Part shown: one piece after another, positions 1 to 64,000 of the stretch | Layout: every line of letters begins with the position of its first letter | How positions within the stretch are numbered: position 1 is the stretch's first letter | Assembly: GCA_900323505.1 (NCBI GenBank) | Contig: OOIN01000020.1 | Coordinates: 649,647-713,646 of the forward strand | Direction of reading: 5' to 3' | From: Ustilago trichophora | Taxonomy: Eukaryota > Basidiomycota > Ustilaginomycetes > Ustilaginales > Ustilaginaceae | DNA: 64,000 nt | Notes under the pieces: model-generated | What the model saw: only the letters and a program-made list of their open reading frames with translations | Databases searched by the model: none | Told to the model about the DNA's origin: nothing | Made by a program: the position numbers and the translations under genes

Positions 1-857
1 TCCCTGACGGCATCGTCGCCTTCTTCCCGTCCTATCTGTACATGGAGAGTATCGTTGCCGCGTGGCACGATATGGGCATCCTGGACGAAGTCTGGAAGTA
101 CAAACTCATCTTTATCGAGACCCCCGATGCGCCCGAGACGAGCATCGCGTTGGAAAACTACAGGAGAGCATGTGACAACGGTCGCGGAGCCATCCTGCTT
201 TCGGTCGCACGAGGCAAGGTCTCGGAAGGCATCGATTTCGATCACAACTATGGGCGCGCCGTCATCATGTTTGGCGTGCCCTATCAGTACACTGAATCAC
301 GCATTCTCAAAGCTCGCTTGGAGTTCTTGCGAGACAACTTTAGAATTCGAGAAAACGACTTTCTCACCTTCGATGCTATGCGTCACGCGGCTCAGTGTGT
401 CGGTCGAGTTTTGCGTGGTAAGACCGATTACGGTCTCATGGTGTTTGCAGACAAGCGCTTTGCACGAGCCGATAAGCGCAACAAGCTTCCCAAATGGATC
501 GCTCAGTACATCAAGGAAACTCACTCGAACCTCTCGACCGATATGGCCATTGTCGAGTCGAAACTTTTTATCCGTTCCATGGCACAACCGTATCCAGAGG
601 GCAAGAACGGAGTCAGCCTCTGGGAGCTGAGCGACATCGAATCCAGGCAGGCCAAGGAGCGCGAGACGTTTGCCAAGCTGATGGGCGGTCAGTTGAAGGT
701 CGATGCCAACGGCGAGGTCGTCGACAAGGACGACAGCGATTCAGACATGGACGGCGATGGAACAGCCAAGGGAGAGGACGATTTCGATAAAGAGTTTGGA
801 CAAGGTGATGATCTGGCCCAGATCAACGACTCGGACGACGCCATGCAAGAAGATTGA
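1..857 (+). CDS. RAD3: TFIIH DNA helicase Rad3/XPD, C-terminal part (5' truncated by window)
   Basis: The reading frame is open from the window edge (codons from base 3) to a TGA at 855-857, giving about 284 residues of a protein normally near 800. It matches the second helicase lobe of the XPD/Rad3 family, the 5'-3' iron-sulfur helicase of TFIIH used in nucleotide excision repair and RNA polymerase II initiation. Visible motifs are the [11 protein letters not shown] block (motif V region), the [18 protein letters not shown] segment and [14 protein letters not shown] (motif VI). The family tail follows ([13 protein letters not shown]), then an acidic Asp/Glu-rich tail of roughly 50 residues. 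The N-terminal lobe with Walker A, the Fe-S cysteines and the Arch domain lies outside the window. The gene converges on the membrane-protein gene on the minus strand. The family call is secure. Confidence 0.95.
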
Positions 858-1230
858 TACCAGCCATGCTCACTTATATATGCACCTTTCTTTGTCTCGC
901 GCAATCTTGTCCTGTATCATCACCTTTACTCTGCAATCATGTACAACATTGGCATCATCTCCATTCGCATGTGATGCATCGTGACAGTTTGTGCTCGCCT
1001 CGACTCATTTCAGAATCTGTATTGTCGTGCACAGGTCTTTGCACAATCGATTGCATAAAAAATGCAAGGCGGACTAATTTATCGAGTGAGTGTGTGGGAC
1101 ACTGCTGTGAGACTGGAAAGAAAAGGGCAGGTCCATCCGTATCATGCAAATGGCAGCTATTGTCACGGATCAGATTCGCATCATGTCGAAAGACAAGCTG
1201 GGATCGAGTGGTAGGACTAACAGAATAGCT
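858..1230. other. Intergenic, convergent 3' ends
   Basis: These 373 bases separate the 3' ends of RAD3 and the minus-strand membrane-protein gene. I see no conserved coding potential. The short frames here lack family features and have unlikely composition. Confidence 0.6.
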
Positions 1231-1654
1231 TTAAGCTTGGCTCCATTTTTCCTCTGTCACTGTGGTAATAGCGATTCCGCTGACATCCGGGGCGTGACGA
1301 AGCGGGTTTTGAGGGCGAACCATTCGCTGCAATGTCGTTGTATTTTTACTTTCTTCCAGATCAAGAACGGTTGGATTGTGCTCAGGACTTTTAGGTGTAG
1401 CATCTTGGTCGTCGTGACGATGTTTAAGAGTGGCAACTACCTGATGTTCCAACACGGCCAATTCGACGTTGGAAGAGCAGGGGATTTTGTCGCTCAAATC
1501 CTTGTCATCATCCGTGTCAAAGCTGCGTTGAGTAGTGAGGAACTTGTTCGATCGACCTTGACTACGAAGAGTATGCATCGGCGTAATGGTTGCTCGTTGT
1601 CGGTGCTGTTCTGCTCGAATGGCGGGCCAGAGTGTAGCTATCGTTTGACATCCA

Positions 1655-1685
<31 letters not shown>

Positions 1686-2715
1686 GTCAGCGACCATGCC
1701 AACGAAAGAGAAATGCAAAGCGCTGTCGAAAAACTTACCAAAAGCAGCACTGATCACCGTTAAAGGTATAAAAGTGGCAAACACATAACCCTCGAGATCC
1801 GGTCGATATCTGAGCGCCTGCATGACAATCAGAGCAATCAATAGAAACGATGGAACGATAAAACACGCAAATGCGCTGATCAAAATCCTCTTGAGCGTGT
1901 CGAGAAAGTTGGTCGAAACATGCTTGTCTTCACCCCATCCCCATCCTAGCTCATACAGCTTGACGCAGAAAAAAGTGGTACAATAGAGCTCATCGGCAAG
2001 CATCAGAGTCCATTCGGTGAGAGCCCATTGTTTTTGATTGACAAGGACCACTACTTCGGCCATGTTGGAAGCCTTGAGAGCAGCCTTGTGCACGAACTGG
2101 ATGTAGTGGCAGATGACAATAGCACGAGGAACCTTGATCAGAGTAGGGAAGGCGATGGCAGCCCATCGTTTCCAGCGATTTCGTCCAGCAGCGGCGACCG
2201 AGTTATGTGGGAAAAAGGCAAGAATACGTAGTACCAGCGTGAAGTCAACCAAAAACGGAATGGCTACCAGTGTAGAAAAAAAAAAAAAAACGAAAAGCAT
2301 ATTTCAGCGAAAGAAACCTCAGACCCGACACAGATGACGATGCAAACGAAAAATACTTACTCATGGAAAGAGCAATCAAAGTGGTGTAAATGCTAGCATT
2401 GAAATGCTTCTGAGGATTGACGACGAGATCCTTGTTCATGGCCACATTAATGCCAAGTGTGCAGATGCAGAGTGCGGTGCAAAAGAGTAGGATGATAAAG
2501 GAAGGTGACCTGCGTACGCGCGCCGAAGCAAGGCAGGCCATGACACCGAACACGACGACAACGGCGAGCGACATGGTGAGATAGAGCATGATAAAGTTGA
2601 TGGCGTAGGCGATTCCGGCTGACCAAGCAGCCATAGCGGCAGCTGCGGCGGCGGCTTGCTGATCCGCTGCGACGTCGCGCGGATGCAAGATGGAAGGTGC
2701 GAACGACAGGCGCAT
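1231..2715 (-). CDS. Seven-transmembrane (receptor-like) membrane protein, three exons
   Basis: Modelled as complement(join(1231..1637,1739..2263,2361..2715)), 428 residues. Both introns have GTAAGT donors and TAG acceptors, and phases fit at both junctions (ATG A|CC and TTT G|CT). The start is the ATG at 2715. Seven hydrophobic segments can be counted: about residues 30-55, 70-92, 105-135, 155-176, 200-222, 240-265 and 272-295. A hydrophilic C-terminal tail of about 120 residues follows. That topology resembles a G-protein-coupled receptor or another 7TM fungal membrane protein, but I recognise no specific family and no pheromone-receptor signature. Both introns carry long T runs on the coding strand just before the 3' splice site (29 and 15 bases). 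Function is unknown. The exon model is well supported by frame and phase. Confidence 0.7.
1654..1682. repeat. A29 homopolymer inside an intron
   Basis: A run of 29 A on the plus strand is a T29 run in the coding sense. It lies about 16 bases upstream of the intron 2 acceptor of the seven-transmembrane gene, in the polypyrimidine-tract position. Confidence 0.9.
2276..2290. repeat. A15 homopolymer inside an intron
   Basis: Fifteen A on the plus strand form a T run in the coding sense, just upstream of the intron 1 acceptor (TAG ending at 2264) of the seven-transmembrane gene. Confidence 0.9.
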
Positions 2716-3447
2716 GATGAAAGCCTACGTTGAGAAAGGATAAAGCGAGTGTCTATATGTGCGCTGTTGGACTGTCTGCAGGTAGAGAGAATGAATGCAA
2801 AGTACAGCAGTAGGTTGCGTGCTCCTTCGAAACTATGACCTCAAAGATGGAGGCCATCTTTATACTTGTACCTCTTCTGGCAAGGAAAGCTTAGAGATGG
2901 CGAGAAAATGGTTGCTTCCTGCGGATTCATCAGAAGGGTAGCAAGTCTGGGTCAACACATTTTTGCTTGCGTACAAACTCACCGCTGAGTTCAAGTCTTG
3001 ACCTTTGCTCAAGCAGCGAACCGTCCAGGTCGTGAAGGGTCAGATGAGCGAGATACCACGTCAATGTAGAGCATCTTGCGATGGGCCGGTGGCTTGGTCG
3101 TGGTAGACAGCACACAAGTGGCGTGGGCATCGAAAGAGGATCCATGTGACAGACGCAGGTCCTCCCGTCATAACGCAACCACACCACTTGAACCCGCTGC
3201 GGACTGCCATGTGGCTATTCCGAGCCATTTTCAGCGATTTGCAGATTATTCATAGTTTTACAGTACAGCCAGATCTGCAGCCACGCGTGGTAAATCTGCC
3301 AACAGCTCAATTGGGACGCTCGTGTTGATGGTGATGGTGGTGGTGGTGGTGGCGATCAAGATGTGGTTGCTACGATGCGTCCGTGCCGTCTCAACGTGGC
3401 TGCTGGAAAGGCAATATCTGCAAAGCGCCTTGCAGCATGTCCCGTTG

Positions 3448-3480
<33 letters not shown>
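3448..3480. repeat. A33 homopolymer
   Basis: Thirty-three consecutive A, followed by CAAACAAACAAA. It is intergenic and one of several unusually long A/T runs in this window. Confidence 0.9.
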
Positions 3481-3481
<1 letters not shown>

Positions 3482-3633
3482 AAACAAACAAAGATGGATT
3501 CTGCACAATATGGAGCTGTCAGATTGGGTGGTAAGCAACCAGCAAGCCACATCGCGTTCAAAAGCCACCTCCTGCGCGGTGTGTTGCATTCTCGTCGCAG
3601 CTCTCTCCAACGACGCTGAAATGCTTTTTCGAA

Positions 3634-3885
3634 ATGGAAGCTTTTAACACTGCAAGACGCTTGCTCAAGACGATCGTTGTGCGAATCTTTCCGACACGGT
3701 CCCTGAGACAGAAGTTTCCTCGGGAAGCGCTTCTCAAAGATGACCCTGACATTGCCGAAAGAATCACCTTTACACCGTCAGATCTTCGTATCGACCCTCC
3801 AATTCGTCCCTTGGTTGCATCTCGTCTCAACAGCCATGTCAATCAGAAGAACTACGGTTGCAATACCTTGGATGGTCCGAGTTGA
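3634..3885 (+). CDS. Possible small basic protein (83 residues)
   Basis: An ATG-initiated frame of 83 codons in an otherwise empty intergenic region. The first 30 residues are rich in Arg/Lys with few acids, then the sequence becomes Pro/Asp-containing. The N-terminus could resemble a mitochondrial presequence, but I recognise no family. An overlapping minus-strand frame (3558-3842) of similar length exists, so chance is a real alternative. No TATA box or intron support was found. Confidence 0.2.
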   Translation: MEAFNTARRLLKTIVVRIFPTRSLRQKFPREALLKDDPDIAERITFTPSDLRIDPPIRPLVASRLNSHVNQKNYGCNTLDGPS

Positions 3886-4328
3886 CAACATTGCAAGCTA
3901 CCCATCTGATAGCAACGCGTTTTTTAAAGGGCGGCTATCAGGCAACTTACCGCCACAAGGGTTTTTTCAATTGCTGTGACAGAGATCAGGAGGAACAGGC
4001 AGTGCCGGCCACCGTTGCAACCAACTAACACATGGGCCCTCTACCCCCGTGGCGGTTGTACTTCCCAGTGCCTACTTGCCACTTAAACACGGAACCGTTG
4101 CGCCATCTCGTGAACCGCCACTCGCAGCACCATCAACACTGTTTCGTACAACGCTGTCATATCTAGTGTAGCCTTCCTCGTGGCGGCCGCCTTCCCTGGC
4201 AGTTGTACTTGGTCGACAAGAAGCGACGTTCGAGTTGTCGCTGTCTTCTCTTTCACGCTTAGGATCAGACGGTATGCCCTCCCCCCCCCCAAAAAAGAGC
4301 TCCCTCATTGAGATGCTTCTTGGTATTG

Positions 4329-5345
4329 CTAGGAAGGCTCATGACCAGACAAAGAAGAGCCACCGAGGGAAGGAGCGTCGCTCAATGCGCCTTCGCTCAT
4401 ATCATCCAGCTGAATACTTGAGCGAGGATTGGTAGCCATGTCGCTTCCAGATTCTGCTTGTAGATTGACTCTGGGTGTGCGTGTTGAGCGAGGCTTTGAG
4501 CTGCGTATTGTCTTTGTTCGTGGTTCCGCGGTTGTAGATTGGCGTGCTGCTAGAGCCGATTTGGCAGGAGGGTTGACAGATCGTCCGAGAGCAAAGTCGA
4601 ACCATCGTTTCCAGGACTGAGCCCGTTTGGCAGCCATCTTTTCAGCTCGACGACGCTCGAATGCTGCCCTGTATCTTTGATAGCCCTCGCGAAAGTCGGG
4701 GCTGACTTTGTTGCTAAAGATGAGCTCTCCTCTGCTGTTCTGTGCTGGGGGAATTGACGAGAGCGCTCGTCGTGGCGTCGAGGTTCCGCTTGATGGCGAA
4801 CGGGAGATGTCGGCTGTGCCACTGTCAGTTGCGGTGGTGGTCCCGTTGGAGCTGGGCTGTTGACGACGTTGAGAGAGCCGGCCAAGCGACCACCATTGAG
4901 ACGAAGAGGCGGTGCGTGTGTTGAGATACATGTTAAAGTTGCGTAGACTGCGATTGGCTTGAGGAACAAACTTGTTGGCGGAGCGGATTCGTTCGGCGTG
5001 CATACCGCTAGCGAAGAAGAGGAAGAGCGTTGTCAGACAGATCATGAGCACAGCTGCAAGGCTATACTGTACAAAGACAGAGGAGCGTGGCGAGAGGAGG
5101 ACAAAGTGCGACAGGCAGAGGATAAATGTAACAAAGCCGAAGAGGAGCATCTCGTATTTGCGTTTGCGTGACTGTAGTCGGGCTGCATTCTGCTTTAAGC
5201 GCTCTTCAAAGATGAGAAGATCGCGAAAGGTGGCTGCGTCGGCTGTGGGATGGAACGGTTCCTCTTGCTCCTTTTGGTTGACTGTCTGGGATGCGTTGCG
5301 AGCATGTTGCGACCGTCCACGCGGGGCAGATGACTTTGGTGGCAT
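4329..5345 (-). CDS. SPO7: Spo7-like regulatory subunit of the Nem1-Spo7 lipin phosphatase
   Basis: A 338-residue protein starting at the ATG at 5345; the frame extends upstream only through non-ATG codons. The family core is clear: a FRDLLIFEERLKQNAARLQ helix, two hydrophobic membrane segments (about residues 68-88 and 95-116), then a cytosolic stretch with FVPQANRSLRNFNMYLNTR. Spo7 proteins sit in the nuclear envelope/ER membrane and hold the phosphatase Nem1, which dephosphorylates the lipin Pah1 and so shifts lipid flow from phospholipid to triacylglycerol. The C-terminal 200 residues are Ser/Thr/Arg-rich and probably disordered, longer than in budding yeast. It shares an intergenic region of about 0.8 kb with the divergent F-box gene. 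Confidence 0.85.
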   Translation of the reverse strand: MPPKSSAPRGRSQHARNASQTVNQKEQEEPFHPTADAATFRDLLIFEERLKQNAARLQSRKRKYEMLLFGFVTFILCLSHFVLLSPRSSVFVQYSLAAVLMICLTTLFLFFASGMHAERIRSANKFVPQANRSLRNFNMYLNTRTASSSQWWSLGRLSQRRQQPSSNGTTTATDSGTADISRSPSSGTSTPRRALSSIPPAQNSRGELIFSNKVSPDFREGYQRYRAAFERRRAEKMAAKRAQSWKRWFDFALGRSVNPPAKSALAARQSTTAEPRTKTIRSSKPRSTRTPRVNLQAESGSDMATNPRSSIQLDDMSEGALSDAPSLGGSSLSGHEPS

Positions 5346-6164
5346 CTCTCGTGTCACAGAGCAGAGCGGCGATTGAAGCGGCCAAGTGGCCAAGTAGAGA
5401 GTTCAAGGTGATGACAAGCGCTACCGCATGAGTGGCGCTGGAGCAGCTAAGAGCTGACGTTGAGCTGTGAAGCCATCCAGACAATGTGAGGGCCAAGTAT
5501 GGAAGCGATGTGGTGGTCTTTGTTCAAGAAGGGACGGAAGGATCCCAGGCAGTGAGCCAACTCTGCTTGAAATTCTCAGGTGGAGGGTGTGAGGGCTCAA
5601 AAACAAATCTAACACATTGAAACACATACACACAAACACACAAACACACAAACACACACTCGTTTGTCTTCACTTTTGTGGTGGTATGTCAACATGGGTT
5701 ATGAGAGAGCCTGCTGCTGCTGTGCACATTCAGAGTACTGCACAAGAACCTTCAAGGTTGGTTTGAGCAAGGCAAGAATCAAAGTGTGTGACGCTCGAGT
5801 TGCCAAAGTGGAGGAAATGTCACACACCGCTGTGACAGCTGAAAACTTAAAATCCCCACAACGCCAACTCACCCGGTCGGCTGCAAACCTTGCAACACTT
5901 TCCACCATCAACCATCAACCATCAACCATCAACCTCAGTGCAATTTCGGTCAGCTTGATTGGCCTGCCCATCAGCTGCATGCAATTTTGTTTCGAGCTGT
6001 TGTGAACTGCTCCAACGCTATCTCCACGATCCCGATCATCCACGGCGCTATCCCCGAACACTCCATCTTTGGCAATTCGTATGTTTTCGTCACAATAGAT
6101 TCACTGCCAAGTCAACAGACGGATCAAAAGACGCTGCCTCGCCTCTGTTCGGTGCTCTGATGCC
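5346..6164. other. Divergent promoter region with CA repeats
   Basis: About 0.8 kb lies between the divergent SPO7-like and recyclin genes. It contains an interrupted CA/CAAA microsatellite (about 5621-5658) and four tandem copies of the 7-mer CCATCAA (5905-5932). The short frames here have no recognisable features. Confidence 0.6.
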
Positions 6165-9100
6165 ATGGAGACCACTTGGACACCGCTCGTTCCCACAACC
6201 AAACCATCCACATCGTCTGGCCTAGCAAGCGTCATCAACGGCAGACAAAGTGGATCTGGAGAGGCAACAGCTCCTGTTGCTGCTGCTGCTTCTAGCAGCG
6301 TCAACGATGTGTCGCTCGACCCTTTCTCGATTGGAACTTTTCCATCAACCGTGATTCAACGCATACTCAGCTTTGTTCCAGTTTCGGACCTTCGCAGCTG
6401 TGCTCTGGCAGCAAGATCGCTCGCTCGCTTTGTCGCCGATGAGCGCTTATGGGCTCAAAAGCTCTCAGCTTTGCAATACAAACAAATTCCCGGTCACCAT
6501 ATTCGCTACAATCCCGACCTTTCCACTCTTTCCACCACTGCCTCGCGCTCAGTCCAGAATGATACGCAACTGCCAAGTCGCAACAATAGCTTCAGCTCCT
6601 CCAAAGTTCAGCCCATCACCACCGCCACCACCAACAACAACAACACTAATGCATCGCCAGTGTTTGACAGCAACGATGACGAATTCGGCGACTTTGAAGC
6701 AGCTACCATCACCAGTCCCGACGACGAAAGCTTTGGCGGCTTTGTCTCCTCCAAGCCAAGTCAATCAGGTCAAAGCTTCTCCTCGGCGCCAGTCTTTTCG
6801 TATCGTGCCGAATCCAAGCTTCCCGTTCCCAGCACCGAACCAGACTCTGCATATCAGACCTTCAAGCGCATTGCTGTAACGCTCAAGCCTTTCGTCCAGA
6901 GCCTTCTCTTCGAAACATCCCCATCCACCTCGCTTGTCTTTACCGATCCCAGCTTGTCATCGCTTTCCTCCCAAGCGCACATGATCTGCAATATCGCGCG
7001 CTTCACAGGTCCGCTTGTACTTGGCTCCTTTGCCAAGCCAGAGAATCCGACACAAAGTGCCTCACAAGCTGCCGACGCCTCCTCGGACCCCTTTGACCAG
7101 GACCAGTGGAGGCTGCACATGTCTATACGCGAAGCTGCCGACTATCTCGAAGGAGTCCTCCTCTCCGCTTTTGAAGGCGCAGATGCCAGACGAGCAGATG
7201 CGCTTCGTGCAGGGCAGAGGGGCATGGATGTTAGCAAGGCCGTCGAACGCGCTGAAGCAGACATGCACGAGCATGCTACCTTGGTATGGAACCTCGCTGT
7301 CTCCACCGCAGAGTCCTCCACCTCTTCTTCTGCTACCAACTCTGCTCTTGGAATGCTACCCGAAGGCGAGAACACCAACTTCTTGTCGCTCCTCGACCAT
7401 CCTGGCTCCGCTGCTGCACTCAGCTTCCTCGAAAAGCGAGACACACTTTTCAAAACCACTTTGCATCGACCAGAGGCCAACTTTACCACCTCTACAACCC
7501 AATCCCGTCCCACCTTGGACTTCACCGCCATGGACGCATTCATGGCGCATGTGCTGGCGTCTCTTGAAACCGACGGCTCGCTCGTCGCTCGCGTCTTTCC
7601 TCCCGAGCAGCAGGTCCTGCTCGCCTTTGCCACTCGGATCGCCAACGAAGTGGTCGGCGAATACATCAACGGCATCCTCAATAAAGCTCGTTCTATCGAC
7701 ATCCACCTCTATCTCCAAGCGGCAGCCGCCACCTTTTCGCAAGCACTCAAGATCTCTGATACGCTCAACATGATCGAGCCGCGCCATCCCGCCTTTGTCG
7801 ATCCCGCCAAATGTCGAGCCATCGTCTTGTCCATGTTTGAGGCGCATCTGGACGAGTATCTTCAAGAGGAGCGAGACTGGGTGCGCAACGTCATGATGGA
7901 CATGTGCAACGATGGCGACAGTGATGCAGCATCCACACGCAAGTCTGCTTCCGTCAAGCAGAGCAAGACTATGGACACGGCATTCTTGGCGAGCAACAAT
8001 CCGGCACAGGTCAAGCGCAACGTGCTCAGTGGTTTCAAAGATGTCCTCTTAATGCCCGTAACCGTGGTGCCGCGTGCAGCTGGAGCAGTCGGTGGAGCTG
8101 TGATTCGCACAGCAGGAACAGGCTTGAGTCAGCTCAATCCGCTCAAGTGGCAACAGGGCTCAGCTGGAGGTGCACGCAATGCAAGTGGAACCAGCTCGGT
8201 CCTCGGCGGCACGCCGCAACGGTCATCAACGCCAGCCATGGCAAGTCAAAGTGATGTCGCAACCAACAATGGATACGTCGACTTTAGCAAGCAAGTCCTT
8301 GGCGGACCGGAGGGTCACGTCATTGGAGATGATGACAGTGATGAGGAAGAGCTCGATGCATCTTTGTCAACCAACGAAAAGACCGACGGCTTTGGAGGCT
8401 TTGCGAACTCGAGTGTCGCAAACGAGTGGAACGAAAAGAGCTCAAGTCACGACGTGAGCGCAAACACTTGGACTAATTCCAGCGTTGCTACAAGTGTCGA
8501 TGCGGGAGGGTGGAATGCCAGCGTCAATACAAACACGAATGGGTTCACAAACGAGACCTCGGAGCTAGATGAGAAGCGACTCGCTGCAGCTCAAAGCACG
8601 GAGCAAAGTGGATCGCGTCGCGTTGCCGAACCAAAACCTAGGACCGATCCGAGTAGATTTGCTCAACTTCAGCTGCTCCTGTCGCTCGACACAGCTTTGT
8701 CGCTCATCCAAGTTAATCGCGAATCGCTCAAACGAATGGAAGCATTCATGGTGTACCCACCAACAACGTCCAACGGCCGACGCGTCATTGACGAGATGGA
8801 AGAAGTGTGTCTTTCACTTTTTCAAGTGCTGGGAGACCAACATATTGCACCCGGATTCACCAAGGCGACGGAAGAGATCAAGCAATGGAATCCGCTTTCG
8901 GATGGCCAATCTTCATCATCATCATCATCATCATCATCAAGTGACGCTGGGGGAGGTGGAGCCGAGGTACTTCCACTTGTGCAGTTTTTTGAGTTGACAC
9001 ATATTGCGGATACCATTTCTCAACTGTGTTCAGTGTATTTTTCACAGACGTTGGTGTCGGTGGTTAAGCTTGATGTGGAAGATTTTCTGAATCCTGTGGT

Positions 9101-9785
9101 TAGGGCAAAGAAGGCGTTTGAAGGAAATCTGGACGAGTTTGTAGCTGGAGGATTGTCGGTTTCTGTGGATTTGTTGATGAAACGGGCCGAGTGGATATTG
9201 TTTTCACAACGGGATCCGTTGGATTATGCTGGGGATGATGTTGGAAGTATGGGTGAGCTTGATAGTTCGACAAAGGCGACGAGGATGACTATTGAGATGC
9301 TTGGATTTCATTGTCGGCTGGTTGTTGGTGTTACTGATCGGGAGATTTTGGAGGTTTTTTATACTGAAGTTGGGGTGCGACTTTTTGGTATTTTGACCAA
9401 ACATTTAAAAAGTTTAAAAATCTCTCAATCGGGTGCATTTAAACTCATTTCGGATCTCAATCATTTTTCAACGTTTATCAACTCGTTGAAATCTAAAAAT
9501 CAAGAAATCACCATCCTCTTCAACTCTCTAAAATCTCTGGCAAATTATTACATCGTAGACGGAAAACAACTCATCTCTCTACTCAAAAACTCTTCTTCTT
9601 CATCAAAATACCCCCCCGCCTCCTCCTCCTCAGCAACAACAACAACTCAACAAGATCAATTCATCTTTGGTCAAGAAGAACTCTACGAATTTCTCAAAAG
9701 TAGATCCGATTTTCGTCAGATTGAAAAACAGATCGATCACGAAATTTTTGGCTTCAAGCTTTCAGAGGATTGCATTGTATCTTGA
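6165..9785 (+). CDS. RCY1: Recyclin: F-box protein with Sec10-like domain
   Basis: A 1206-residue protein from the ATG at 6165. An F-box lies at about residues 56-100 (FPSTVIQRILSFVPVSDLRSCALAARSL...ERLWAQKL). The rest aligns in character with the Sec10/exocyst-like helical domain of Rcy1/Pof6 proteins (QTFKRIAVTLKPFVQSLLFETSPS, then RVFPPEQQVLLAFATRIANEVVGEYI). Rcy1 acts in plasma-membrane recycling through endosomes and binds Skp1 through the F-box. A linker near residue 172 contains DEFGDFE, and related FGGF sequences follow near residues 188 and 745. These resemble gamma-ear adaptor-binding motifs. A Ser run from a TCA repeat (about 8911-8939) and low-complexity Ser/Asn stretches separate the domains. 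The gene appears intronless, and the last 300 codons use more AT-rich codons. Confidence 0.9.
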   Translation: METTWTPLVPTTKPSTSSGLASVINGRQSGSGEATAPVAAAASSSVNDVSLDPFSIGTFPSTVIQRILSFVPVSDLRSCALAARSLARFVADERLWAQKLSALQYKQIPGHHIRYNPDLSTLSTTASRSVQNDTQLPSRNNSFSSSKVQPITTATTNNNNTNASPVFDSNDDEFGDFEAATITSPDDESFGGFVSSKPSQSGQSFSSAPVFSYRAESKLPVPSTEPDSAYQTFKRIAVTLKPFVQSLLFETSPSTSLVFTDPSLSSLSSQAHMICNIARFTGPLVLGSFAKPENPTQSASQAADASSDPFDQDQWRLHMSIREAADYLEGVLLSAFEGADARRADALRAGQRGMDVSKAVERAEADMHEHATLVWNLAVSTAESSTSSSATNSALGMLPEGENTNFLSLLDHPGSAAALSFLEKRDTLFKTTLHRPEANFTTSTTQSRPTLDFTAMDAFMAHVLASLETDGSLVARVFPPEQQVLLAFATRIANEVVGEYINGILNKARSIDIHLYLQAAAATFSQALKISDTLNMIEPRHPAFVDPAKCRAIVLSMFEAHLDEYLQEERDWVRNVMMDMCNDGDSDAASTRKSASVKQSKTMDTAFLASNNPAQVKRNVLSGFKDVLLMPVTVVPRAAGAVGGAVIRTAGTGLSQLNPLKWQQGSAGGARNASGTSSVLGGTPQRSSTPAMASQSDVATNNGYVDFSKQVLGGPEGHVIGDDDSDEEELDASLSTNEKTDGFGGFANSSVANEWNEKSSSHDVSANTWTNSSVATSVDAGGWNASVNTNTNGFTNETSELDEKRLAAAQSTEQSGSRRVAEPKPRTDPSRFAQLQLLLSLDTALSLIQVNRESLKRMEAFMVYPPTTSNGRRVIDEMEEVCLSLFQVLGDQHIAPGFTKATEEIKQWNPLSDGQSSSSSSSSSSSDAGGGGAEVLPLVQFFELTHIADTISQLCSVYFSQTLVSVVKLDVEDFLNPVVRAKKAFEGNLDEFVAGGLSVSVDLLMKRAEWILFSQRDPLDYAGDDVGSMGELDSSTKATRMTIEMLGFHCRLVVGVTDREILEVFYTEVGVRLFGILTKHLKSLKISQSGAFKLISDLNHFSTFINSLKSKNQEITILFNSLKSLANYYIVDGKQLISLLKNSSSSSKYPPASSSSATTTTQQDQFIFGQEELYEFLKSRSDFRQIEKQIDHEIFGFKLSEDCIVS

Positions 9786-9838
9786 ACAACAGAGGAGAGG
9801 GGGGAGGGGAATCATGAATTGCATTAATTTTTTTCAAC

Positions 9839-9857
9839 TTTTTTTTTTTTTTTTTTT
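9839..9857. repeat. T19 homopolymer
   Basis: A run of 19 T just downstream of the recyclin stop codon, in the convergent intergenic space before LEU4. Confidence 0.85.
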
Positions 9858-9939
9858 AGATGTAGGCCACAACTAACGGGAATGGAAACAAATCTGAGTT
9901 GTGTCTTCTTCTTCTTTCTTTAAAGTGAAAAGAGTGAAA

Positions 9940-9942
<3 letters not shown>

Positions 9943-9982
<40 letters not shown>
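9943..9982. repeat. T40 homopolymer overlapping the LEU4 stop codon
   Basis: Forty T on the plus strand equal A40 in the LEU4 sense. The LEU4 TAA stop (plus-strand 9981-9983) uses the first two A of this run, so the coding sequence passes directly into poly(A). Confidence 0.9.
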
Positions 9983-9984
<2 letters not shown>

Positions 9985-11882
9985 TTTTTGCCAGTGGCAG
10001 TAACCTGTACGGCTTCGTCAATGACGGCTTCGGGCTTGGAAATGTTGCTAAGCGAAGAGAGGACGGCTTTGAGGGAAGCGGTGGTGATGTCGACATCGAT
10101 GCCAACACCCCAGAAACCGGGGGCCTTCTTTTCTCCAAGCTGCTCCTTTTGGACGGGGTCAATAAGTTCGACGTAGGAAGCGGCTTGAGCTTTGGATCCA
10201 TTTCCACGTCCGGCAGCGGCAGCGGAGGCGTTGGTGCCAGTTTGGAGACTCGACGACTTTGTGATGGCGTGCTCGCTGTATTCACGAATCTCGGCCTTGA
10301 TGCCAAACGTCGACTCTACGGCGTCGAGGAGGGCAGAGAGAGCACCGTTGCCGGTACCTGTGAGCTCGTGGACTTTGCCCTGGTAGAGGACCTTTCCGGT
10401 GAACCGACGGTGGCGGGGCGTCTGGAGACCCGAGCTGTGCTCGTCCTCCGAAGTGATGCTGGAGGAAAGATCGTCCGAAAGAGAGTAGCCGCGAAGGGCA
10501 AATCGGCCCTCGTTGCGACCGGCCTCGAGCGAGGCGAGGTGGTAGGTCTTTGTAAAGATGGTGGTAATGTCGTCCGAAGTCATCTCCTTGCCGGTGCGAT
10601 CGGCGACTTCTTGAATGACCTGGTAGAAGGCCACCTGCATTCTGCGGGGGAGGTCGAGACCGAGGCTCTGTGCGACGAGGTAGGCAACACCGCCCTTGCC
10701 CGACTGCGAGTTGACACGGATGACGGCCTCATAAGTGCAGCCGAGGTCGACGGGGTCGATGGGGAGGTAAGGAATCTCCCAGGTGTTGTCGCCCTCGGCG
10801 ATGCGTTTTGCCTGGGCGGCAAAGCCCTTCTTGATGGCGTCCTGGTGGCTACCGGAGAAGGCGGTGAAGACGAGATCACCAGCGTAAGGATGACGAGGGT
10901 GGACGGGGATATCGTTGCAGCCGCTGACGACGTCGACGACCGACTGAATGTCGGAAAGATCAAGCTGACCGGGCTGAATGCCTTGGGAAAACATGTTGAG
11001 GGCCAGAGTGACAATGTCGACGTTACCGGTGCGCTCACCGTTGCCAAAGAGGCAGCCCTCGACACGGTCACCACCAGCGAGCAGACCGAGTTCGGTGGCA
11101 GCGACGGCACAGCCTCGGTCGTTGTGCGGGTGGAGCGAGACAATGACAGAGGCACGGTCGGTGATGTTGTTGCAAAAGTACTCGATCTGATCGGCGTAGT
11201 GGTTGGGAGGGCCGACTTCGACGGTAGCAGGAAGGTTGAAAATGATGGGATTTTGGTGAGATGCCTTGCCCCATGCGGTGCGGACTGCTTCGCAAATCTC
11301 GACGGCAAAGTCCATTTCGGTCTGAGTAAAAGTCTCTGGCGAGTATTCGTACTTGAAGTTGGTTGCACCGTTTTCAGGTTTCGAGTAGAAGTCGACGAGC
11401 TCGCCAACGATTTTTGTGTGTTTTACGGCAAGGTCGATGGTCTGTTGCTTGGAGTTGCTGAAGACGACGTTGCGGAAGAGAGGGGAGGAGGCGTTGTACA
11501 TGTGAAGAATGACGTTTTTGGCACCTTTGATGGACTCGAAAGTGCGTCGGATGAGCTCTTCACGAGCTGGGGTAAGGACCTGAATGTAGACATCATCGGG
11601 AATCATGTTGTTTTCGATAATGTGACGGACAAAGCCAAAGTCGGTATCCGAGGCCGAGGGGAAGGCGACCTCGATTTCCTTGAAGCCGACCTGAACGAGT
11701 TTTTGGTAGAATTTGAGCTTCTGTTCTCCAGACATGGGGTTGATGAGGGCCTGATTACCATCTCTGAGATCGACCGAGGTCCAAATGGGCGAAGTGTCTT
11801 GAACCTTGGTAGGCCATGTTCGGTTGGCAAGGTGGATGGGCCTGTACGGTTTGTACTTGTCGCCGGGAATCATGGGCGCCAT
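9981..11882 (-). CDS. LEU4: 2-isopropylmalate synthase
   Basis: A 633-residue enzyme from the ATG at 11882. It condenses acetyl-CoA with 2-oxoisovalerate, the first committed step of leucine synthesis. The HMGL-like TIM barrel shows the start motif [11 protein letters not shown], metal-binding HPHNDRG and GNGERTGN. The C-terminal LeuA allosteric/dimerisation domain follows the linker near residues 480-500 and ends in [26 protein letters not shown] near the N-terminus is characteristic of the LeuA type 2 (fungal/actinobacterial) subfamily. The N-terminus is short and not obviously a mitochondrial presequence. The gene is intronless and converges on RCY1. A long antisense frame (10149-11888) is a codon-bias shadow. 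Confidence 0.96.
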
Positions 11883-12340
11883 GGTTGATGGTCAAGGATG
11901 TTGTTGACGCAGTAGCCTCTGTGTCAATTGAATCGCTCAAGAGAAGAGATGATGATGCGTGATGGGGCTCAGTAGAGGTATGAGTAGCGAGATGAAAGCA
12001 GAACAAACGATGTACTCTCACCAAAAAGAAAACCAAAAGTGTCCTTTCGAGTCGGTCCAAGCGTCTAGAACAAAGTGACTCGATGACAAAAGCTCTCTCC
12101 AAACGCCTTGTGACGGTTAGAAATAAATCATGTCGGATGGCATCCGAGAATGCCTGAACCGGCTTTACCAATGTTAGAGTTACTTGGTCCGCACAGTTTT
12201 TGAATGGGCGTGGCGTTTCCTTGGCCTCGATTCAAGGGTCCAATAGCATAATGCTCTACTGTACAGTACAGTACAGCACAAAAAGACATTTCTTCTTGAC
12301 CTCATCATACTGTGCTGTACTGTATTGCATCTCGTCTGCA
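11883..12340. promoter_or_regulatory. Divergent promoter region of LEU4 and the SET gene, with inverted repeat
   Basis: About 460 bases lie between divergent genes. A 14-base inverted repeat, TACAGTACAGCACA at 12267-12280 and its complement at 12311-12324, has a 30-base spacer and ends 17 bases before the SET-gene ATG. It could form a hairpin in the 5' leader or be a paired protein-binding site. Confidence 0.4.
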
Positions 12341-13549
12341 ATGTCAAGAGCTACTGCAACTCTTACCCAAACAGACGCCAATCAAGGCGTCAATGTCATG
12401 CTCAATCATGCAGTCAAGCCCACCCATTCTCCCAAGCCGTCCCAAGATTCCTCGCTCAACGCCCAAGCTCGAGAATGGTGGACATCTTTCATCAACGATT
12501 CTCAAACTCGTACTACATCCGTTGCAAATCTACAAATCCCTTCACACTGGCCCAACGATGTTGTCTTTCTCACACAAAATCTCGTTGCACCCTCTGTCCC
12601 CCATTCTATTGCTCAATCATACGTTCTTCAGCCCTCGATAACAACCTCCTCCTCCTCCTCCTCCTCCTCGTTGGACAACTCAGATGTAGCACGCCCACGC
12701 TTGCCCGAACATCTGCCTCGAGCAACACACAACCACGGTCAACCAGACACCTTGTATACAACTTTGATTCAACAACAAGTCCCACTTGTCATTTGGCCCA
12801 TTGATCAGAATACACCCTGGCATCCTGAATGCTTTCATTCGACCACTCGCAATTTAACCTCTCATCCCTCAACTGGATCTTATGGTCTTTTCGCAGCTCA
12901 AGATTTGCCTGACAACTCGTTCATCCGTCCTTATCTCGGCGTGTTGCATACCAAATCCGATGCTGATTTCCACTCTACATACGATTTGAGTCTCTGTCAC
13001 GATTCACGCTTGACTCATTCACACTCTTGTCATGATACCCCAATCAAGGTCCAAAACTTTTCTCTATCTGATCAACACGATTCAACAGCGCTCTACATAG
13101 ACAGTCGTTATTGGGGAAATGAAACACGCTTTGTCAATGACTATCGTGGAATTGCTTCCAAACCAAACGTCGAATTCAGATCCTTCATTCAGCTTTCACA
13201 TCATAATCATCTACAACAACAACAACAACAAGACGAGCCGCAAAAATTTCAAATGGGCCTCTTCGCAATTCGTCCCATTCGAAAGGGTCAAGAACTCGTC
13301 ATCAACTATGGCAAGAATTACTGGATTCATCATCAACAACTCTCCCAGCTTCAACACTCAAAATCCCATCAACTCCCTTCACCCCCCACTAATGATACAC
13401 CAACAACATCACCTGCCACTCCGACAAAATTCGACCCAATCCAAGCCATGCTCCAACGAAGTCGAATGCGCATCTCTCGTACAGCCCTCAATCCTCAACC
13501 TCCTGCTCACCAATCATCATCATCGTCATCTCCTCCTTCAAATACATGA
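12341..13549 (+). CDS. SET-domain protein (putative lysine methyltransferase)
   Basis: A 402-residue protein from the ATG at 12341; the frame is open further upstream, but this is the first ATG after the leader hairpin. The C-terminal half has a SET fold: GSYGLFAAQDLPDNSFIRPY at the start, YIDSRYWGNETRFVNDYRG in place of the usual RFINHxCxPN box, PNVEF, then GLFAIRPIRKGQELVINYG ending in the catalytic-Tyr block (usually GEELxxDYG). The cofactor-binding Asn-His pair is changed to Asn-Asp. The substrate cannot be read from the sequence; histone or ribosomal/translation-factor lysine are both possible. Poly-Gln (13214-13230) and Ser runs interrupt the domain. It converges on RRP12. Confidence 0.75.
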   Translation: MSRATATLTQTDANQGVNVMLNHAVKPTHSPKPSQDSSLNAQAREWWTSFINDSQTRTTSVANLQIPSHWPNDVVFLTQNLVAPSVPHSIAQSYVLQPSITTSSSSSSSSLDNSDVARPRLPEHLPRATHNHGQPDTLYTTLIQQQVPLVIWPIDQNTPWHPECFHSTTRNLTSHPSTGSYGLFAAQDLPDNSFIRPYLGVLHTKSDADFHSTYDLSLCHDSRLTHSHSCHDTPIKVQNFSLSDQHDSTALYIDSRYWGNETRFVNDYRGIASKPNVEFRSFIQLSHHNHLQQQQQQDEPQKFQMGLFAIRPIRKGQELVINYGKNYWIHHQQLSQLQHSKSHQLPSPPTNDTPTTSPATPTKFDPIQAMLQRSRMRISRTALNPQPPAHQSSSSSSPPSNT

Positions 13550-13668
13550 TCCTCCCCTCCCACTCACACGCACACACGTTTTCAGAAGCTGCATCAATGG
13601 ATTTCTCTTTGATATATATACACACAATCCAAATTCAATGCTTCACCTCATAATCCCCGCCGTCGCTT

Positions 13669-16600
13669 CTAACGACGCTTACGGCTCTTATCACCCTTGC
13701 CCGTGTAAGAAACATTGTTGCTCTCCTTGCTTGCCTTTTTACCCGCAACTTGGCTGAGCGGAACATAGGCGTAAGGACTCTTGCCGTTCCTGATCACATC
13801 ACCCCCACCGCGCTTGGCACGGAACTCTTTGCCAATCGTCTCCTTGACGCGTCTCTTCTTGTCCGCCGGAGCAGGTTTGCCGCTCTGCACCTGTCGTGCA
13901 CGATCTTGAGCATCTTCGAGCGCGATCTGCTCGAGCTCCATCTCGCGTTCAGCCTCGCGCGTACGCTTATTGTTCTTGTTGAACTTGACAGCTCCACCGC
14001 GCACCTGGGCCATACCGTCAATGCCACGCGCTTGATTGATGTAGGCCGTTCCCGCACCTTCCACGTCAACAGCCTCGGGATCGGCACCTTGGGCGAACGA
14101 GACGCGCTTGGAAGCACCACTTTGCTTTCCAGAGTGGTCCTCGTCATCGTCGATGAGCATGCGTCCCGTGGCTTCGTCCAGCGCAAATTTGGATGCTTCC
14201 TGACCAGGCTGGCGCTTCTTGTTGCGCCCATTCGCGGCGTTCTTGGCGTTCGGGTTGGAGAGCGAGATACGAGCGGTGGCACTGCGGTCGAGCAAGTCCA
14301 TGGGCACATCGTCATCGTCGTCCATCTCAATGTACGCCTCGTCCTGCTGCTTGGCGCGTCGACGTCGGCCGCCTTTCTCCTCGGCGTCAGCACCGCCGTT
14401 CTTGCGGTTGCGGTTGCGAGCCAGAGCAGCTGCTGTGCCGCCCTTGCGTCCGTCCGTCTCGCCATCGTCGTTATCGTCCTCGTCGGAATCCGAGATGTCC
14501 GACTCGGAACCGTAGACAACCTCCTCGAAGGCGTCGTTGCCACCTTTTGTCTTCAAGACACGAGGGGCAAGGCCGGGCTCGTCGTCGTCTTCGCCAAGCG
14601 CACCCGCTTCGCGCTCGGCCGCAGCGTCAGCTTTCTTGCGCTTAGCCCGCTCCTTGCGCTTGCGGATGTTGTTGATCAGCTTGCGGTTGTCCTCGTCGGT
14701 GAGCTGGTAAATGCGCTCAAATCCGAATCGACGGAGCAGACGCTCAAAGATGTGGCGCACCTTGACCTTGAAGTGCTGCTTGTGCTCGGTCGACCAGCCG
14801 AGCAGCGCCGGAATCAGCTTGGGCAGATGCGAGTCGATCAAGGCTGTGCTAAAGTCGACGATGGCCACCTTGACAAACCCGATGGCCGATTTGACAATCT
14901 CACGATTGGCAGACTGCAGGTAGACCTCGATGGTGCTAAGCAAATCGTCGAGGACACTCTGCTCGAGATTCTCCTTAAACTCGTACACCAGGCGCGACAG
15001 CGCCGTGATGGTGGCACTGATCATGTGCGGCGTGGTACCAGCAAGACCAGCAGCAACCATGGTAAGGTATTCGCTGATCGAGGCCGAGACAACGCCGCCC
15101 TCAGCCATCTCGCTGTCTTGCTCGGCTTCAGCCTCACCTTCGGCGGCAGCGCCGGCAACGTGGCCCTCGACAAGGGATCGGTTGATAGAACCACCTTGCT
15201 CCATCTTGTAACCCATCTGGACGAGCAGTTCATAAGCGTTCTGACGCGTGACAGCATTGACCTCCTTCGTGGCGAGCACGGCCTCGGGAATGATGGTAAG
15301 GAGGTGGTGCAGCTCGTCCGAAGGAATGTTGGGAACGAGGGTGGCGAGCAACAGAACACGGTCACGCTTGGCACCGAGCGCAACGCTGGCGGTCGACTCG
15401 CGCAGCTTTTCGAGCAGTTCGGTGACACTGTTGGCGCTCTTGTCTCCGACCAGCAGGATCTGCTTGCCTGCATCGCCCTCGAGCAGGCGGCTGAGGATAC
15501 GGTAGCTCTTCTTCTGGACGGTCGAGTCGTGCGAGCGGAGCACGTTGTCCTGGCAAATGAGCGCAAAAAGATCGGCAGCCGAACCCTGGGCACTCTTGTC
15601 GAGGTGGGGGATGAGTGCGGAGAGCAGGTCGAGCATGGTGTAAGGAACGGGAGGAGGCGTGTTGGGCGACTCCTTCTGCTGGTTCTTCTGCTTGGTCGAG
15701 AGGGTGGGCAGCGACTGCTCGAGGGTCGTCTTGACCTTGACGTAGGTGTTCTGGATGTCCTGGGGCGACATGACGCGCAGGTACGCGGCGATGGTGTCGT
15801 AGACGAAACCCCGACCCTCACCGGGCGACTGAGAAAAGACGTTGAAAAGAACAGCAAGCAAGTTGGGAGCGATGGCCGAAAGGTGGGCAATGTTGGCTTT
15901 GCCGTCTGCCTGGTCGAGGCCGAAGGCGTGCTTGAGCGAGTCCGAAGGGGCGCCCGACGAGACCAGCGCCTCGTTACGGTAGACGAGCGCCTGAAGACCA
16001 CGGCAGATCGAGGGACGCAAGTGGGGCTGGGTGTAAAGGACATTGGTCAAAAGCTCGGCAAACGGACGAGAGAAGGCAGTGACAAGGTCGCGAGGCATGG
16101 CGCAGTAGGCGGGGAAAAGGGCCCAGATCTGCTCGGTGAGAGCTTCGTACATCTTGGCCTCGACGGGGCGACCGTCGGTTTCGGCTTCCTGTCGCTTGTT
16201 GAAGATCTTTTCGGAGAGCGAGACGAGGTCTCCAGTAAAATGGCTGAGCTCGGTGTTGTTGATCTTGGTGCGGATGAGCGGAAGCAGCCAAGCACGACCA
16301 GGACCTTGGGCTTCTCCGAACAGGTTGAGTGGGAGTGCCTCGAGGAGCAGGCGTGGACCGCACACCTCGACAGCGGCGGCAATGACGGTGTCGGCGTACT
16401 CGCGGTGCTCGAAAGTGGGCTCCTGACGAAGCTCTGCGACGGTCTGAACAATGTGCATGGTGAGCGAAGCAGCTGCAGGATGGGGAGGCTGCGTACCGGG
16501 CACGTAGTGATATCGCAACCGGGCAATAAGCGAGGCAAGCACAGAGAGGATCTCGGCGCGCGAGTGCATGTACTGGAGCGAATCCTTGCCCAGCGCATCC

Positions 16601-18126
16601 TCGATGGACTGGATCATGTCAAGCAAAGGAGCGTTTGCCGCCTTGTTCTTGGAGAATGATGCCTTGATCGAGTCGCTGACGGCGGTATCGGGGACACAGT
16701 ACTTGAAAAGAGCGATGAGGGTGTCGCGGCCGGCGGAGCGGACGGCGGGAGCAGTACGCGAGGCATCCGACTTGGCCGACAAGGAGAGCGCAAAGACATC
16801 CGACCAGACGTGAGGAGCCAGACGCCATGCAGGCTCGCCCTTGTCGAAGCGCGAGTAGGCTGACATGGCATGCTCGAGGGCGCGAAGGTAGGCGGGGAGA
16901 AGCTGTACATCTGCGCTGGAAGGAACAAACGCAGGCGAGCGGAGCGACTGTAGCAAACTTGCGAGCGTTTTTTCTCCAATGCTGCTGGGTGTCGAGGTGA
17001 CGTGCGACTGGATGAGCAGAGCATCGGCGTGTGCAGCGCCCGACGAGATGCTGGGTCGGCATGTTTTGAGGAAAGCTTCAAAGACGTCGAAAGCGGCTAC
17101 GGTAAGGAAAGGATTCTGGAGGCCTGGCAAGCGAAGAAGAGTGGCGACAAGGTCGTCGACTTGAGCGATGGGAAGGATGTTGATCAACTGCTTGGCAAAG
17201 CCGCAAACCCAGATGCCGACGGAAGCAGTGTCGCCCTGGTTCTGTCGAAGCGCAGCGGCGGCCTGTGCCTGCTTGGCCGTACCCGACTTTTTGTCGTACT
17301 TTGGATGCATGGGGTCCTCCTTGTTTTTGTTGTTTTTGGAGCGGTTGCTGTTCTTTGTGCTTGAGGAAGAGACGGATCCAGCATCAGCAACGTGACCGAG
17401 GGTGGAGATGATCCAGTCAAAAGTGAGCTTGAGATAAGGATGGTATGGCTTGACGGAAGCAGCGGCGGTTGTGGGGAGGATAGTGTTGATGAGAAGCTGT
17501 GCTCGTCTGCGAACCTTGGGACGCGAGTCAGCGCAGAGGTTGAGGGTGGCAGACCAGCACGAGCGCAGAGGAACGTCGGTTTCGAGCGCTGCGACGTCCG
17601 ACTCGAAAGCGGTGTAGATGGCCTGCAGAATTGCGAGGGCCGACTTGAGAGCGGAAGCATAGTTTTCTGCGGCCGAGGTGTCGTTGAGGTTGAAGGTGGT
17701 GGGGTGAGGTGTGCTGAGAAGCTTGCCGACAGCGGGTACGATGGACGACAACTTGGCACGAATAATGCCTGCCGAGACGTGAGGTGCTACGATGGAGAGC
17801 AGGTAAAAGACGTTGTTGAGCAGCGAGGGTGGTGAGGAGGGGGATTTGGTCAATTCGAGCATGGATTCCAACGCGAGAAAGTACTCTGCGGGTGCGCGCT
17901 GGACGAAAGCATGCTTGGAAGCAGCCGCTGCTCCCGAAGCGGAAGTGGAAGCATTGGTGTCCTGTTCGGCCAGGGTGGCTTCCACGGCGACGAGGAGCTG
18001 TGCAGGACCCTTTTGATTTTCGAGCTTCGAGTTGGTATGGTGTCGAATCTTGGAGAGAGCGCTGTGAAGGCTGTCGAGACTAGCAGCAGCGGCTGCCGAG
18101 GAAGCGTCCATATCGAGGCCAGCCAT
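13669..18126 (-). CDS. RRP12: Ribosome biogenesis factor Rrp12
   Basis: A 1485-residue HEAT/ARM-type protein starting at the ATG at 18126; upstream codons in frame lack an ATG. It matches the Rrp12 (NUC173) family, which binds pre-ribosomes and helps mature and export 40S and 60S particles. Recognisable parts are the N-terminal DSLHSALSKIRHHTNSKLENQKGPAQLL and the central HEAT region. The strongly conserved block LEVYLQSANREIVKSAIGFVKVAI...LLRRFGFERIYQLTDEDNRKLINNIRKRKERAKRKK follows near residues 1120-1220. The last 270 residues are alternately acidic and basic, with Lys/Arg clusters ending in GDKSRKRR, as expected for nucleolar localisation. It is intronless. A 969-codon antisense frame (13750-16659) is a codon-bias artefact. 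Confidence 0.95.
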   Translation of the reverse strand: MAGLDMDASSAAAAASLDSLHSALSKIRHHTNSKLENQKGPAQLLVAVEATLAEQDTNASTSASGAAAASKHAFVQRAPAEYFLALESMLELTKSPSSPPSLLNNVFYLLSIVAPHVSAGIIRAKLSSIVPAVGKLLSTPHPTTFNLNDTSAAENYASALKSALAILQAIYTAFESDVAALETDVPLRSCWSATLNLCADSRPKVRRRAQLLINTILPTTAAASVKPYHPYLKLTFDWIISTLGHVADAGSVSSSSTKNSNRSKNNKNKEDPMHPKYDKKSGTAKQAQAAAALRQNQGDTASVGIWVCGFAKQLINILPIAQVDDLVATLLRLPGLQNPFLTVAAFDVFEAFLKTCRPSISSGAAHADALLIQSHVTSTPSSIGEKTLASLLQSLRSPAFVPSSADVQLLPAYLRALEHAMSAYSRFDKGEPAWRLAPHVWSDVFALSLSAKSDASRTAPAVRSAGRDTLIALFKYCVPDTAVSDSIKASFSKNKAANAPLLDMIQSIEDALGKDSLQYMHSRAEILSVLASLIARLRYHYVPGTQPPHPAAASLTMHIVQTVAELRQEPTFEHREYADTVIAAAVEVCGPRLLLEALPLNLFGEAQGPGRAWLLPLIRTKINNTELSHFTGDLVSLSEKIFNKRQEAETDGRPVEAKMYEALTEQIWALFPAYCAMPRDLVTAFSRPFAELLTNVLYTQPHLRPSICRGLQALVYRNEALVSSGAPSDSLKHAFGLDQADGKANIAHLSAIAPNLLAVLFNVFSQSPGEGRGFVYDTIAAYLRVMSPQDIQNTYVKVKTTLEQSLPTLSTKQKNQQKESPNTPPPVPYTMLDLLSALIPHLDKSAQGSAADLFALICQDNVLRSHDSTVQKKSYRILSRLLEGDAGKQILLVGDKSANSVTELLEKLRESTASVALGAKRDRVLLLATLVPNIPSDELHHLLTIIPEAVLATKEVNAVTRQNAYELLVQMGYKMEQGGSINRSLVEGHVAGAAAEGEAEAEQDSEMAEGGVVSASISEYLTMVAAGLAGTTPHMISATITALSRLVYEFKENLEQSVLDDLLSTIEVYLQSANREIVKSAIGFVKVAIVDFSTALIDSHLPKLIPALLGWSTEHKQHFKVKVRHIFERLLRRFGFERIYQLTDEDNRKLINNIRKRKERAKRKKADAAAEREAGALGEDDDEPGLAPRVLKTKGGNDAFEEVVYGSESDISDSDEDDNDDGETDGRKGGTAAALARNRNRKNGGADAEEKGGRRRRAKQQDEAYIEMDDDDDVPMDLLDRSATARISLSNPNAKNAANGRNKKRQPGQEASKFALDEATGRMLIDDDEDHSGKQSGASKRVSFAQGADPEAVDVEGAGTAYINQARGIDGMAQVRGGAVKFNKNNKRTREAEREMELEQIALEDAQDRARQVQSGKPAPADKKRRVKETIGKEFRAKRGGGDVIRNGKSPYAYVPLSQVAGKKASKESNNVSYTGKGDKSRKRR

Positions 18127-18761
18127 CTTGCAAAGGGAGAAACGATGGTGGAACTCCAACGTTGTGCTCTGTGCGGGAGCAGACGTGACGTGTGTTTGGA
18201 CACAGTGCTCAGCACAAGACAGTCTAGATGTGGTTACTTGTCAAGGCTAGCTGCGACTTGTGACCAAGAGTATTTGTTGTTTCGAGGATGGTGGGAGTAA
18301 GCCTAACTGACTCTTTGGCTGAGCTTCTCATCAGTCTCTGCTTGAAAATCCAAGTGAATGGTTTTGCTGAAAAAATTCAAAACTAAAAATTCCTAGACGA
18401 GACCCTTGTTTCATTAGCTTCACATCTTGCAAAGCATTACATAAGCATACTCTTCCTTCTCTCTTTGCCATCTCGAGAATCGACGTCAACGTGCGTGCAG
18501 TGCGTGCACTTTTGCAACATGACTACTCTCACACACTCTACATTACAGTGGCCATCTCTTGCTGCTCTCACATTGTCGATGCCAACCTCGGTCCTACCAC
18601 TCGTTTCGACTTCTGCTGCCACAACTCGTCGCCTTTTCATTCGATCTACGACTCGCGCACTGGTATCGCAACTGGCTTTTTGGCCTTGTACAACCTCGAT
18701 TCCACGCAATCCTCATCAACCTACCTCTACCTTTTCTGTCCTCTGTTCCATCCCTCGCAAC
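18127..18761. promoter_or_regulatory. Divergent promoter region of RRP12 and RKI1
   Basis: About 630 bases. The RKI1-proximal part (18519-18761) stays open in the RKI1 frame and encodes a basic, acid-free stretch that may be a presequence or untranslated leader. No clear TATA box was identified. Confidence 0.4.
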
Positions 18762-19691
18762 ATGGCTTCGACCACTTCGACCAGCGCAGCCCACGCTGCC
18801 AACTCCAACTCAAATGCCTTTAAGAGTGCCGAGCTCCCTCACCTCGACGGCGTTGAGGCTGCCAAGCGCGCAGCTGCTTATGCTGCCGTTGACAACCACG
18901 TCATGCCTCATCACGAGATCATCGGCATTGGCTCCGGTAAGTTGACTTTCCTCCTTCCACACAGTATCTCAAGTAGCATCGCGCTCACTCTTCGTCTCCT
19001 GATCGCATCAACAGGCTCAACGGTCCCGTACGTAGTTGAGCGAATCGCACAGCAGGGTTCCAACGTCAACGCCAAGCGCTGGTTCGTCCCCACCGGTTTC
19101 CAGTCTCGTGAACTCATCATCAATGCTGGTCTCCGTCTTGGCGATGTCGACAGCTTCCCCAGCATCGACGTCACCATCGACGGTGCTGACGAGGTCGACA
19201 ATGCCCTCAACTGCATCAAGGGCGGCGGAGCATGTCACTTGCGCGAAAAGGTGCTCGCAGAAGCCGCCAACGAGTTTGTCGTCGTCGCCGACTACCGCAA
19301 GAATGGCTCTCAGCTCGGTACCAAATGGTTACAGGGTGTCCCCATCGAAGTGGCTCCTTTTGCTTACGCCAAGGTTCTCCAAAACTTGAAAAAGATGGGC
19401 GCTCACAAGCCCGTCCTTCGCATGGGCAAGGCCAAGGCCGGTCCCGTCGTCACGGACAACGGCAACTTTTGCATCGACGCTCCCTTCCCTGAAGCACAGA
19501 TGAAGGACCCTTCCGACCTTCTCAGAAGGATCAAGCTGCTCACTGGTGTCCTCGAGGTTGGTCTTTTTTGCAACATTTGCAAGTCGGCCTACTTTGGAAA
19601 CGAGGATGGCACCATCACCATCAAGACCGTCGACGGCAAAGTACAGGAGGGCGTTCTCTTTGATGTCACAAAGCCTCCTGCGACAGCATAA
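18762..19691 (+). CDS. RKI1: Ribose-5-phosphate isomerase A
   Basis: Modelled as join(18762..18936,19015..19691), 283 residues. The 78-base intron (GTAAGT...ACAG) is in frame and without stops, but removing it restores the family signature GIGSGSTV, so splicing is certain. The enzyme interconverts ribose-5-phosphate and ribulose-5-phosphate in the non-oxidative pentose phosphate pathway. Other RpiA landmarks are DVTIDGADEVD, IKGGGACHLREKVLA (catalytic Glu/Lys region), RMGKAKAGPVVTDNGN and the C-terminal LEVGLFCNICKSAYFGNEDG. An upstream in-frame ATG at 18519 would add 81 residues with no Asp or Glu and several Arg, resembling a mitochondrial presequence. The usual cytosolic form would start at 18762. 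Confidence 0.93.
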   Translation: MASTTSTSAAHAANSNSNAFKSAELPHLDGVEAAKRAAAYAAVDNHVMPHHEIIGIGSGKLTFLLPHSISSSIALTLRLLIASTGSTVPYVVERIAQQGSNVNAKRWFVPTGFQSRELIINAGLRLGDVDSFPSIDVTIDGADEVDNALNCIKGGGACHLREKVLAEAANEFVVVADYRKNGSQLGTKWLQGVPIEVAPFAYAKVLQNLKKMGAHKPVLRMGKAKAGPVVTDNGNFCIDAPFPEAQMKDPSDLLRRIKLLTGVLEVGLFCNICKSAYFGNEDGTITIKTVDGKVQEGVLFDVTKPPATA

Positions 19692-20581
19692 TATCCTCAA
19701 ATCTACTTGTGCGTTTTGGTCATCAGCAAAGTGACAATGAAAAGAAAATGCGACTTTTGACTTGTTTCGCCGTGCAAGGTTTATAAACGTACTTGGCACC
19801 CCTGAGTGCACATTTTGACGAGCTACCTGATGAAAGATTCGCGAGATTCGAATGCGCATGAAAATAGAGCTTGCGGTCGAGTGTCTGGTACCTTGGTCTG
19901 CGCCTGTAATGGCTAGCGCCTCCCCGATTTGTCGAAAAAGCATTCGAGAAGCCCTTGTACGCCATTCTTTCTACATGTGATCAATATGCAGCCAAGTAGG
20001 TATGACCTGTGTCAGAAGCCCAGCTCACCTCAGGTACTTTCCATACAGGACTCACAGCACGATCTCTTGCTTCAAGACCGAGATAGATTGGACAGCTGAC
20101 GCATTCCTATCTCTTCCTCCTGGTCGCATGGTCAATGACCATGTACCTTTGGCTGGGCGGCCTCGGCTCTTCTATCGTCATGTGCTTGCTCCGCCCCAAC
20201 TGTCGTTCTGCAAATGTGCGCAAAGTAGTGCAGCCGCTAGTTTAGACGAGCTTCTGTGCAGGCGGTCTGTGCTGAGCTTGCCATTGTCCTTTTCAAAGCT
20301 CGTCGCAAATGCTTGGCCCCACCGACATCGGCAACCTCAACACGTGGAAAATGACCATACTCGCCATGGGCTACGTCTCTCTGCACAATATTTGTCCAGC
20401 TTCAGCAAAGGTCACTTGCTTCAGATGCGTGACTTGATGTCGCTTGGATGACAGTCGTGAACAACAAAGCCAAAGCAGAAGCTCAAATTACATCTGTCAT
20501 CATGATCGCTGTTTTTCCCCCGTGAATCCAAGTTGGCATTTCTGACGGTGTTCTGATTCGCTAGTGTGTTGATGCGATATG
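19692..20581. other. Convergent intergenic region
   Basis: About 890 bases between RKI1 and the TatD gene. A 149-codon frame (20002-20451) and antisense frames are present but have no recognisable domain or gene-like composition. Nothing else was seen. Confidence 0.55.
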
Positions 20582-21694
20582 CTATGATAGACGAAAGAGC
20601 CAGCGGGTATTGTACATGGCAGCCTGTGCAACTTGGTCGATGGGAATGCGTTTGACACTTGCCACTGTGGCAGCGACCAATCCGATGACGCAGGGCTCGT
20701 TTCTTCCTTTGACCATGGCATCTGGCTTCCACTTTTCCTTTTTGAGCGAAGGTGGTTGATATAGTGCATGTAAGTCAGGGTGTTGGGATTTGAAAGATTG
20801 GATGTGCGAGTTGGAAGCGTGGGTCGAGCGAGGGTCGCACCAGGGCGCGTCTGTTTCGAGCATCAGCCTTGAGAGAGGAATGTGATGGAGCACATCGAGA
20901 TTCTGTTGCGTCTTTAATGAGCAGCCGTTGATACCGATGAAAAGTCCCAAGTCCAACAGCTCCTGAACTTGTTCTATTGTGCCAGTGAAGCTGTGGACTA
21001 CACCGACACGTTTTGCGTGCTTATCGTCTTTGTGCTCCTCGTTGACCTGGCTGGAGAGAGCAGAGTGGATCTGTGAGATGTTGGGTTTGAGAATCTCGAC
21101 AAAGTCGTCATGTGCGGCTCTTGAGTGCAAGAACAATGGCAGCTTGACCTGTGCTGCCAAAGAGAGTTGTGTTGCAAAGTGTTTCTTCTGCACATCTGCT
21201 GGGCTAAAGTGCAATCGATCATAATCCAAGCCGCATTCGCCTACCGCGACCACCTTTGCTGCGTGTGTTTGGTTGCGAGAATCGAGTATGAGCTGCTTGA
21301 TATTTTGGAGATATACATGTGCGCCTTGAGTATAAGATTCCATCTCCGACGTTCGTGTAGGATGACATCCTGCAGTCGAGTAGAATTCGGGGTACTGGTG
21401 TGCGAGTGCGAGCGCTTCATGTGATTCGGCTAGATTTCCTGCGGTCAGGATCTGTGCGACCACACCGGCGGAAGTGGCGCGAGAGAGAACGTTGGAAAGA
21501 TCATCTTGATGGGCTTGCTTGGCGTGGTAGGAGCCGCGAAAGACCGGATCGGTAAGGTTGACGCCAATGTCGATGAACTGCGGTTGGGAGGACATGGTGC
21601 GTGGTTGTTGCTGCAAGACACGAATCGGAGGAAGAGCAACAAGCGAGTTTCTAGGTCTAACGAGTAGTCTTGCGCTTCTTGGCTGTATGAGCAT
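20582..21694 (-). CDS. TatD-type metal-dependent deoxyribonuclease (TATDN1-like)
   Basis: A 370-residue protein with TatD-family signatures: FIDIGVNLTDPVFRG (TATDN1 variant of the first metal motif), STAGCHPTR, VAVGECGLDYDRLHF, LPLFLHSRAAHDDF, GVVHSFTG and LMLETDAPWCDPR. TatD proteins are Mg-dependent 3'-5' exonucleases or DNases linked to DNA fragmentation and repair. The ATG at 21694 gives a 33-residue Arg-rich, acid-free leader, a plausible mitochondrial presequence. A second ATG at 21595 starts exactly at the conserved domain, so dual targeting is possible. The gene is intronless and divergent from the LETM1 gene. Confidence 0.9.
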   Translation of the reverse strand: MLIQPRSARLLVRPRNSLVALPPIRVLQQQPRTMSSQPQFIDIGVNLTDPVFRGSYHAKQAHQDDLSNVLSRATSAGVVAQILTAGNLAESHEALALAHQYPEFYSTAGCHPTRTSEMESYTQGAHVYLQNIKQLILDSRNQTHAAKVVAVGECGLDYDRLHFSPADVQKKHFATQLSLAAQVKLPLFLHSRAAHDDFVEILKPNISQIHSALSSQVNEEHKDDKHAKRVGVVHSFTGTIEQVQELLDLGLFIGINGCSLKTQQNLDVLHHIPLSRLMLETDAPWCDPRSTHASNSHIQSFKSQHPDLHALYQPPSLKKEKWKPDAMVKGRNEPCVIGLVAATVASVKRIPIDQVAQAAMYNTRWLFRLS

Positions 21695-22425
21695 GTAGCT
21701 GGTAGCTGGTAGCTGGTCCTGTTAGAAAAAGAAGCCAAGAGGTGGGTTGGATGCAAAGAGCATGCACCTTTTGACGTTTCCTCCACACCATGATCTTGGA
21801 GCTTTGAGCTTTTGAGCTCTGAAGAATGTTAACATTCTCGCGCTTAACATTCACGATCTCGTTTTATCGCACGAAAAGCACAGATATATTCAATAAAAAT
21901 AATTAAAACCAAACGACAAGTGTTGGGAAACGTGCGGAATTCTCACCTTTCTTCTGGAATCCAACCGAGAAAATTTTAGCTGTGCAATTCTACTTTACTG
22001 CAAAATCCACTCGGCCGCTGTGTTCCGTCCGTCTTTTTATCCAAGAAAAAGAGTAATGTGTTGGTGTTTCTCCACTATTCTCGGTTCTCTGCCATTTTGG
22101 GTGTTGGATTTCGGCTTTCAGCGTTCCTCGTTCTTCCGGTTCCAGCCTGGTTGCGTTTTCTGTGCATTGCGTGTCACAACCATCATCATCATCATCATCA
22201 ACTTGTCTTGCTTCGCAACAACATCAATCACCACCCAAACACACACATACATACGTACACACTTTGCCTTGGTCTCAAGCCCAGCGTCCCAGCGTCCCAT
22301 TCACTTGACCATCCTCGCACAAGCGCCTTTGTCTACTCGATACATGGCCTATACCCTACCTGCTTTCGTTTCATCTAGCGTTCCAGACACATCCCCGAGC
22401 TTTTTTAGATTGTCCTTTTCGCAGC
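21695..22425. promoter_or_regulatory. Divergent promoter region of the TatD and LETM1 genes
   Basis: About 730 bases with AT-rich stretches around 21840-21920 and a (CAT)6 microsatellite at 22181-22200. No specific element could be assigned. Confidence 0.4.
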
Positions 22426-24729
22426 ATGCCAGCCTCTAGCTCCTCCTATCTCACCGCAAAGAGCTTGGCCTGGGCCAGTGGCTCTCTTGCTGCAGCTGGC
22501 CGAGCCGCAAGACCCTCGTTGCGCCCCAACAACAATGTCGATCTCCTCCACATCTTTATCCCACACCTTCGACCTCCAGCCTCCGGCTTTTCCACCGCCA
22601 TCACAAAACACTACCATCAGCGTCGCAAGCTACAAGCCACACAGGCGCTCATCCCATCAACATTCCTTCGTTACCACTCCACCTCAGAGACACAGCAGCG
22701 TTCCACCTCCTCATCAAACACCCACACCTATCCTCCGCCCGCCCCATTCTCCAAACATGGCAACCCTACCTCTTCAGCCTACCAAGCTCAGTCCGCCGGT
22801 GCCCCTCCCAACGCACCTTCCACCATAGACCCTCTTCCAGCCTCGTCCAACACGGCTGCCGAGTTGGGATCGGCTGCCAACCAGACCGCTGCTTCTCAAA
22901 CCATGCTCGCAGATCAAAAGGCCAAAGAAAAAGAGCTCCAAGCTTCCAAGCCAAAAGCTCCCCTCACCACACGCATCTGGGCCAAAGTCAAGGAAGAAGC
23001 GCTCCACTACTGGCACGGCTCCAAACTTCTTGGCAAGGAAGTCAGGATCTCGTGGCGTCTCCTTCGCAGGCTCATGCTGGGCTACAGCCTCACAAGAAGG
23101 GAAAAGCGTCAGCTCAAGCGCACTTTTGCCGACTTGCTCCGCCTCATTCCCTTCATTCCCTTTATCATCATCCCTGCTGGTGAGCTCTTGTTGCCCGTCG
23201 CCATCAAAATCTTTCCCAACATGTTGCCAAGCACCTTTGAGAGCAAATTCTCGGTAGAGGAGAAGCGCAGAGGCCTCATCAAGGTGCGTCTCGAGATGGC
23301 AAAGTTCCTGCAAGAGACCATCAAGGAAGGCGGCCTCCAAGCCACAGACAAGGTCAAGACCTCGGAAGAGTTCAAGGAGTTCTTCCGCAAGGTTCGCTCC
23401 ACCGGCGAGTCGCCCAGCAACGACGACATCATCAAGGTCGCTCAGCTCTTTGAGGATGATTTGACGCTCGATAACCTCACCCGCCCACAACTCGTCAGTG
23501 TCTGCAGATACATGCAGATCAACGCTTTTGGTACCGACAACTACCTTCGCTACCAGATTCGTCACAAGCTCAATCGCATCCGACAGGATGACATTGTCAT
23601 CTCGCACGAGGGAGTAGACAACATGTCGCAAGCCGAGCTTGTCAGCGCTTGTCAGAACCGAGGTATCCAGACCGCGAACCTGTCTGAGGATCGATTGCGA
23701 CAGGAGCTGCAGCAGTGGATCGACCTGCACGTTCGCAACAAGATCAGCGGTACATTGTTGGTGCTCAGCAAGGCTTTCAACTACGTCGCCGCCGGCAACA
23801 ACGATGACAATGCCCAATCGCATCTGCGCAGTCTCGAGCTGACCCTCAGCAGCTTGCCAGACAATCTCGTCAACGAAGCCGAGCTCAGCGTCAACAGCGA
23901 AGGCGCAACCAACAAGCAGCGTCTCGAGGTGCTCCAGCAGCAAGAGGAGCTCATCGAGGATGAAGCCGAGCAGGAGCAAGAGGAAGCTGCTGCGCGTGAA
24001 GCCGACAAGGAGCGTCGCAATGCTGAGAAGGCACGACTTGCTCGCGAGGAGGAAGAAGCTCGTTCCCTGTTGCCCAAGAAGGAGACCGATCCTGCGCTCG
24101 AGGACGCTCGTATGACCAATGAGCAGCTCACCGAGCTTGGCGAGGCGCTCAGCATTCTCTCTGCCAAGTCGTCCGTCCTAAAGGAGCGAGAAGAGCTCGC
24201 TCAGCTCATCAAGGAAGTCAGCAGCACCGACATCCCTACCGAGGACAGCGCTGTATCCTCCTCATCGACTGACGCCGACAAGCCTGCCGCCGCTGCTGAA
24301 GCGGACAAGAACGAGTCCTCCTCGTCCACCTCGTCCACCTCGGCATCTGCCCGCAGCATGACCAAGCGCATCAAGTCGATGCTCGAGAAGATCGACGACC
24401 AACTCGAGGAATACGACCGCGACGTAGGATCGCGCATGCATCTTATCGAAGCTTCGCATACAGGCAAGATTTCGGTCGATGACCTCGAACAAGCCCTCCG
24501 TCTAATCAAGCACAAGCCCGAGGACGAGGTCATTGAAAAGATCGTCGACAAACTTGATGTGGATCACGACGGTCTCGTGCCCCTCGATGACGTGCTCGAA
24601 CTTGCTCGTGCAGAGACTGGGCTGGGCATCTTGCGCGATGAGGGCGTCAAGCAGATCCATAAGCAAGGAAAGGCTATCAGGAACGGCGACGCGCTCAAGC
24701 CCAAGAAGAGCGACATTGTCGAGGACTGA
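22426..24729 (+). CDS. MDM38: Mitochondrial LETM1/Mdm38 protein with C-terminal EF-hands
   Basis: A 767-residue inner-membrane protein from the ATG at 22426. The first 90 residues are Ser/Arg-rich with almost no acids, fitting a mitochondrial presequence. The LETM1 core starts near residue 185 (WAKVKEEALHYWHGSKLLGKEVRISWRLLRR). The single membrane span LRLIPFIPFIIIPAGELLLPVAI follows near 244-266, then the ribosome-binding domain (FFRKVRSTGE..., LTRPQLVSVCRYMQINAFGTDNYLRYQIRHKL). A Glu-rich coiled coil lies near 490-550. Two EF-hand-like segments follow; the second, DVDHDGLVPLDDV, keeps Ca-ligand positions and the first is degenerate. The family mediates K+/H+ or Ca2+/H+ exchange and binds mitoribosomes for inner-membrane protein insertion. 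Confidence 0.93.
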   Translation: MPASSSSYLTAKSLAWASGSLAAAGRAARPSLRPNNNVDLLHIFIPHLRPPASGFSTAITKHYHQRRKLQATQALIPSTFLRYHSTSETQQRSTSSSNTHTYPPPAPFSKHGNPTSSAYQAQSAGAPPNAPSTIDPLPASSNTAAELGSAANQTAASQTMLADQKAKEKELQASKPKAPLTTRIWAKVKEEALHYWHGSKLLGKEVRISWRLLRRLMLGYSLTRREKRQLKRTFADLLRLIPFIPFIIIPAGELLLPVAIKIFPNMLPSTFESKFSVEEKRRGLIKVRLEMAKFLQETIKEGGLQATDKVKTSEEFKEFFRKVRSTGESPSNDDIIKVAQLFEDDLTLDNLTRPQLVSVCRYMQINAFGTDNYLRYQIRHKLNRIRQDDIVISHEGVDNMSQAELVSACQNRGIQTANLSEDRLRQELQQWIDLHVRNKISGTLLVLSKAFNYVAAGNNDDNAQSHLRSLELTLSSLPDNLVNEAELSVNSEGATNKQRLEVLQQQEELIEDEAEQEQEEAAAREADKERRNAEKARLAREEEEARSLLPKKETDPALEDARMTNEQLTELGEALSILSAKSSVLKEREELAQLIKEVSSTDIPTEDSAVSSSSTDADKPAAAAEADKNESSSSTSSTSASARSMTKRIKSMLEKIDDQLEEYDRDVGSRMHLIEASHTGKISVDDLEQALRLIKHKPEDEVIEKIVDKLDVDHDGLVPLDDVLELARAETGLGILRDEGVKQIHKQGKAIRNGDALKPKKSDIVED

Positions 24730-25212
24730 TCCTAGCAGCAGCCCGTTCAGGCTCAAAACAATAACACCTCTCACATTCTTTTGACTCGCTACGAGACTCA
24801 CTCACCCACCACTTATGACACTGGCTACTCATTCATACGCTCTTGTAATCCACCTTGCATTTAGTCCATTCGCGCCAACCTTGTTTTCACCGATGAAACG
24901 GCTCCGCTTCGGCGCGGGAGATTTTTCGCAGTGAGATAAGAATTGTGATCATAATAAATGCCAATTTTGACGACGGACCAATGATGAGTGGAGACCATCT
25001 GCGCAATCGTTAGGCATTCTGTGCACAGCTCTATTCTGTGCACAGCCCAAGTCTGCATACAAATTAGTCCTGCACTTGCGACTGAGCGCAGAGACAGTGT
25101 GAAATTGGGTTGAGTCCTGACGTGGTAGGTGTGCCCAGGCATCGCTACCGTATTTATATCGCCTGTGCGGCGTCTTCCCTTCCATCTCGCCTTCTAACTC
25201 TTCCTCGCTCTC
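24730..25212. other. Intergenic region
   Basis: About 480 bases between two plus-strand genes. A palindromic CTGTGCACAG-type sequence occurs around 25019-25042. No coding features were seen. Confidence 0.5.
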
Positions 25213-26271
25213 ATGACGAGTCTTAGTTCTGCAACGATGAACGACTCGATCTATGTCGCTGCCAATTGTCTTGTACCTCTCGACAAGGTGGAGGCTGGGC
25301 TCATGACGAATATCATGAAGCTCACGTCCTACTTTGAGCAGCTTAACCGTTTCAGCGAGGCCGACAAACGCAAGCATGTGCCCGAAGAAGATGACAATCT
25401 GTGGATCTCGGCAATCTATAAAGTCCCGGTCGAGGAGATCGCGACGATGGTCAAGGTCTTCCGTGGACTTCCTTACTTCCAGACGCTTACGTTTCCAGAC
25501 AAGAAAGTCGCTACAGACGAGTCGTTTCACTTGAAGTCGTATGCTAAATTTTCTGCCCTCTTCGCCAGCGAAAGCGGTTCGACTCCAGTCAATGCAGAAG
25601 CTGAATCCATCGTTCAGCCGGCAATCCAGATTGATGCGCAGCAAGCTTCTGAAGTTCAGGTCAATCCCGAGGATCAGCCCGCCATTTCTACCCCTTTGGT
25701 CACGGAGGCAGAGAACACCTCAGTGCCTCAATCAGTCGGGTCGCACACAGAAACAGCCAACGTTGCTGAGCCGCCTCTGGGTGTAGCCTTTCGCTGGGCA
25801 AGCATCTTGGGAAGATGGAATCTTTTTCGCGGCCGTGGCGACGTCACTGTTGCCGGCGCTTTTGGCATCCATGTGCCAAGGCAAGCTCGGTTCACCCCTT
25901 TGGGTTTCATAGCCAATCGCCTCAGCACGGAAGAATTCTGGACCAACATCTATGGCATTGTAGGAGGAATTACCCCTCTTAGAAAGACAAGGAAGATGCC
26001 TCACTGGCGTATCGAATTGGTGGATCCCATACGCAGAGCCGAAAGCGTTCACATTTTCCTGTTTCCAGCTGATGACACGGATGCTCCGCTTGGTTCGCCC
26101 CTCCCCGGGCTCCGCTCCGGTGATCATCTGGTGGCTTTCGACGTACACGTCCCCCGAGGCTTGAACCTCGTGGGTGTCTATTTTTACTCTACGATATTTC
26201 TGCCCGTCGATTCCGAGGCGATGGTGTCAACCTATCGAAGGAGGGCAAGAACCATCCGTCTTCGAATGTGA
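25213..26271 (+). CDS. Orphan protein (352 residues)
   Basis: A single uninterrupted frame from the ATG at 25213. I recognise no family. An N-terminal globular-looking part (residues 1-118, alternating hydrophobic and charged) is joined by an acidic, Gln/Val/Pro-rich linker (about 120-195). The second globular-looking part (about 195-352) is rich in aromatics and beta-branched residues, with WRIELVDPIRRAESVHIFLFP and VAFDVHVPRGLNLVGVYFYST. There is no signal peptide or membrane span. A second in-frame Met lies at residue 9. It lies between LETM1 and the convergent SPT8 gene. Composition resembles its neighbours, so it is probably a real, lineage-restricted gene. Confidence 0.6.
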   Translation: MTSLSSATMNDSIYVAANCLVPLDKVEAGLMTNIMKLTSYFEQLNRFSEADKRKHVPEEDDNLWISAIYKVPVEEIATMVKVFRGLPYFQTLTFPDKKVATDESFHLKSYAKFSALFASESGSTPVNAEAESIVQPAIQIDAQQASEVQVNPEDQPAISTPLVTEAENTSVPQSVGSHTETANVAEPPLGVAFRWASILGRWNLFRGRGDVTVAGAFGIHVPRQARFTPLGFIANRLSTEEFWTNIYGIVGGITPLRKTRKMPHWRIELVDPIRRAESVHIFLFPADDTDAPLGSPLPGLRSGDHLVAFDVHVPRGLNLVGVYFYSTIFLPVDSEAMVSTYRRRARTIRLRM

Positions 26272-26470
26272 GAGTTTGGCGGCTTAGTGCTTTTCACAAA
26301 ACTTTCGTCGTGGGTACTGTAGTTCTGGCACCCGCCTTCGTCGCTGCACCCCATCCTGACGATATGATCAGATCAACAACAGGTCGACACAGAACCAATA
26401 GCTTTGCTCAAAACAGTTGATCGGAAATGAAATTTTTGATCCAACATTACACGTTACACTGATACATTGA

Positions 26471-29350
26471 CTAAGTGAGCGCCTTAATATCATGCACGAT
26501 AACCGCCTCTGTACTGCTTCCCATCCAACCTCTATCCCCGGAAGCGCTGATCAAAAATCTGCAACTCTTATCCACCACCACGCTTGACAAACTAGCTCCG
26601 TGGTGGCCCGCTACGATCTTGAACGGCACTCTCAACTCTCCTCCCGCTGCAGGACCTGGTTGGAACTGAGTATCCCACAACCTAATATTGTCATAGCTGC
26701 CGCATACAATGTGGCGGGAGTTTGGCATGGCAGCTAGAGAATAGACGGGCCCTGAACCTGAAGGTAGGCGTAGCGAGCGGATGAAACGGGCAGAGGTGGG
26801 CATACGAAGATCCCATTCGTCGACGGATTCGTTGCGACGACCGACGAAGATTCGGTCTCCGGTAGAGTCGAATACTGCGCTCTGACACCAGGGTGGCGTT
26901 CTGGAAGGGAGGGCTAGGGAGTGAACACCTTTTGCTGGCTCCGAGGAGGAAGAGGGGGTGTAGTTGGGACATCGTAGATCCCAGAGGATAACTTGGCCGG
27001 AGAGAGAGGTGGAGAGCATCACATCCGGGGAAAAGTTGGAAAGGGGCGCGGTAAAGGAAGAAGCTTGGTCGAAACCTCCAAATGCCGGTTTGGGGAGGGC
27101 TTTCTTTGGCGGTGCGGATGATGTTGCAGTGGTTGGAAGTGGTTTGGTATCTTTTGCACCAGCAGCGGGGGTAAATGCGGGGGCGGTGGAAGGAAGAGCG
27201 ATTGAGAGAGATGGTGATGCGGTTCCTATCGGTGTATTGGCAGCAGCGAGACTCTGTGATGAAGAATTTTTCACCATGACCCTCCCCGCAAGAGGCATAT
27301 CTTCGTCGCTTGACCCTTCGTCATCGTCATCATCTCCATCCCCATCGGCGTCAGCATCTGCATCGCCATCGCCATCGGCATCTCCATCGGCATCCATTTC
27401 GCCGTCCGCATCCTCGTCATCTCCACCAAACAGCGAATCATCACCATCGCTATCCCGTCCTCCAGCACCACCACTTCCACCAGCGCCATTCGCTTCACCT
27501 TTGACCTCCTTGTTCCTGTTGGTCATTGTGGATGAAGCGGGGGGAGTATCTCCACCGAACAAATCATCCCCTTCTGCATCATCCAAATCTTGATCCGCGC
27601 CGGCTACCATCAACCCTCCTGCCGTGGTCCCACTGGCACCATCTACCGCCCGTGTACCATCAGCCTTGGTAGCCCCGCTACCATCCAATGACATGCCCAA
27701 ACTTGCATTGAGCTCGGCTTCAAATGCCAGTTCTTCCTCAGTAGGGTCGTCACCAGGTGCACCGGAGGAGGGCACGGTTGAATCGGGTTCCTTTTTTATC
27801 TCGGTTGTGGTAGGAGGAGTGCTGCTGGGTATCGTGGCGAGACTTGGGTCCGGTGCAGGGGTGCTGGTGTTGACCGCAGGTGAAGATGTGTTAATTTGAG
27901 GTTTGTCGACGATGCCATCTGCGGCTGTATAGTCTGTGTTGGTGGTACCGTTGACGACCGAGGTTGAGTCGTTGTTCTTGGGTTGAGGCTTGTCTGAGGA
28001 GGTTGACGGCGCGTCGTTCTGCTCGGCAGTAGCTTCTGTGTTGGCATTCTCTGCAGATCCGAGCAAAACCTGAGCAGATATGGTCGCTGAGGCATCTGCT
28101 TGTCTGGCATCTGCATGCTTTCCGTCTGCAAGTGGTGCTTTTGATGTCGCATCCTCTTCCGCTTTGCCATTTGCGTCCTTGTTTGCCTCCAGTCCACCTT
28201 GCTTTGCATCCTCGATCGCGTCAGGACCCGCCGCAGTGATGCCTTCACTTCTGGCTCGGTCCTCGTCATCCTCCATCTCCTCGGTCGTATCCTTCCGCTC
28301 AGCTGCTGAGGGATGTATTGAAACACTTGTCTCACTTGCTTGTTCCCTTTCCGGGGCCAACGGCCGGAAACTCAAACTCGAAATCTGTCCAGCATGTCCA
28401 GGGAAACTCCTGACCACTTGACCCGTATTCAGATCCCACTGATGGACACCCCGATCCCATCCACCCGAGATCATAGTTGTCTCATCCGACGTCAAGGATA
28501 ACGCGGAGACTGCACCTTTGTGTTTCCTGAACACATGTCGTGTAGATCCGGGATCGTGACGAATGGTGGTGAGGTGGATGTTGCCCGATTCGGAGCCAGA
28601 TAGCCCCCAGAGTGCGTCTTGCTGGATGGCGAGGCTGTGTACTACGCCGACGAGGCGATCTTTGTCTGCAATGTGGGAAGAGGCGATGGAGGAGAGATGC
28701 TCTTCGTTGGGCCAAAAGGCAGTGAGTGTACCTGCTCGGGTGATGCCTTCAACGAAACCATGACGGACATTTTGGGTGAGCATGGTCTTGGCGTTCATGG
28801 TGGCGTGAATGTCGTATTTGCGGATGAAGCCGTCGGAACCGCCGGTGAGGAGGGTTTGAGCATCAAGAGAGAGAGCCATGGCGTGGATGTGGCTCGAGTG
28901 CGGGGCTGCTGCCATGGGCTCTATATGGTAGCCGATGGATGTGTTGATGCAAGTTCGAGGTGGATGGAAGAGTGATCGTCGCTCGGTGACTTTACGCAGG
29001 AACGTGGCGGATGAGAGGGCTTCGTCGGTGGTGAGACGGCGCAAGCCGGTGCGGGATGCTGCGACGGAGGCGTGGTCGCCAGAACCGGAGCGTGAGCGTC
29101 GATCAATATCATCATCATCATCATCATCATCATCATCGTCGTCGTCGTCGTCGTCATCAGCATCATCATCAGCATCATCATCAGCATCACCATCTGCATC
29201 TGCATCTGCATCACCATCAGCGGCATCATCGTCGTCCATGTCATCATCTTCATCTTGGTCGCCGTCTGCATTGTCATGGTCGTACTCGGGTTCGTCGATT
29301 GGCTCGTGCTCGTGCTCTTCTTGGTCGTCCATCTCTACATCGTCGCTCAT
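26471..29350 (-). CDS. SPT8: SAGA complex subunit Spt8 (WD40)
   Basis: A 959-residue protein from the ATG at 29350. The N-terminus is extremely acidic, with Asp runs encoded by GAT/GAC repeats. The Spt8-specific start of the propeller follows: CINTSIGYHIEPMAAAPHSSHIHAMALSLDAQTLLTGGSDGFIRKYD, then VRHGFVEGITRAGTLTAFWPNEEH. Further WD40 units are GAVSALSLTSDETTMISGGWDRGVHQWDLNTG, MLSTSLSGQVILWDLR, GDRIFVGRRNESVDEWDLR and HIVCGSYDNIRLWD. A long low-complexity insertion, rich in Asp/Glu/Ser/Thr/Gly (about residues 340-720), splits the propeller and is much longer than in yeast. Spt8 contacts TBP and regulates its delivery to promoters. Confidence 0.92.
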   Translation of the reverse strand: MSDDVEMDDQEEHEHEPIDEPEYDHDNADGDQDEDDDMDDDDAADGDADADADGDADDDADDDADDDDDDDDDDDDDDDDDIDRRSRSGSGDHASVAASRTGLRRLTTDEALSSATFLRKVTERRSLFHPPRTCINTSIGYHIEPMAAAPHSSHIHAMALSLDAQTLLTGGSDGFIRKYDIHATMNAKTMLTQNVRHGFVEGITRAGTLTAFWPNEEHLSSIASSHIADKDRLVGVVHSLAIQQDALWGLSGSESGNIHLTTIRHDPGSTRHVFRKHKGAVSALSLTSDETTMISGGWDRGVHQWDLNTGQVVRSFPGHAGQISSLSFRPLAPEREQASETSVSIHPSAAERKDTTEEMEDDEDRARSEGITAAGPDAIEDAKQGGLEANKDANGKAEEDATSKAPLADGKHADARQADASATISAQVLLGSAENANTEATAEQNDAPSTSSDKPQPKNNDSTSVVNGTTNTDYTAADGIVDKPQINTSSPAVNTSTPAPDPSLATIPSSTPPTTTEIKKEPDSTVPSSGAPGDDPTEEELAFEAELNASLGMSLDGSGATKADGTRAVDGASGTTAGGLMVAGADQDLDDAEGDDLFGGDTPPASSTMTNRNKEVKGEANGAGGSGGAGGRDSDGDDSLFGGDDEDADGEMDADGDADGDGDADADADGDGDDDDDEGSSDEDMPLAGRVMVKNSSSQSLAAANTPIGTASPSLSIALPSTAPAFTPAAGAKDTKPLPTTATSSAPPKKALPKPAFGGFDQASSFTAPLSNFSPDVMLSTSLSGQVILWDLRCPNYTPSSSSEPAKGVHSLALPSRTPPWCQSAVFDSTGDRIFVGRRNESVDEWDLRMPTSARFIRSLRLPSGSGPVYSLAAMPNSRHIVCGSYDNIRLWDTQFQPGPAAGGELRVPFKIVAGHHGASLSSVVVDKSCRFLISASGDRGWMGSSTEAVIVHDIKALT

Positions 29351-29938
29351 GGTGGGCGGCTGTTATAAGGGTGTATAGATGTTGATCACAGCTGCGTGGA
29401 TGATGTCAAGAGCTGCTTGACAAGACCTGCATCCGGTCCGAAGCAAAGCCGGCCTGCGTGTTTGCTGATCGGGTCGAATCGAGACTTGTGGAAACAGTCG
29501 CTTTGGCTGGATGACAGAAACGGCAGCTAGTTCGTCGATGCTGTCTGCTGCGCTTCTGGATGGATGGCTTGGCTGGGGGCACGAGAATGCAGAGTGGTAG
29601 TTGTACCCAAGTGAAAACGAGCAAGATGGACAAGTGGTTAGACATGGCCAAGAAAGCGCGTTTCTGGTGTTTTTCCAACAAAATAAAAGAGCCAATTGAA
29701 TATTTCTACGTGCTTGGATTCAAGCCGTTGCATGACAATTGCTAGGGTCCGCCCCTTTCTCGGAAGTCGGACGTCGGATTTAGGATCTCAGCACGCACGC
29801 ACCCACGCACGCACCTCTCAGCCAAAAAGATCACCACGACCACATCCACAACCACAAAAATGACGAAAAACGAACTCAAACTCGATTGTTTTGCAAGGTT
29901 GCTTGACACCGGATCGTAGTGTGCTGTACAAAGAAAGG
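29351..29938. promoter_or_regulatory. Intergenic region upstream of SPT8
   Basis: About 590 bases between the SPT8 start and the 3' end of the transporter gene. It contains GCAC/CGCA simple repeats around 29791-29816. No coding features were seen. Confidence 0.4.
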
Positions 29939-31522
29939 CTACTTTGAGCTTTGTGTGGTACAGGCGGCAACCAACTTGTTAGAAGCCAAGGCCAACACGA
30001 CGATAGCGCCAAGGCCAAATGCCAGCGGGAGCGCTTGGGAAGCTGGCCATCCGTGAGCATTCGAATTGCCAATGGTTTCAGTGATGGGGGGCGCTGCCAG
30101 TTTACCTGCGGCGACAGTAGCGGCATACCAAGGGACCAACGATGCCCGTACATCTGCAGGTAAACTCTGCGAGAAAAGCGAAGGCAGCGAGGCGGCTTGA
30201 ATGTTGTATCCCATCATAGCCACAGTGCATGCAATGCAAAACACGACAGCAGTGGCCACCGAGCTAGCTTTCAAGGCAACCGACAGAAGGATAAGCAGCA
30301 CCGAGATGACAGAGATGACTTGCGAGACCTGGGTGAGGATGAGTTCGGCCCTCATTTTGTCGCACGCGGTTGCGGGGGAGGAGGTATCAGAAAGTTTTCG
30401 AGGGGAGCCCTGTTCGGCTGTATCCGGGAGGCTGATGGCGGTGCTTGGTTTTGGAACCCAGGCCAAGGTCATCTGGCGGAGACGACCGCAAGTGATGCTT
30501 GCCAGGAGCGACAGAGCAAACACGATGGCCTGGATCCCCGAAGCGAGCGTGATGTCAATGTTCCAGCGATGTGCCAGCAGATCGGAAAGCAAAAAGAGCA
30601 CGTTGGCGCTCAGATATGCCGACACGAGCATCAAGCCCAACACGAGGCACGGCATCTTCCACAGCCCGTGCTCCGAGCCAAAGAAGCCCGCCAAGGGTGC
30701 AAAGGCGTTGTGGGCAGGCTTGGACCTGTCCCTGAGCAAGATGGCCACCAAGCAAGCAATGACGAGCGAGGTCAAGGCAGCTACAAACGTCGGCGCGTTG
30801 GTTCCGTCGACCCAAAAGGTGCTGTGACCGATTCGAAAGTGGACGCGTGTCAGAGGAATGCTGAGCAATGGACCAAGGACCATAGCCACGCCGCCAAACG
30901 TTCGGAACAAGGACATGGCCTCTAGCCTCTGGTCTGCTGTCGTAGCTACGGCGAGATATGCCATGGCTAAAGAGGCGCTTCCACTGGCCAGACCCATGAG
31001 GCATCGAGAGCCCACGATTGCCCATACGTTGTTGATGGCACCTGGACCGGCGAGCGAGTATATAAAGTTGCCGACCGCCGAACAGAGGAGGAGCCCCACT
31101 GCAGGCCACTTGAGAGAACCGGCCATGGCTGCGAGCGGACCGATGAGGAGCGAAACAAAGAGCTGGACTGCGGCGGGCAAAAGCTGGGCGAGGCTGAGGT
31201 AGCTGCTCACGTGCTCGGCGCCCGATATGCACTTGGCAATGTGGGCGTATGCGGTTGGAAGCCAAAGAGTGCTGTCCATACCAAATTGCAAAGCAATGAG
31301 GAACACTGGCAACAAGCTCATCACCAGGCTGCGTTGACGTGGCTCCTCCTGTGCCTCCTCCTTGGCGTTGGGTTGCGAGCTGTCATCTGCCGAGCTTTCG
31401 GCTTGCCCACAAGGACCGTCGGTGGCGGTACGGCTGGAACTGAGTCGAGGCTCGTCATCGTCGTGATGGACGGGGTAATCGGTGGATGCCAAGTTGGCAT
31501 TTGGCTGCTCTGGACGATTCAT
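29939..31522 (-). CDS. Major facilitator superfamily transporter
   Basis: A 527-residue protein from the ATG at 31522; the frame is open to 31594 without another ATG. A hydrophilic N-terminus of about 75 residues precedes roughly twelve hydrophobic segments. They begin with SLLPVFLIALQFGMDSTLWLPTAY and end with PLAFGLGAIVVLALASNKLVAA. The SRCLMGLASGSASLAMAYLAVATTADQRLEAMSLFRTFGGVAMVLGPLL region (TM4-TM5) resembles the MFSD8/CLN7-like and drug-antiporter branch. There is a long cytosolic loop between the two six-helix halves (WVPKPSTAISL...). The substrate is unknown. It lies downstream of a Zn2Cys6 regulator and a P450 on the same strand, which suggests efflux of a metabolite or toxicant. Confidence 0.8.
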   Translation of the reverse strand: MNRPEQPNANLASTDYPVHHDDDEPRLSSSRTATDGPCGQAESSADDSSQPNAKEEAQEEPRQRSLVMSLLPVFLIALQFGMDSTLWLPTAYAHIAKCISGAEHVSSYLSLAQLLPAAVQLFVSLLIGPLAAMAGSLKWPAVGLLLCSAVGNFIYSLAGPGAINNVWAIVGSRCLMGLASGSASLAMAYLAVATTADQRLEAMSLFRTFGGVAMVLGPLLSIPLTRVHFRIGHSTFWVDGTNAPTFVAALTSLVIACLVAILLRDRSKPAHNAFAPLAGFFGSEHGLWKMPCLVLGLMLVSAYLSANVLFLLSDLLAHRWNIDITLASGIQAIVFALSLLASITCGRLRQMTLAWVPKPSTAISLPDTAEQGSPRKLSDTSSPATACDKMRAELILTQVSQVISVISVLLILLSVALKASSVATAVVFCIACTVAMMGYNIQAASLPSLFSQSLPADVRASLVPWYAATVAAGKLAAPPITETIGNSNAHGWPASQALPLAFGLGAIVVLALASNKLVAACTTQSSK

Positions 31523-31962
31523 CGGGAGTGGGCGTCTGCTTGCGAACAAGGATCCCAATTTTTGGCGTACCGAATGCGTTTGCTTTGAGGGCAAGTTGAG
31601 CGAATCGGCTTCGACATGGACAAGGTGTGACTTATATCAAGTCTTGTCTTGATCGTCAAATCACTTTTGCGCGCTGGTCAAACCAGTCCGTAAACGCCGC
31701 GCCGCGACGGTAGTACGGACACGACACCGGGATGACATTCCCCTCGAAGGACTAGCCAACAACGATCAACGCTCACGCACATGCGCACATGTTAGGAGGT
31801 CTGCAAGTGCGAGGTTTGGCAGACACGGAGGTACAGCTGAGTCAATCGGCATGTCCGTTCTTGCCCTCACCAGCAAACCCCCACTGTGAACGGACATGTC
31901 GAGCAGCGCAAGCGCACCTCCTGCAACGCGGCGCAAGAAGGCTTAATTAAATAAAAATAAAT

Positions 31963-31999
<37 letters not shown>

Positions 32000-32165
32000 A
32001 CTTAAAATTCAGTCGATGTGCATGTCCGTCGGCTTGCAGCTCGGAAACCGTTTAGACTCACCGCAAACATCGCGCCTGAGTTCATTCATGCGCTCATCTC
32101 TACCATCGTTTCAAACGTGCACATGCGTGTAGCTGCGGTTTTCAGGATGAGGATTCGGTGCTCGC
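31523..32165. promoter_or_regulatory. Intergenic region with (AC)15
   Basis: About 640 bases between the transporter start and the 3' end of the transcription factor. A perfect AC microsatellite lies at 31965-31994, preceded by an AT-rich stretch. Nothing else was identified. Confidence 0.5.
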
Positions 32166-34571
32166 TCAGAGACTGCCACACTGGTTTGCAATCTCGCGAG
32201 ATTTTCGCAGCAGAGAGCGAGAGACGACGCCGTGCACATGCAGCTGTTCCAACGCGCGAAGCGCCAGCACGGCATCCGACCTCTGACGTTCGCTGTCGTC
32301 CTCGTGCGAGCCAGATGCGCAGCCGGATAACACAACAGGATGCTTGATCAGCGCCATGGTGAACACGAGCGCACGCACGCTCATTCCAGCCAGCAGTTCG
32401 AGCAGATGCTGGTCCATCTTGACCACTCGTGCCTGTGCAGGCTCAGCCTGACCCGAGTCTGACCGCCTCAAGCAGCGCGACGATGGTGTGGTCTGAACGC
32501 GGCCGCAGGCATCGGCACTCTCGTCGCTGTCGCTGGTGCTACCGCCATTCCCGTCGGAATTGTTGCGTGCATCAGTGTGTCGGCTTGAATTGCAATTCAA
32601 ACCCATGCCGGCTCGGCGCTCATGTTCAGACCCGCTCGTCAAACTGAACAGTGTCCCGAGCACCGTCGAGATGATGGCCGAGATGCTGTCCTGTGCCGCC
32701 CTGCGATGCTCTCTGTCGACGCGGCAGAAAGGATAGTGGAGCAGAACGCGTGAGTATCGCACTAGCATGAGTACAAATCGCTTGAGCTGGCCCTCTTTGC
32801 TGCCTGCTTTTGCGGCGTCGCGCGTTTGGAGCAGTGAAGCGCACGAATCCAGCGCCCTGGCCGTTCGCCAAACGTGATCTTGCTCTGACTGAGACGGTAG
32901 GATGGAAGTCGGCGCCGCCACTTTCAGCCGGGTCTCGCACGGCACCACCAGACTCGCCACCTGTCGATAATGCCTCTCGATCGTCTGACCGATGGCCACA
33001 CTGGTCCAGATGCGGGTCATGAAAACGGGCGATGACGAGAGTAGCTGCGACATTGGGCTCTCGCCCGTTCTGGCATCCAAACCCGGCGCGGCAGCAGCGG
33101 ACTCCAAGCTCGATGTAGGATCTGGCACGGTAAGATCGACGAGCGCCATATCGATGGGCATATCTCTGCCATCCCAAGCTTGAAAGTGGCATGCCTGACT
33201 GACAAGATGCCAGAATGCATTGAGCGCCTCCTGTTGCCGTTGGCTGGATCCCAGAGCGGCTATGGTTCCGGAACGATGGATTGACATGGTAGCAGCGGCC
33301 CTGCAGCCCAGAAAGACCGAGGCAGACGCCAGCTCGTGTCCCTTGTGGCATCTTGAAAAGGCCAACGACATCATGCGGTACGTTTGCATGACCTCGACCG
33401 GATCGCCGCTCACACCTTTACAGCAATGAGCCCATGCCACCGAGAAGAGCTTGACGGTGGCGTCTTTCCACGGATGGCCAAGCTGCATGCCAAGCTCAAC
33501 AGGGAGTTGGATGGGTGACGCCGAGGATACCGAGTTGGCCAGACAGATGGCGGCAAGCGTCCACGCACGACGGAGCGTATCGGTCTGCTTGCATGCAGAG
33601 GGGGCAGAATCTTGTGCGATGCCGGCTTGCTGCTGGTGAGAGACAGAGGTTTGAAGAGACGAGGCGCTGCCAGGGGCGAGTGTGGACGCAGAACCCAAGT
33701 CAAGAGCTGTTGGCCGATTCGGAGTTGGATGTGAACTGGCCGAGAGATGGCGTGGGCCGGTGGCGGTATCGAGCTCGAGCTGATTGCGCAGTTTTGACAG
33801 GCAGAGAAACGGGCTCTGTTGGGCTTGAGATCCGCCGTGAGCCGTCTGGCAAAGCCGATCGAGGGCGGCGAACAGCTGTGGCCATCGACGCGGCTCAGGT
33901 AGACAACGTCGGTAGGCATGCTCTAGCTGGTCAGCGCCTTGAATTTGAGGCTGCAAGCGCCACGATGGTGCGCGATTTGCCACGGATGGTGGGGTGCAGG
34001 CGCCAATGCTAGAGGCGAGACTGGTCGCTTGGAAGGTGTCGAGCGGAAAAGGCACCGAGTCAGAATCGTCGAAAGGACCTGTAGTTGGTGCGAGTTGTGG
34101 GGACGGATGGGGTTCCAAGGACGATTGCCACTGCGATGCGAGCCACCAAAAGGGATCGTTGACGGCGTCAGAGATGGAGCCGGCAAAGTGATCTGCGTTG
34201 GGAAATAGCGAGGATGGGGAAGCAGTCTCGGGCAAGGTGCCGAGTTGGTCATGGGGGTTGCTGTTGTTCGACGCCGAGATTTGCACGGTATCTGTCGTGG
34301 TGTCGGCGCCAACATGGTGAGGGAGACGCGATGCTGCGACGCGAGAGACAGTGTCGAGCGGAGGATGGACCAACGGCGAAGGGTTGGATGTCGAGGCCGA
34401 GACTGTGGATGTAGACTGGAACGAGCAGTCGTCTTCGATGCGCCGCCTCTTGTCGCGACTGTAGCAGCAATCTCGACCGTAAGCCAGACACTCTGTGCAA
34501 TGCGGGAGCTTTTTACTGCAGGCAATCTTGCGACGTCGGCACTGAATACATGCAACATCGGCGCGGTTCAT
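32166..34571 (-). CDS. Zn2Cys6 fungal transcription factor
   Basis: An 801-residue protein from the ATG at 34571. The Zn2Cys6 binuclear cluster is complete near the N-terminus: Cys8, 11, 18, 25, 28 and 35 (ACIQCRRRKIACSKKLPHC...). A basic linker RDKRRR follows. The middle homology region characteristic of fungal-specific factors spans about 290-620 (AWTLAAICLANSVSSASPIQL, MMSLAFSRCHKGHELASASVFLGCRAAATMSIHRS, EALNAFWHLVSQACHFQAWDGRDMPIDM). A Ser/Asp-rich stretch near 680 and a C-terminal helical part follow. It probably regulates neighbouring or dispersed metabolic genes. The P450 lies 342 bases upstream and the transporter downstream, both on the same strand, so local control is plausible but not shown. 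Confidence 0.88.
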   Translation of the reverse strand: MNRADVACIQCRRRKIACSKKLPHCTECLAYGRDCCYSRDKRRRIEDDCSFQSTSTVSASTSNPSPLVHPPLDTVSRVAASRLPHHVGADTTTDTVQISASNNSNPHDQLGTLPETASPSSLFPNADHFAGSISDAVNDPFWWLASQWQSSLEPHPSPQLAPTTGPFDDSDSVPFPLDTFQATSLASSIGACTPPSVANRAPSWRLQPQIQGADQLEHAYRRCLPEPRRWPQLFAALDRLCQTAHGGSQAQQSPFLCLSKLRNQLELDTATGPRHLSASSHPTPNRPTALDLGSASTLAPGSASSLQTSVSHQQQAGIAQDSAPSACKQTDTLRRAWTLAAICLANSVSSASPIQLPVELGMQLGHPWKDATVKLFSVAWAHCCKGVSGDPVEVMQTYRMMSLAFSRCHKGHELASASVFLGCRAAATMSIHRSGTIAALGSSQRQQEALNAFWHLVSQACHFQAWDGRDMPIDMALVDLTVPDPTSSLESAAAAPGLDARTGESPMSQLLSSSPVFMTRIWTSVAIGQTIERHYRQVASLVVPCETRLKVAAPTSILPSQSEQDHVWRTARALDSCASLLQTRDAAKAGSKEGQLKRFVLMLVRYSRVLLHYPFCRVDREHRRAAQDSISAIISTVLGTLFSLTSGSEHERRAGMGLNCNSSRHTDARNNSDGNGGSTSDSDESADACGRVQTTPSSRCLRRSDSGQAEPAQARVVKMDQHLLELLAGMSVRALVFTMALIKHPVVLSGCASGSHEDDSERQRSDAVLALRALEQLHVHGVVSRSLLRKSREIANQCGSL

Positions 34572-34913
34572 AGCAGCAGCTACAGCCGCCGAGGGCAAGG
34601 GGAAAGGCTACGACAACGGCAATGGTAACATCCAAGGCCAATGAGGATCGTAATTGTAGAGATGGAAGGGCTAAGGAAAGCTTGTGCGTAACATGCACAG
34701 ACATGTCGGTGAGCGCTTTGTTTGCATTTTTATTTAATCTTATAATATTTGGGCCAAAGAACCACCGCTAATTATTCCGAGTTTTCGGAATCGATTCTAA
34801 GAAATCTAAAATCTAAAATACGAAATACGAATTCTTCAGGAAAAAGGAAAAAGAGAAAGAAAAGGGATGCAGAAATTCCAACCGAGCCGGAAATGAACTG
34901 AAAGCGAATCGAA
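34572..34913. promoter_or_regulatory. Intergenic region upstream of the transcription factor
   Basis: 342 bases, markedly AT-rich at 34730-34830, between the P450 stop and the transcription-factor start. No specific site was assigned. Confidence 0.4.
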
Positions 34914-35584
34914 TCAGGTTCGGCAAGGCAAAAGTGTCCGACAATTCGGATCGTTGACTGGCATGCTTCGTATGCTAAATAGCAGCCGACCCTGAGGCGT
35001 GTTTGTCATCCTATCGCGGCGCGGCGTAGGCATGTCGCCCTCAAGTTTGAGTTGGTATCGGTTGAGAACACTGTAGACTGCCATTTTGATCATCTTGTCG
35101 GCAAAGAATTGGCCAACACATTTTCGTGGACCCATGCCGAACCTCCAGAGCGAGTAGCGATAGCTCGCAGGTTTGAGGTGGCTGAAGCGCGTCGGGTCAA
35201 ATTCGAGAGAATTGGTCCCCCACACTTGGCTCAGACGGTTGAGCGTCCAGGCATCAATGATGACTGGCGTTCCAGCCGGGATCGCTACTCCGCCGGGTAG
35301 CACCTTGTCTTGCCCAGATTGTTCAGGCAGCGAGAAAAACGTGGGCGGAGAGAGCCGCATGGATTCCATCACGCTCCAGTGCAGCATCGTTTCAGTGGCG
35401 CAGATGTACTCGCTGAACACCTCATCGGGCTTGACCTCGTGGCGAGTACCAAACTCCTCTACCAGGCTGTCTTGTACTTTGGGCGTTTGAGCAATGTGGA
35501 TCAACGTCCACGCGATCACCGACGCTGTCACATCAATGTTGGCGAACAGAATCTCGTCGATGGCTGCAGAAGAAGAAGAAGAGG

Positions 35585-35627
<43 letters not shown>

Positions 35628-36633
35628 AAAAGCAAAAAGTGGACACATTCTGTCAGCACCTCATGATCCTTGTCGAATTGCGAGCAGCAAAAGGAGCGAG
35701 AGGGTTGCGAATCGACTTACTCTGGGTGAATTCATCCATGCTCATGGTCTTGTCTTTGACACGCAGATACATCTCTGACGCAGCAGACGTGGGATCCTGC
35801 GCTATCATGTCGAGGCAGAATTGGGCAAACTCGCGTTGGAATTGCGCCATGATGCGGTTGGGACGAGTCCAAAAGAGCGCCTGGTACGCAGCGTGCTTGG
35901 CCCAACGGTGCAAGGCGGCATACTGAAAGATTTCTTCGTGCAGCTTGACCATGTTCCACAGCCTTTCAAAGTTGCTGAACTCCAACACCGTCGGTCCAAA
36001 GATGGCCAAAGAGATGATTTTAAACGGAAGCTTGCTCGTCGCATCCACAGCTTCTACGCTAAAGCTCGTCTCATCGCCGCTGCCCAAAGTCTCGGCCCAT
36101 TCTTGAACCAATCCCAGCATGGTCGAGCCCAGCGACATCGAGACGCGATGCGTAAAGTGGGGATCAAATATGCCTCGCAAAAGCGTCCAACGTTGGCCGT
36201 CGATCGCGCCTACGCATTTGCCCAACAGTCGTCCAAAGTAGTGGCCAAATCCAATGCTATCGCGCTTGGTATGTAGCTTGGCATCCTTGTGGTAGAACGA
36301 CATGACCTGAGCCGGAGTGGAAAGCACCACTTCTGTCACTCTGCCGTTGCGCGTCCAGTGTGGCGTAGTTCCGTACCTGGCTCGCCAGTCATCCGACAGC
36401 TCAGCTCCATGACTGAAACGGCTGAATCGCGTATCTTTGGCATCGCCCTCGACGCCAGGACCCGTTTGCAGCGATGCCTTGCTGCATAAGCGTGTCGCAG
36501 GGCCGAGGGCGCTCAGCGCAAGAGCAAGCAGGACCAGTGGCATCAGCCATGGAAAGACCTGGGTAGCACCAAGGTCTTGCAGGTTGTACTGGGAACCGTT
36601 TGTCTGCGCTACAGCGTCGTAGTAAGTCGACAT
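34914..36633 (-). CDS. Cytochrome P450 monooxygenase
   Basis: Modelled as complement(join(34914..35563,35721..36633)), 520 residues, start ATG at 36633. The 157-base intron has a GTAAGT donor and a CTGCAG acceptor, and joining restores the I-helix. An N-terminal anchor lies at about residues 26-46. The K-helix ExxR is E371-SM-R374, the PERF-type segment is FDPTRF near 426-431, and the heme loop FGMGPRKCVGQ has ligand Cys453. The I-helix reads FANIDVTAS; the acid-Thr pair survives (D315, T317) but the usual Gly of AGxxT is Asn313. This may indicate an unusual substrate or chemistry. The intron holds an A39 run (T39 in sense) 21 bases before the acceptor. The substrate is unknown. It is divergent from the five-exon orphan gene. 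Confidence 0.9.
35585..35623. repeat. A39 homopolymer in the P450 intron
   Basis: A 39-base A run on the plus strand is T39 in the coding sense. It is followed in the sense direction by a CT-rich stretch and the CTGCAG acceptor, so it extends the polypyrimidine tract. Confidence 0.9.
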
Positions 36634-37234
36634 GTTGATCTTGCTCCGATGTTTGCTACAGTTCAAACAAGGGCGCTCTCAATCGCCAAGGTAAACCAGC
36701 AGACTTTTTATACCCGCTCCACTGGACGCAACCCTGTCAATACTTACACACACCGGCATCATGAGGAGCGTGAGGAGCATAGAGAGGGCAGCTTGCCATC
36801 TCTTGCGCAAAGTGCGCCATGTCGGTTCCAAGCAATCGCTCAAATGCACCTGCACCTGCCACTGCCGGCTGCCTTGCAAACGCCCTCGATTCTCAACGGT
36901 CTGACAGCTGTCCAGCCACGCAACCGCCGCTTTGTGGCCATCAAGCACAGGCACTAGATCGGTCCAATTGAATTAAATGCCCTTTTTCCAAAAAAAAAAA
37001 AAAAAAAAAAAAACGGACGAATTCTTGTCGGATTTTCATTCATCAGCTCGGCTCGAAATCCAACAAAGCGAAAACCATCAACCGACGCTCAACTTTGCCA
37101 GCTTCGGTGTACAGTATAACTATGCACTGTACTTTGGCGCACCTATATGCGCATAAACGCACATATGCTACCGATTTCGTAGGGCACGGCATACCGCAGT
37201 CCTCCGTGACACCGAAGAATCAAAAGCTGCTCGC

Positions 37235-37258
37235 CCCCCCCCCCCCCCCCCCCCCCCC
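37235..37258. repeat. C24 homopolymer
   Basis: Twenty-four consecutive C, equal to G24 on the minus strand. It lies between two divergent genes. Such a tract can form G-quadruplex or i-motif structures. Confidence 0.9.
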
Positions 37259-37791
37259 AAGGACGCGTGGACTAGCCCTGAATGGCCTCCTCCACGTTCT
37301 GTCAAGTAGGGCACAGTCCACGTTGCTGCCCTTTGCTACTGCACCGTCAGCAGCCGACATTCACACCAACCTTATCCGTCTACGTCGTCCTTGCTCTCTC
37401 GGTTGCGCCCATGAGCAGATTTTTTCCACAGAATATCGACGTCCCTTCCCCCCACTCTGACATTCAGCATCCATGTTCCTGCCAAGCAACAGCGGAGCGA
37501 GTTTATGGGTACCAAATGCAACTAGTATGTGCCCTTGCCTCTTCTAGTTTCTTGTTGCCATGCAGACAATCGGAAAGGAACAATTGACTCGACAAGGGCG
37601 GCACAAACAACTGCGGCGGCACATTGTGCTCCCCAATGGCTAAGCCACCGGGCTTGACGGCTGGCCAGCGGCTCCTACGGCCTACCAGACAAAGGGTCTC
37701 CGAAGACAGTGGGCGGAGGCCAGCTCTAAGCTAAGCTTCGGACCAACTCGACCCAGACCGTCCGTAAGGACTGGCATGTTTGAGCGTGGTA

Positions 37792-37797
37792 TATAAA
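37792..37797 (+). promoter_or_regulatory. TATA box of the five-exon orphan gene
   Basis: TATAAA preceded by GGTA. It lies only 21 bases before the first ATG (37818). Normal TATA-to-start spacing would place the transcript start after that ATG, favouring the ATG at 37947. Confidence 0.5.
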
Positions 37798-37817
37798 GCA
37801 AAGCATCCAAGCCGACC

Positions 37818-40260
37818 ATGCACTCGGACCCGCATGTCATCGTCGCAGCGATTTCCGTGGGCTTCCATTCTTTTTGGCCACTCGCACTTGACAGCCGCTG
37901 TTGGTCCAGTACATCTTTCTGGTACAATCCACGACTGTCGGACAAGATGGTCATGTCAACGTTGCTGCAGCTCGACAGCGCCGCGTGGGCCAAGAATCTC
38001 AACTTTACGCAGTATGCCTCGGCGGCTGCAGAGCTTCTTCACGCCTCGAGAGACGCAATCGAGGCCCTCACTTGTTTTGCCCAGCTTGTCTTTGCTTCGA
38101 CCAGCTTTCCCAGCAGGCCCAGCGCTTCGTGGCTCGACTTTGACGCGCATCCTGGCGATTGCGCCTGTCAGATTCGTCCTGCAGCCATGCACTTGATTGT
38201 ATGCGCCTTTCAATCCGACAGTCTGAAGGCCCAAGCCTTGTTGCACGACACTCTGGAGCGTCTGCGTCGAGTCGAACACAGTGCAAAACTCGCGTTCCAT
38301 CAGCTCTGCACGCTCAACATGACACCCTCCAAGATCGGCTCTGGCTTGGACCGCAAGAAGATGTCCCTCCACGATTTCTGTTACGCCATCGGGGCACAAG
38401 ACTGGTTTGATCTGATGCGCGAGCAGCACAGTTGGCTCGTCCATTCTCTCTTGGACCCTCAACTCTTTGACTTGTTCAACGGCTCGGCATGTGATGCGGT
38501 ATCGGCAATTCCCGCGACAAGCTCCGGGCACATCAACAGCAGCCTCCGTGGTATCGAGAGAGGCTACTTTGACCTCTCAGACCAGCGCAGCCCTGATAGC
38601 GCCGATTCTTCGCACGCTGCCTCCTCTACCTCTTCTCTCAGGCCCAAGCTCTCGCCCGCGAGCTCCAACAACGGCGATGAATGCAGCTTCAGAATAACAC
38701 CCCTATCTTCTCCCGCCGACTCGATCATCTGGAATATGGATACCACAGTCTTGGTACAGCCCAAAGTGCAATTCCACGTCGATGACTGGAGCTTTGTCGT
38801 GAGATGGATCGTCATCTGCTTTTCCTTAGGTCGGTACCGACAAGTTCTTCCCAACAAGAAAAGCGACGGTCTCGTCTACCGCATCAGCGTTCCCGTACGT
38901 ATTTCTTCCGATCCAACATGCCTCAATGGCTATTCAGTTTAGAACTCACCAAAGCATCGCCTTTTGTTCCATTTCTTGTTCAACCAGCATGTTCTCAAAA
39001 GCTTTAGCCAGAGGGATGGCGCGCTGCTTCAGTGCGGAAATCCCAAAGGCACTCATCGATGCCCTCACAGCAAAGCAACGGCTTGCGTCGAAGCCAAGAT
39101 CAATACTGGGATTGAAAAGATGCAGAGGTACAGTAGCAACGTCGATCGAGAATCATTCATTCATGCCTGACTTTGTCGTCTGACAAGAAGGGAAAAAAAA
39201 CCCCTTTTTCGACCGTCTGAGGAATCGACCAGCTGGATTTCACACGCTTCGGCCGATCTGGTCGTCACGCTGAGCAAGCGGTGCAGTCCTTTGACGCAGC
39301 ACGTTGCCAGAAGCTTCCGTGTTGGACCCAGAGACGTCGGATGTGTCGCTACATTCCTAACAATACAGCCACTGATGTCTGCTTGGAAGCAGATGAAGCT
39401 GCCACTCTTCATTGTGCTAAAAACTGTCACCGAGCATGGTTATACGATCAAGTGAGTCATGTCGGCGCTACTGCTCTACCGTGCTGTTATTCAATGGCCA
39501 CTCACCTGCTTTGCATCATGTTCGATTTTGCTCAAACCGTCGCAGATACTTTCGTGCAGGGTGGCGCGAGACCACTGCTGAAATAACGCCCTCGATCAGA
39601 GATCTTGCAATTGAAGACATCGCACCACAGCAGCTTGACAGCGATGCCGCTGCTAAAGTCCTCTCCCTCCCACACGTTGTTTTTTACTCGCAGCGTGTCA
39701 AGTTGGAGCAAAGTGGACGGCTATACAAAAGCAGTCGGTGTGTCGAAGAGATGGAGCTGGAGCAAGAGCAAGGGGTTCCCTTGAGTTTGCTACCCACAAC
39801 CCGCCCCCTCACCGAAGTCGGTGACGATACCGAGCATCTGGTGCAGGTCCTCTCTGAAGGCGGATTGCATGATATGCTCCTTGGATTCTTTGCACAACAG
39901 TGAGTCTACTAGAAGCTTGCTTGCGGATGCAGGAATGGCTGCGAGGATGACCAAAGATTGACCCCGTCATATTGCTTTCCTCTAAATCCTTGATGGGTGC
40001 GGTGTCGTTCTCACCACAGCTGTGACTTTCCATTTCCAAGCAAGGAACCGAAACAACTCGAGGCGTGGGCTCTGAAGCAGCAGGAATGGATCAATTTCTC
40101 GATCCTTCACGGCTGCAACTACGAAAATGCCTCGACCATGGTGCCCCGACACTGCTTCTACGGATTCCCCATCGAGCTGATGCGCATCTGCGAGGCTTCC
40201 ATTCAATCTGGCTCCCCTCTGACCGTTCCTGGCTTCCTTGATGCTCGCACCGCAATCTAG
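37818..40260 (+). CDS. Orphan protein, five exons (up to 676 residues)
   Basis: Modelled as join(37818..38894,38988..39127,39233..39451,39546..39899,40020..40260). Introns of 93, 105, 94 and 120 bases have GTACGT, GTACAG, GTGAGT and GTGAGT donors and CAG acceptors. All phases fit and the joined frame has no internal stop. I recognise no family. The first 250 residues are alpha-helical in character. A Ser-rich linker (about 265-300) leads to FHVDDWSFVVRWIVICFSLGRYRQVLP. A Cys/His cluster (LLQCGNPKGTHRCPHSK) lies in exon 2, a hydrophobic helix (FLTIQPLMSAWKQMKLPLFIV) in exon 3, and an acidic part in exon 4. The start may be the internal ATG at 37947 (633 residues), given the TATA position. Five exons are unusual here, where most genes have none. 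Confidence 0.65.
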
Positions 40261-41456
40261 CTCCGAGGCAAACAGATCCTCCCACGTTGAGAGGCAGACT
40301 TTGATATGACACATGCTGCTACGTTTTGGTGCTGGTCTCTGCATGACAGGTGTGGCCGGTATGTGACAGTGACACGAAAAAATTTCCGTCGAGTATCTTT
40401 AGCATAACATCTTATTGCAGTCATACTGCAAGCGAGGACTTCAATCAACCTGCGCTGTGGCCTTCAGAATTGCTCTGGAGTCGCACAAGATCCGCTTCAG
40501 GTTTTTGGTTGTGACCAGCCACAGCTACGGCCTGGTCCGCTACAGGCTGGCGGTCTCACCACACCACAGCATCTAATTTTGGTAAGTCTCAAGCCTCATC
40601 GGTCTTGTGAATGATCCTCTTTCAATCATAATGCTGACCTCTCTCATTGCTTCTCTTGTGCACATCCATCCATATACTCAACAATGGTCAGCCTCAATGT
40701 CTTGGCCGGAAGTGCCGCAATGACGGATTTTATCTTTTTTTTTCGATTTATTGGTGGAATGGCTACATAAATGAAAGAGAAATTTATGGCGAAGATCAAA
40801 CCCATGACGTTCATGTTCACATCCTAAGGAAAAGGAGACGTGCGCTACAAAGCCACCAATGAAGCCCATCCCGATCCGGCTGGCTAGAAAGCCAAGTGAC
40901 CTGGGGTGGCTTCGCTTCCAAAATAAATAAATAAATAAAGATGAAAAAACGGAAATAAAAGCCGCAAGTTGCACATCCTCTCACTATTTTAAACTACTTA
41001 TAGTACGCCTAGATTAGAAAAAAAAAACATATACAAATAGGTACGAATGCCGCCAGTACACAAAAATAAGATTGCACCGGCAAAAATAGAATATTTTTAT
41101 TGTAGCGGGTTTCACCCTCCACTAGAAATATTAATATATAACTATGTATAAGACTATATCATTTCATTATAATGCATCTTTTTATCTTGTAAATTTATAC
41201 GTTGATACAATCTACAAATTTTATCAGCATAAATTACTTAGATGTCTTCAGCGGAAATTTGACTTGTACATGTGCGACAGACCCTCTCAACCACCCACCA
41301 TCCGACTTCAGACTGAAATGCAAATTGGCAAACCATCACTGGCCCATAACCGAGTCAGGCCCATGAGCGGCTCCCCAATACAATTTGAGGAGCTTTTGTA
41401 TTTGAATTTCAAATGTTTTAGACACGTTTCGCAAAAGTTGTATTGTTGACCCACTA

Positions 41457-41540
41457 ATCATATCGTAAAAAAAGAAAATTCCGTCACGGGTGGCTTCGAG
41501 GGTGGCTTCGTGACGGATTTTTCCTTTTTTCACGATATGA
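41457..41540. repeat. Near-perfect palindrome (miniature inverted-repeat-like)
   Basis: The left arm begins TCATATCGTAAAAAAAGAAA and runs to CCGTCACG. The right arm is its near-exact complement, CGTGACGG to CACGATATGA. The arms are about 31 bases each and enclose a short GGTGGCTTC duplication. Related half-sites lie near 41590-41630, 42105-42125, 42195-42215 and 45898-45925. Hairpin size and copy dispersal resemble a non-autonomous mobile element. Confidence 0.6.
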
Positions 41541-42545
41541 ATGGGCCAGTCACTTTAGGGAGATATATTGCGAATTTCACCCCGGGCGAGTGGCTTCATG
41601 ACGGATTCTTCCTTTTTTTTCCGATATGATTCATGACTGACGTGTCAGGCCCGTTAGTGGGTCACCACTTTGAATTTCAGCCAAACACTTTTCGCAAAGA
41701 ATGATGTACAAAGGCTCCTCAAGGTTTATGATCATACCAATGGTCGGGGACCCACTCATGGGCCTGACCCATTGATGTGCCTGTCACGTTAATTTTAAAC
41801 TGCGATTTTGTGCGTTGAATTATTCATGACTTGAAGATATAGCCTGATTGTCGTCCTTTGTAAAAGGTTAGACAAAGATAATCACGAAATTCAGAAAACA
41901 CCTAAATGGTAAGTTACACAATCAAATCCCAGAAAAGGAACAATTCGTCACGAATTTCTCCTTTTCATAAGGATGTGAGATCAAATTAACGGGACTGGCC
42001 CATCAGTGGGTCACCAATCATTTCCTAAAAAATGAAAAATGCCAACTCGAAGCCACCCCCCGTTGCCACCCCGGGTGGCTCCCCAGGCATACTCACATTG
42101 TAAAAAGGATATCATCTGTCACGAAGCCACCCACGACGCCATCCAGGGTGGCATCTGTGTGTGCCACCTTTGAAGCCACCCTGGCAGACCCAATCACATC
42201 GTAAAAAAAGAAAGATCCGTCATGAAGCCACCCTCGAAGCCACCCCCAATCAGCTGGCGTTGGGATGCACAAATTAAACAGCTGAATGAAACTGAGGCCG
42301 GCCAAATGATATGCTTGCCGGCATCACGTTGTCACGAGGTATAAGACAACCAAAGGTTGGCCCAACGATTGAGCCAAAAGAAAAAACGATGATGAAAGTG
42401 GAATTTTATGATGGTGGTTTGAAAACGAAAACATGGTTGAGTCGTGACCAGCTTTGAGCTGCGAGAATCTCGGAACTCGGACACACACGCACGCACGCAC
42501 GCATGCGTTGACTCAGCTGCTCAGCCATCCTCGCCTTCCTCGTTA

Positions 42546-42547
42546 CC

Positions 42548-42594
<47 letters not shown>
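42546..42594. repeat. ACC/CAT microsatellite
   Basis: Tandem ACC triplets pass into tandem CAT triplets, about 200 bases before the NTPase-nuclease gene. This is a simple-sequence repeat. Confidence 0.85.
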
Positions 42595-42786
42595 TCAACA
42601 ACCCAACCGTCAAACACTCAAAACATATCGACCAACGTCCATCTTCCACAGTCCACCTGCCACGCGCCACGGCTGGCATTACTCAGGCTCAATCTTATCC
42701 AGCTCTCTGTATCACCACCACCATCATCGCATCTAACCACAAAGTAAAGCTCCAGGACAGGCTCTAGGCTTGTCACATGGTGTATA

Positions 42787-45700
42787 ATGCCGCCGTCAAG
42801 CTCACAGCTCGGTTTGAGTGAAAGCCAGCTCGCGCTGCTCAGCGACCAAATCAATGACCATCTCTTGGGTCAGTCTCGTGATGTGACTAGATTGCCGCCA
42901 TGGGCTCACCTCGAGGCTGTCTCTGCAGTCTTGCACGACCAGCTTGCCACCCACTTTCAGCCTACCCAATGGCCCTTTGACCGCCTCCTGACCTTGCTCA
43001 AGGCCATCATTGAACCCCATCAATCGCAAAGCCAGACACCCAATATCCAACATGATACGCCTACCACGCCTACCACGCCTACCACGCCCACCACTGCGCT
43101 TGCACATCCGTCATCCCTACAAGACTCTCCTCGCGCCAAACAAGCAAGATCCTGTGTACCGCAGCTGAGTCAAGTGAAGGAGTGGTCAACAATGGTGCAG
43201 CTTCACAACCTAGTTTGCCGTTTTAACCATGACCCATCTCTCTGTGCAGGACAGATCAAATGCCTAGCCGATATGATCTTGAAAGAGCGCGTCGAACTAT
43301 GCAAAGTAATACCAGAGCTCGACAAATTCTTCGACGACGGCGAAAATCAGCTTGTCCAGCCGCTCACTGCCGCCTACTCTGAGCTCATCCCCCGATTCGC
43401 CACTTTCGCCACAAACGACGAGGCCTTGGCATTTCTACTTGTGCATCTTGCTGTCTCGACCCCCAAGCCTTCTAGCGATTATGAGGCATGGGGCACATAC
43501 AGACATCTCGCTCAAGAGTTCAATCGCCCCTACCGCGGCAACGCTCCGGAACGTTTCCTCGGCTTCATCACTCAGCTTAATGGTTACTTTGATCAGATCC
43601 TCGACAAGGAGGCCAAACCTCATTATCGCGGCACGCCTATTGTCCAGTCCAGCGGCACCGGCAAGACGCGCATGGTTCTCGAATGCCACCACCGCACCCC
43701 GCTTCTGTACGTCTGCATTCGCAAAACCGGCGCCGACGGCAACGCAAGGCATGGCTTTCCTCTCGCAGACCAGGGCGTTCGAAAATTCTTTTTGGAAGCC
43801 GAGTCCCGTCACCCTTCCTTGTGCGATCTTCAGGTGGCCTGCTTCCTCGGTGCCTGGTTTTCAAAGCTTGCAGAGAGCTTGAAAGTTTGCACCACCGACG
43901 CCGCCAAGTATCAATTTCTTTCCCAATTGAACCAGTTCAGTCCAACCGTTGATGCCAGCCACCCACGCTATGAGCTCTTCACAGCTGTATCGAAACTTGC
44001 AACACTCCACTTCAAAAATGTCTCGCCGTCGCTGAGAACGGGTCATTACGAGGACATCTTTCGCGAATTTCTCCTCCAGCCCATCCTCAACCTCAATGAA
44101 CAGCTCGGTGCCATTTCGCGATATCTGTCTAAGGGTCAATCCGGGATGCCAGTGCCTCCGGTGCTGGTAGCTTTTGATGAATGCGTCGAGATCAACGTCA
44201 CTGGCGCGACCAATGGCAACACTCAGCTCAATAGCCTCCGCCGAGCTTGGAACTACATTGGCGCGCTCCGAGATTCCAAAAAAACGCTGAGCTTTTGGCT
44301 CGTGCTATTGAGCACCAGTAGCAGCGCTGCTCATCTTGTCGATCACCTCGATGACCAGGTTTCACTTCGACGGAGAAACTCGGCGCCTTTGCCGACATTT
44401 GTTGGTGTGGGCTTCGATGTGCTTGTGACAGAACAAGAAGACATGACTCGAGCCTCCGAGGCATCCCACCATGATCGAATCATCAAGTACGGACGTCCAC
44501 TGTGGGTCTCACTCGAAAAAGACAAATTTTGGGAAACGGTCGTTACCAAGCTTCAAGGGGCCAGAGAATTTTCCTACGAGGACGGTCTGCAGCTCTTTAG
44601 CATCCTAGCGTCTCGGCTCGCCCTCGGCCTTGTCCCAATACACTCGGACCGCTCTCCCTTATTTGGTGCGCAAAAGCTCTTTATGGACCAGGCCGTGGAT
44701 CGTCACATGCGTATAGCCAATCACATTTCCAACGAAGCGGTCATGCAGGTTGGGTCTCCCTCGGAACCAGTGCTGGCCATTGCGGCTTCACTAATCATGC
44801 TAGAAAACAGAGCTGCCGACACGTACGCCTTGATCTTTGCCAAGTTCCGAACGCAGTGCCTGAACGGTCCAGCCATCGCTTTGTTCAAAGGCACGCACGG
44901 AGAGCTTGCCTCACGCATCGCTTTTACCGTTGCTTGGGACGCGGCCAAGCGCAAAACGCTCAACCAGTTGGGAACCCCCAACTCGTTTGATTACCGGAGG
45001 GTGCTGACCGAGGCCGTCCCTCTTGAAAGCATCATCTCAGGCCTGGCCCGCCTTGATGAGGCCAACTGGACTACTTTGTGTCAACGCATCCAACAGGTCC
45101 AAGACGATGGCTCGCAGACTCGAAAGGCGCTGCAAACACGAGACGATGCTCTTGGAAGCACGACTGCATGGACCAACTTTACGCACTTTGATGTGTTGCC
45201 CAACCAGATCACCGAGATATCGGCGGAATACCTATGGTACTGTTGGAAGCGTGGAGTGGGGCTGCAAATGGCCCATTCGCAGGCGGGCATTGACGGCATC
45301 ATTCCCGTCTTTATGGGCAATCTCGAGCAGCCTTTTGAGGATCCCGCTGCCAGCACCATGGACGATGGCACCGCCCTTGAAATGCACGCTGCGCGCTACA
45401 TGACCTATGTTGCGTGGGAAGCCAAGAACACTGTCGACCCGCAGCCCGGAGTGGAATCGGGCAGAACGGAATTGATGCTCAAATTTGCCGGGCCATTGAT
45501 CAAGCGCGCCTCGCGAGCGCCTGAGGGAGAGAAGCCACTTACCGAACGGGCGCTGATGACAGTGCTCCTCGACCTTGGCACATCAACACCATTTGCCAGC
45601 CAACCTCGAGGATTCCAACCGCGAGTGCAAATCATCAAGGGCACGGAATGCCCTCGACTCTGCATCCGAGGTGTGCTCGATCCGCATGCTTACCCTTGTC

Positions 45701-45927
45701 TGGACGACTTCGAGATGCGATCCATCTTTCAGGCAATGCTGGCCGATCTCACTGCGCTGCCTTCGTATGAGCAGTTCAACGTATTACCCAACCCCGTCTG
45801 GAATGATAAGGTGTCACCTTTGCTACATTCAATCTCGGCTGCCTTGGACACGGATGATGAGGCTCAACATCAAGCACAGGGCATGGATCTGGATTCATAT
45901 CCTAAAAAAAAGAAAAATCCGTCATGA
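42787..45927 (+). CDS. P-loop NTPase with PD-(D/E)XK nuclease-like C-terminus
   Basis: A 1046-residue protein from the ATG at 42787, without introns. Walker A is SSGTGKT (288-294, Lys293) in the context GTPIVQSSGTGKTRM. Walker B is VLVAFDE (459-465). The C-terminal third contains GIDGIIPVF with Asp836, then YVAWEAKN with Glu878-Ala-Lys880. This is a D...ExK arrangement typical of PD-(D/E)XK nucleases, with a preceding acidic helix (EISAEYLW). NTPase plus nuclease architecture recalls Crinkler-type and intragenomic-conflict proteins of fungi and oomycetes; that assignment is inference. A TPT repeat (about residues 95-107) comes from a 9-base tandem repeat. The last residues (YPKKKKNPS) and the stop lie in a copy of the local palindromic repeat, so the original C-terminus may have been replaced. 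Confidence 0.65.
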   Translation: MPPSSSQLGLSESQLALLSDQINDHLLGQSRDVTRLPPWAHLEAVSAVLHDQLATHFQPTQWPFDRLLTLLKAIIEPHQSQSQTPNIQHDTPTTPTTPTTPTTALAHPSSLQDSPRAKQARSCVPQLSQVKEWSTMVQLHNLVCRFNHDPSLCAGQIKCLADMILKERVELCKVIPELDKFFDDGENQLVQPLTAAYSELIPRFATFATNDEALAFLLVHLAVSTPKPSSDYEAWGTYRHLAQEFNRPYRGNAPERFLGFITQLNGYFDQILDKEAKPHYRGTPIVQSSGTGKTRMVLECHHRTPLLYVCIRKTGADGNARHGFPLADQGVRKFFLEAESRHPSLCDLQVACFLGAWFSKLAESLKVCTTDAAKYQFLSQLNQFSPTVDASHPRYELFTAVSKLATLHFKNVSPSLRTGHYEDIFREFLLQPILNLNEQLGAISRYLSKGQSGMPVPPVLVAFDECVEINVTGATNGNTQLNSLRRAWNYIGALRDSKKTLSFWLVLLSTSSSAAHLVDHLDDQVSLRRRNSAPLPTFVGVGFDVLVTEQEDMTRASEASHHDRIIKYGRPLWVSLEKDKFWETVVTKLQGAREFSYEDGLQLFSILASRLALGLVPIHSDRSPLFGAQKLFMDQAVDRHMRIANHISNEAVMQVGSPSEPVLAIAASLIMLENRAADTYALIFAKFRTQCLNGPAIALFKGTHGELASRIAFTVAWDAAKRKTLNQLGTPNSFDYRRVLTEAVPLESIISGLARLDEANWTTLCQRIQQVQDDGSQTRKALQTRDDALGSTTAWTNFTHFDVLPNQITEISAEYLWYCWKRGVGLQMAHSQAGIDGIIPVFMGNLEQPFEDPAASTMDDGTALEMHAARYMTYVAWEAKNTVDPQPGVESGRTELMLKFAGPLIKRASRAPEGEKPLTERALMTVLLDLGTSTPFASQPRGFQPRVQIIKGTECPRLCIRGVLDPHAYPCLDDFEMRSIFQAMLADLTALPSYEQFNVLPNPVWNDKVSPLLHSISAALDTDDEAQHQAQGMDLDSYPKKKKNPS

Positions 45928-46070
45928 AGCCACCCCAGGTGGCTACACGGCTGGCTTCTCAACGTAGCCACCCAGGGTGGCTTCTCACTGTAGCCACCTC
46001 ACCACTCCAGGCATACTGGCTGGGCAGCCCGCCAGCACAGCCTGCAGGACCACACTGGCAAGGCAGCCCT
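45895..46070. repeat. Cluster of GTGGCT/AGCCACC repeats at the NTPase gene 3' end
   Basis: This starts inside the last NTPase codons with the same AAAAAAAAGAAAAATCCGTCATGAAGCCACCC unit seen at about 42197. Four or more inverted and direct copies of GTAGCCACC/GGTGGCT follow, then GCCAGC/CTGGC short repeats. Confidence 0.6.
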
Positions 46071-46380
46071 GCCAGCTGTTACAGGCTCACGTGGGCTGAC
46101 CAGGGTTAGGCAAGAGTGGAGGCCAGAGGAGTGCAGCAGCGGCTGTGCGCAGAAATGGCGCACAGGCACAAAGTACTTGGCTGGCAGGTGGAGCTCACTG
46201 GACAACTTTCGGGAGGGAAATCGGCAAGTGGCATCCACCCGGCGATCCTCACGCGTTGAGTGCGAAAAGGCACCGCCAGGGACAAACGGGAGTAGTGCGG
46301 CCAATGGCGTACAGAGGAGAGGTGGCCAAGAGCTTGTCGCCATCGGGGATGGCAAGCAAGACGCTTGGGGGGAGATATGA
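45928..46380. other. Repeat-derived spacer before the LTR element
   Basis: About 450 bases with no recognisable gene. It includes a nine-base AGGGTTAGG telomere-like word (46102-46110). It ends in a G-rich purine stretch (GGGGGGAGA, 46367-46375) just before the TGTCG repeat at 46381. That resembles a polypurine tract, so part of this spacer could be the 3' internal end of another retroelement. Confidence 0.45.
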
Positions 46381-46453
46381 TGTCGTGATCTCTCACTTGT
46401 AGATATTCTCTTCCCAATTCCCCAATTGCGCGGACTGGTAGGCTTAACTTACT
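46381..46453 (+). repeat. Left LTR start (73-bp direct repeat)
   Basis: Begins TGTCGTGATCTCTCACTTG and matches 52953-53025 with four substitutions. The sequence onward to about 47000 is presumed LTR remainder and leader and has no match at the right end. Confidence 0.7.
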
Positions 46454-47022
46454 CAGCCCGCTTGCGATCCTTCTCTCTCAATACCATCACTTTGGCTACT
46501 CTACATTACCTCGTCTGTGCCTTTGGCATGACATGGTGACAAGAGTGGTATGCCCTATTCTTCTTCTTCGCCTCTCACAAGACCGCCATCTATCGCCCCT
46601 TCAGTGGCATTCACGTAACCACGCTCGTGCACAAGCGCTCAGCTGACCGCACTCACACCACCACTAGTTCTTCGCTCATCCTCCATTTCACAACAGTTTC
46701 GACAGCCTTCCAACCGTTTTGACACCGTTCACAGCCAACCCGCCACCGTGCCGAAGCTTTGTCGCTGTCGGACAACGGTTCTGTCATCAATCACGCCCAA
46801 ATCGCTCGCATATACGCGCTTAGCGGTCGCTCTACCTCTCACGCGGTTTTTTCCTTCGAATTCCTCAATTAAAGGGGGGCTGACTTCCCGCCGACCTTCT
46901 CGCCTTGCCCCTCATCCCTTTCCTCCTCTCTCCTCTCATCCGCCGCATACACTCGACCATCACCCCCGCCAGACCTTGACATTCACCCCAGCTCAGTTCG
47001 ATTCTGGTTTGGGGCCGCGCCA
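46454..47022 (+). other. Presumed LTR remainder and gag leader
   Basis: A pyrimidine-rich 570 bases between the conserved LTR start and the gag ATG. The primer-binding site was not identified with confidence. TGGTTTGGGGCCGCG (47005-47019) is the only TGG-beginning candidate close to gag. Confidence 0.35.
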
Positions 47023-48588
47023 ATGCCACCCGCAGCTCCACGCTCTCGCTCCCGGGCGTCCCTCACGTCCACACGCCGCGACACTCCCGCCGTCGAACCC
47101 GTCACTGACGTCGAGTTGCAGTCGATGTCCTCTTCCCAGGCTGATGAGGCCTTGATGGCCCAAGCCGCTGGCGAACCGACCTCGACAGATGCATCTATGC
47201 TCCTCGTTCAGACACTCGCCTCTATGCAGTCCATGCTCGAGAGACAGATGCGCCAGCAACAAGATTCGATCCGCCAACAGCAAGAGGCTATCCAAGCCCA
47301 GAACCGGCTCATCACACGCCTCTTGGACAACGACCGCCGCCACTCTCAACCGGAAACCGCGACTGGGACCCACGGCACTCAAGTCCATCAGCAGCGAACG
47401 GCGCAGCAACAGCAACGCCGTCCTCCTCATCTTCAGCCATACGACTCGGACGCAGAGTACGTCCAATTCGAACAGCAAGGCCACGATCAAGTCGCTCCTC
47501 AGCCGGTTTATTGCAAACCTACGGTCAAACCGGACGATTTAGGCCTGTTTGACGGCTCCCCAGATCGACTTGAGTTTTTCAGAAGCCGCATCGATGCTCT
47601 CATCCAGAGCCGCTCAGATCCAGGCTGGGAACAGGCTGTCATTGAAACGCTGCCTCTCTGTCTGCGCGACTCAGCCGCGCAATGGTACCAGCTCATGGGC
47701 TCGACTCAACGAGCCAACCTCAGCGTCGGATGGAATGCCTGGGAAGCCGCTCTGATGCAAGCCTTTCGACCTGACGACGGAGAAGCGCGACGCCTGGCAG
47801 ACTCGCGCAAGTGGCACGTCAAGACCGAGACCGTCCAGCAATACTTTTACAGCAAACTGTCTCTCCTGCGCTCGGCGTACCCGTTCAGAGACGAAAAAGA
47901 CCTTGCCCAAGAGATTCGTCTCGGTCTGCCAGACACAATGCGAGTCCTGGTTCGCTCACACCTAAACGCCTCCGTCAATCCCACCAAAATGCTAGTCGAG
48001 CTCAAATCCCTGGAGGAATCTTGGCGCTCCGCCACGGGCAACGCAATGCGCAGCACCAATTTGTCGTCTCAGGCACAAACCACAGCCGACAATGACAACG
48101 CCAAATCGCAGAACCTCTTTGCGCAGCCCAAATCTGCACAGGCCTCTCGCGCCTCCCCCAAGCCTCAGGCAGGCGGCCTCTCCATGTCCGCCGACTATCG
48201 CCCAGAGAACATCTCGTTTGTGGAAAGAGATGGTCGAAAGGTGCGCGCTTACAGACTCCCTCAGTCCGGCCGCACCATCTACCTGGGTCGCTCATGCCAA
48301 AAGTGTGGACAGGCCCACTTTGACTTCGAGCATGATCACATGGCGGCATCAGTCAAGAAAGAGGCCCACCACCACTACGCTCAAGCTGAACTGGAGCTGG
48401 TCGAAGCTTACGGCTATCCCATGTTCAACACTGAGCCCATCATTGTGAGCGACGATGACGAGACCTCCCCCACCCCTGAGCTGTCTTTCACATCCTCTGG
48501 CGACAGCTCGACCGCCTACGACAACTCCATGAACTTGGATAACTCGACGGGGTCGGGGGAAAACCAGACCGCGATGTCTCTAAACTAG
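47023..48588 (+). CDS. Retrotransposon Gag (Ty3/gypsy)
   Basis: A 521-residue protein from the ATG at 47023. A Gln-rich coiled coil (about 60-105) precedes the capsid-like retrotransposon Gag domain (about 170-340): LGLFDGSPDRLEFFRSRID, SAAQWYQLMGS, WNAWEAALMQAFRPDD, QQYFYSKLSLLRSAYPFRDEKDLAQEIRLGLPD. A Cys/His motif (CQKCGQAHFDFEHDH, near residue 425) probably takes the place of the usual CCHC zinc knuckle for RNA binding. The C-terminus is acidic and Ser/Thr-rich. The pol frame is open across the Gag end, shifted by -1 relative to gag. Confidence 0.9.
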   Translation: MPPAAPRSRSRASLTSTRRDTPAVEPVTDVELQSMSSSQADEALMAQAAGEPTSTDASMLLVQTLASMQSMLERQMRQQQDSIRQQQEAIQAQNRLITRLLDNDRRHSQPETATGTHGTQVHQQRTAQQQQRRPPHLQPYDSDAEYVQFEQQGHDQVAPQPVYCKPTVKPDDLGLFDGSPDRLEFFRSRIDALIQSRSDPGWEQAVIETLPLCLRDSAAQWYQLMGSTQRANLSVGWNAWEAALMQAFRPDDGEARRLADSRKWHVKTETVQQYFYSKLSLLRSAYPFRDEKDLAQEIRLGLPDTMRVLVRSHLNASVNPTKMLVELKSLEESWRSATGNAMRSTNLSSQAQTTADNDNAKSQNLFAQPKSAQASRASPKPQAGGLSMSADYRPENISFVERDGRKVRAYRLPQSGRTIYLGRSCQKCGQAHFDFEHDHMAASVKKEAHHHYAQAELELVEAYGYPMFNTEPIIVSDDDETSPTPELSFTSSGDSSTAYDNSMNLDNSTGSGENQTAMSLN

Positions 48589-48749
48589 AAGGGCAACCAC
48601 CACCCGCTGATGCCCATCAAGACGCCTACTGCTCGACGGCACACTCGACCACCCAATGCGCGAGTGTTCTCCTCATCGACCCGGACCTGAGGACCTTATC
48701 CGTCGAAGACAAGCGGCGGAGAACCAACCCTGAAGCCATCGACGTTGAC

Positions 48750-51700
48750 ATGCCCTGCGCTCCAGCGACCAGTTCAGGCCGCGCTTTTGCTGGTCACTTA
48801 CCAACTACTGCCTTCGTGAGCGTGGCCGGCGCCAAGCCTAGACTGTCCCTCGTCGACACAGGCTCCACACTCTCCATCATCGACGAAGAATTGGCCAACA
48901 AGTGGCATCTCAAACCGCTCAATGGGCCAGGCGTCGAGATAAACGGCATTGGTCACGATCACTCATCCGGGTTTGCCACACTGTCCTTCGGCATCCAAGG
49001 CCGCCGGGACGACAAACCAATCCGGCTGTGCTCGTCAGCCGACTTTCACGTCGTTAGGAATTTCGCCCCTGGACTCTGTCTTGGCCTCGACGTGGTCCAC
49101 TCGTCCGGCATGGTCATAGACGTCCAAGCAGGACGAGCTTGGGTCCAGAACGTCTCTTTCCCCGTCTACGACACGAGAGGAAACCCCCTGACGCCGAAGC
49201 GCATCAACAAAGCCGTGACGACGACCAAAGACACCATCATACCGCCACGTTCCCACGCATGGGTGCCTGTTTGCCACTCCATCAGCAACAACGTGCAGTA
49301 CACGCTCCACAACGCGGCCTGGCTTTCGTCCGACTCCCACGCTTGCCTAGCCCTTCCGACCGCGGTGATCGACCAGCACACCGGCCAAGTGCTCGTTACA
49401 AACTTGGCAGATCAACCTTACACCTTCTCAGCAGGATCTCCCCTTGGAGAGGCAGCGCCATTGGGACCCGACAATCTGTCAACGGGCACAGGCAGTTTCC
49501 TCATGCAAGTCAAGAATAACGACGGAGACTCACCGCACGCAGCGCCTGCCTTCCTCGCACAGAGCTCAGACGACACCTCGGCACAACCTCTTGATTTCAC
49601 CGACGACGACCTTGCTCGCCCACGTCCCCCAAGCTCGGCGACCGCCAAAGTCGATGACACCTTTGAGGTTGGCCTCGACGACACAGGCCAGCCCCACACC
49701 GCCATCGTCGAGGTTCTGCGTCGCCACGTCAACGCCTTCTCCCTAGACGGCAAACCAGGCAGGGTCACGGGCACGGCTATGAACATTCCCCTTCGTGCGG
49801 GCGACACACTCAAGCCAGAGGCCCCACGCAGAGTCAGCCCAGAGAAGAGACAGGTCATCGAGGACACGCTGGATCAGCTGGCAGACTGGGATGTCATAGA
49901 ACCGTCTACCTCCAGCGTCTCCTATCCCGTCCTGCTGGTCAGGCAGGGGCAGAAATGGAGGTTCTGTGTCGACTACCGCGGTCTGAACGCTGCCACTATC
50001 CCAGATCGGTACCCTCTGCCCCGAATTGACGACGTCTTCGAGGCCCTGGCGGGCAACAGGTACTTTTCAGGCCTGGACGCCATACGGGGTTACCATCAGA
50101 TCAACATTGCACCCGAAGACAGATGGAAAACCGCGTTTGTTTGTCATAAGGGCCTCTTCCAATACAAGCACATTCCCTTCGGCCTAACCAATGCGCCCTC
50201 ATTTTTCCAGCGCTTCATGGATCGTCTCTTAGGCAGCATGCGATGGACAGAGGCACTGGTCTACCTAGACGACGTTGTGATCTTCTCACAGACGCTAGAC
50301 CAACACGCTCGGTCATTGGAAAAGCTCCTCTCGGCCGCCACAAGCGTTGGACTAAGGTTCTCTCCGAAGAAGTGCCACTTCGCCATCTCCTCCCTCGACC
50401 TGCTTGGCCGACACGTCTCCACTGATGGCATCTCGGTCCTGCAAGATCGCGTTACAGCTGTAACGGCCATAGCACCTCCGCAGACGCTCCAACAGCTGTA
50501 CCACGTCCTAGGCCTGTTCAACTACTACCGCGACTTCATACCTGGATATGCGATCAAAGCGGCGCCGCTGACAGCACTCCTAAAAGGACATAGGTACAAG
50601 AAGTTCGGCGACAAGTGGTACCTCGTCGACAACAACGACCTGAAGACATCAGCCTCGCAAGTCAAGCTGGCGTGGTCGGCGGAACACGACGAAGCCCTGA
50701 ACTCGCTCAAGGCAGCTCTCACCACACCCCCCACGCTAGCATACCCGGACTATTCGCGACCGTTCTACCTCTACATCGACGCTTCCGGCCAAGCCTTTGC
50801 CGCCGCTCTTCATCAACGACTTCCCCCGCCACGCCTTGTAACAACGCAGTGTCTCACAGCATCTCCACAAGATGACACGCTTGACCGCCAGCGCAAAGAC
50901 CCACTGCTGAAGAATGTCATTGCCACCTTAGAAAAGGGAGAAACAAGAGCAGGTTACGAATTGCAGGACAAAGCCCTAGTCTACGTGGGCCCGAAACGCA
51001 TGATGCGCCAGTTCTGCGTTCCAGCGAGCGAACTCAAAGAACTCTTCGAGAAGCACCACGACAAGGTCCACTTTGGCTTCGCCAAGACACACGAGAGCCT
51101 GCGACAATACCACCACCCTCGACTGGCCGCTCAGCTACAAGCCTATATCGACAACTGCCCTACTTGCCTTAGGACAAAACTGGACCGCCGCACCGGCAAG
51201 TACAGCACGGAGCGTACCGTGGAGGCCTCCTACCCATTTCACACTATCTCTATGGACGTCATCCTAGGACTTCCGGAGTGTGAAGGGTACGACGCTGCAC
51301 TCGTGGTCATGGACCTGTTCTCACGCATGCTCGTTACACGAGCATGCACCTCTCGAGCCACGGCAGCCGACTTGTACAAGATGCTCACAGAGATGGTCCT
51401 CCAACGTGGTTTCACGCCCAAGGTCATCGTTTTGGACTCAGATGCTCGTTTCATCGGACAAGTGGGCAAGAGGTTCGCTGAGTCCATTGGCGCCGAGCTA
51501 CAGCCATCTGCTCCCTACCATCAGCAGGCAAACCCAGTAGAGCGACACATCCAAACGCTCAACAGGGTCCTCCGAGCCCTGGCTCTAGACCACCCCGAGG
51601 ACTGGCCAACCTACCTACCTGCGGCCGAGCTCGCAATCAACCAGACACCGTCTGTGGCCACAGGCGAAGCGCCTTTTGATTTGGTGTACATCACCAAAGT

Positions 51701-52691
51701 CAAGCCGTCCGTGCTCCCCTCCGTCTCTCTGCAGTCACACGATGACAGGCTAGCCGTAGCCAAGGCAAGAATCGAAACGGCGTGGCAAAAGGCCCTCAAC
51801 AGCGCCTCGAAAGACAAGCGAACCTACAATCGTCGTCACAATCCTCTTCCACGCTTAACCGTTGGCGACAAGGTGTTCGTGCGCTTGAAGGACAGACCGA
51901 TGCCGTCGACGGCACGCTTCCCAAAGCTGGACCCGTCAAAGCTAGGCCCCTTCGAAGTATCAGAGATCCTCTCAAAGCATCGCATACGCCCGTCACTGCC
52001 TCCAGACTTAGACACGGATCCCATCTTCGACACTTCCCAGGTTGATCTTGCTCCCTCAGCTTCTGATCCCTTCGGCCGACCCCTGCTCGCCACCCCAGAC
52101 CTCTCCAATGCGTCGTCCGCAGAAGAACCCGAGTTCGAAGTCGAATGCATCGTGGCTGAACGGTGCAGGTATGGTCACCTCCAATATCGCGTTAAGTGGA
52201 AGGACGATCCCAGGCTCACGTGGGAGTTTGCAGACGACTTAGCAGAAGGACATTGCGATGATGCTGTCAACGACTGGAAGTTGCGAGACGTATCCACTCC
52301 ACCTCCAGCTGTCCACCTCCACGATAGCGTGGAGGAAGACCTCGTCGAGCGCCCCATCGCCTTCGTCTCGACCACCACTTCGGTGACAGAGTCCAAGATG
52401 GCGGCCATAGAGTTGGAGATCTCTGGATTGGCATGGGCAATGCATCGATTGCAGCACTATCTAGAAGGTGCTCACAAGATCATCGTAATCACGGATCATG
52501 CACCTCTCCCAGCGGTCCTTAAAGCACCCTCGCACAGCCAACATCACTTCACGCCCCGCATAGAGAAGTTGCGCGCCTACCTAATGCCGTTCCTAGAGCG
52601 TATGGAGTTCAGGTACAAGCCTGGTAAGTTACACGCCAACGTCGACGCTCTCTCTCGCTTGCCACTTGCAAGTTCTTCGACCGCTACATAA
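48750..52691 (+). CDS. Retrotransposon Pol with chromodomain and displaced RNase H segment
   Basis: 1313 residues from the ATG at 48750; the frame is also open upstream to overlap gag. The aspartic protease has VDTGST with Asp36. Reverse transcriptase has FCVDYRGLN and YLDD (505-508). RNase H begins normally with FYLYIDASGQAFAAALHQ (Asp677) but breaks off near 690. Integrase follows, with a zinc-binding HHCC region from His769 and the catalytic triad Asp836, Asp896 and Glu931 (D, D35E). A chromodomain lies near 1128-1182 (FEVECIVAERCRYGHLQYRVKWKDDPRLTWE). The missing RNase H part, ERPIAFVSTTTSVTESKMAAIELE to VITDHAPL and HANVDALSRLP, is found after it (about 1200-1305). The frame is intact throughout. 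Whether this polyprotein is active is unknown. Confidence 0.93.
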   Translation: MPCAPATSSGRAFAGHLPTTAFVSVAGAKPRLSLVDTGSTLSIIDEELANKWHLKPLNGPGVEINGIGHDHSSGFATLSFGIQGRRDDKPIRLCSSADFHVVRNFAPGLCLGLDVVHSSGMVIDVQAGRAWVQNVSFPVYDTRGNPLTPKRINKAVTTTKDTIIPPRSHAWVPVCHSISNNVQYTLHNAAWLSSDSHACLALPTAVIDQHTGQVLVTNLADQPYTFSAGSPLGEAAPLGPDNLSTGTGSFLMQVKNNDGDSPHAAPAFLAQSSDDTSAQPLDFTDDDLARPRPPSSATAKVDDTFEVGLDDTGQPHTAIVEVLRRHVNAFSLDGKPGRVTGTAMNIPLRAGDTLKPEAPRRVSPEKRQVIEDTLDQLADWDVIEPSTSSVSYPVLLVRQGQKWRFCVDYRGLNAATIPDRYPLPRIDDVFEALAGNRYFSGLDAIRGYHQINIAPEDRWKTAFVCHKGLFQYKHIPFGLTNAPSFFQRFMDRLLGSMRWTEALVYLDDVVIFSQTLDQHARSLEKLLSAATSVGLRFSPKKCHFAISSLDLLGRHVSTDGISVLQDRVTAVTAIAPPQTLQQLYHVLGLFNYYRDFIPGYAIKAAPLTALLKGHRYKKFGDKWYLVDNNDLKTSASQVKLAWSAEHDEALNSLKAALTTPPTLAYPDYSRPFYLYIDASGQAFAAALHQRLPPPRLVTTQCLTASPQDDTLDRQRKDPLLKNVIATLEKGETRAGYELQDKALVYVGPKRMMRQFCVPASELKELFEKHHDKVHFGFAKTHESLRQYHHPRLAAQLQAYIDNCPTCLRTKLDRRTGKYSTERTVEASYPFHTISMDVILGLPECEGYDAALVVMDLFSRMLVTRACTSRATAADLYKMLTEMVLQRGFTPKVIVLDSDARFIGQVGKRFAESIGAELQPSAPYHQQANPVERHIQTLNRVLRALALDHPEDWPTYLPAAELAINQTPSVATGEAPFDLVYITKVKPSVLPSVSLQSHDDRLAVAKARIETAWQKALNSASKDKRTYNRRHNPLPRLTVGDKVFVRLKDRPMPSTARFPKLDPSKLGPFEVSEILSKHRIRPSLPPDLDTDPIFDTSQVDLAPSASDPFGRPLLATPDLSNASSAEEPEFEVECIVAERCRYGHLQYRVKWKDDPRLTWEFADDLAEGHCDDAVNDWKLRDVSTPPPAVHLHDSVEEDLVERPIAFVSTTTSVTESKMAAIELEISGLAWAMHRLQHYLEGAHKIIVITDHAPLPAVLKAPSHSQHHFTPRIEKLRAYLMPFLERMEFRYKPGKLHANVDALSRLPLASSSTAT

Positions 52692-52952
52692 TTCCAGCCA
52701 GCGGCTGGCCCGCTCAACCTCTCCGTCTCAGCCTCCGTCGACTCGTCCCATATCGTCTTGGTTCCTCGTCCCGCTTTGCACGTCATCTTGTCTTGTTTCG
52801 CTTTGTATCGCACATTGCCTCGCATCATGTCTCGCCATCATAGAGTTCTCGTCCAGTCTCGACTCTTCTCACGGATCGCAGTAAAAAATCGCCAAGCTTG
52901 TTGTCACTGTCTCATATCACGCCTCCTTTGCCTCCTCCGGGGGGGGGGGGGA
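52692..52952 (+). other. 3' untranslated part of the retrotransposon with polypurine tract
   Basis: A pyrimidine-rich 260 bases from the pol stop to the right LTR start, ending in G13 (52939-52951) directly before ATGTCG. This fits a plus-strand priming polypurine tract. Confidence 0.55.
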
Positions 52953-53025
52953 TGTCGAGATCTCTCACTTGTAGATATTCTCTTCCTGATTCCCCGATTG
53001 CGCGGACTGGTAGGCTTAACTTACT
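52953..53025 (+). repeat. Right LTR start (73-bp direct repeat)
   Basis: Begins TGTCGAGATCTCTCACTTG and is the partner of 46381-46453. After 53025 the sequence no longer follows the left copy. Confidence 0.7.
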
Positions 53026-54586
53026 GCAGAGCGCTTGTGTGCGAGCGCTAGCTTCACTGGAGCGTTTGGCACGCGGCTGCGCACGTGATCTCTCAGTAAG
53101 CCGCATGAGAGTTGTGACTGGAGCGTGCACGCTCAGTCAAATCTCTGCGCGCTCGTCAACACAGCCTGCTTTCTTACCATCATCATCACTCATGCCAATC
53201 GCCTTGCGATTCGGTTTTTTCTTTCTTTCATTCTCATCCTTCGACATTGCTGATCGCAACATACCGCATCAGCACCATCTTATCTTTCGCAGCTCAAGCG
53301 CTGCCGTCACTACGGTCCTACGACCGTTTCTTACCATTTCGACACTTCCGGCATATCTTCCACACCTTCTTCGACTTTCAAATCTTCTCCCACCGTTTTT
53401 CGACCCATTTCCACACTCAACGCGGTCGACAAACCGCATCAGCTGGATCATCTCTCCTCGCAGCTCATGCTGCTCGTCTTCACGGTCTTGCGACCTTCCA
53501 TCCGCCCCTTTTTCGATCGCTATTCACCCCTCCATATGTGTCACACTCATTTCGAACCTTCTCCTTTACTGCACTCCGATTCTTAGCCTTCCCTGGCCTT
53601 GGTACGGCCGCCACACCCTTCGACGTCTTCACCAAACCGTTTCCAGTACGGTTTTGCACTCCACACGGTCTCCTCCCTCGTTTGCTCGCCGTCTTGGCTC
53701 GAGCGCATCCGCCTCGACGTCTCTGCCGCATCTGGCCCTGTTTCCGTCAAGCGCTACATTTTCGACTGCATCGATTGCTCGGCCGAGCTCGGTTGATCCG
53801 TGGCATCCAGCTCCTCCTTAGGCACGACAACACCCACGGCCTCGATCGCCAACAACATCCCGTCCAAGCAGCACATCGACATCCTCGGTTCACAAGCTCA
53901 AGTCACGTCACCCACACGGTCACCGCCACCGCCGACTTGCATCCCATTCCTCTCGTCTACCAGGAGCTTCGATCCGCTTCGACTTCCCCGCCTTCCCTCC
54001 TGGCCCTCAGCGCCCTTGCGCTCGTCTCACGGATCGATCATTCCCCTTGGCTTCGCCAACCCTTGCCAGTTCTTGGCTTCCCCCTGCTGCGCTCGCAGCC
54101 GTCTGTTCCTTGCTTGCCTTGTGAACCCGGCTGGGTATACACTTGTCCGGCAACACAGACCGTCCCACTGATCCAGGACGTAAAAGATCTTCTCAGCGTT
54201 TGCGCGAGAACCATCCTGCTCACGAGCAGCCGTCACTCGTTGCCCAGTCAAGCCTGGCAGTGACCGTCTCATTTCATCCAGGGACGTTAAAGACATCCTC
54301 GTTTAGGTGCACGCCCTGGCGAGGACAGCCCAGGATAGGAGAGCGATTCTCCACCTCAGGCTCAGCAAGGCTCTGACCCTCTCGGCAGAGTGACAACCCC
54401 CCGGTCTGACTACCGGAAGGCCCTTGTAGGGCTGTTGCTGCGGGCGTGCAGCATCTTGGGGGTTCAAGCAGTCCCCTTCTTCCTTTTCTTTCTGACGTGC
54501 TGGCTTGCCGCCGTCACACAATCTCCCTCTGCGATCCTGACCTGACTGGCTTGGCACGCCGTCACGATCTCGCTCTCCAGAGCCTC
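53026..54586. other. Retroelement-derived, CT-rich non-coding DNA
   Basis: About 1.56 kb of pyrimidine-rich sequence between the right LTR start and a second gag-like gene. Two overlapping long frames (52898-53821 and 53247-54263) reflect low stop density in CT-rich DNA and have no domain. It may be the LTR and leader of a second, related element. GC-rich inverted segments around 54390-54470 could fold. Confidence 0.45.
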
Positions 54587-55708
54587 ATGTCGAAGTACAA
54601 GACTTGCCGGCGGTGCAAGTCTTCCCTTCCAACCACCTCCTTCGTGGGCGTTCGCGGTGGCTCAGTGCAGACCTGTTCTGATTGTCGCGCTCAGCTGCGA
54701 CGTGGTTCAACCTTGACCACACCTAACAGCCCTCACTCTTCCAGTGCCCGCCACAACTCGTCGAGGCTCTCATCCCCCTTCTCAACACCCTCGGCCCATT
54801 CAGCGGCTAACCCGGGCGCCGTTGCGTCAGCATCTTCAGTCGCTGCCCTCGAACAACGGGTTGAACAACGTCTCGATCACCTTGGTTCGCAGGTCTCCGA
54901 GCTCCTCAACGCTTTCAGAGCCTCCCGGGTGTCTCCACCCTCTCCCCCTGCACCAGCTTCTTGGCCAGCCTTGCCAACTCCTTTGCAAGCGCCGCCCTAC
55001 CTTTCGCAGGCTCATTCCACAGCAGCAGCGCCGGCACTCCCCTCTGCTGTCCAGCCTGACACAGCCGGTGAGTTGCCTTTCCTCTCCATCTCCCGCTGTT
55101 TTGCTTGGATCCCGGCCGACATCGTAGCACTTGTCGAACGCGACCAACTTCGACCCGAGCAGCTCGTCAAGCTGCGCAACCCGGAATCCCGGGTTTCTCA
55201 AGAGCCGGTCCGTTCCACAAACCTCAACGTGGAAGACGGTCAGCTCCGAGTCTGCGAAGAGTCAGCCGACTCACGCACCTCGACTTTCGTCAAGGCCATC
55301 CCTTCCATAGCCGCCCTTGCACAAGTCTGGCTTGTATACGTGGCCATTCGAGCCCGTCACACCAACAGTTGGGATCTGAACGACGCCCTGCTCTCCCACT
55401 TAGAGCAACTCGTGGAGTTCAACCAACTTTACACGTGGCGCGCAGTCGCAGACTACCACTTGGCCGTCTGCAGACTCCGTTTCGGTACGGGCGCGGTCAC
55501 TGAGTGGTCCCATTACGACCCTCAAATCGCAGGGCGAGTGCTCCTCCCCTTCCAAAAGACAAGCCAACCCTCCTCGTCTTCCAACCGCATCGAGGTTGGC
55601 CCCGGCTCACGCAGCCTTCCATTCTCACACCAGCGCCCCCCTCGCCAACCCCACACTGGCTCAGGTGCAGCCCCAGACCCGTGCCGCAAGTTCAACTCAG
55701 GGTTTTAG
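54587..55708 (+). CDS. Gag-like protein of a truncated second retroelement
   Basis: 373 residues from the ATG at 54587; the frame is open upstream to 54446. A CxxC pair near the start (Cys7, Cys10) and another (Cys30, Cys33) form a likely zinc-binding module (CRRCKSSLPTTSF...TCSDC). A Ser/Pro-rich linker and a coiled coil (ALEQRVEQRLDHLGSQVSELLNAF) follow. A helical domain (FVKAIPSIAALAQVWLVYVAIRARH, FNQLYTWRAVADYHLAVCRLRFG) recalls the gag-like first gene of basidiomycete DIRS-like or gypsy elements. No pol, reverse transcriptase or recombinase follows. The last codons (SGF, stop) lie within an AGGGTTTTAGGGTTA sequence, so the frame probably ends at an old breakpoint, not at a natural terminus. 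Confidence 0.5.
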   Translation: MSKYKTCRRCKSSLPTTSFVGVRGGSVQTCSDCRAQLRRGSTLTTPNSPHSSSARHNSSRLSSPFSTPSAHSAANPGAVASASSVAALEQRVEQRLDHLGSQVSELLNAFRASRVSPPSPPAPASWPALPTPLQAPPYLSQAHSTAAAPALPSAVQPDTAGELPFLSISRCFAWIPADIVALVERDQLRPEQLVKLRNPESRVSQEPVRSTNLNVEDGQLRVCEESADSRTSTFVKAIPSIAALAQVWLVYVAIRARHTNSWDLNDALLSHLEQLVEFNQLYTWRAVADYHLAVCRLRFGTGAVTEWSHYDPQIAGRVLLPFQKTSQPSSSSNRIEVGPGSRSLPFSHQRPPRQPHTGSGAAPDPCRKFNSGF

Positions 55709-55713
55709 GGTTA
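55699..55713 (+). repeat. Interstitial telomere-like sequence
   Basis: AGGGTTTTAGGGTTA, about two and a half TTAGGG units with one extra T. It lies exactly where the gag-like frame stops and the AT-richer subtelomeric sequence begins, in the same orientation as the terminal telomere. Confidence 0.5.
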
Positions 55714-56710
55714 TATGACTGTCTGGTCCTAGGCAAAAAATTATATGCAACTTTCTTGTTCTGGGAACCTCAGTTGGGGTGTTTAGATGTATATTAGTTA
55801 CAAACATCGTTAAAGTTTAACGATTAACGTAACTTTCCGAGCCGTCAAAGTTTTGAGTCGAGATGATGAAACCACTAATCAACTTGGCTGCAGATGGTGT
55901 GAGGGCATGCATTGGGGTCTATAGTGATGGGAATGGACAGGGAAAGAGGTTTATATTTCACAGTTGGTGCTGTACGCCATCATTCAAGGTTTAACCTTGA
56001 CAACCTAGAGCCCAACCTCCTTAACCTCCATAACATAGAGCTCAACCTCCATAACCTAGGCTGTAACGTTGACAACCTTGAGCCCAACCTCCTCAACATA
56101 GGCTTGGACCTTGATAACCTCCATAACATAGAGCTCAATGAGGATGAGGGAAGGATGTGGGAGAAGGAAGGAAGATGCATGTGGTCAGAAGGGAAGACGG
56201 AAAGGATCAAAGGACCAACCTTTATACATTTTGGAATCTGAAAATTTTTGCACAAAGTCAACCTTGAGGGAACTGGCCAGGCACTTTACCAGTGTACTTC
56301 TCCTGCAGAGACACTGATCCAGTGCCCATCCTCTTCCATCTTACCTTGATCCTCCACCTCATCACCACCCTTGCCACCAACCTCACCTGATCCTGCCACC
56401 ATCCTCCTCAGCCTCACCTCCTTACCTCAACCTCACCCAGCCTCACCCCATCTGTCACCATCCTTGCACAGCTGATATCAACTTCACCTCAACCTCTACC
56501 AACCTCACCTGATCTTTGGATCAACCTCACCTCACCCCTGCAACCTTGCTGATGGAATTTTGCAGCCTCAATTATCTCAAAATAACTTGACTGGTTTTTC
56601 TTTTCATCTTTGTTGCAGTTGGTGATCCTTCCTCAACCTCACCTTACCACTCCAACCTAGCCTCATGATCACAACCAACCTCATCCCACCCTAACTTATC
56701 CATTTGATGA
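55714..56710. repeat. Subtelomeric CAACCTC-rich degenerate repeats
   Basis: About 55980-56140 contains imperfect repeats of ACCTCCATAACATAGAGCTCA and CAACCT(T/A)GAGCCC. From 56280 to 56720 the plus strand is dominated by CCTCAACCTCACC-type hexamers, giving strong C/A versus G/T strand asymmetry. A 109-codon frame (55912-56241) with NLxNLEPNLLN repeats is a by-product. No gene was recognised. Confidence 0.55.
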
Positions 56711-57360
56711 GGTTGGAGAGGTTGATCCATCCTCAACAGGGGCTGTTCAAGCTTGGCCACTCTAGGGTAGATCACTCAGGGGTTGAAAATGACAGCTCAA
56801 GCTTGTATGTACAGGGCCTGGAGGAAAAACCCAGTGGGAAAAAGTGCTCCAAGGCAGAGATCAGGAGACTAGGTGGAAGAGTTCACAAGGTTGAGGAGCC
56901 CTTCAAGCTCTGTGTCCAGGAAGAGCAAGGTCTGCCTGAGCTGAGGATCAGAGATGAAGCTGTGGATCTGGCGCAACCTGTCAAAGGCTTGCCACAGGGG
57001 AGGAGGAAGAGACTCTCTACCATCCTCACTTCCCATCCTTACCTGAGGTTGTTCAACCTCTTCAACCTCACCATGCTGTGAAATTCTAGCCCTCTTGTGC
57101 TTGCTACTGCTGACTGAGCTAGGTTCAGTGGATGGAGGGTTGACTTGAACCTCAGAGGTTGGATGGGTCCTAGGTTGGTCCTTGCTGAGAGCTTGGTGAG
57201 GTTGATGAGGTTGCTTCTTCCTTGGAGCTGCTTTGGAACTGGCATCCTTGGAGGTTGTCTTGGCTGAAGAGAAGGGAGGCAGCTCCTGCAAAGGTTCCTT
57301 TACCACTCTACAAGGTCCATACTCTAGCCCTAGGCCGTGGTGCGCCAGCCGCGGGAGAAG
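56711..57360. other. Subtelomeric segment with a possible minus-strand frame
   Basis: The minus-strand frame 56869-57363 (164 codons, no ATG start) encodes a basic stretch (SSSKHKRARISQ) and a plausible helix (LWQAFDRLRQIHSFISDPQLRQTLLFLDTELEGLLNLV). It might be a decayed exon. CAACCTCA repeats overlap it, and I recognise no family. Confidence 0.25.
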
Positions 57361-58200
57361 CACCAGTCCGTCCCGCCAAAATGGCCAACCTGACCGCGCT
57401 CCGTCAGACTGAGGGACGCGTCAAAAAACACTGGTGCAGTGCCGCAACGGAAAATTCTTTTTCCTTGGCTGGGCAGCGGACAGGTGGGTGACGGACGCGT
57501 CAAAATTCAGGGAAATTGCTAGCGTGACAGACACGCTCACCCACACTGCTCTAGTGCCTGACAGACCAATCCAACTTTTTGGCTGAGCGGCCCACTCCTC
57601 CAGCAGACTCACTGAGCTGTCTGTCACTTCACTGACTGGCAGACAGGATGAGTGACGGACATGACTGACTGACTGACAAGCTTGGTGACGTGACAGACGT
57701 GACTGACTGGCAGACGTGATTGAGGAAGTGATTCCTGCTGCAAGCACACACAGCAGTCAGGTGTGTAACGGCAACCAATGTGTACCCATGGACTGCAGCA
57801 GACGGACAAGGCTCAAATGTCAACACTGACGGACAATGTCAAAAAATATGTCTGCCAAAAATCTGATCAGAATGCTGGCCTCAAAATTGAGAGCGCAATG
57901 TGTCCTTGGAGCAAGGAGCGTGACGTGTCTGGGCATGAGTAGACAGATTCTCATTGCACCGCGCACAATTTGACTCTGCGCTGACTGACTGACAGATGCG
58001 TCAAATTTCAGTAATTTCATCTTGGCAGCGTGTACATCCTTCAACAGCACTCTGAACAGTGGCTGGTCCGTCAAGTCATGGCTCCTTTGTCTGGAAGCGT
58101 GTGAAGGACAATGTTGAGACAACAGTCAATGACTCTCACGACTGGAACCAACAAAGCTAACTCAGATGCTCCCAAGTGCGGACCTTTGCTTTGAGTGAGC
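57361..58200. repeat. Subtelomeric TGAC/GACAGAC-rich degenerate repeats
   Basis: Many copies of TGACTGAC, GTGACAGACG and CTGGCAGAC (densest at 57480-57730 and 57980-58010), and TTTGTCTG inverted forms from 58245 to 58390. No coding frame is convincing. Confidence 0.5.
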
Positions 58201-58753
58201 TTTGTGTTTGACAGACAGATTTTCTCACAGCTTGACTTTGACGTACTTGTCCTTTGTCCGCCATGCACCCACATGCTTGTCTGTCCTTCACACGCTGTAC
58301 ACCTTTGTCTGTTGTCCATTGTCTGTTGTCCATCACACACCACACATCTTTGTCTGCTTGTTGCTCACCACACAGCTTTGTCTGTCCGTCACTGAAACAA
58401 AATTTTCCACACCGCTCACAGCTCTGCACTATCCTTTCTTGTCTTGATTGCTTTACGGTGTGTGTCTGCATGAGTGTGAGCGCAAGTGAAACCATCTTAC
58501 CTTTGTACGTTTCCCTCTTGGACACATTGTGTGCTTCAAGTGGCTGTTGCTGTAACCCGTTACGCTTGCTGGAATCCTTGACAGTGTACATCTGACTGTG
58601 CTTGCTATGTGCGCTGCTTGTCTCCTCTGAAGCATATATACTGTGCCTTTCTGACCGTTGCTGACCGTCATTGCTCATCAATCCAACAATCCATTCCAGC
58701 TTCTCTCTACCGTACTCTACCACTTTTATCCACCGCCAGCAAATTCTTCAACC
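58201..58753 (+). promoter_or_regulatory. Upstream region and TATA element of the telomere-linked helicase
   Basis: TTTGTCTG/GTCCAT repeats run to about 58390, then a less repetitive leader. A CATATATA element lies at 58633-58640, about 115 bases before the modelled ATG at 58754. Confidence 0.4.
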
Positions 58754-61700
58754 ATGTCTCAGCAATCTTTCCATCCTGATGACAGCATACTTGCTGCTGA
58801 ACTTGTTGATGCAGGCATCAACACAATGGACGCAGTCAGTGATACGGACAGGTATGTTTGGGCAATCATCACCACACATCATCAATGATCAGCAGCTGAC
58901 ATCACTATTTGCATTTTTTGAATTCAGTCACGCTCTCCCTGCTGCCAACCAAGCCGCAAATCAAGAAACCACCATTTCCACTCCAGTGGATCCTCAGCAC
59001 ACCGCTCAGCTGGCACGCTTCAACTTACGCTTGGTGGACCATCCCCGCATCCTGCTCTGCACCCTGGACAGCTGTTGTCCTCAATTGCCGCTCATCCCAG
59101 ACTTCAAGCACGTCACGGCTCACATCAAGAAGGTCCACAAGAAGCCACTGGTTGGGTCTGCCAAGGAGATGCTGCGTAGCCTCCTTGATGAACTGGATGT
59201 ACCATCTCCTGGCACGGTCTGCATCAACAAGGATCTTCTGCCAGAGCGCATGATTCCTGAGCTGGGTGAGCTCTTCCAAGGCTACCGCTGCAACTTGTGC
59301 TCCTATGCCGTCCAAGCCAAGTCTGCTTTCTACGAGCATCTGCGTGGGCATCCTGATGCTAAAGGCAGAGCATCATACACCCATCCTGTTCCCATGCAGA
59401 AGTTGCACAAGTGCGGCAAGAAGATCCGCTACCTTCACGTCCGCAATCAAGATCTGGATCCCACACCGCCTCCTGCCATTCTCACCACCGCTCTGGATGC
59501 CAGCACCATCAGCGCCAATATCAAGACAAAGGTGGATGCCTTCCTCAAGAAGAATGAAGATTGCCTCTGTGAAGCAGACCTGCTCAAGCCAGGCATTCAG
59601 CCTGAATCTGCCAGCGGCAACATTGGTCCTTGGGCCAAGCAGCTGGGTTGGCATGCGTACTGGGCTGGCAAGCCTATTGTGGCCATCGGCGCACTCAGCA
59701 AGTCAAAAAAGGTGTGGCCTGGTGCTCATATAGACTTTGTCCATTGGGTATTGGTCATGACACAGCAAGCAGCCGCAACATGGATGATGGCTTTCCTCAA
59801 GACTGGCAGGCAGGTGCAACAGACTTTCCGTGCCTACAGTCCTGAACCAAGCCAGCCGTACAACCTCAGCCTACCAACAGTCAAGAAACGTGCGGACATG
59901 TGGGCCTTTTTACTTGCTCTGCTTATCCATGCGGTCTTTGACGGTGTCTCTTTTGGTTATTACGGTGACAGTGACCAGACTGAGCATCTTGGTCTCAGCG
60001 CACACCTGGACTCTGTACTGCAAGATCTGCATGATCTTTACTACGGTGCAGATGCAGACATTGATCCGCTCACTGATGAAGATCTGGCAAGCAAGGCAGT
60101 GCCGCTCCTCCTCCAACTCTCTCACCTCTTGGTCACGCAACAGCCAGAGGTGTATGGTGAGAATGACAAGCTTGCTTTGGTACGGCTGTTCCTCCACCTC
60201 TGCGTCAGCGCAGATGGCACTCCCATTCCCGTCAATGCCGCTACGTCCATCATTGCCAGCTTGGAGTTCTGCTGCTGTGCAGTGCTCTGGCAGTGGCTGT
60301 TGGATCCAGAAGATGGTGTGCTCATTGAGCGCTCTGCTGAGGAGATTGCTGCCGAGGTTGATCTACAGATGAAGCGCTATCTGTACAGCACCAGCAGCTC
60401 CGCCAGCTCATACCTACAATCCCTTCACCGGTATGGCACAGTACTTGCGCAAGATGATGGCACCAACTTCCACTTTTCCTGGCAGCAAGATCTCAAGAGC
60501 GTCAAGTTTGGAACAGAGACCATCCAAGTGGACCGTCTCCAAGCTCTGATGCATGGTGCGCAAAAGCGGGCAGAAGCTTTGCTACGTCAGCTCTGCCTTT
60601 TGCCAGAGGATGCATCACTTGCGCTCAACCTGAAGCACATTCTGGATGATCACCGCAACATGCAACCAGACTTCAGCTTTGTGGCCGCTTCTCCGGAGCT
60701 GCAGAGCATCAGCAGTGTTCTCTGCCGTGCTGCTGCTGGTAATGTACCTGCCGCACAACCCCTCATGGATCCATACTCTGATGAGTTGGAGTTCGATGCA
60801 GATGCTGCCAATGCGTACTTCAGCATGCACAATGAATTCACCAAGCTGCTTGCGGTGCTCATTGAGCTTGGTAGCGGTCTGCCTGCAAGAGGTACAGAGC
60901 TGCTCCAATTGCAGCACACCAACACGCTTGTTGGTCCACGCAACCTCTTTGTGCATGATGGCAGTGTCTTCACCGCTCTGCCCAGCAAGAAAGGCACTGG
61001 ACGTCAAAAGGTGATTCCACGCTTCCTGCCATACCCAGTGGGATGCATGGTGGTCTTTTACGTAGCTCAGGTGGTGCCGTTTGTCCATCTCCTACATAAT
61101 GCAGTGCTGCAGCCCCGTGCGGCCAGCTCTATGCTTTTGGTGGACCATCACGGCAATGCATGGGAGACAAATGCCGTCACCAAGATGCTGCAAGCACTCT
61201 GCCAGGAGCACATCAGCTCTATCACGGCTGGCCTCAACATGCGCACTTGGCGGCAACTGGCAGTGAGCATTGACCGCAAGCTCATCCGTCCGAGGTCCAT
61301 GACTGCAGAAGAGGTGTTGGACAGCGCTCACGATCTTCAAGCTGGACATTCAACACGGACTGCAGAGCAGCACTATGGCCTGGATGCAAGCATGCTGCAT
61401 CAGCTCACGCAAGAGAGCATGGATGTCATGTTGGAAGTGTCAGAGCGGTGGCATGCATTCTGGGGTATGCCATCCCGCTTTGAAGAGGACGTCAAGCCAT
61501 ATGACCACCTCATGGCAGGAAAGGCAGCAGGAGATGACTGCAAGGCAGTATCTTCACTGAAGCGGCAGCTGGATGCTTTGCAGGAGGACATGCGGTGTGT
61601 CAAGCAAAGGCTGGAGCATCCAATTGAAGTTGCTCCACCAAGCGCTACAAGTGCGGTGCCTGCTGCCCCCATTTCACGCTCTGCTGTGCTAGCAGAACCA

Positions 61701-63743
61701 GTCAGCAATGCACTCTTCAAGGTGACCGGCAGCCACCGCACCAAGACACTGGAGCAGGCCTATGCGCTCAATGCCATCTATGCCAAGGAGACACCACTGA
61801 TCATTGTCATGGCCACTGGGTCCGGCAAGTCTGCACTTTTCATGGCACCGCTGCATTGGCTGCCGCCAGCCTCTGTCATTATTGTGGTGGTGCCATTCAT
61901 TGCACTCACAGATGATCTGATGGAGCAGTGTCAGTGGGTTGGAATTGTGGCAAGCAAGTGGACAGGCTACCGGAGTGCAGACAGAGTAGAGGGCAGTCAG
62001 CTGGTCTTTGTTGCAGCAGAGAACTGCTACAGTCAAGCATTTGCCAACTGGGCGCAAGAGTTGGATCAGCAGAAGCGGTTGGCAGCCATCTTCTTTGATG
62101 AGTGCCATGTCTGCGTAACTCAAAACACCTTCCGTCCGGCAATGGAGAAGATCAAGGCACTCATCTCTGCTGTGCGGGTGCAGCAGTACTTCCTTACGGC
62201 TACGCTGCCACCAACTCTGGTTCCCACCTTCAAGACCACACTCTGTCTCCCGCAAGATGGTACTGGCATGATCAGGGCGGCCACCAACCGCAAAAACATC
62301 TCCTACAAGGTCCAGCAACTTACATCAAGTGTGGAAATGCCATTCCAAATCAAGCGTCTCCTTGAAGCTCACCCTGCCGGTGCAGTGATGATCTTCTGCA
62401 AGTCCACCACTGCAGCACAAACCACAGCGGAGGATCTCAATTGCACTTGCGTGATCGCAGACATGCCAGAGGAGCAGAAGCAGAGAACGGTTTCAACATG
62501 GTTGCGGTGTTCTGCCACAGAGACCAACACTGGCAAACGCGTCATTGTTGGAACAACAGCTATCGGCACAGGCATCAATCCGCAACATGTCAGTCTGGTG
62601 GTCCATTGCGGTGATACATGGGACATGGTCAGTTACGTGCAAGAGTCAGGACGCGCTGGACGTAGTGGCAGTGGAGCATCAGCGGTGCTGTTGGCCACCA
62701 GAGTCCAAACACGTGAAGCACAGGTGCAGCTCTACATAGAGGAGCGTACTTGCCGGCGTCTGGCCATCTCACGCTATCTGGACGGAATGCCGGTGACTTG
62801 CCTCAGCCAGCCAGACTTTGCGCTGTGCGACCTCTGCCAGCAGCGTGTGGAAGGACCAGTCACACCGCCAAAGAAGATCATTGGCTTGGAGTCACCGCCA
62901 GAGTCTGACAAGCGTGAGCGGCAGCAGAATGGCAAGACCCAGACTGCTGGTCAACTCCAAGCTGCAAACAGCAGCAGTAGGCGGTTGCAAGTCAGCACCA
63001 CGGCCTTGGATTCACCTACACCACGTCAGCGGCAGCATCAAGGTTTTACGGCAGCTCTAGACCTGAACCATCAGCACTCAGCAAGCAGAGGAGCGCCAAA
63101 CCAGATATTATCCTCCACTGCTCAAAACCAGCTTCAGCCAGCATTGCCGGTTCTCAGTTTTACGCCTCCGCCATTTGCATTCAGCCTAAGTCCATCACCG
63201 GCACATCCACCTGTGCACATTGACATTGACACATCAAGCAGCAGATTGCTACTGCAGAGCCTTGCCGGTGTGTGCTCTTTGTGTTACCTCTTCCGCAACC
63301 AGCACACATGCTCTGGACAACATGGAATCCGACACTCTTTCAGCAACTGCAACTGCTGGCCGCAAATCAAGGACAAGTTGCCACAATCAGAGCCACGCAT
63401 CAATGCAACCTACATTGGCGGCCTCAAGCGCCGCATGCAGAAAGCAAAGCACATTGCTTGTTACGCATGTCTGGTTCCCATCAACATTTGCGCCAACACC
63501 AGCTCAACCAATTCTACAGCATGCTCACGCAGGTATGCTGACATTGTGCTGCCCGTAGTTGCGGCAGTGCTCAGATGCAGAGAGCACACTGCCAATGTGC
63601 TGCGGTTGATTGGCTTGGATCAGATGGACCCACATGCGGTAGTGGTACAAGGTGAGCTAGGTACAGCCGTGACCTACAAAGGTGAGAGTATGCTTCTGGC
63701 ATTTGCCATGTTTGCAGCGGCTGTAGAAGCAGCGGCTATGTAG
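58754..63743 (+). CDS. Telomere-linked RecQ-type helicase with zinc fingers and recombinase-like domain
   Basis: Modelled as join(58754..58851,58928..63743), 1637 residues. The 76-base intron (GTATGT...TTCAG) joins MSQQSFHPDD... to HALPAANQ. Without splicing the frame would need an unrelated leader. Zinc-binding candidates are C77-x4-C82-x15-H98-x4-H103 and a classic C2H2 finger C154, C157, H170, H174. The middle carries tyrosine-recombinase hallmarks: R687, K720/K721, R808, H840, Y849. The RecQ-like core has ATGSGKS (Lys1000), DECH (1090-1093), TAT and QESGRAGRSG (from 1271). A Pro/Gln/Ser-rich linker and a Cys/His-rich C-terminus (CSLCYLFRNQHTC...) follow. Family members sit at chromosome ends in fungi and may help maintain or spread telomere-adjacent DNA. 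The frame is intact, so the gene may be functional. Confidence 0.88.
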
Positions 63744-63825
63744 ATAGAAGACTTTGCATGTTTCTCAAAATAAATCATTAATTGCATTTCCAGAGTCTGT
63801 GAAAATGCAGACAAAGTGGAGGCCT
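63744..63825. other. Spacer between helicase gene and telomere
   Basis: 82 bases with an AAATAAATCATTAATT stretch suited to a 3' end or polyadenylation signal. It leads directly into the telomere array. Confidence 0.5.
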
Positions 63826-64000
63826 TTAGGGTTAGGGTTAGGGTTAGGGTTAGGGTTAGGGTTAGGGTTAGGGTTAGGGTTAGGGTTAGGGTTAGGGTTA
63901 GGGTTAGGGTTAGGGTTAGGGTTAGGGTTAGGGTTAGGGTTAGGGTTAGGGTTAGGGTTAGGGTTAGGGTTAGGGTTAGGGTTAGGGTTAGGGTTAGGGT
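63826..64000 (+). repeat. Telomere, (TTAGGG)29
   Basis: Perfect TTAGGG units run from 63826 to the window edge (29 complete repeats plus one base). The G-rich strand runs toward the right, so the window ends at a right chromosome end. Confidence 0.98.

Follow-up and report, generated by a model that had tools for sequence, protein, structure and literature searches.

Does a helicase gene at a chromosome tip serve the telomere, or does it belong to DNA that moves between tips? Fungal telomere-linked helicases are usually taken as host telomere-upkeep genes, as far as the available text of two accounts goes (PMC10532341, PMC7593156). Here we consider one such gene of Ustilago trichophora, within a stretch of 64,000 nucleotides (the window). 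Its reading frame is open on the forward strand from 58665 to 63743 and counts 1690 codons from a TTG at 58671; the gene itself (58754..63743, forward strand) has a short first exon with an ATG at about 58754, followed by the open frame up to the stop at 63743, and corresponds to the annotated protein UTRI_00931 (P0001) of 1637 amino acids, which starts in the upstream exon. Residues are numbered here by the uninterrupted frame, which adds 53 to the 1637-residue numbering of an initial annotation of this DNA. The helicase core occupies 61752..62669 on the same strand (Pfam DEAD at 61752-62216, E 3.4e-14; Helicase_C at 62349-62669, E 1.2e-14), and 82 bp separate the gene's stop from a telomere of 29 TTAGGG units (63826..64000, forward strand). 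The gene is thus a telomere-linked helicase: SF2/RecQ-like by its Pfam DEAD and Helicase_C domains, multicopy and telomere-adjacent.

The initial annotation had read the catalytic residues of a tyrosine recombinase in the segment ahead of the helicase core. All five residues are where it had placed them on the forward strand: R740 (its R687; 60888..60890) in ARGTELLQL, whose first letter is at 60885; K774 (its K721; 60990..60992) in SKKGTGRQKVIPRF, from 60984; R861 in the RTWR (61242..61253) that opens RTWRQLAVSI, from 61242; and both H893 (its H840; 61347..61349) and the putative nucleophile Y902 (its Y849; 61374..61376) in AGHSTRTAEQHYG, from 61341. The series therefore runs from 60888, where the R740 codon starts, to 61376, where the Y902 codon ends, and the nine positions counted between the H/W residue and the tyrosine are the same as those between H270 and Y279 of XerD.

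Aligning the window copy with 140 relatives from Basidiomycota and Ascomycota (141 rows) showed which of these residues are kept: firstly, the box I arginine R740 is present in 140/140 rows (one gap) and is followed by the invariant G741 and E743 (E743 in 140/140); secondly, the hairpin lysine K774 is invariant (141/141), as is Y902 (141/141); thirdly, the box II arginine R861 is found in 138/141. The conservation among homologues that the initial annotation had proposed as a check thus holds for the R, K, R and Y of the superfamily, in order, and holds only partly for H893, which is His in 22 rows, smuts among them, and Arg in 119. Its view that only the first histidine of HxxR is altered did not survive: that position (R858 in the window copy) is L in 89 rows, H in 32, R in 15, Q in 3 and M in 2, and the H/W position departs as well. 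Similarly, of the lysine pair that it had noted (K720/K721) only the second is constant, the first (position 773) being His in 117 rows. Given the conservation of R, K, R and Y, we infer that the middle part of the protein, residues 480-960 (60108..61550, forward strand; delimited by the 141-row alignment, HHalign comparison and dN/dS), is tyrosine-recombinase-like in fold, with a putative catalytic core at residues 700-945 (60768-61505, forward strand).

R740, K774 and Y902 are three of the nine invariant columns among 236 in 16 representatives below 60% identity (one gap at R740), and by our own arithmetic a random draw of three columns would hit only members of that set with a probability of about 4e-5. 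Against one diverged copy, L027 (90% identical, and carrying R861Q), the putative core is strongly conserved, with a dN/dS of 0.038 as compared to 0.072 for the whole region and 0.20 for the N-terminal part. Near-identical copies differ by 22 synonymous and 35 nonsynonymous changes (possibly including the L021 stop), a pN/pS of 0.49, with 1 to 7 in the C-terminal part, and carry no information on selection. A search that used an ascomycete relative as query returned 316 proteins; among the 120 matches listed, most contain OrsD, a helicase or both, and those with a species name come from ascomycetes. As judged from this search, the recombinase-like domain is not a smut-only feature.

Profile comparisons placed these residues, weakly, in the register of XerD. 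An unguided HHalign run of the family against 32 tyrosine recombinases, in default local mode, paired R740, K774 and R861 with XerD R148, K172 and R247 (P 7.6e-4, probability 25%), and a global run additionally paired H893 and Y902 with H270 and Y279; in one of four option sets, that without realignment, XerD K172 was not paired with K774. Once gap-rich columns were removed, the probability was 3% in local mode (score 22.4) and 0.06% in global mode, and one of 300 column shuffles in this gap-filtered control beat the real score (26.0 vs 22.4), the shuffles' best probability being 9%. The family went unmatched by a profile built from close XerD relatives only, a domain-only profile retrieved no PDB chain with an E value of 10 or below, and the Pfam scan found no integrase family in nine domain representatives. 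The alignment of representatives (A3) held nine of eleven, P0140 and P0141, which have long inserts, being excluded. Viral contigs gave 14 pattern matches and no relative. Separately, a lambda integrase scan kept 80 loci, which were 99% identical and were set aside.

Conservation together with the unguided profile alignment argues against a chance motif, which was rejected. A subtler alternative is that the likeness is convergent or fortuitous, the region being a domain of the OrsD-helicase family, unrelated to recombinases, whose R, K, R and Y are conserved for other reasons, as the silence of Pfam and PDB, the weak HHalign probability and the shuffle above the real score would allow. However, the order of the residues, the box I R-x-x-E, the lysine hairpin, the box II R-H/Q, the nine-residue H-Y spacing and the invariance all agree, and unguided profile alignment lands on these very residues; we consider this alternative highly improbable. 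For the integrase likeness proposed initially, the unaided alignment thus falls, weakly, in the tyrosine-recombinase register, and Pfam and PDB profiles did not detect the family directly.

The gene lies in a chromosome-end element of 6.5 kb (57324..63825, forward strand), whose left border is common to other copies and whose right part is cut off by the telomere from 63826. Its fixed, centromere-side end, CTAGCCCTAGGC, begins at 57324. The left terminus CTAGCCCTAGG (57324..57334, forward strand) has its sole window match here with one mismatch allowed and is part of a 29-base border; a C placed in front of it completes a short dyad of 5 bp only, CCTAG-CC-CTAGG, the base at that place being T in the window copy. 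The terminal 13-mer CCTAGCCCTAGGC occurs at 73 places in the genome, as compared to one for its backward control, and is common to diverged subfamilies. The full 29-base border occurs at 36 places on 22 contigs, each 572 to 14494 bp from a contig end and pointing towards it, and its position is almost constant in most pairwise comparisons of copies. The flanks of the left ends comprise 34 distinct 20-mers, with C before CTAG in 33/34 and a third CCCTAG unit in 5/34; short TTAGGG relics appear in the 60-base flanks read near L036 and L046 only. The protein has at least 28 matches in the genome, all near contig ends, and three further subfamily places.

The far, distal end behaves differently from the left one: in the copies read it is cut by telomere repeats at varied points. 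Of the features of a two-ended element only the fixed left end is seen, and a second, att-like end does not appear, since a natural right end is missing from every copy read. Truncated copies can carry another copy (L015 and L023, L024/L028 within the helicase frame, L009 within the upstream part). Thus the element has one fixed end, joined on its centromere side to mostly unrelated chromosome sequence; every counted left end points to a contig end, the other end being variable and telomere-capped where read; and a further copy can stand attached to a truncated older one. A fixed left end, a single orientation, differing flanks, varied far ends, CCT joints and joined copies make these look like mobile elements added by one end, and suggest mobile DNA of an unrecognised kind living at chromosome tips.

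Comparison with eight look-alike unoccupied sites places the joint at or beside the C-CT of the target, and the element end and the target therefore have a few bases in common. The joints retain the element's CTAG rather than the target's CTG or CTAA, and copying from the end of the element explains this no worse than reciprocal exchange does. In the window, the flanking frame (56869..57323, reverse strand) is probably a host gene cut by the element: it matches C40:309285-309901 at 87%, the match ending at the joint, and contig C40 carries the uninterrupted look-alike with a longer frame. The L011 flank, also compared with the window as an unoccupied site, was dropped since homology stops before the joint.

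These borders bear on whether ordinary homologous recombination between subtelomeres, as in yeast Y', could alone explain the copies, the domain then being a relic or a DNA-binding domain free of chemistry. Each of the 22 full-length copies departs from the window copy at 26 of 5070 bases at most, they have the distal subtelomere in common, and some neighbouring joints occur in two copies, as segmental duplication would leave them (L021/L022, L006/L024), all of which this explanation would predict; domesticated Crypton domains (DUF3504) are also described, in the accessible part of one study, as persisting despite lost catalytic residues (PMC3212892). Yet homology breaks off at one and the same terminus in 36 left ends, among which 34 distinct flanks are found, and, unlike DUF3504 genes, this family keeps R, K and Y invariant and its core more constrained than the N-terminal part. 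We regard recombination alone as improbable.

We favor the interpretation that the telomere-linked helicase gene is part of a chromosome-end mobile element whose recombinase-like domain acts at its joints, with a probability of roughly one half. Cutting and joining by the domain would take place both at the left terminus of the element and at CCT sites close to chromosome ends; a new chromosome end would receive the piece from left terminus to telomere, by swapping or by copying, and lose its own old distal part; the helicase would open or extend the DNA at the joint; and telomerase would cap the resulting end, whatever it is. Such a mechanism would explain at once why the inner end is fixed, why only one orientation occurs, why the distal flank is missing and why the outer end varies; a joint made by the domain is plausible.

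The main rival to a domain-made joint is copying by end annealing, in which an eroded 3' end with CCT or CCTAG as its last bases would anneal to an element's left terminus, on a DNA strand or an antisense RNA. Break-induced replication or a reverse transcriptase acting in trans would then prolong it as far as the end, the role of the domain being limited to binding or nicking the terminus. Short CCT at the joints, the retained CTAG, the third CCCTAG unit at 5/34 flanks, the variable outer end and the tandem additions are typical signs of such priming, and U. maydis survivors without telomerase were reported, in the available text, with amplified telomere-associated sequences (PMC4192592). Plain break-induced replication, however, is not expected to begin at one fixed base pair and would need a defined end or nick. 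In addition, none of the 82 RVT_1 places falls in the interval from a left end to its contig end, as far as contigs reach; reverse transcriptases do exist elsewhere in the genome and might therefore act in trans. On balance we hold copying by end annealing to be unlikely, though a real contender.

With respect to the domain acting at the joints, the initial interpretation of an enzyme able to move or join subtelomeric DNA is partly supported. The idea gains independent support from where the gene lies, inside an element whose inner end is fixed and whose CCT joints are one-ended and found at many chromosome ends, and the domain itself may plausibly cut and join DNA. Tentatively, and with less confidence than in the interpretation favored above, we propose a new class of eukaryotic element without reverse transcriptase, in which a helicase-fused tyrosine recombinase would recognise telomere-like CCTAGCCCTAGG and join it one-endedly to the CCT of eroding or broken ends, element and telomere replacing the old end; the family would extend across Basidiomycota and Ascomycota, and many telomere-linked helicases would be transposase-like enzymes rather than host telomere genes. 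A working recombinase in an end-capturing element would account for the telomeric location of these genes and the near-identity of their copies, and would give subtelomere turnover a cause. Its predictions can be tested, since each concerns something specific: one DNA terminus, one target triplet and one tyrosine.

Several known systems share parts of this arrangement. Yeast Y' is a helicase-coding subtelomeric repeat amplified at ends, whose borders carry recombining internal telomere tracts. Here the border has CCCTAG in the inverted sense and the flanks read hold just the short relics described above; spread of the Y' kind through internal telomere tracts was accordingly rejected. Telomere-attached retroelements (HeT-A, endonuclease-deficient Penelope, MoTeR/FoTeR) have a centromere-side fixed end, a variable distal end and one orientation. 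They encode a reverse transcriptase, in contrast to the DNA between left ends and contig ends here, and a cis-encoded non-LTR (or Penelope) retrotransposon was discarded on the same count of 0/82. The orientation of FoTeR is reported in the available part of one paper (PMC12857005). A Helitron end, suggested by the CTAG terminus and a GC-rich, partly palindromic stretch, was likewise rejected: targets are C|CT and not A|T, C precedes CTAG in 33/34 flanks, a Rep domain is absent from the Pfam scan, and the GC-rich stretch folds differently among five of its variants. Starship captains (DUF3435), tyrosine recombinases of fungi, move large elements with cargo. They differ in that the Pfam scan of this protein gave no DUF3435 match; a genome search for DUF3435 was blank, as was its control. 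The RecQ-like helicases known as telomere-linked or terminus-associated in other fungi (U. maydis UTASa/UT5, S. pombe tlh1, Magnaporthe TLH, Agaricus bisporus var. burnettii) are likewise multicopy SF2 helicase genes beside telomeres; for U. maydis UTASb an OrsD domain is reported, and the available portions of these papers describe no recombinase-like domain and mention no fixed element end with CCT joints (PMC10532341, PMC7593156, PMC7473861). Cryptons, eukaryotic DNA transposons that encode a tyrosine recombinase, are alike as mobile elements; several groups have terminal direct repeats of 4-6 bp that are thought to be recombination substrates, and the word 'helicase' occurs 0 times in the accessible text of the paper (PMC3212892). 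Whereas Cryptons have two ends, the element described here has one fixed end, a telomere at the other, and a helicase fused to its recombinase-like domain.

The window ends in 29 units of TTAGGG (63826-64000), and before this telomere region lies a long open frame on the forward strand (58665-63743) whose product matches UTRI_00931 of Ustilago trichophora (P0001) at 100% over the queried part. Pfam recognises DEAD (E 3.4e-14) and Helicase_C (E 1.2e-14) in this protein. An N-terminal OrsD match, absent from the window's protein, exceeds the cut-off of 26.6 bits in two of five scanned relatives (P0006, 27.0 bits; P0017, 55.9 bits) and narrowly misses it in P0014 (25.6 bits). Residues 480-960, between the OrsD place and the helicase core, belong to no Pfam family. 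The initial annotation had located four tyrosine-recombinase motifs here, and translation of the frame bears out their positions (numbered here from the TTG at 58671, which adds 53 to the earlier residue numbers).

To examine the conservation of these motifs, we combined three homologue searches (17 proteins, the best 120 of 316, and 7, with overlaps), each scoring no more than 8000 candidates, into 141 proteins; the domain alignment holds 140 of them, one being dropped by a length filter of 250-900 residues, plus the window's copy, which is the same protein as P0001. Arginine occupies position 740 in 140/140 rows (P0015 has a gap), E743 is likewise glutamate in 140/140, and K774 and Y902 are invariant in all 141. 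R861 is retained in 138 of 141, with histidine in P0008, P0012 and P0015. The HxxR histidine place (858) reads L in 89 rows, H in 32, R in 15, Q in 3 and M in 2, and the H/W place (893) reads R in 119 and H in 22. These column counts indicate that R-K-R-Y is kept while both histidines are loose; thirty rows combine H at 858 with R, K, R and Y, three of them (P0004, P0005, P0017) also having H at 893. In a set of 16 representatives that share less than 60% identity, the 236 usable columns include nine without any variation, R740, K774 and Y902 among them; R861 ranks 15th and H893 49th. Because the homologues were gathered by likeness to the domain, the set is biased towards conservation generally, not at these positions specifically. 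Of the residues put forward for a conservation test, R687, R808 and Y849 of the earlier numbering (R740, R861 and Y902) hold, and H840 (H893) holds only in part, being arginine in 119 of 141 rows. Where R861 is lost, in P0008, P0012, P0015 and the genomic copy L027, it is replaced by His or Gln, the outcome expected of C-to-T decay at CG; these may be decaying copies.

Over 982 codons the L027 protein is 90% identical to the window's; this copy is cut by a telomere and carries one stop and R861Q. In this one comparison dN/dS is 0.204 for the N-terminal part, 0.072 for region 480-960 and 0.038 for the core at 700-945 (7 nonsynonymous and 44 synonymous differences). Among the 22 full-length, near-identical copies, differences are too few for a selection estimate. 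Their helicase C-terminal part (residues 1401-1690, window 62871-63740) has 7 nonsynonymous differences to 1 synonymous, a pattern unlike the rest of the gene, although the numbers are small and the stop in L021 is possibly counted in.

How closely does this region resemble known recombinases? A PDB profile search with the domain returned no chain with an E-value of 10 or less, Pfam scans of nine domain representatives gave nothing but one weak F-box, and a profile of close XerD relatives only yielded no notable alignment. A broader comparison set of 32 recombinases was gathered by running XerD-seeded profiles over loci of eight genomes that the Pfam integrase model had picked out; XerD and lambda integrase themselves were included. 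Against it, HHalign aligned 102 columns (P 7.6e-4, probability 25%), pairing RGTE with the XerD R148 box, K774 with K172 (in all but the one of four option sets that ran without realignment) and R861 with R247. In the global run the alignment extends to AGHSTRTAEQHYG opposite LGHSDLSTTQIYTH, with Y902 paired with Y279. Removing gap-rich columns lowers the local score to 22.4 (probability 3%, E 0.013) and the global probability to 0.06%; one of 300 column shuffles exceeded 22.4 (26.0), the best shuffle probability was 9%, and scores of 13-15 came from the reversed profile and from two other stretches of the protein. The proposed integrase relationship gains partial support from the register with XerD; the scores are weak, and neither PDB nor Pfam returned an integrase match. 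The alignment is suggestive, not proof, of a tyrosine-recombinase-like domain at residues 480-960.

Across the 45 contigs of the genome the protein has at least 28 matches (28 of 68 candidates having been scored), all near contig ends; 22 cover the full length, of which 21 lack a stop, and a related query adds three places (C12, C10 and C43). Upstream homology between copies mostly stops about 1340-1380 bp before the TTG in one class and 1409-1418 bp in the other; between the classes it stops about 280 bp upstream, yet the border sequence is identical. Exceptions are L005, which stops at 688-695 with some copies, and L026, at about 540; in the pairs L006/L024 and L021/L022, common sequence extends past the border. 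The border is CTAGCCCTAGGC, followed by GC-rich sequence common to copies. An anchor inside it is found at 26 of 28 loci; it is missing from L026 and L027, which nonetheless carry the terminal 13-mer (C28:12201 and C35:4710). A 29-base border pattern occurs at 36 places (17 forward, 19 reverse; backward control 0), and all 36, on 22 contigs, point to a nearby contig end 572 to 14494 bp away.

The 13-mer itself, CCTAGCCCTAGGC, occurs at 73 places (backward control 1): 61 lie near the contig end they point to (no more than 15 kb from a start or 17 kb from an end), 8 are forward matches outside this end-distance count, and 4 lie away from contig ends (C6:1391822; C43:70625, 77479 and 79920). A larger family thus has this terminus in common; two of its other copies, on C10 and C43, read CTAGCCCTAGGCCGCAGGTCC and then different sequence. 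An old end fusion or a misassembly could account for the C43 cluster at 70-80 kb. At one chromosome end, three left termini stand at an exact spacing of 706 bp (C1:806, 1512 and 2218) and probably represent truncated copies in tandem.

At the left end, 38 joint rows, two places being in duplicate, give 34 distinct 20-base flanks; since L021/L022, L023/L024 (inner joints) and nearly L006/L024 have common flanks, independent joints number at most 33. C precedes CTAG in 33 of 34 flanks, the sole exception being the window's own copy (T); the second base is C in 24, G in 8 and A in 2, and the third is mixed. Five flanks (L013, L018, L037, L040, L041) have a third CCCTAG unit.

Eight joints have a flank look-alike that lacks the element; such sites are paralogous, not allelic, and were found only where the flank itself is repeated. 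With a slash marking the joint, they read TTTACCC/CTAAGG for L003; TTTGACC/CTGCGC, in L005, for L009; AATACC/CTAGAG, in L026, for L012; GCACGCC/CTGGCG, at window 54306 (93%), for L014; GTAC/CTGC, within a helicase frame, for L015; CTCACC/CTGCCG, also within a helicase frame, for L023/L024; GTGAGC/CTGTAAC, with a one-base shift, near window 46098 on the minus strand (95%), for the left end of L023; and, on C40 (87%), CATACCCCTTGG against the window's own CATACTCTAG. At the L009 site the other listed copies have TTTGACT/CTGCGC, except L041, where telomere repeats take over at that point. Because the window contains the L014 and L023 sites, its interior has sequence in common with other chromosome ends. 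At six of the eight sites the target goes on with CT plus a purine exactly at the joint; of the remaining two, one does so with the one-base shift and the last, the window's on C40, has CCCT within two bases. CCT starts at 1.7% of positions on the window's forward strand.

A fixed inner end means that something must recognise it. The element's own protein, which combines a helicase with a recombinase-like domain bearing cutting and joining residues, would be a candidate, and one-ended joining at CCT with loss of the old distal part would amount to a swap or copying of the chromosome end. The joint may instead arise by primed copying through annealing rather than by Y902 chemistry; retention of the element's CTAG at joints leans slightly this way, although the sequence is compatible with both. 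Of the 82 RVT_1 places in the genome, none falls in the interval from a left end out to its contig end. Outside the element, an RVT_1 match at window 49947-50411 (+; C19:699593-700057) lies inside a 1382-residue open frame.

The outer end is variable. From stop codon to telomere measures 82 bp in the window, about 1.0 kb in L008 and L019, 2.9 to 5.1 kb at five ends and 7.8 kb at two, and in L025, L027 and L028 the telomere lies inside the frame. The sequence before these points is common to the copies (L029 and the other four are at least 99.6% identical across as much as 3.2 kb), so the outer ends have been lost and healed at varied points. Left ends also stand inside truncated copies, within the helicase frame at residue 1240 on C2 and C30, within another on C16 and within the upstream part on C7; thus eroded copies received another copy of like orientation. 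The inner joints of C2 and C30 coincide to the base and may go back to a single event that recombination then spread. In L026 (C28), five internal TTAGGG units follow the truncated frame, an interstitial telomere at the truncated copy's edge, and another subtelomeric repeat comes after them.

Longer copies carry, in their distal part, genes for up to three related proteins that resemble 2-oxoglutarate dioxygenases of the TET/JBP kind (L029 14-1507 and 1705-2760, both +; L034 1961-2500, +, minus relative to the element). The first matches PF12851 at E 0.0021 with 17.7 bits, short of the 34.9-bit cut-off, and Pfam matches neither of the others. Of 66 genome places of the first protein, 52 are in outward parts of elements and 14 elsewhere; the window's copy ends before these genes. 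DNA-base oxidases carried along by telomeric elements would be notable.

The literature searched, outside which most subscription papers and bioRxiv lie, contained no paper on a telomere-linked helicase with a tyrosine recombinase, and none on C2H2, tyrosine recombinase, helicase, fungi and subtelomere jointly; within that scope, the recombinase-like domain is undescribed. In S. scitamineum, 61 RecQ-related helicases are reported to form a family, some of them near telomeres (PMC4466345).
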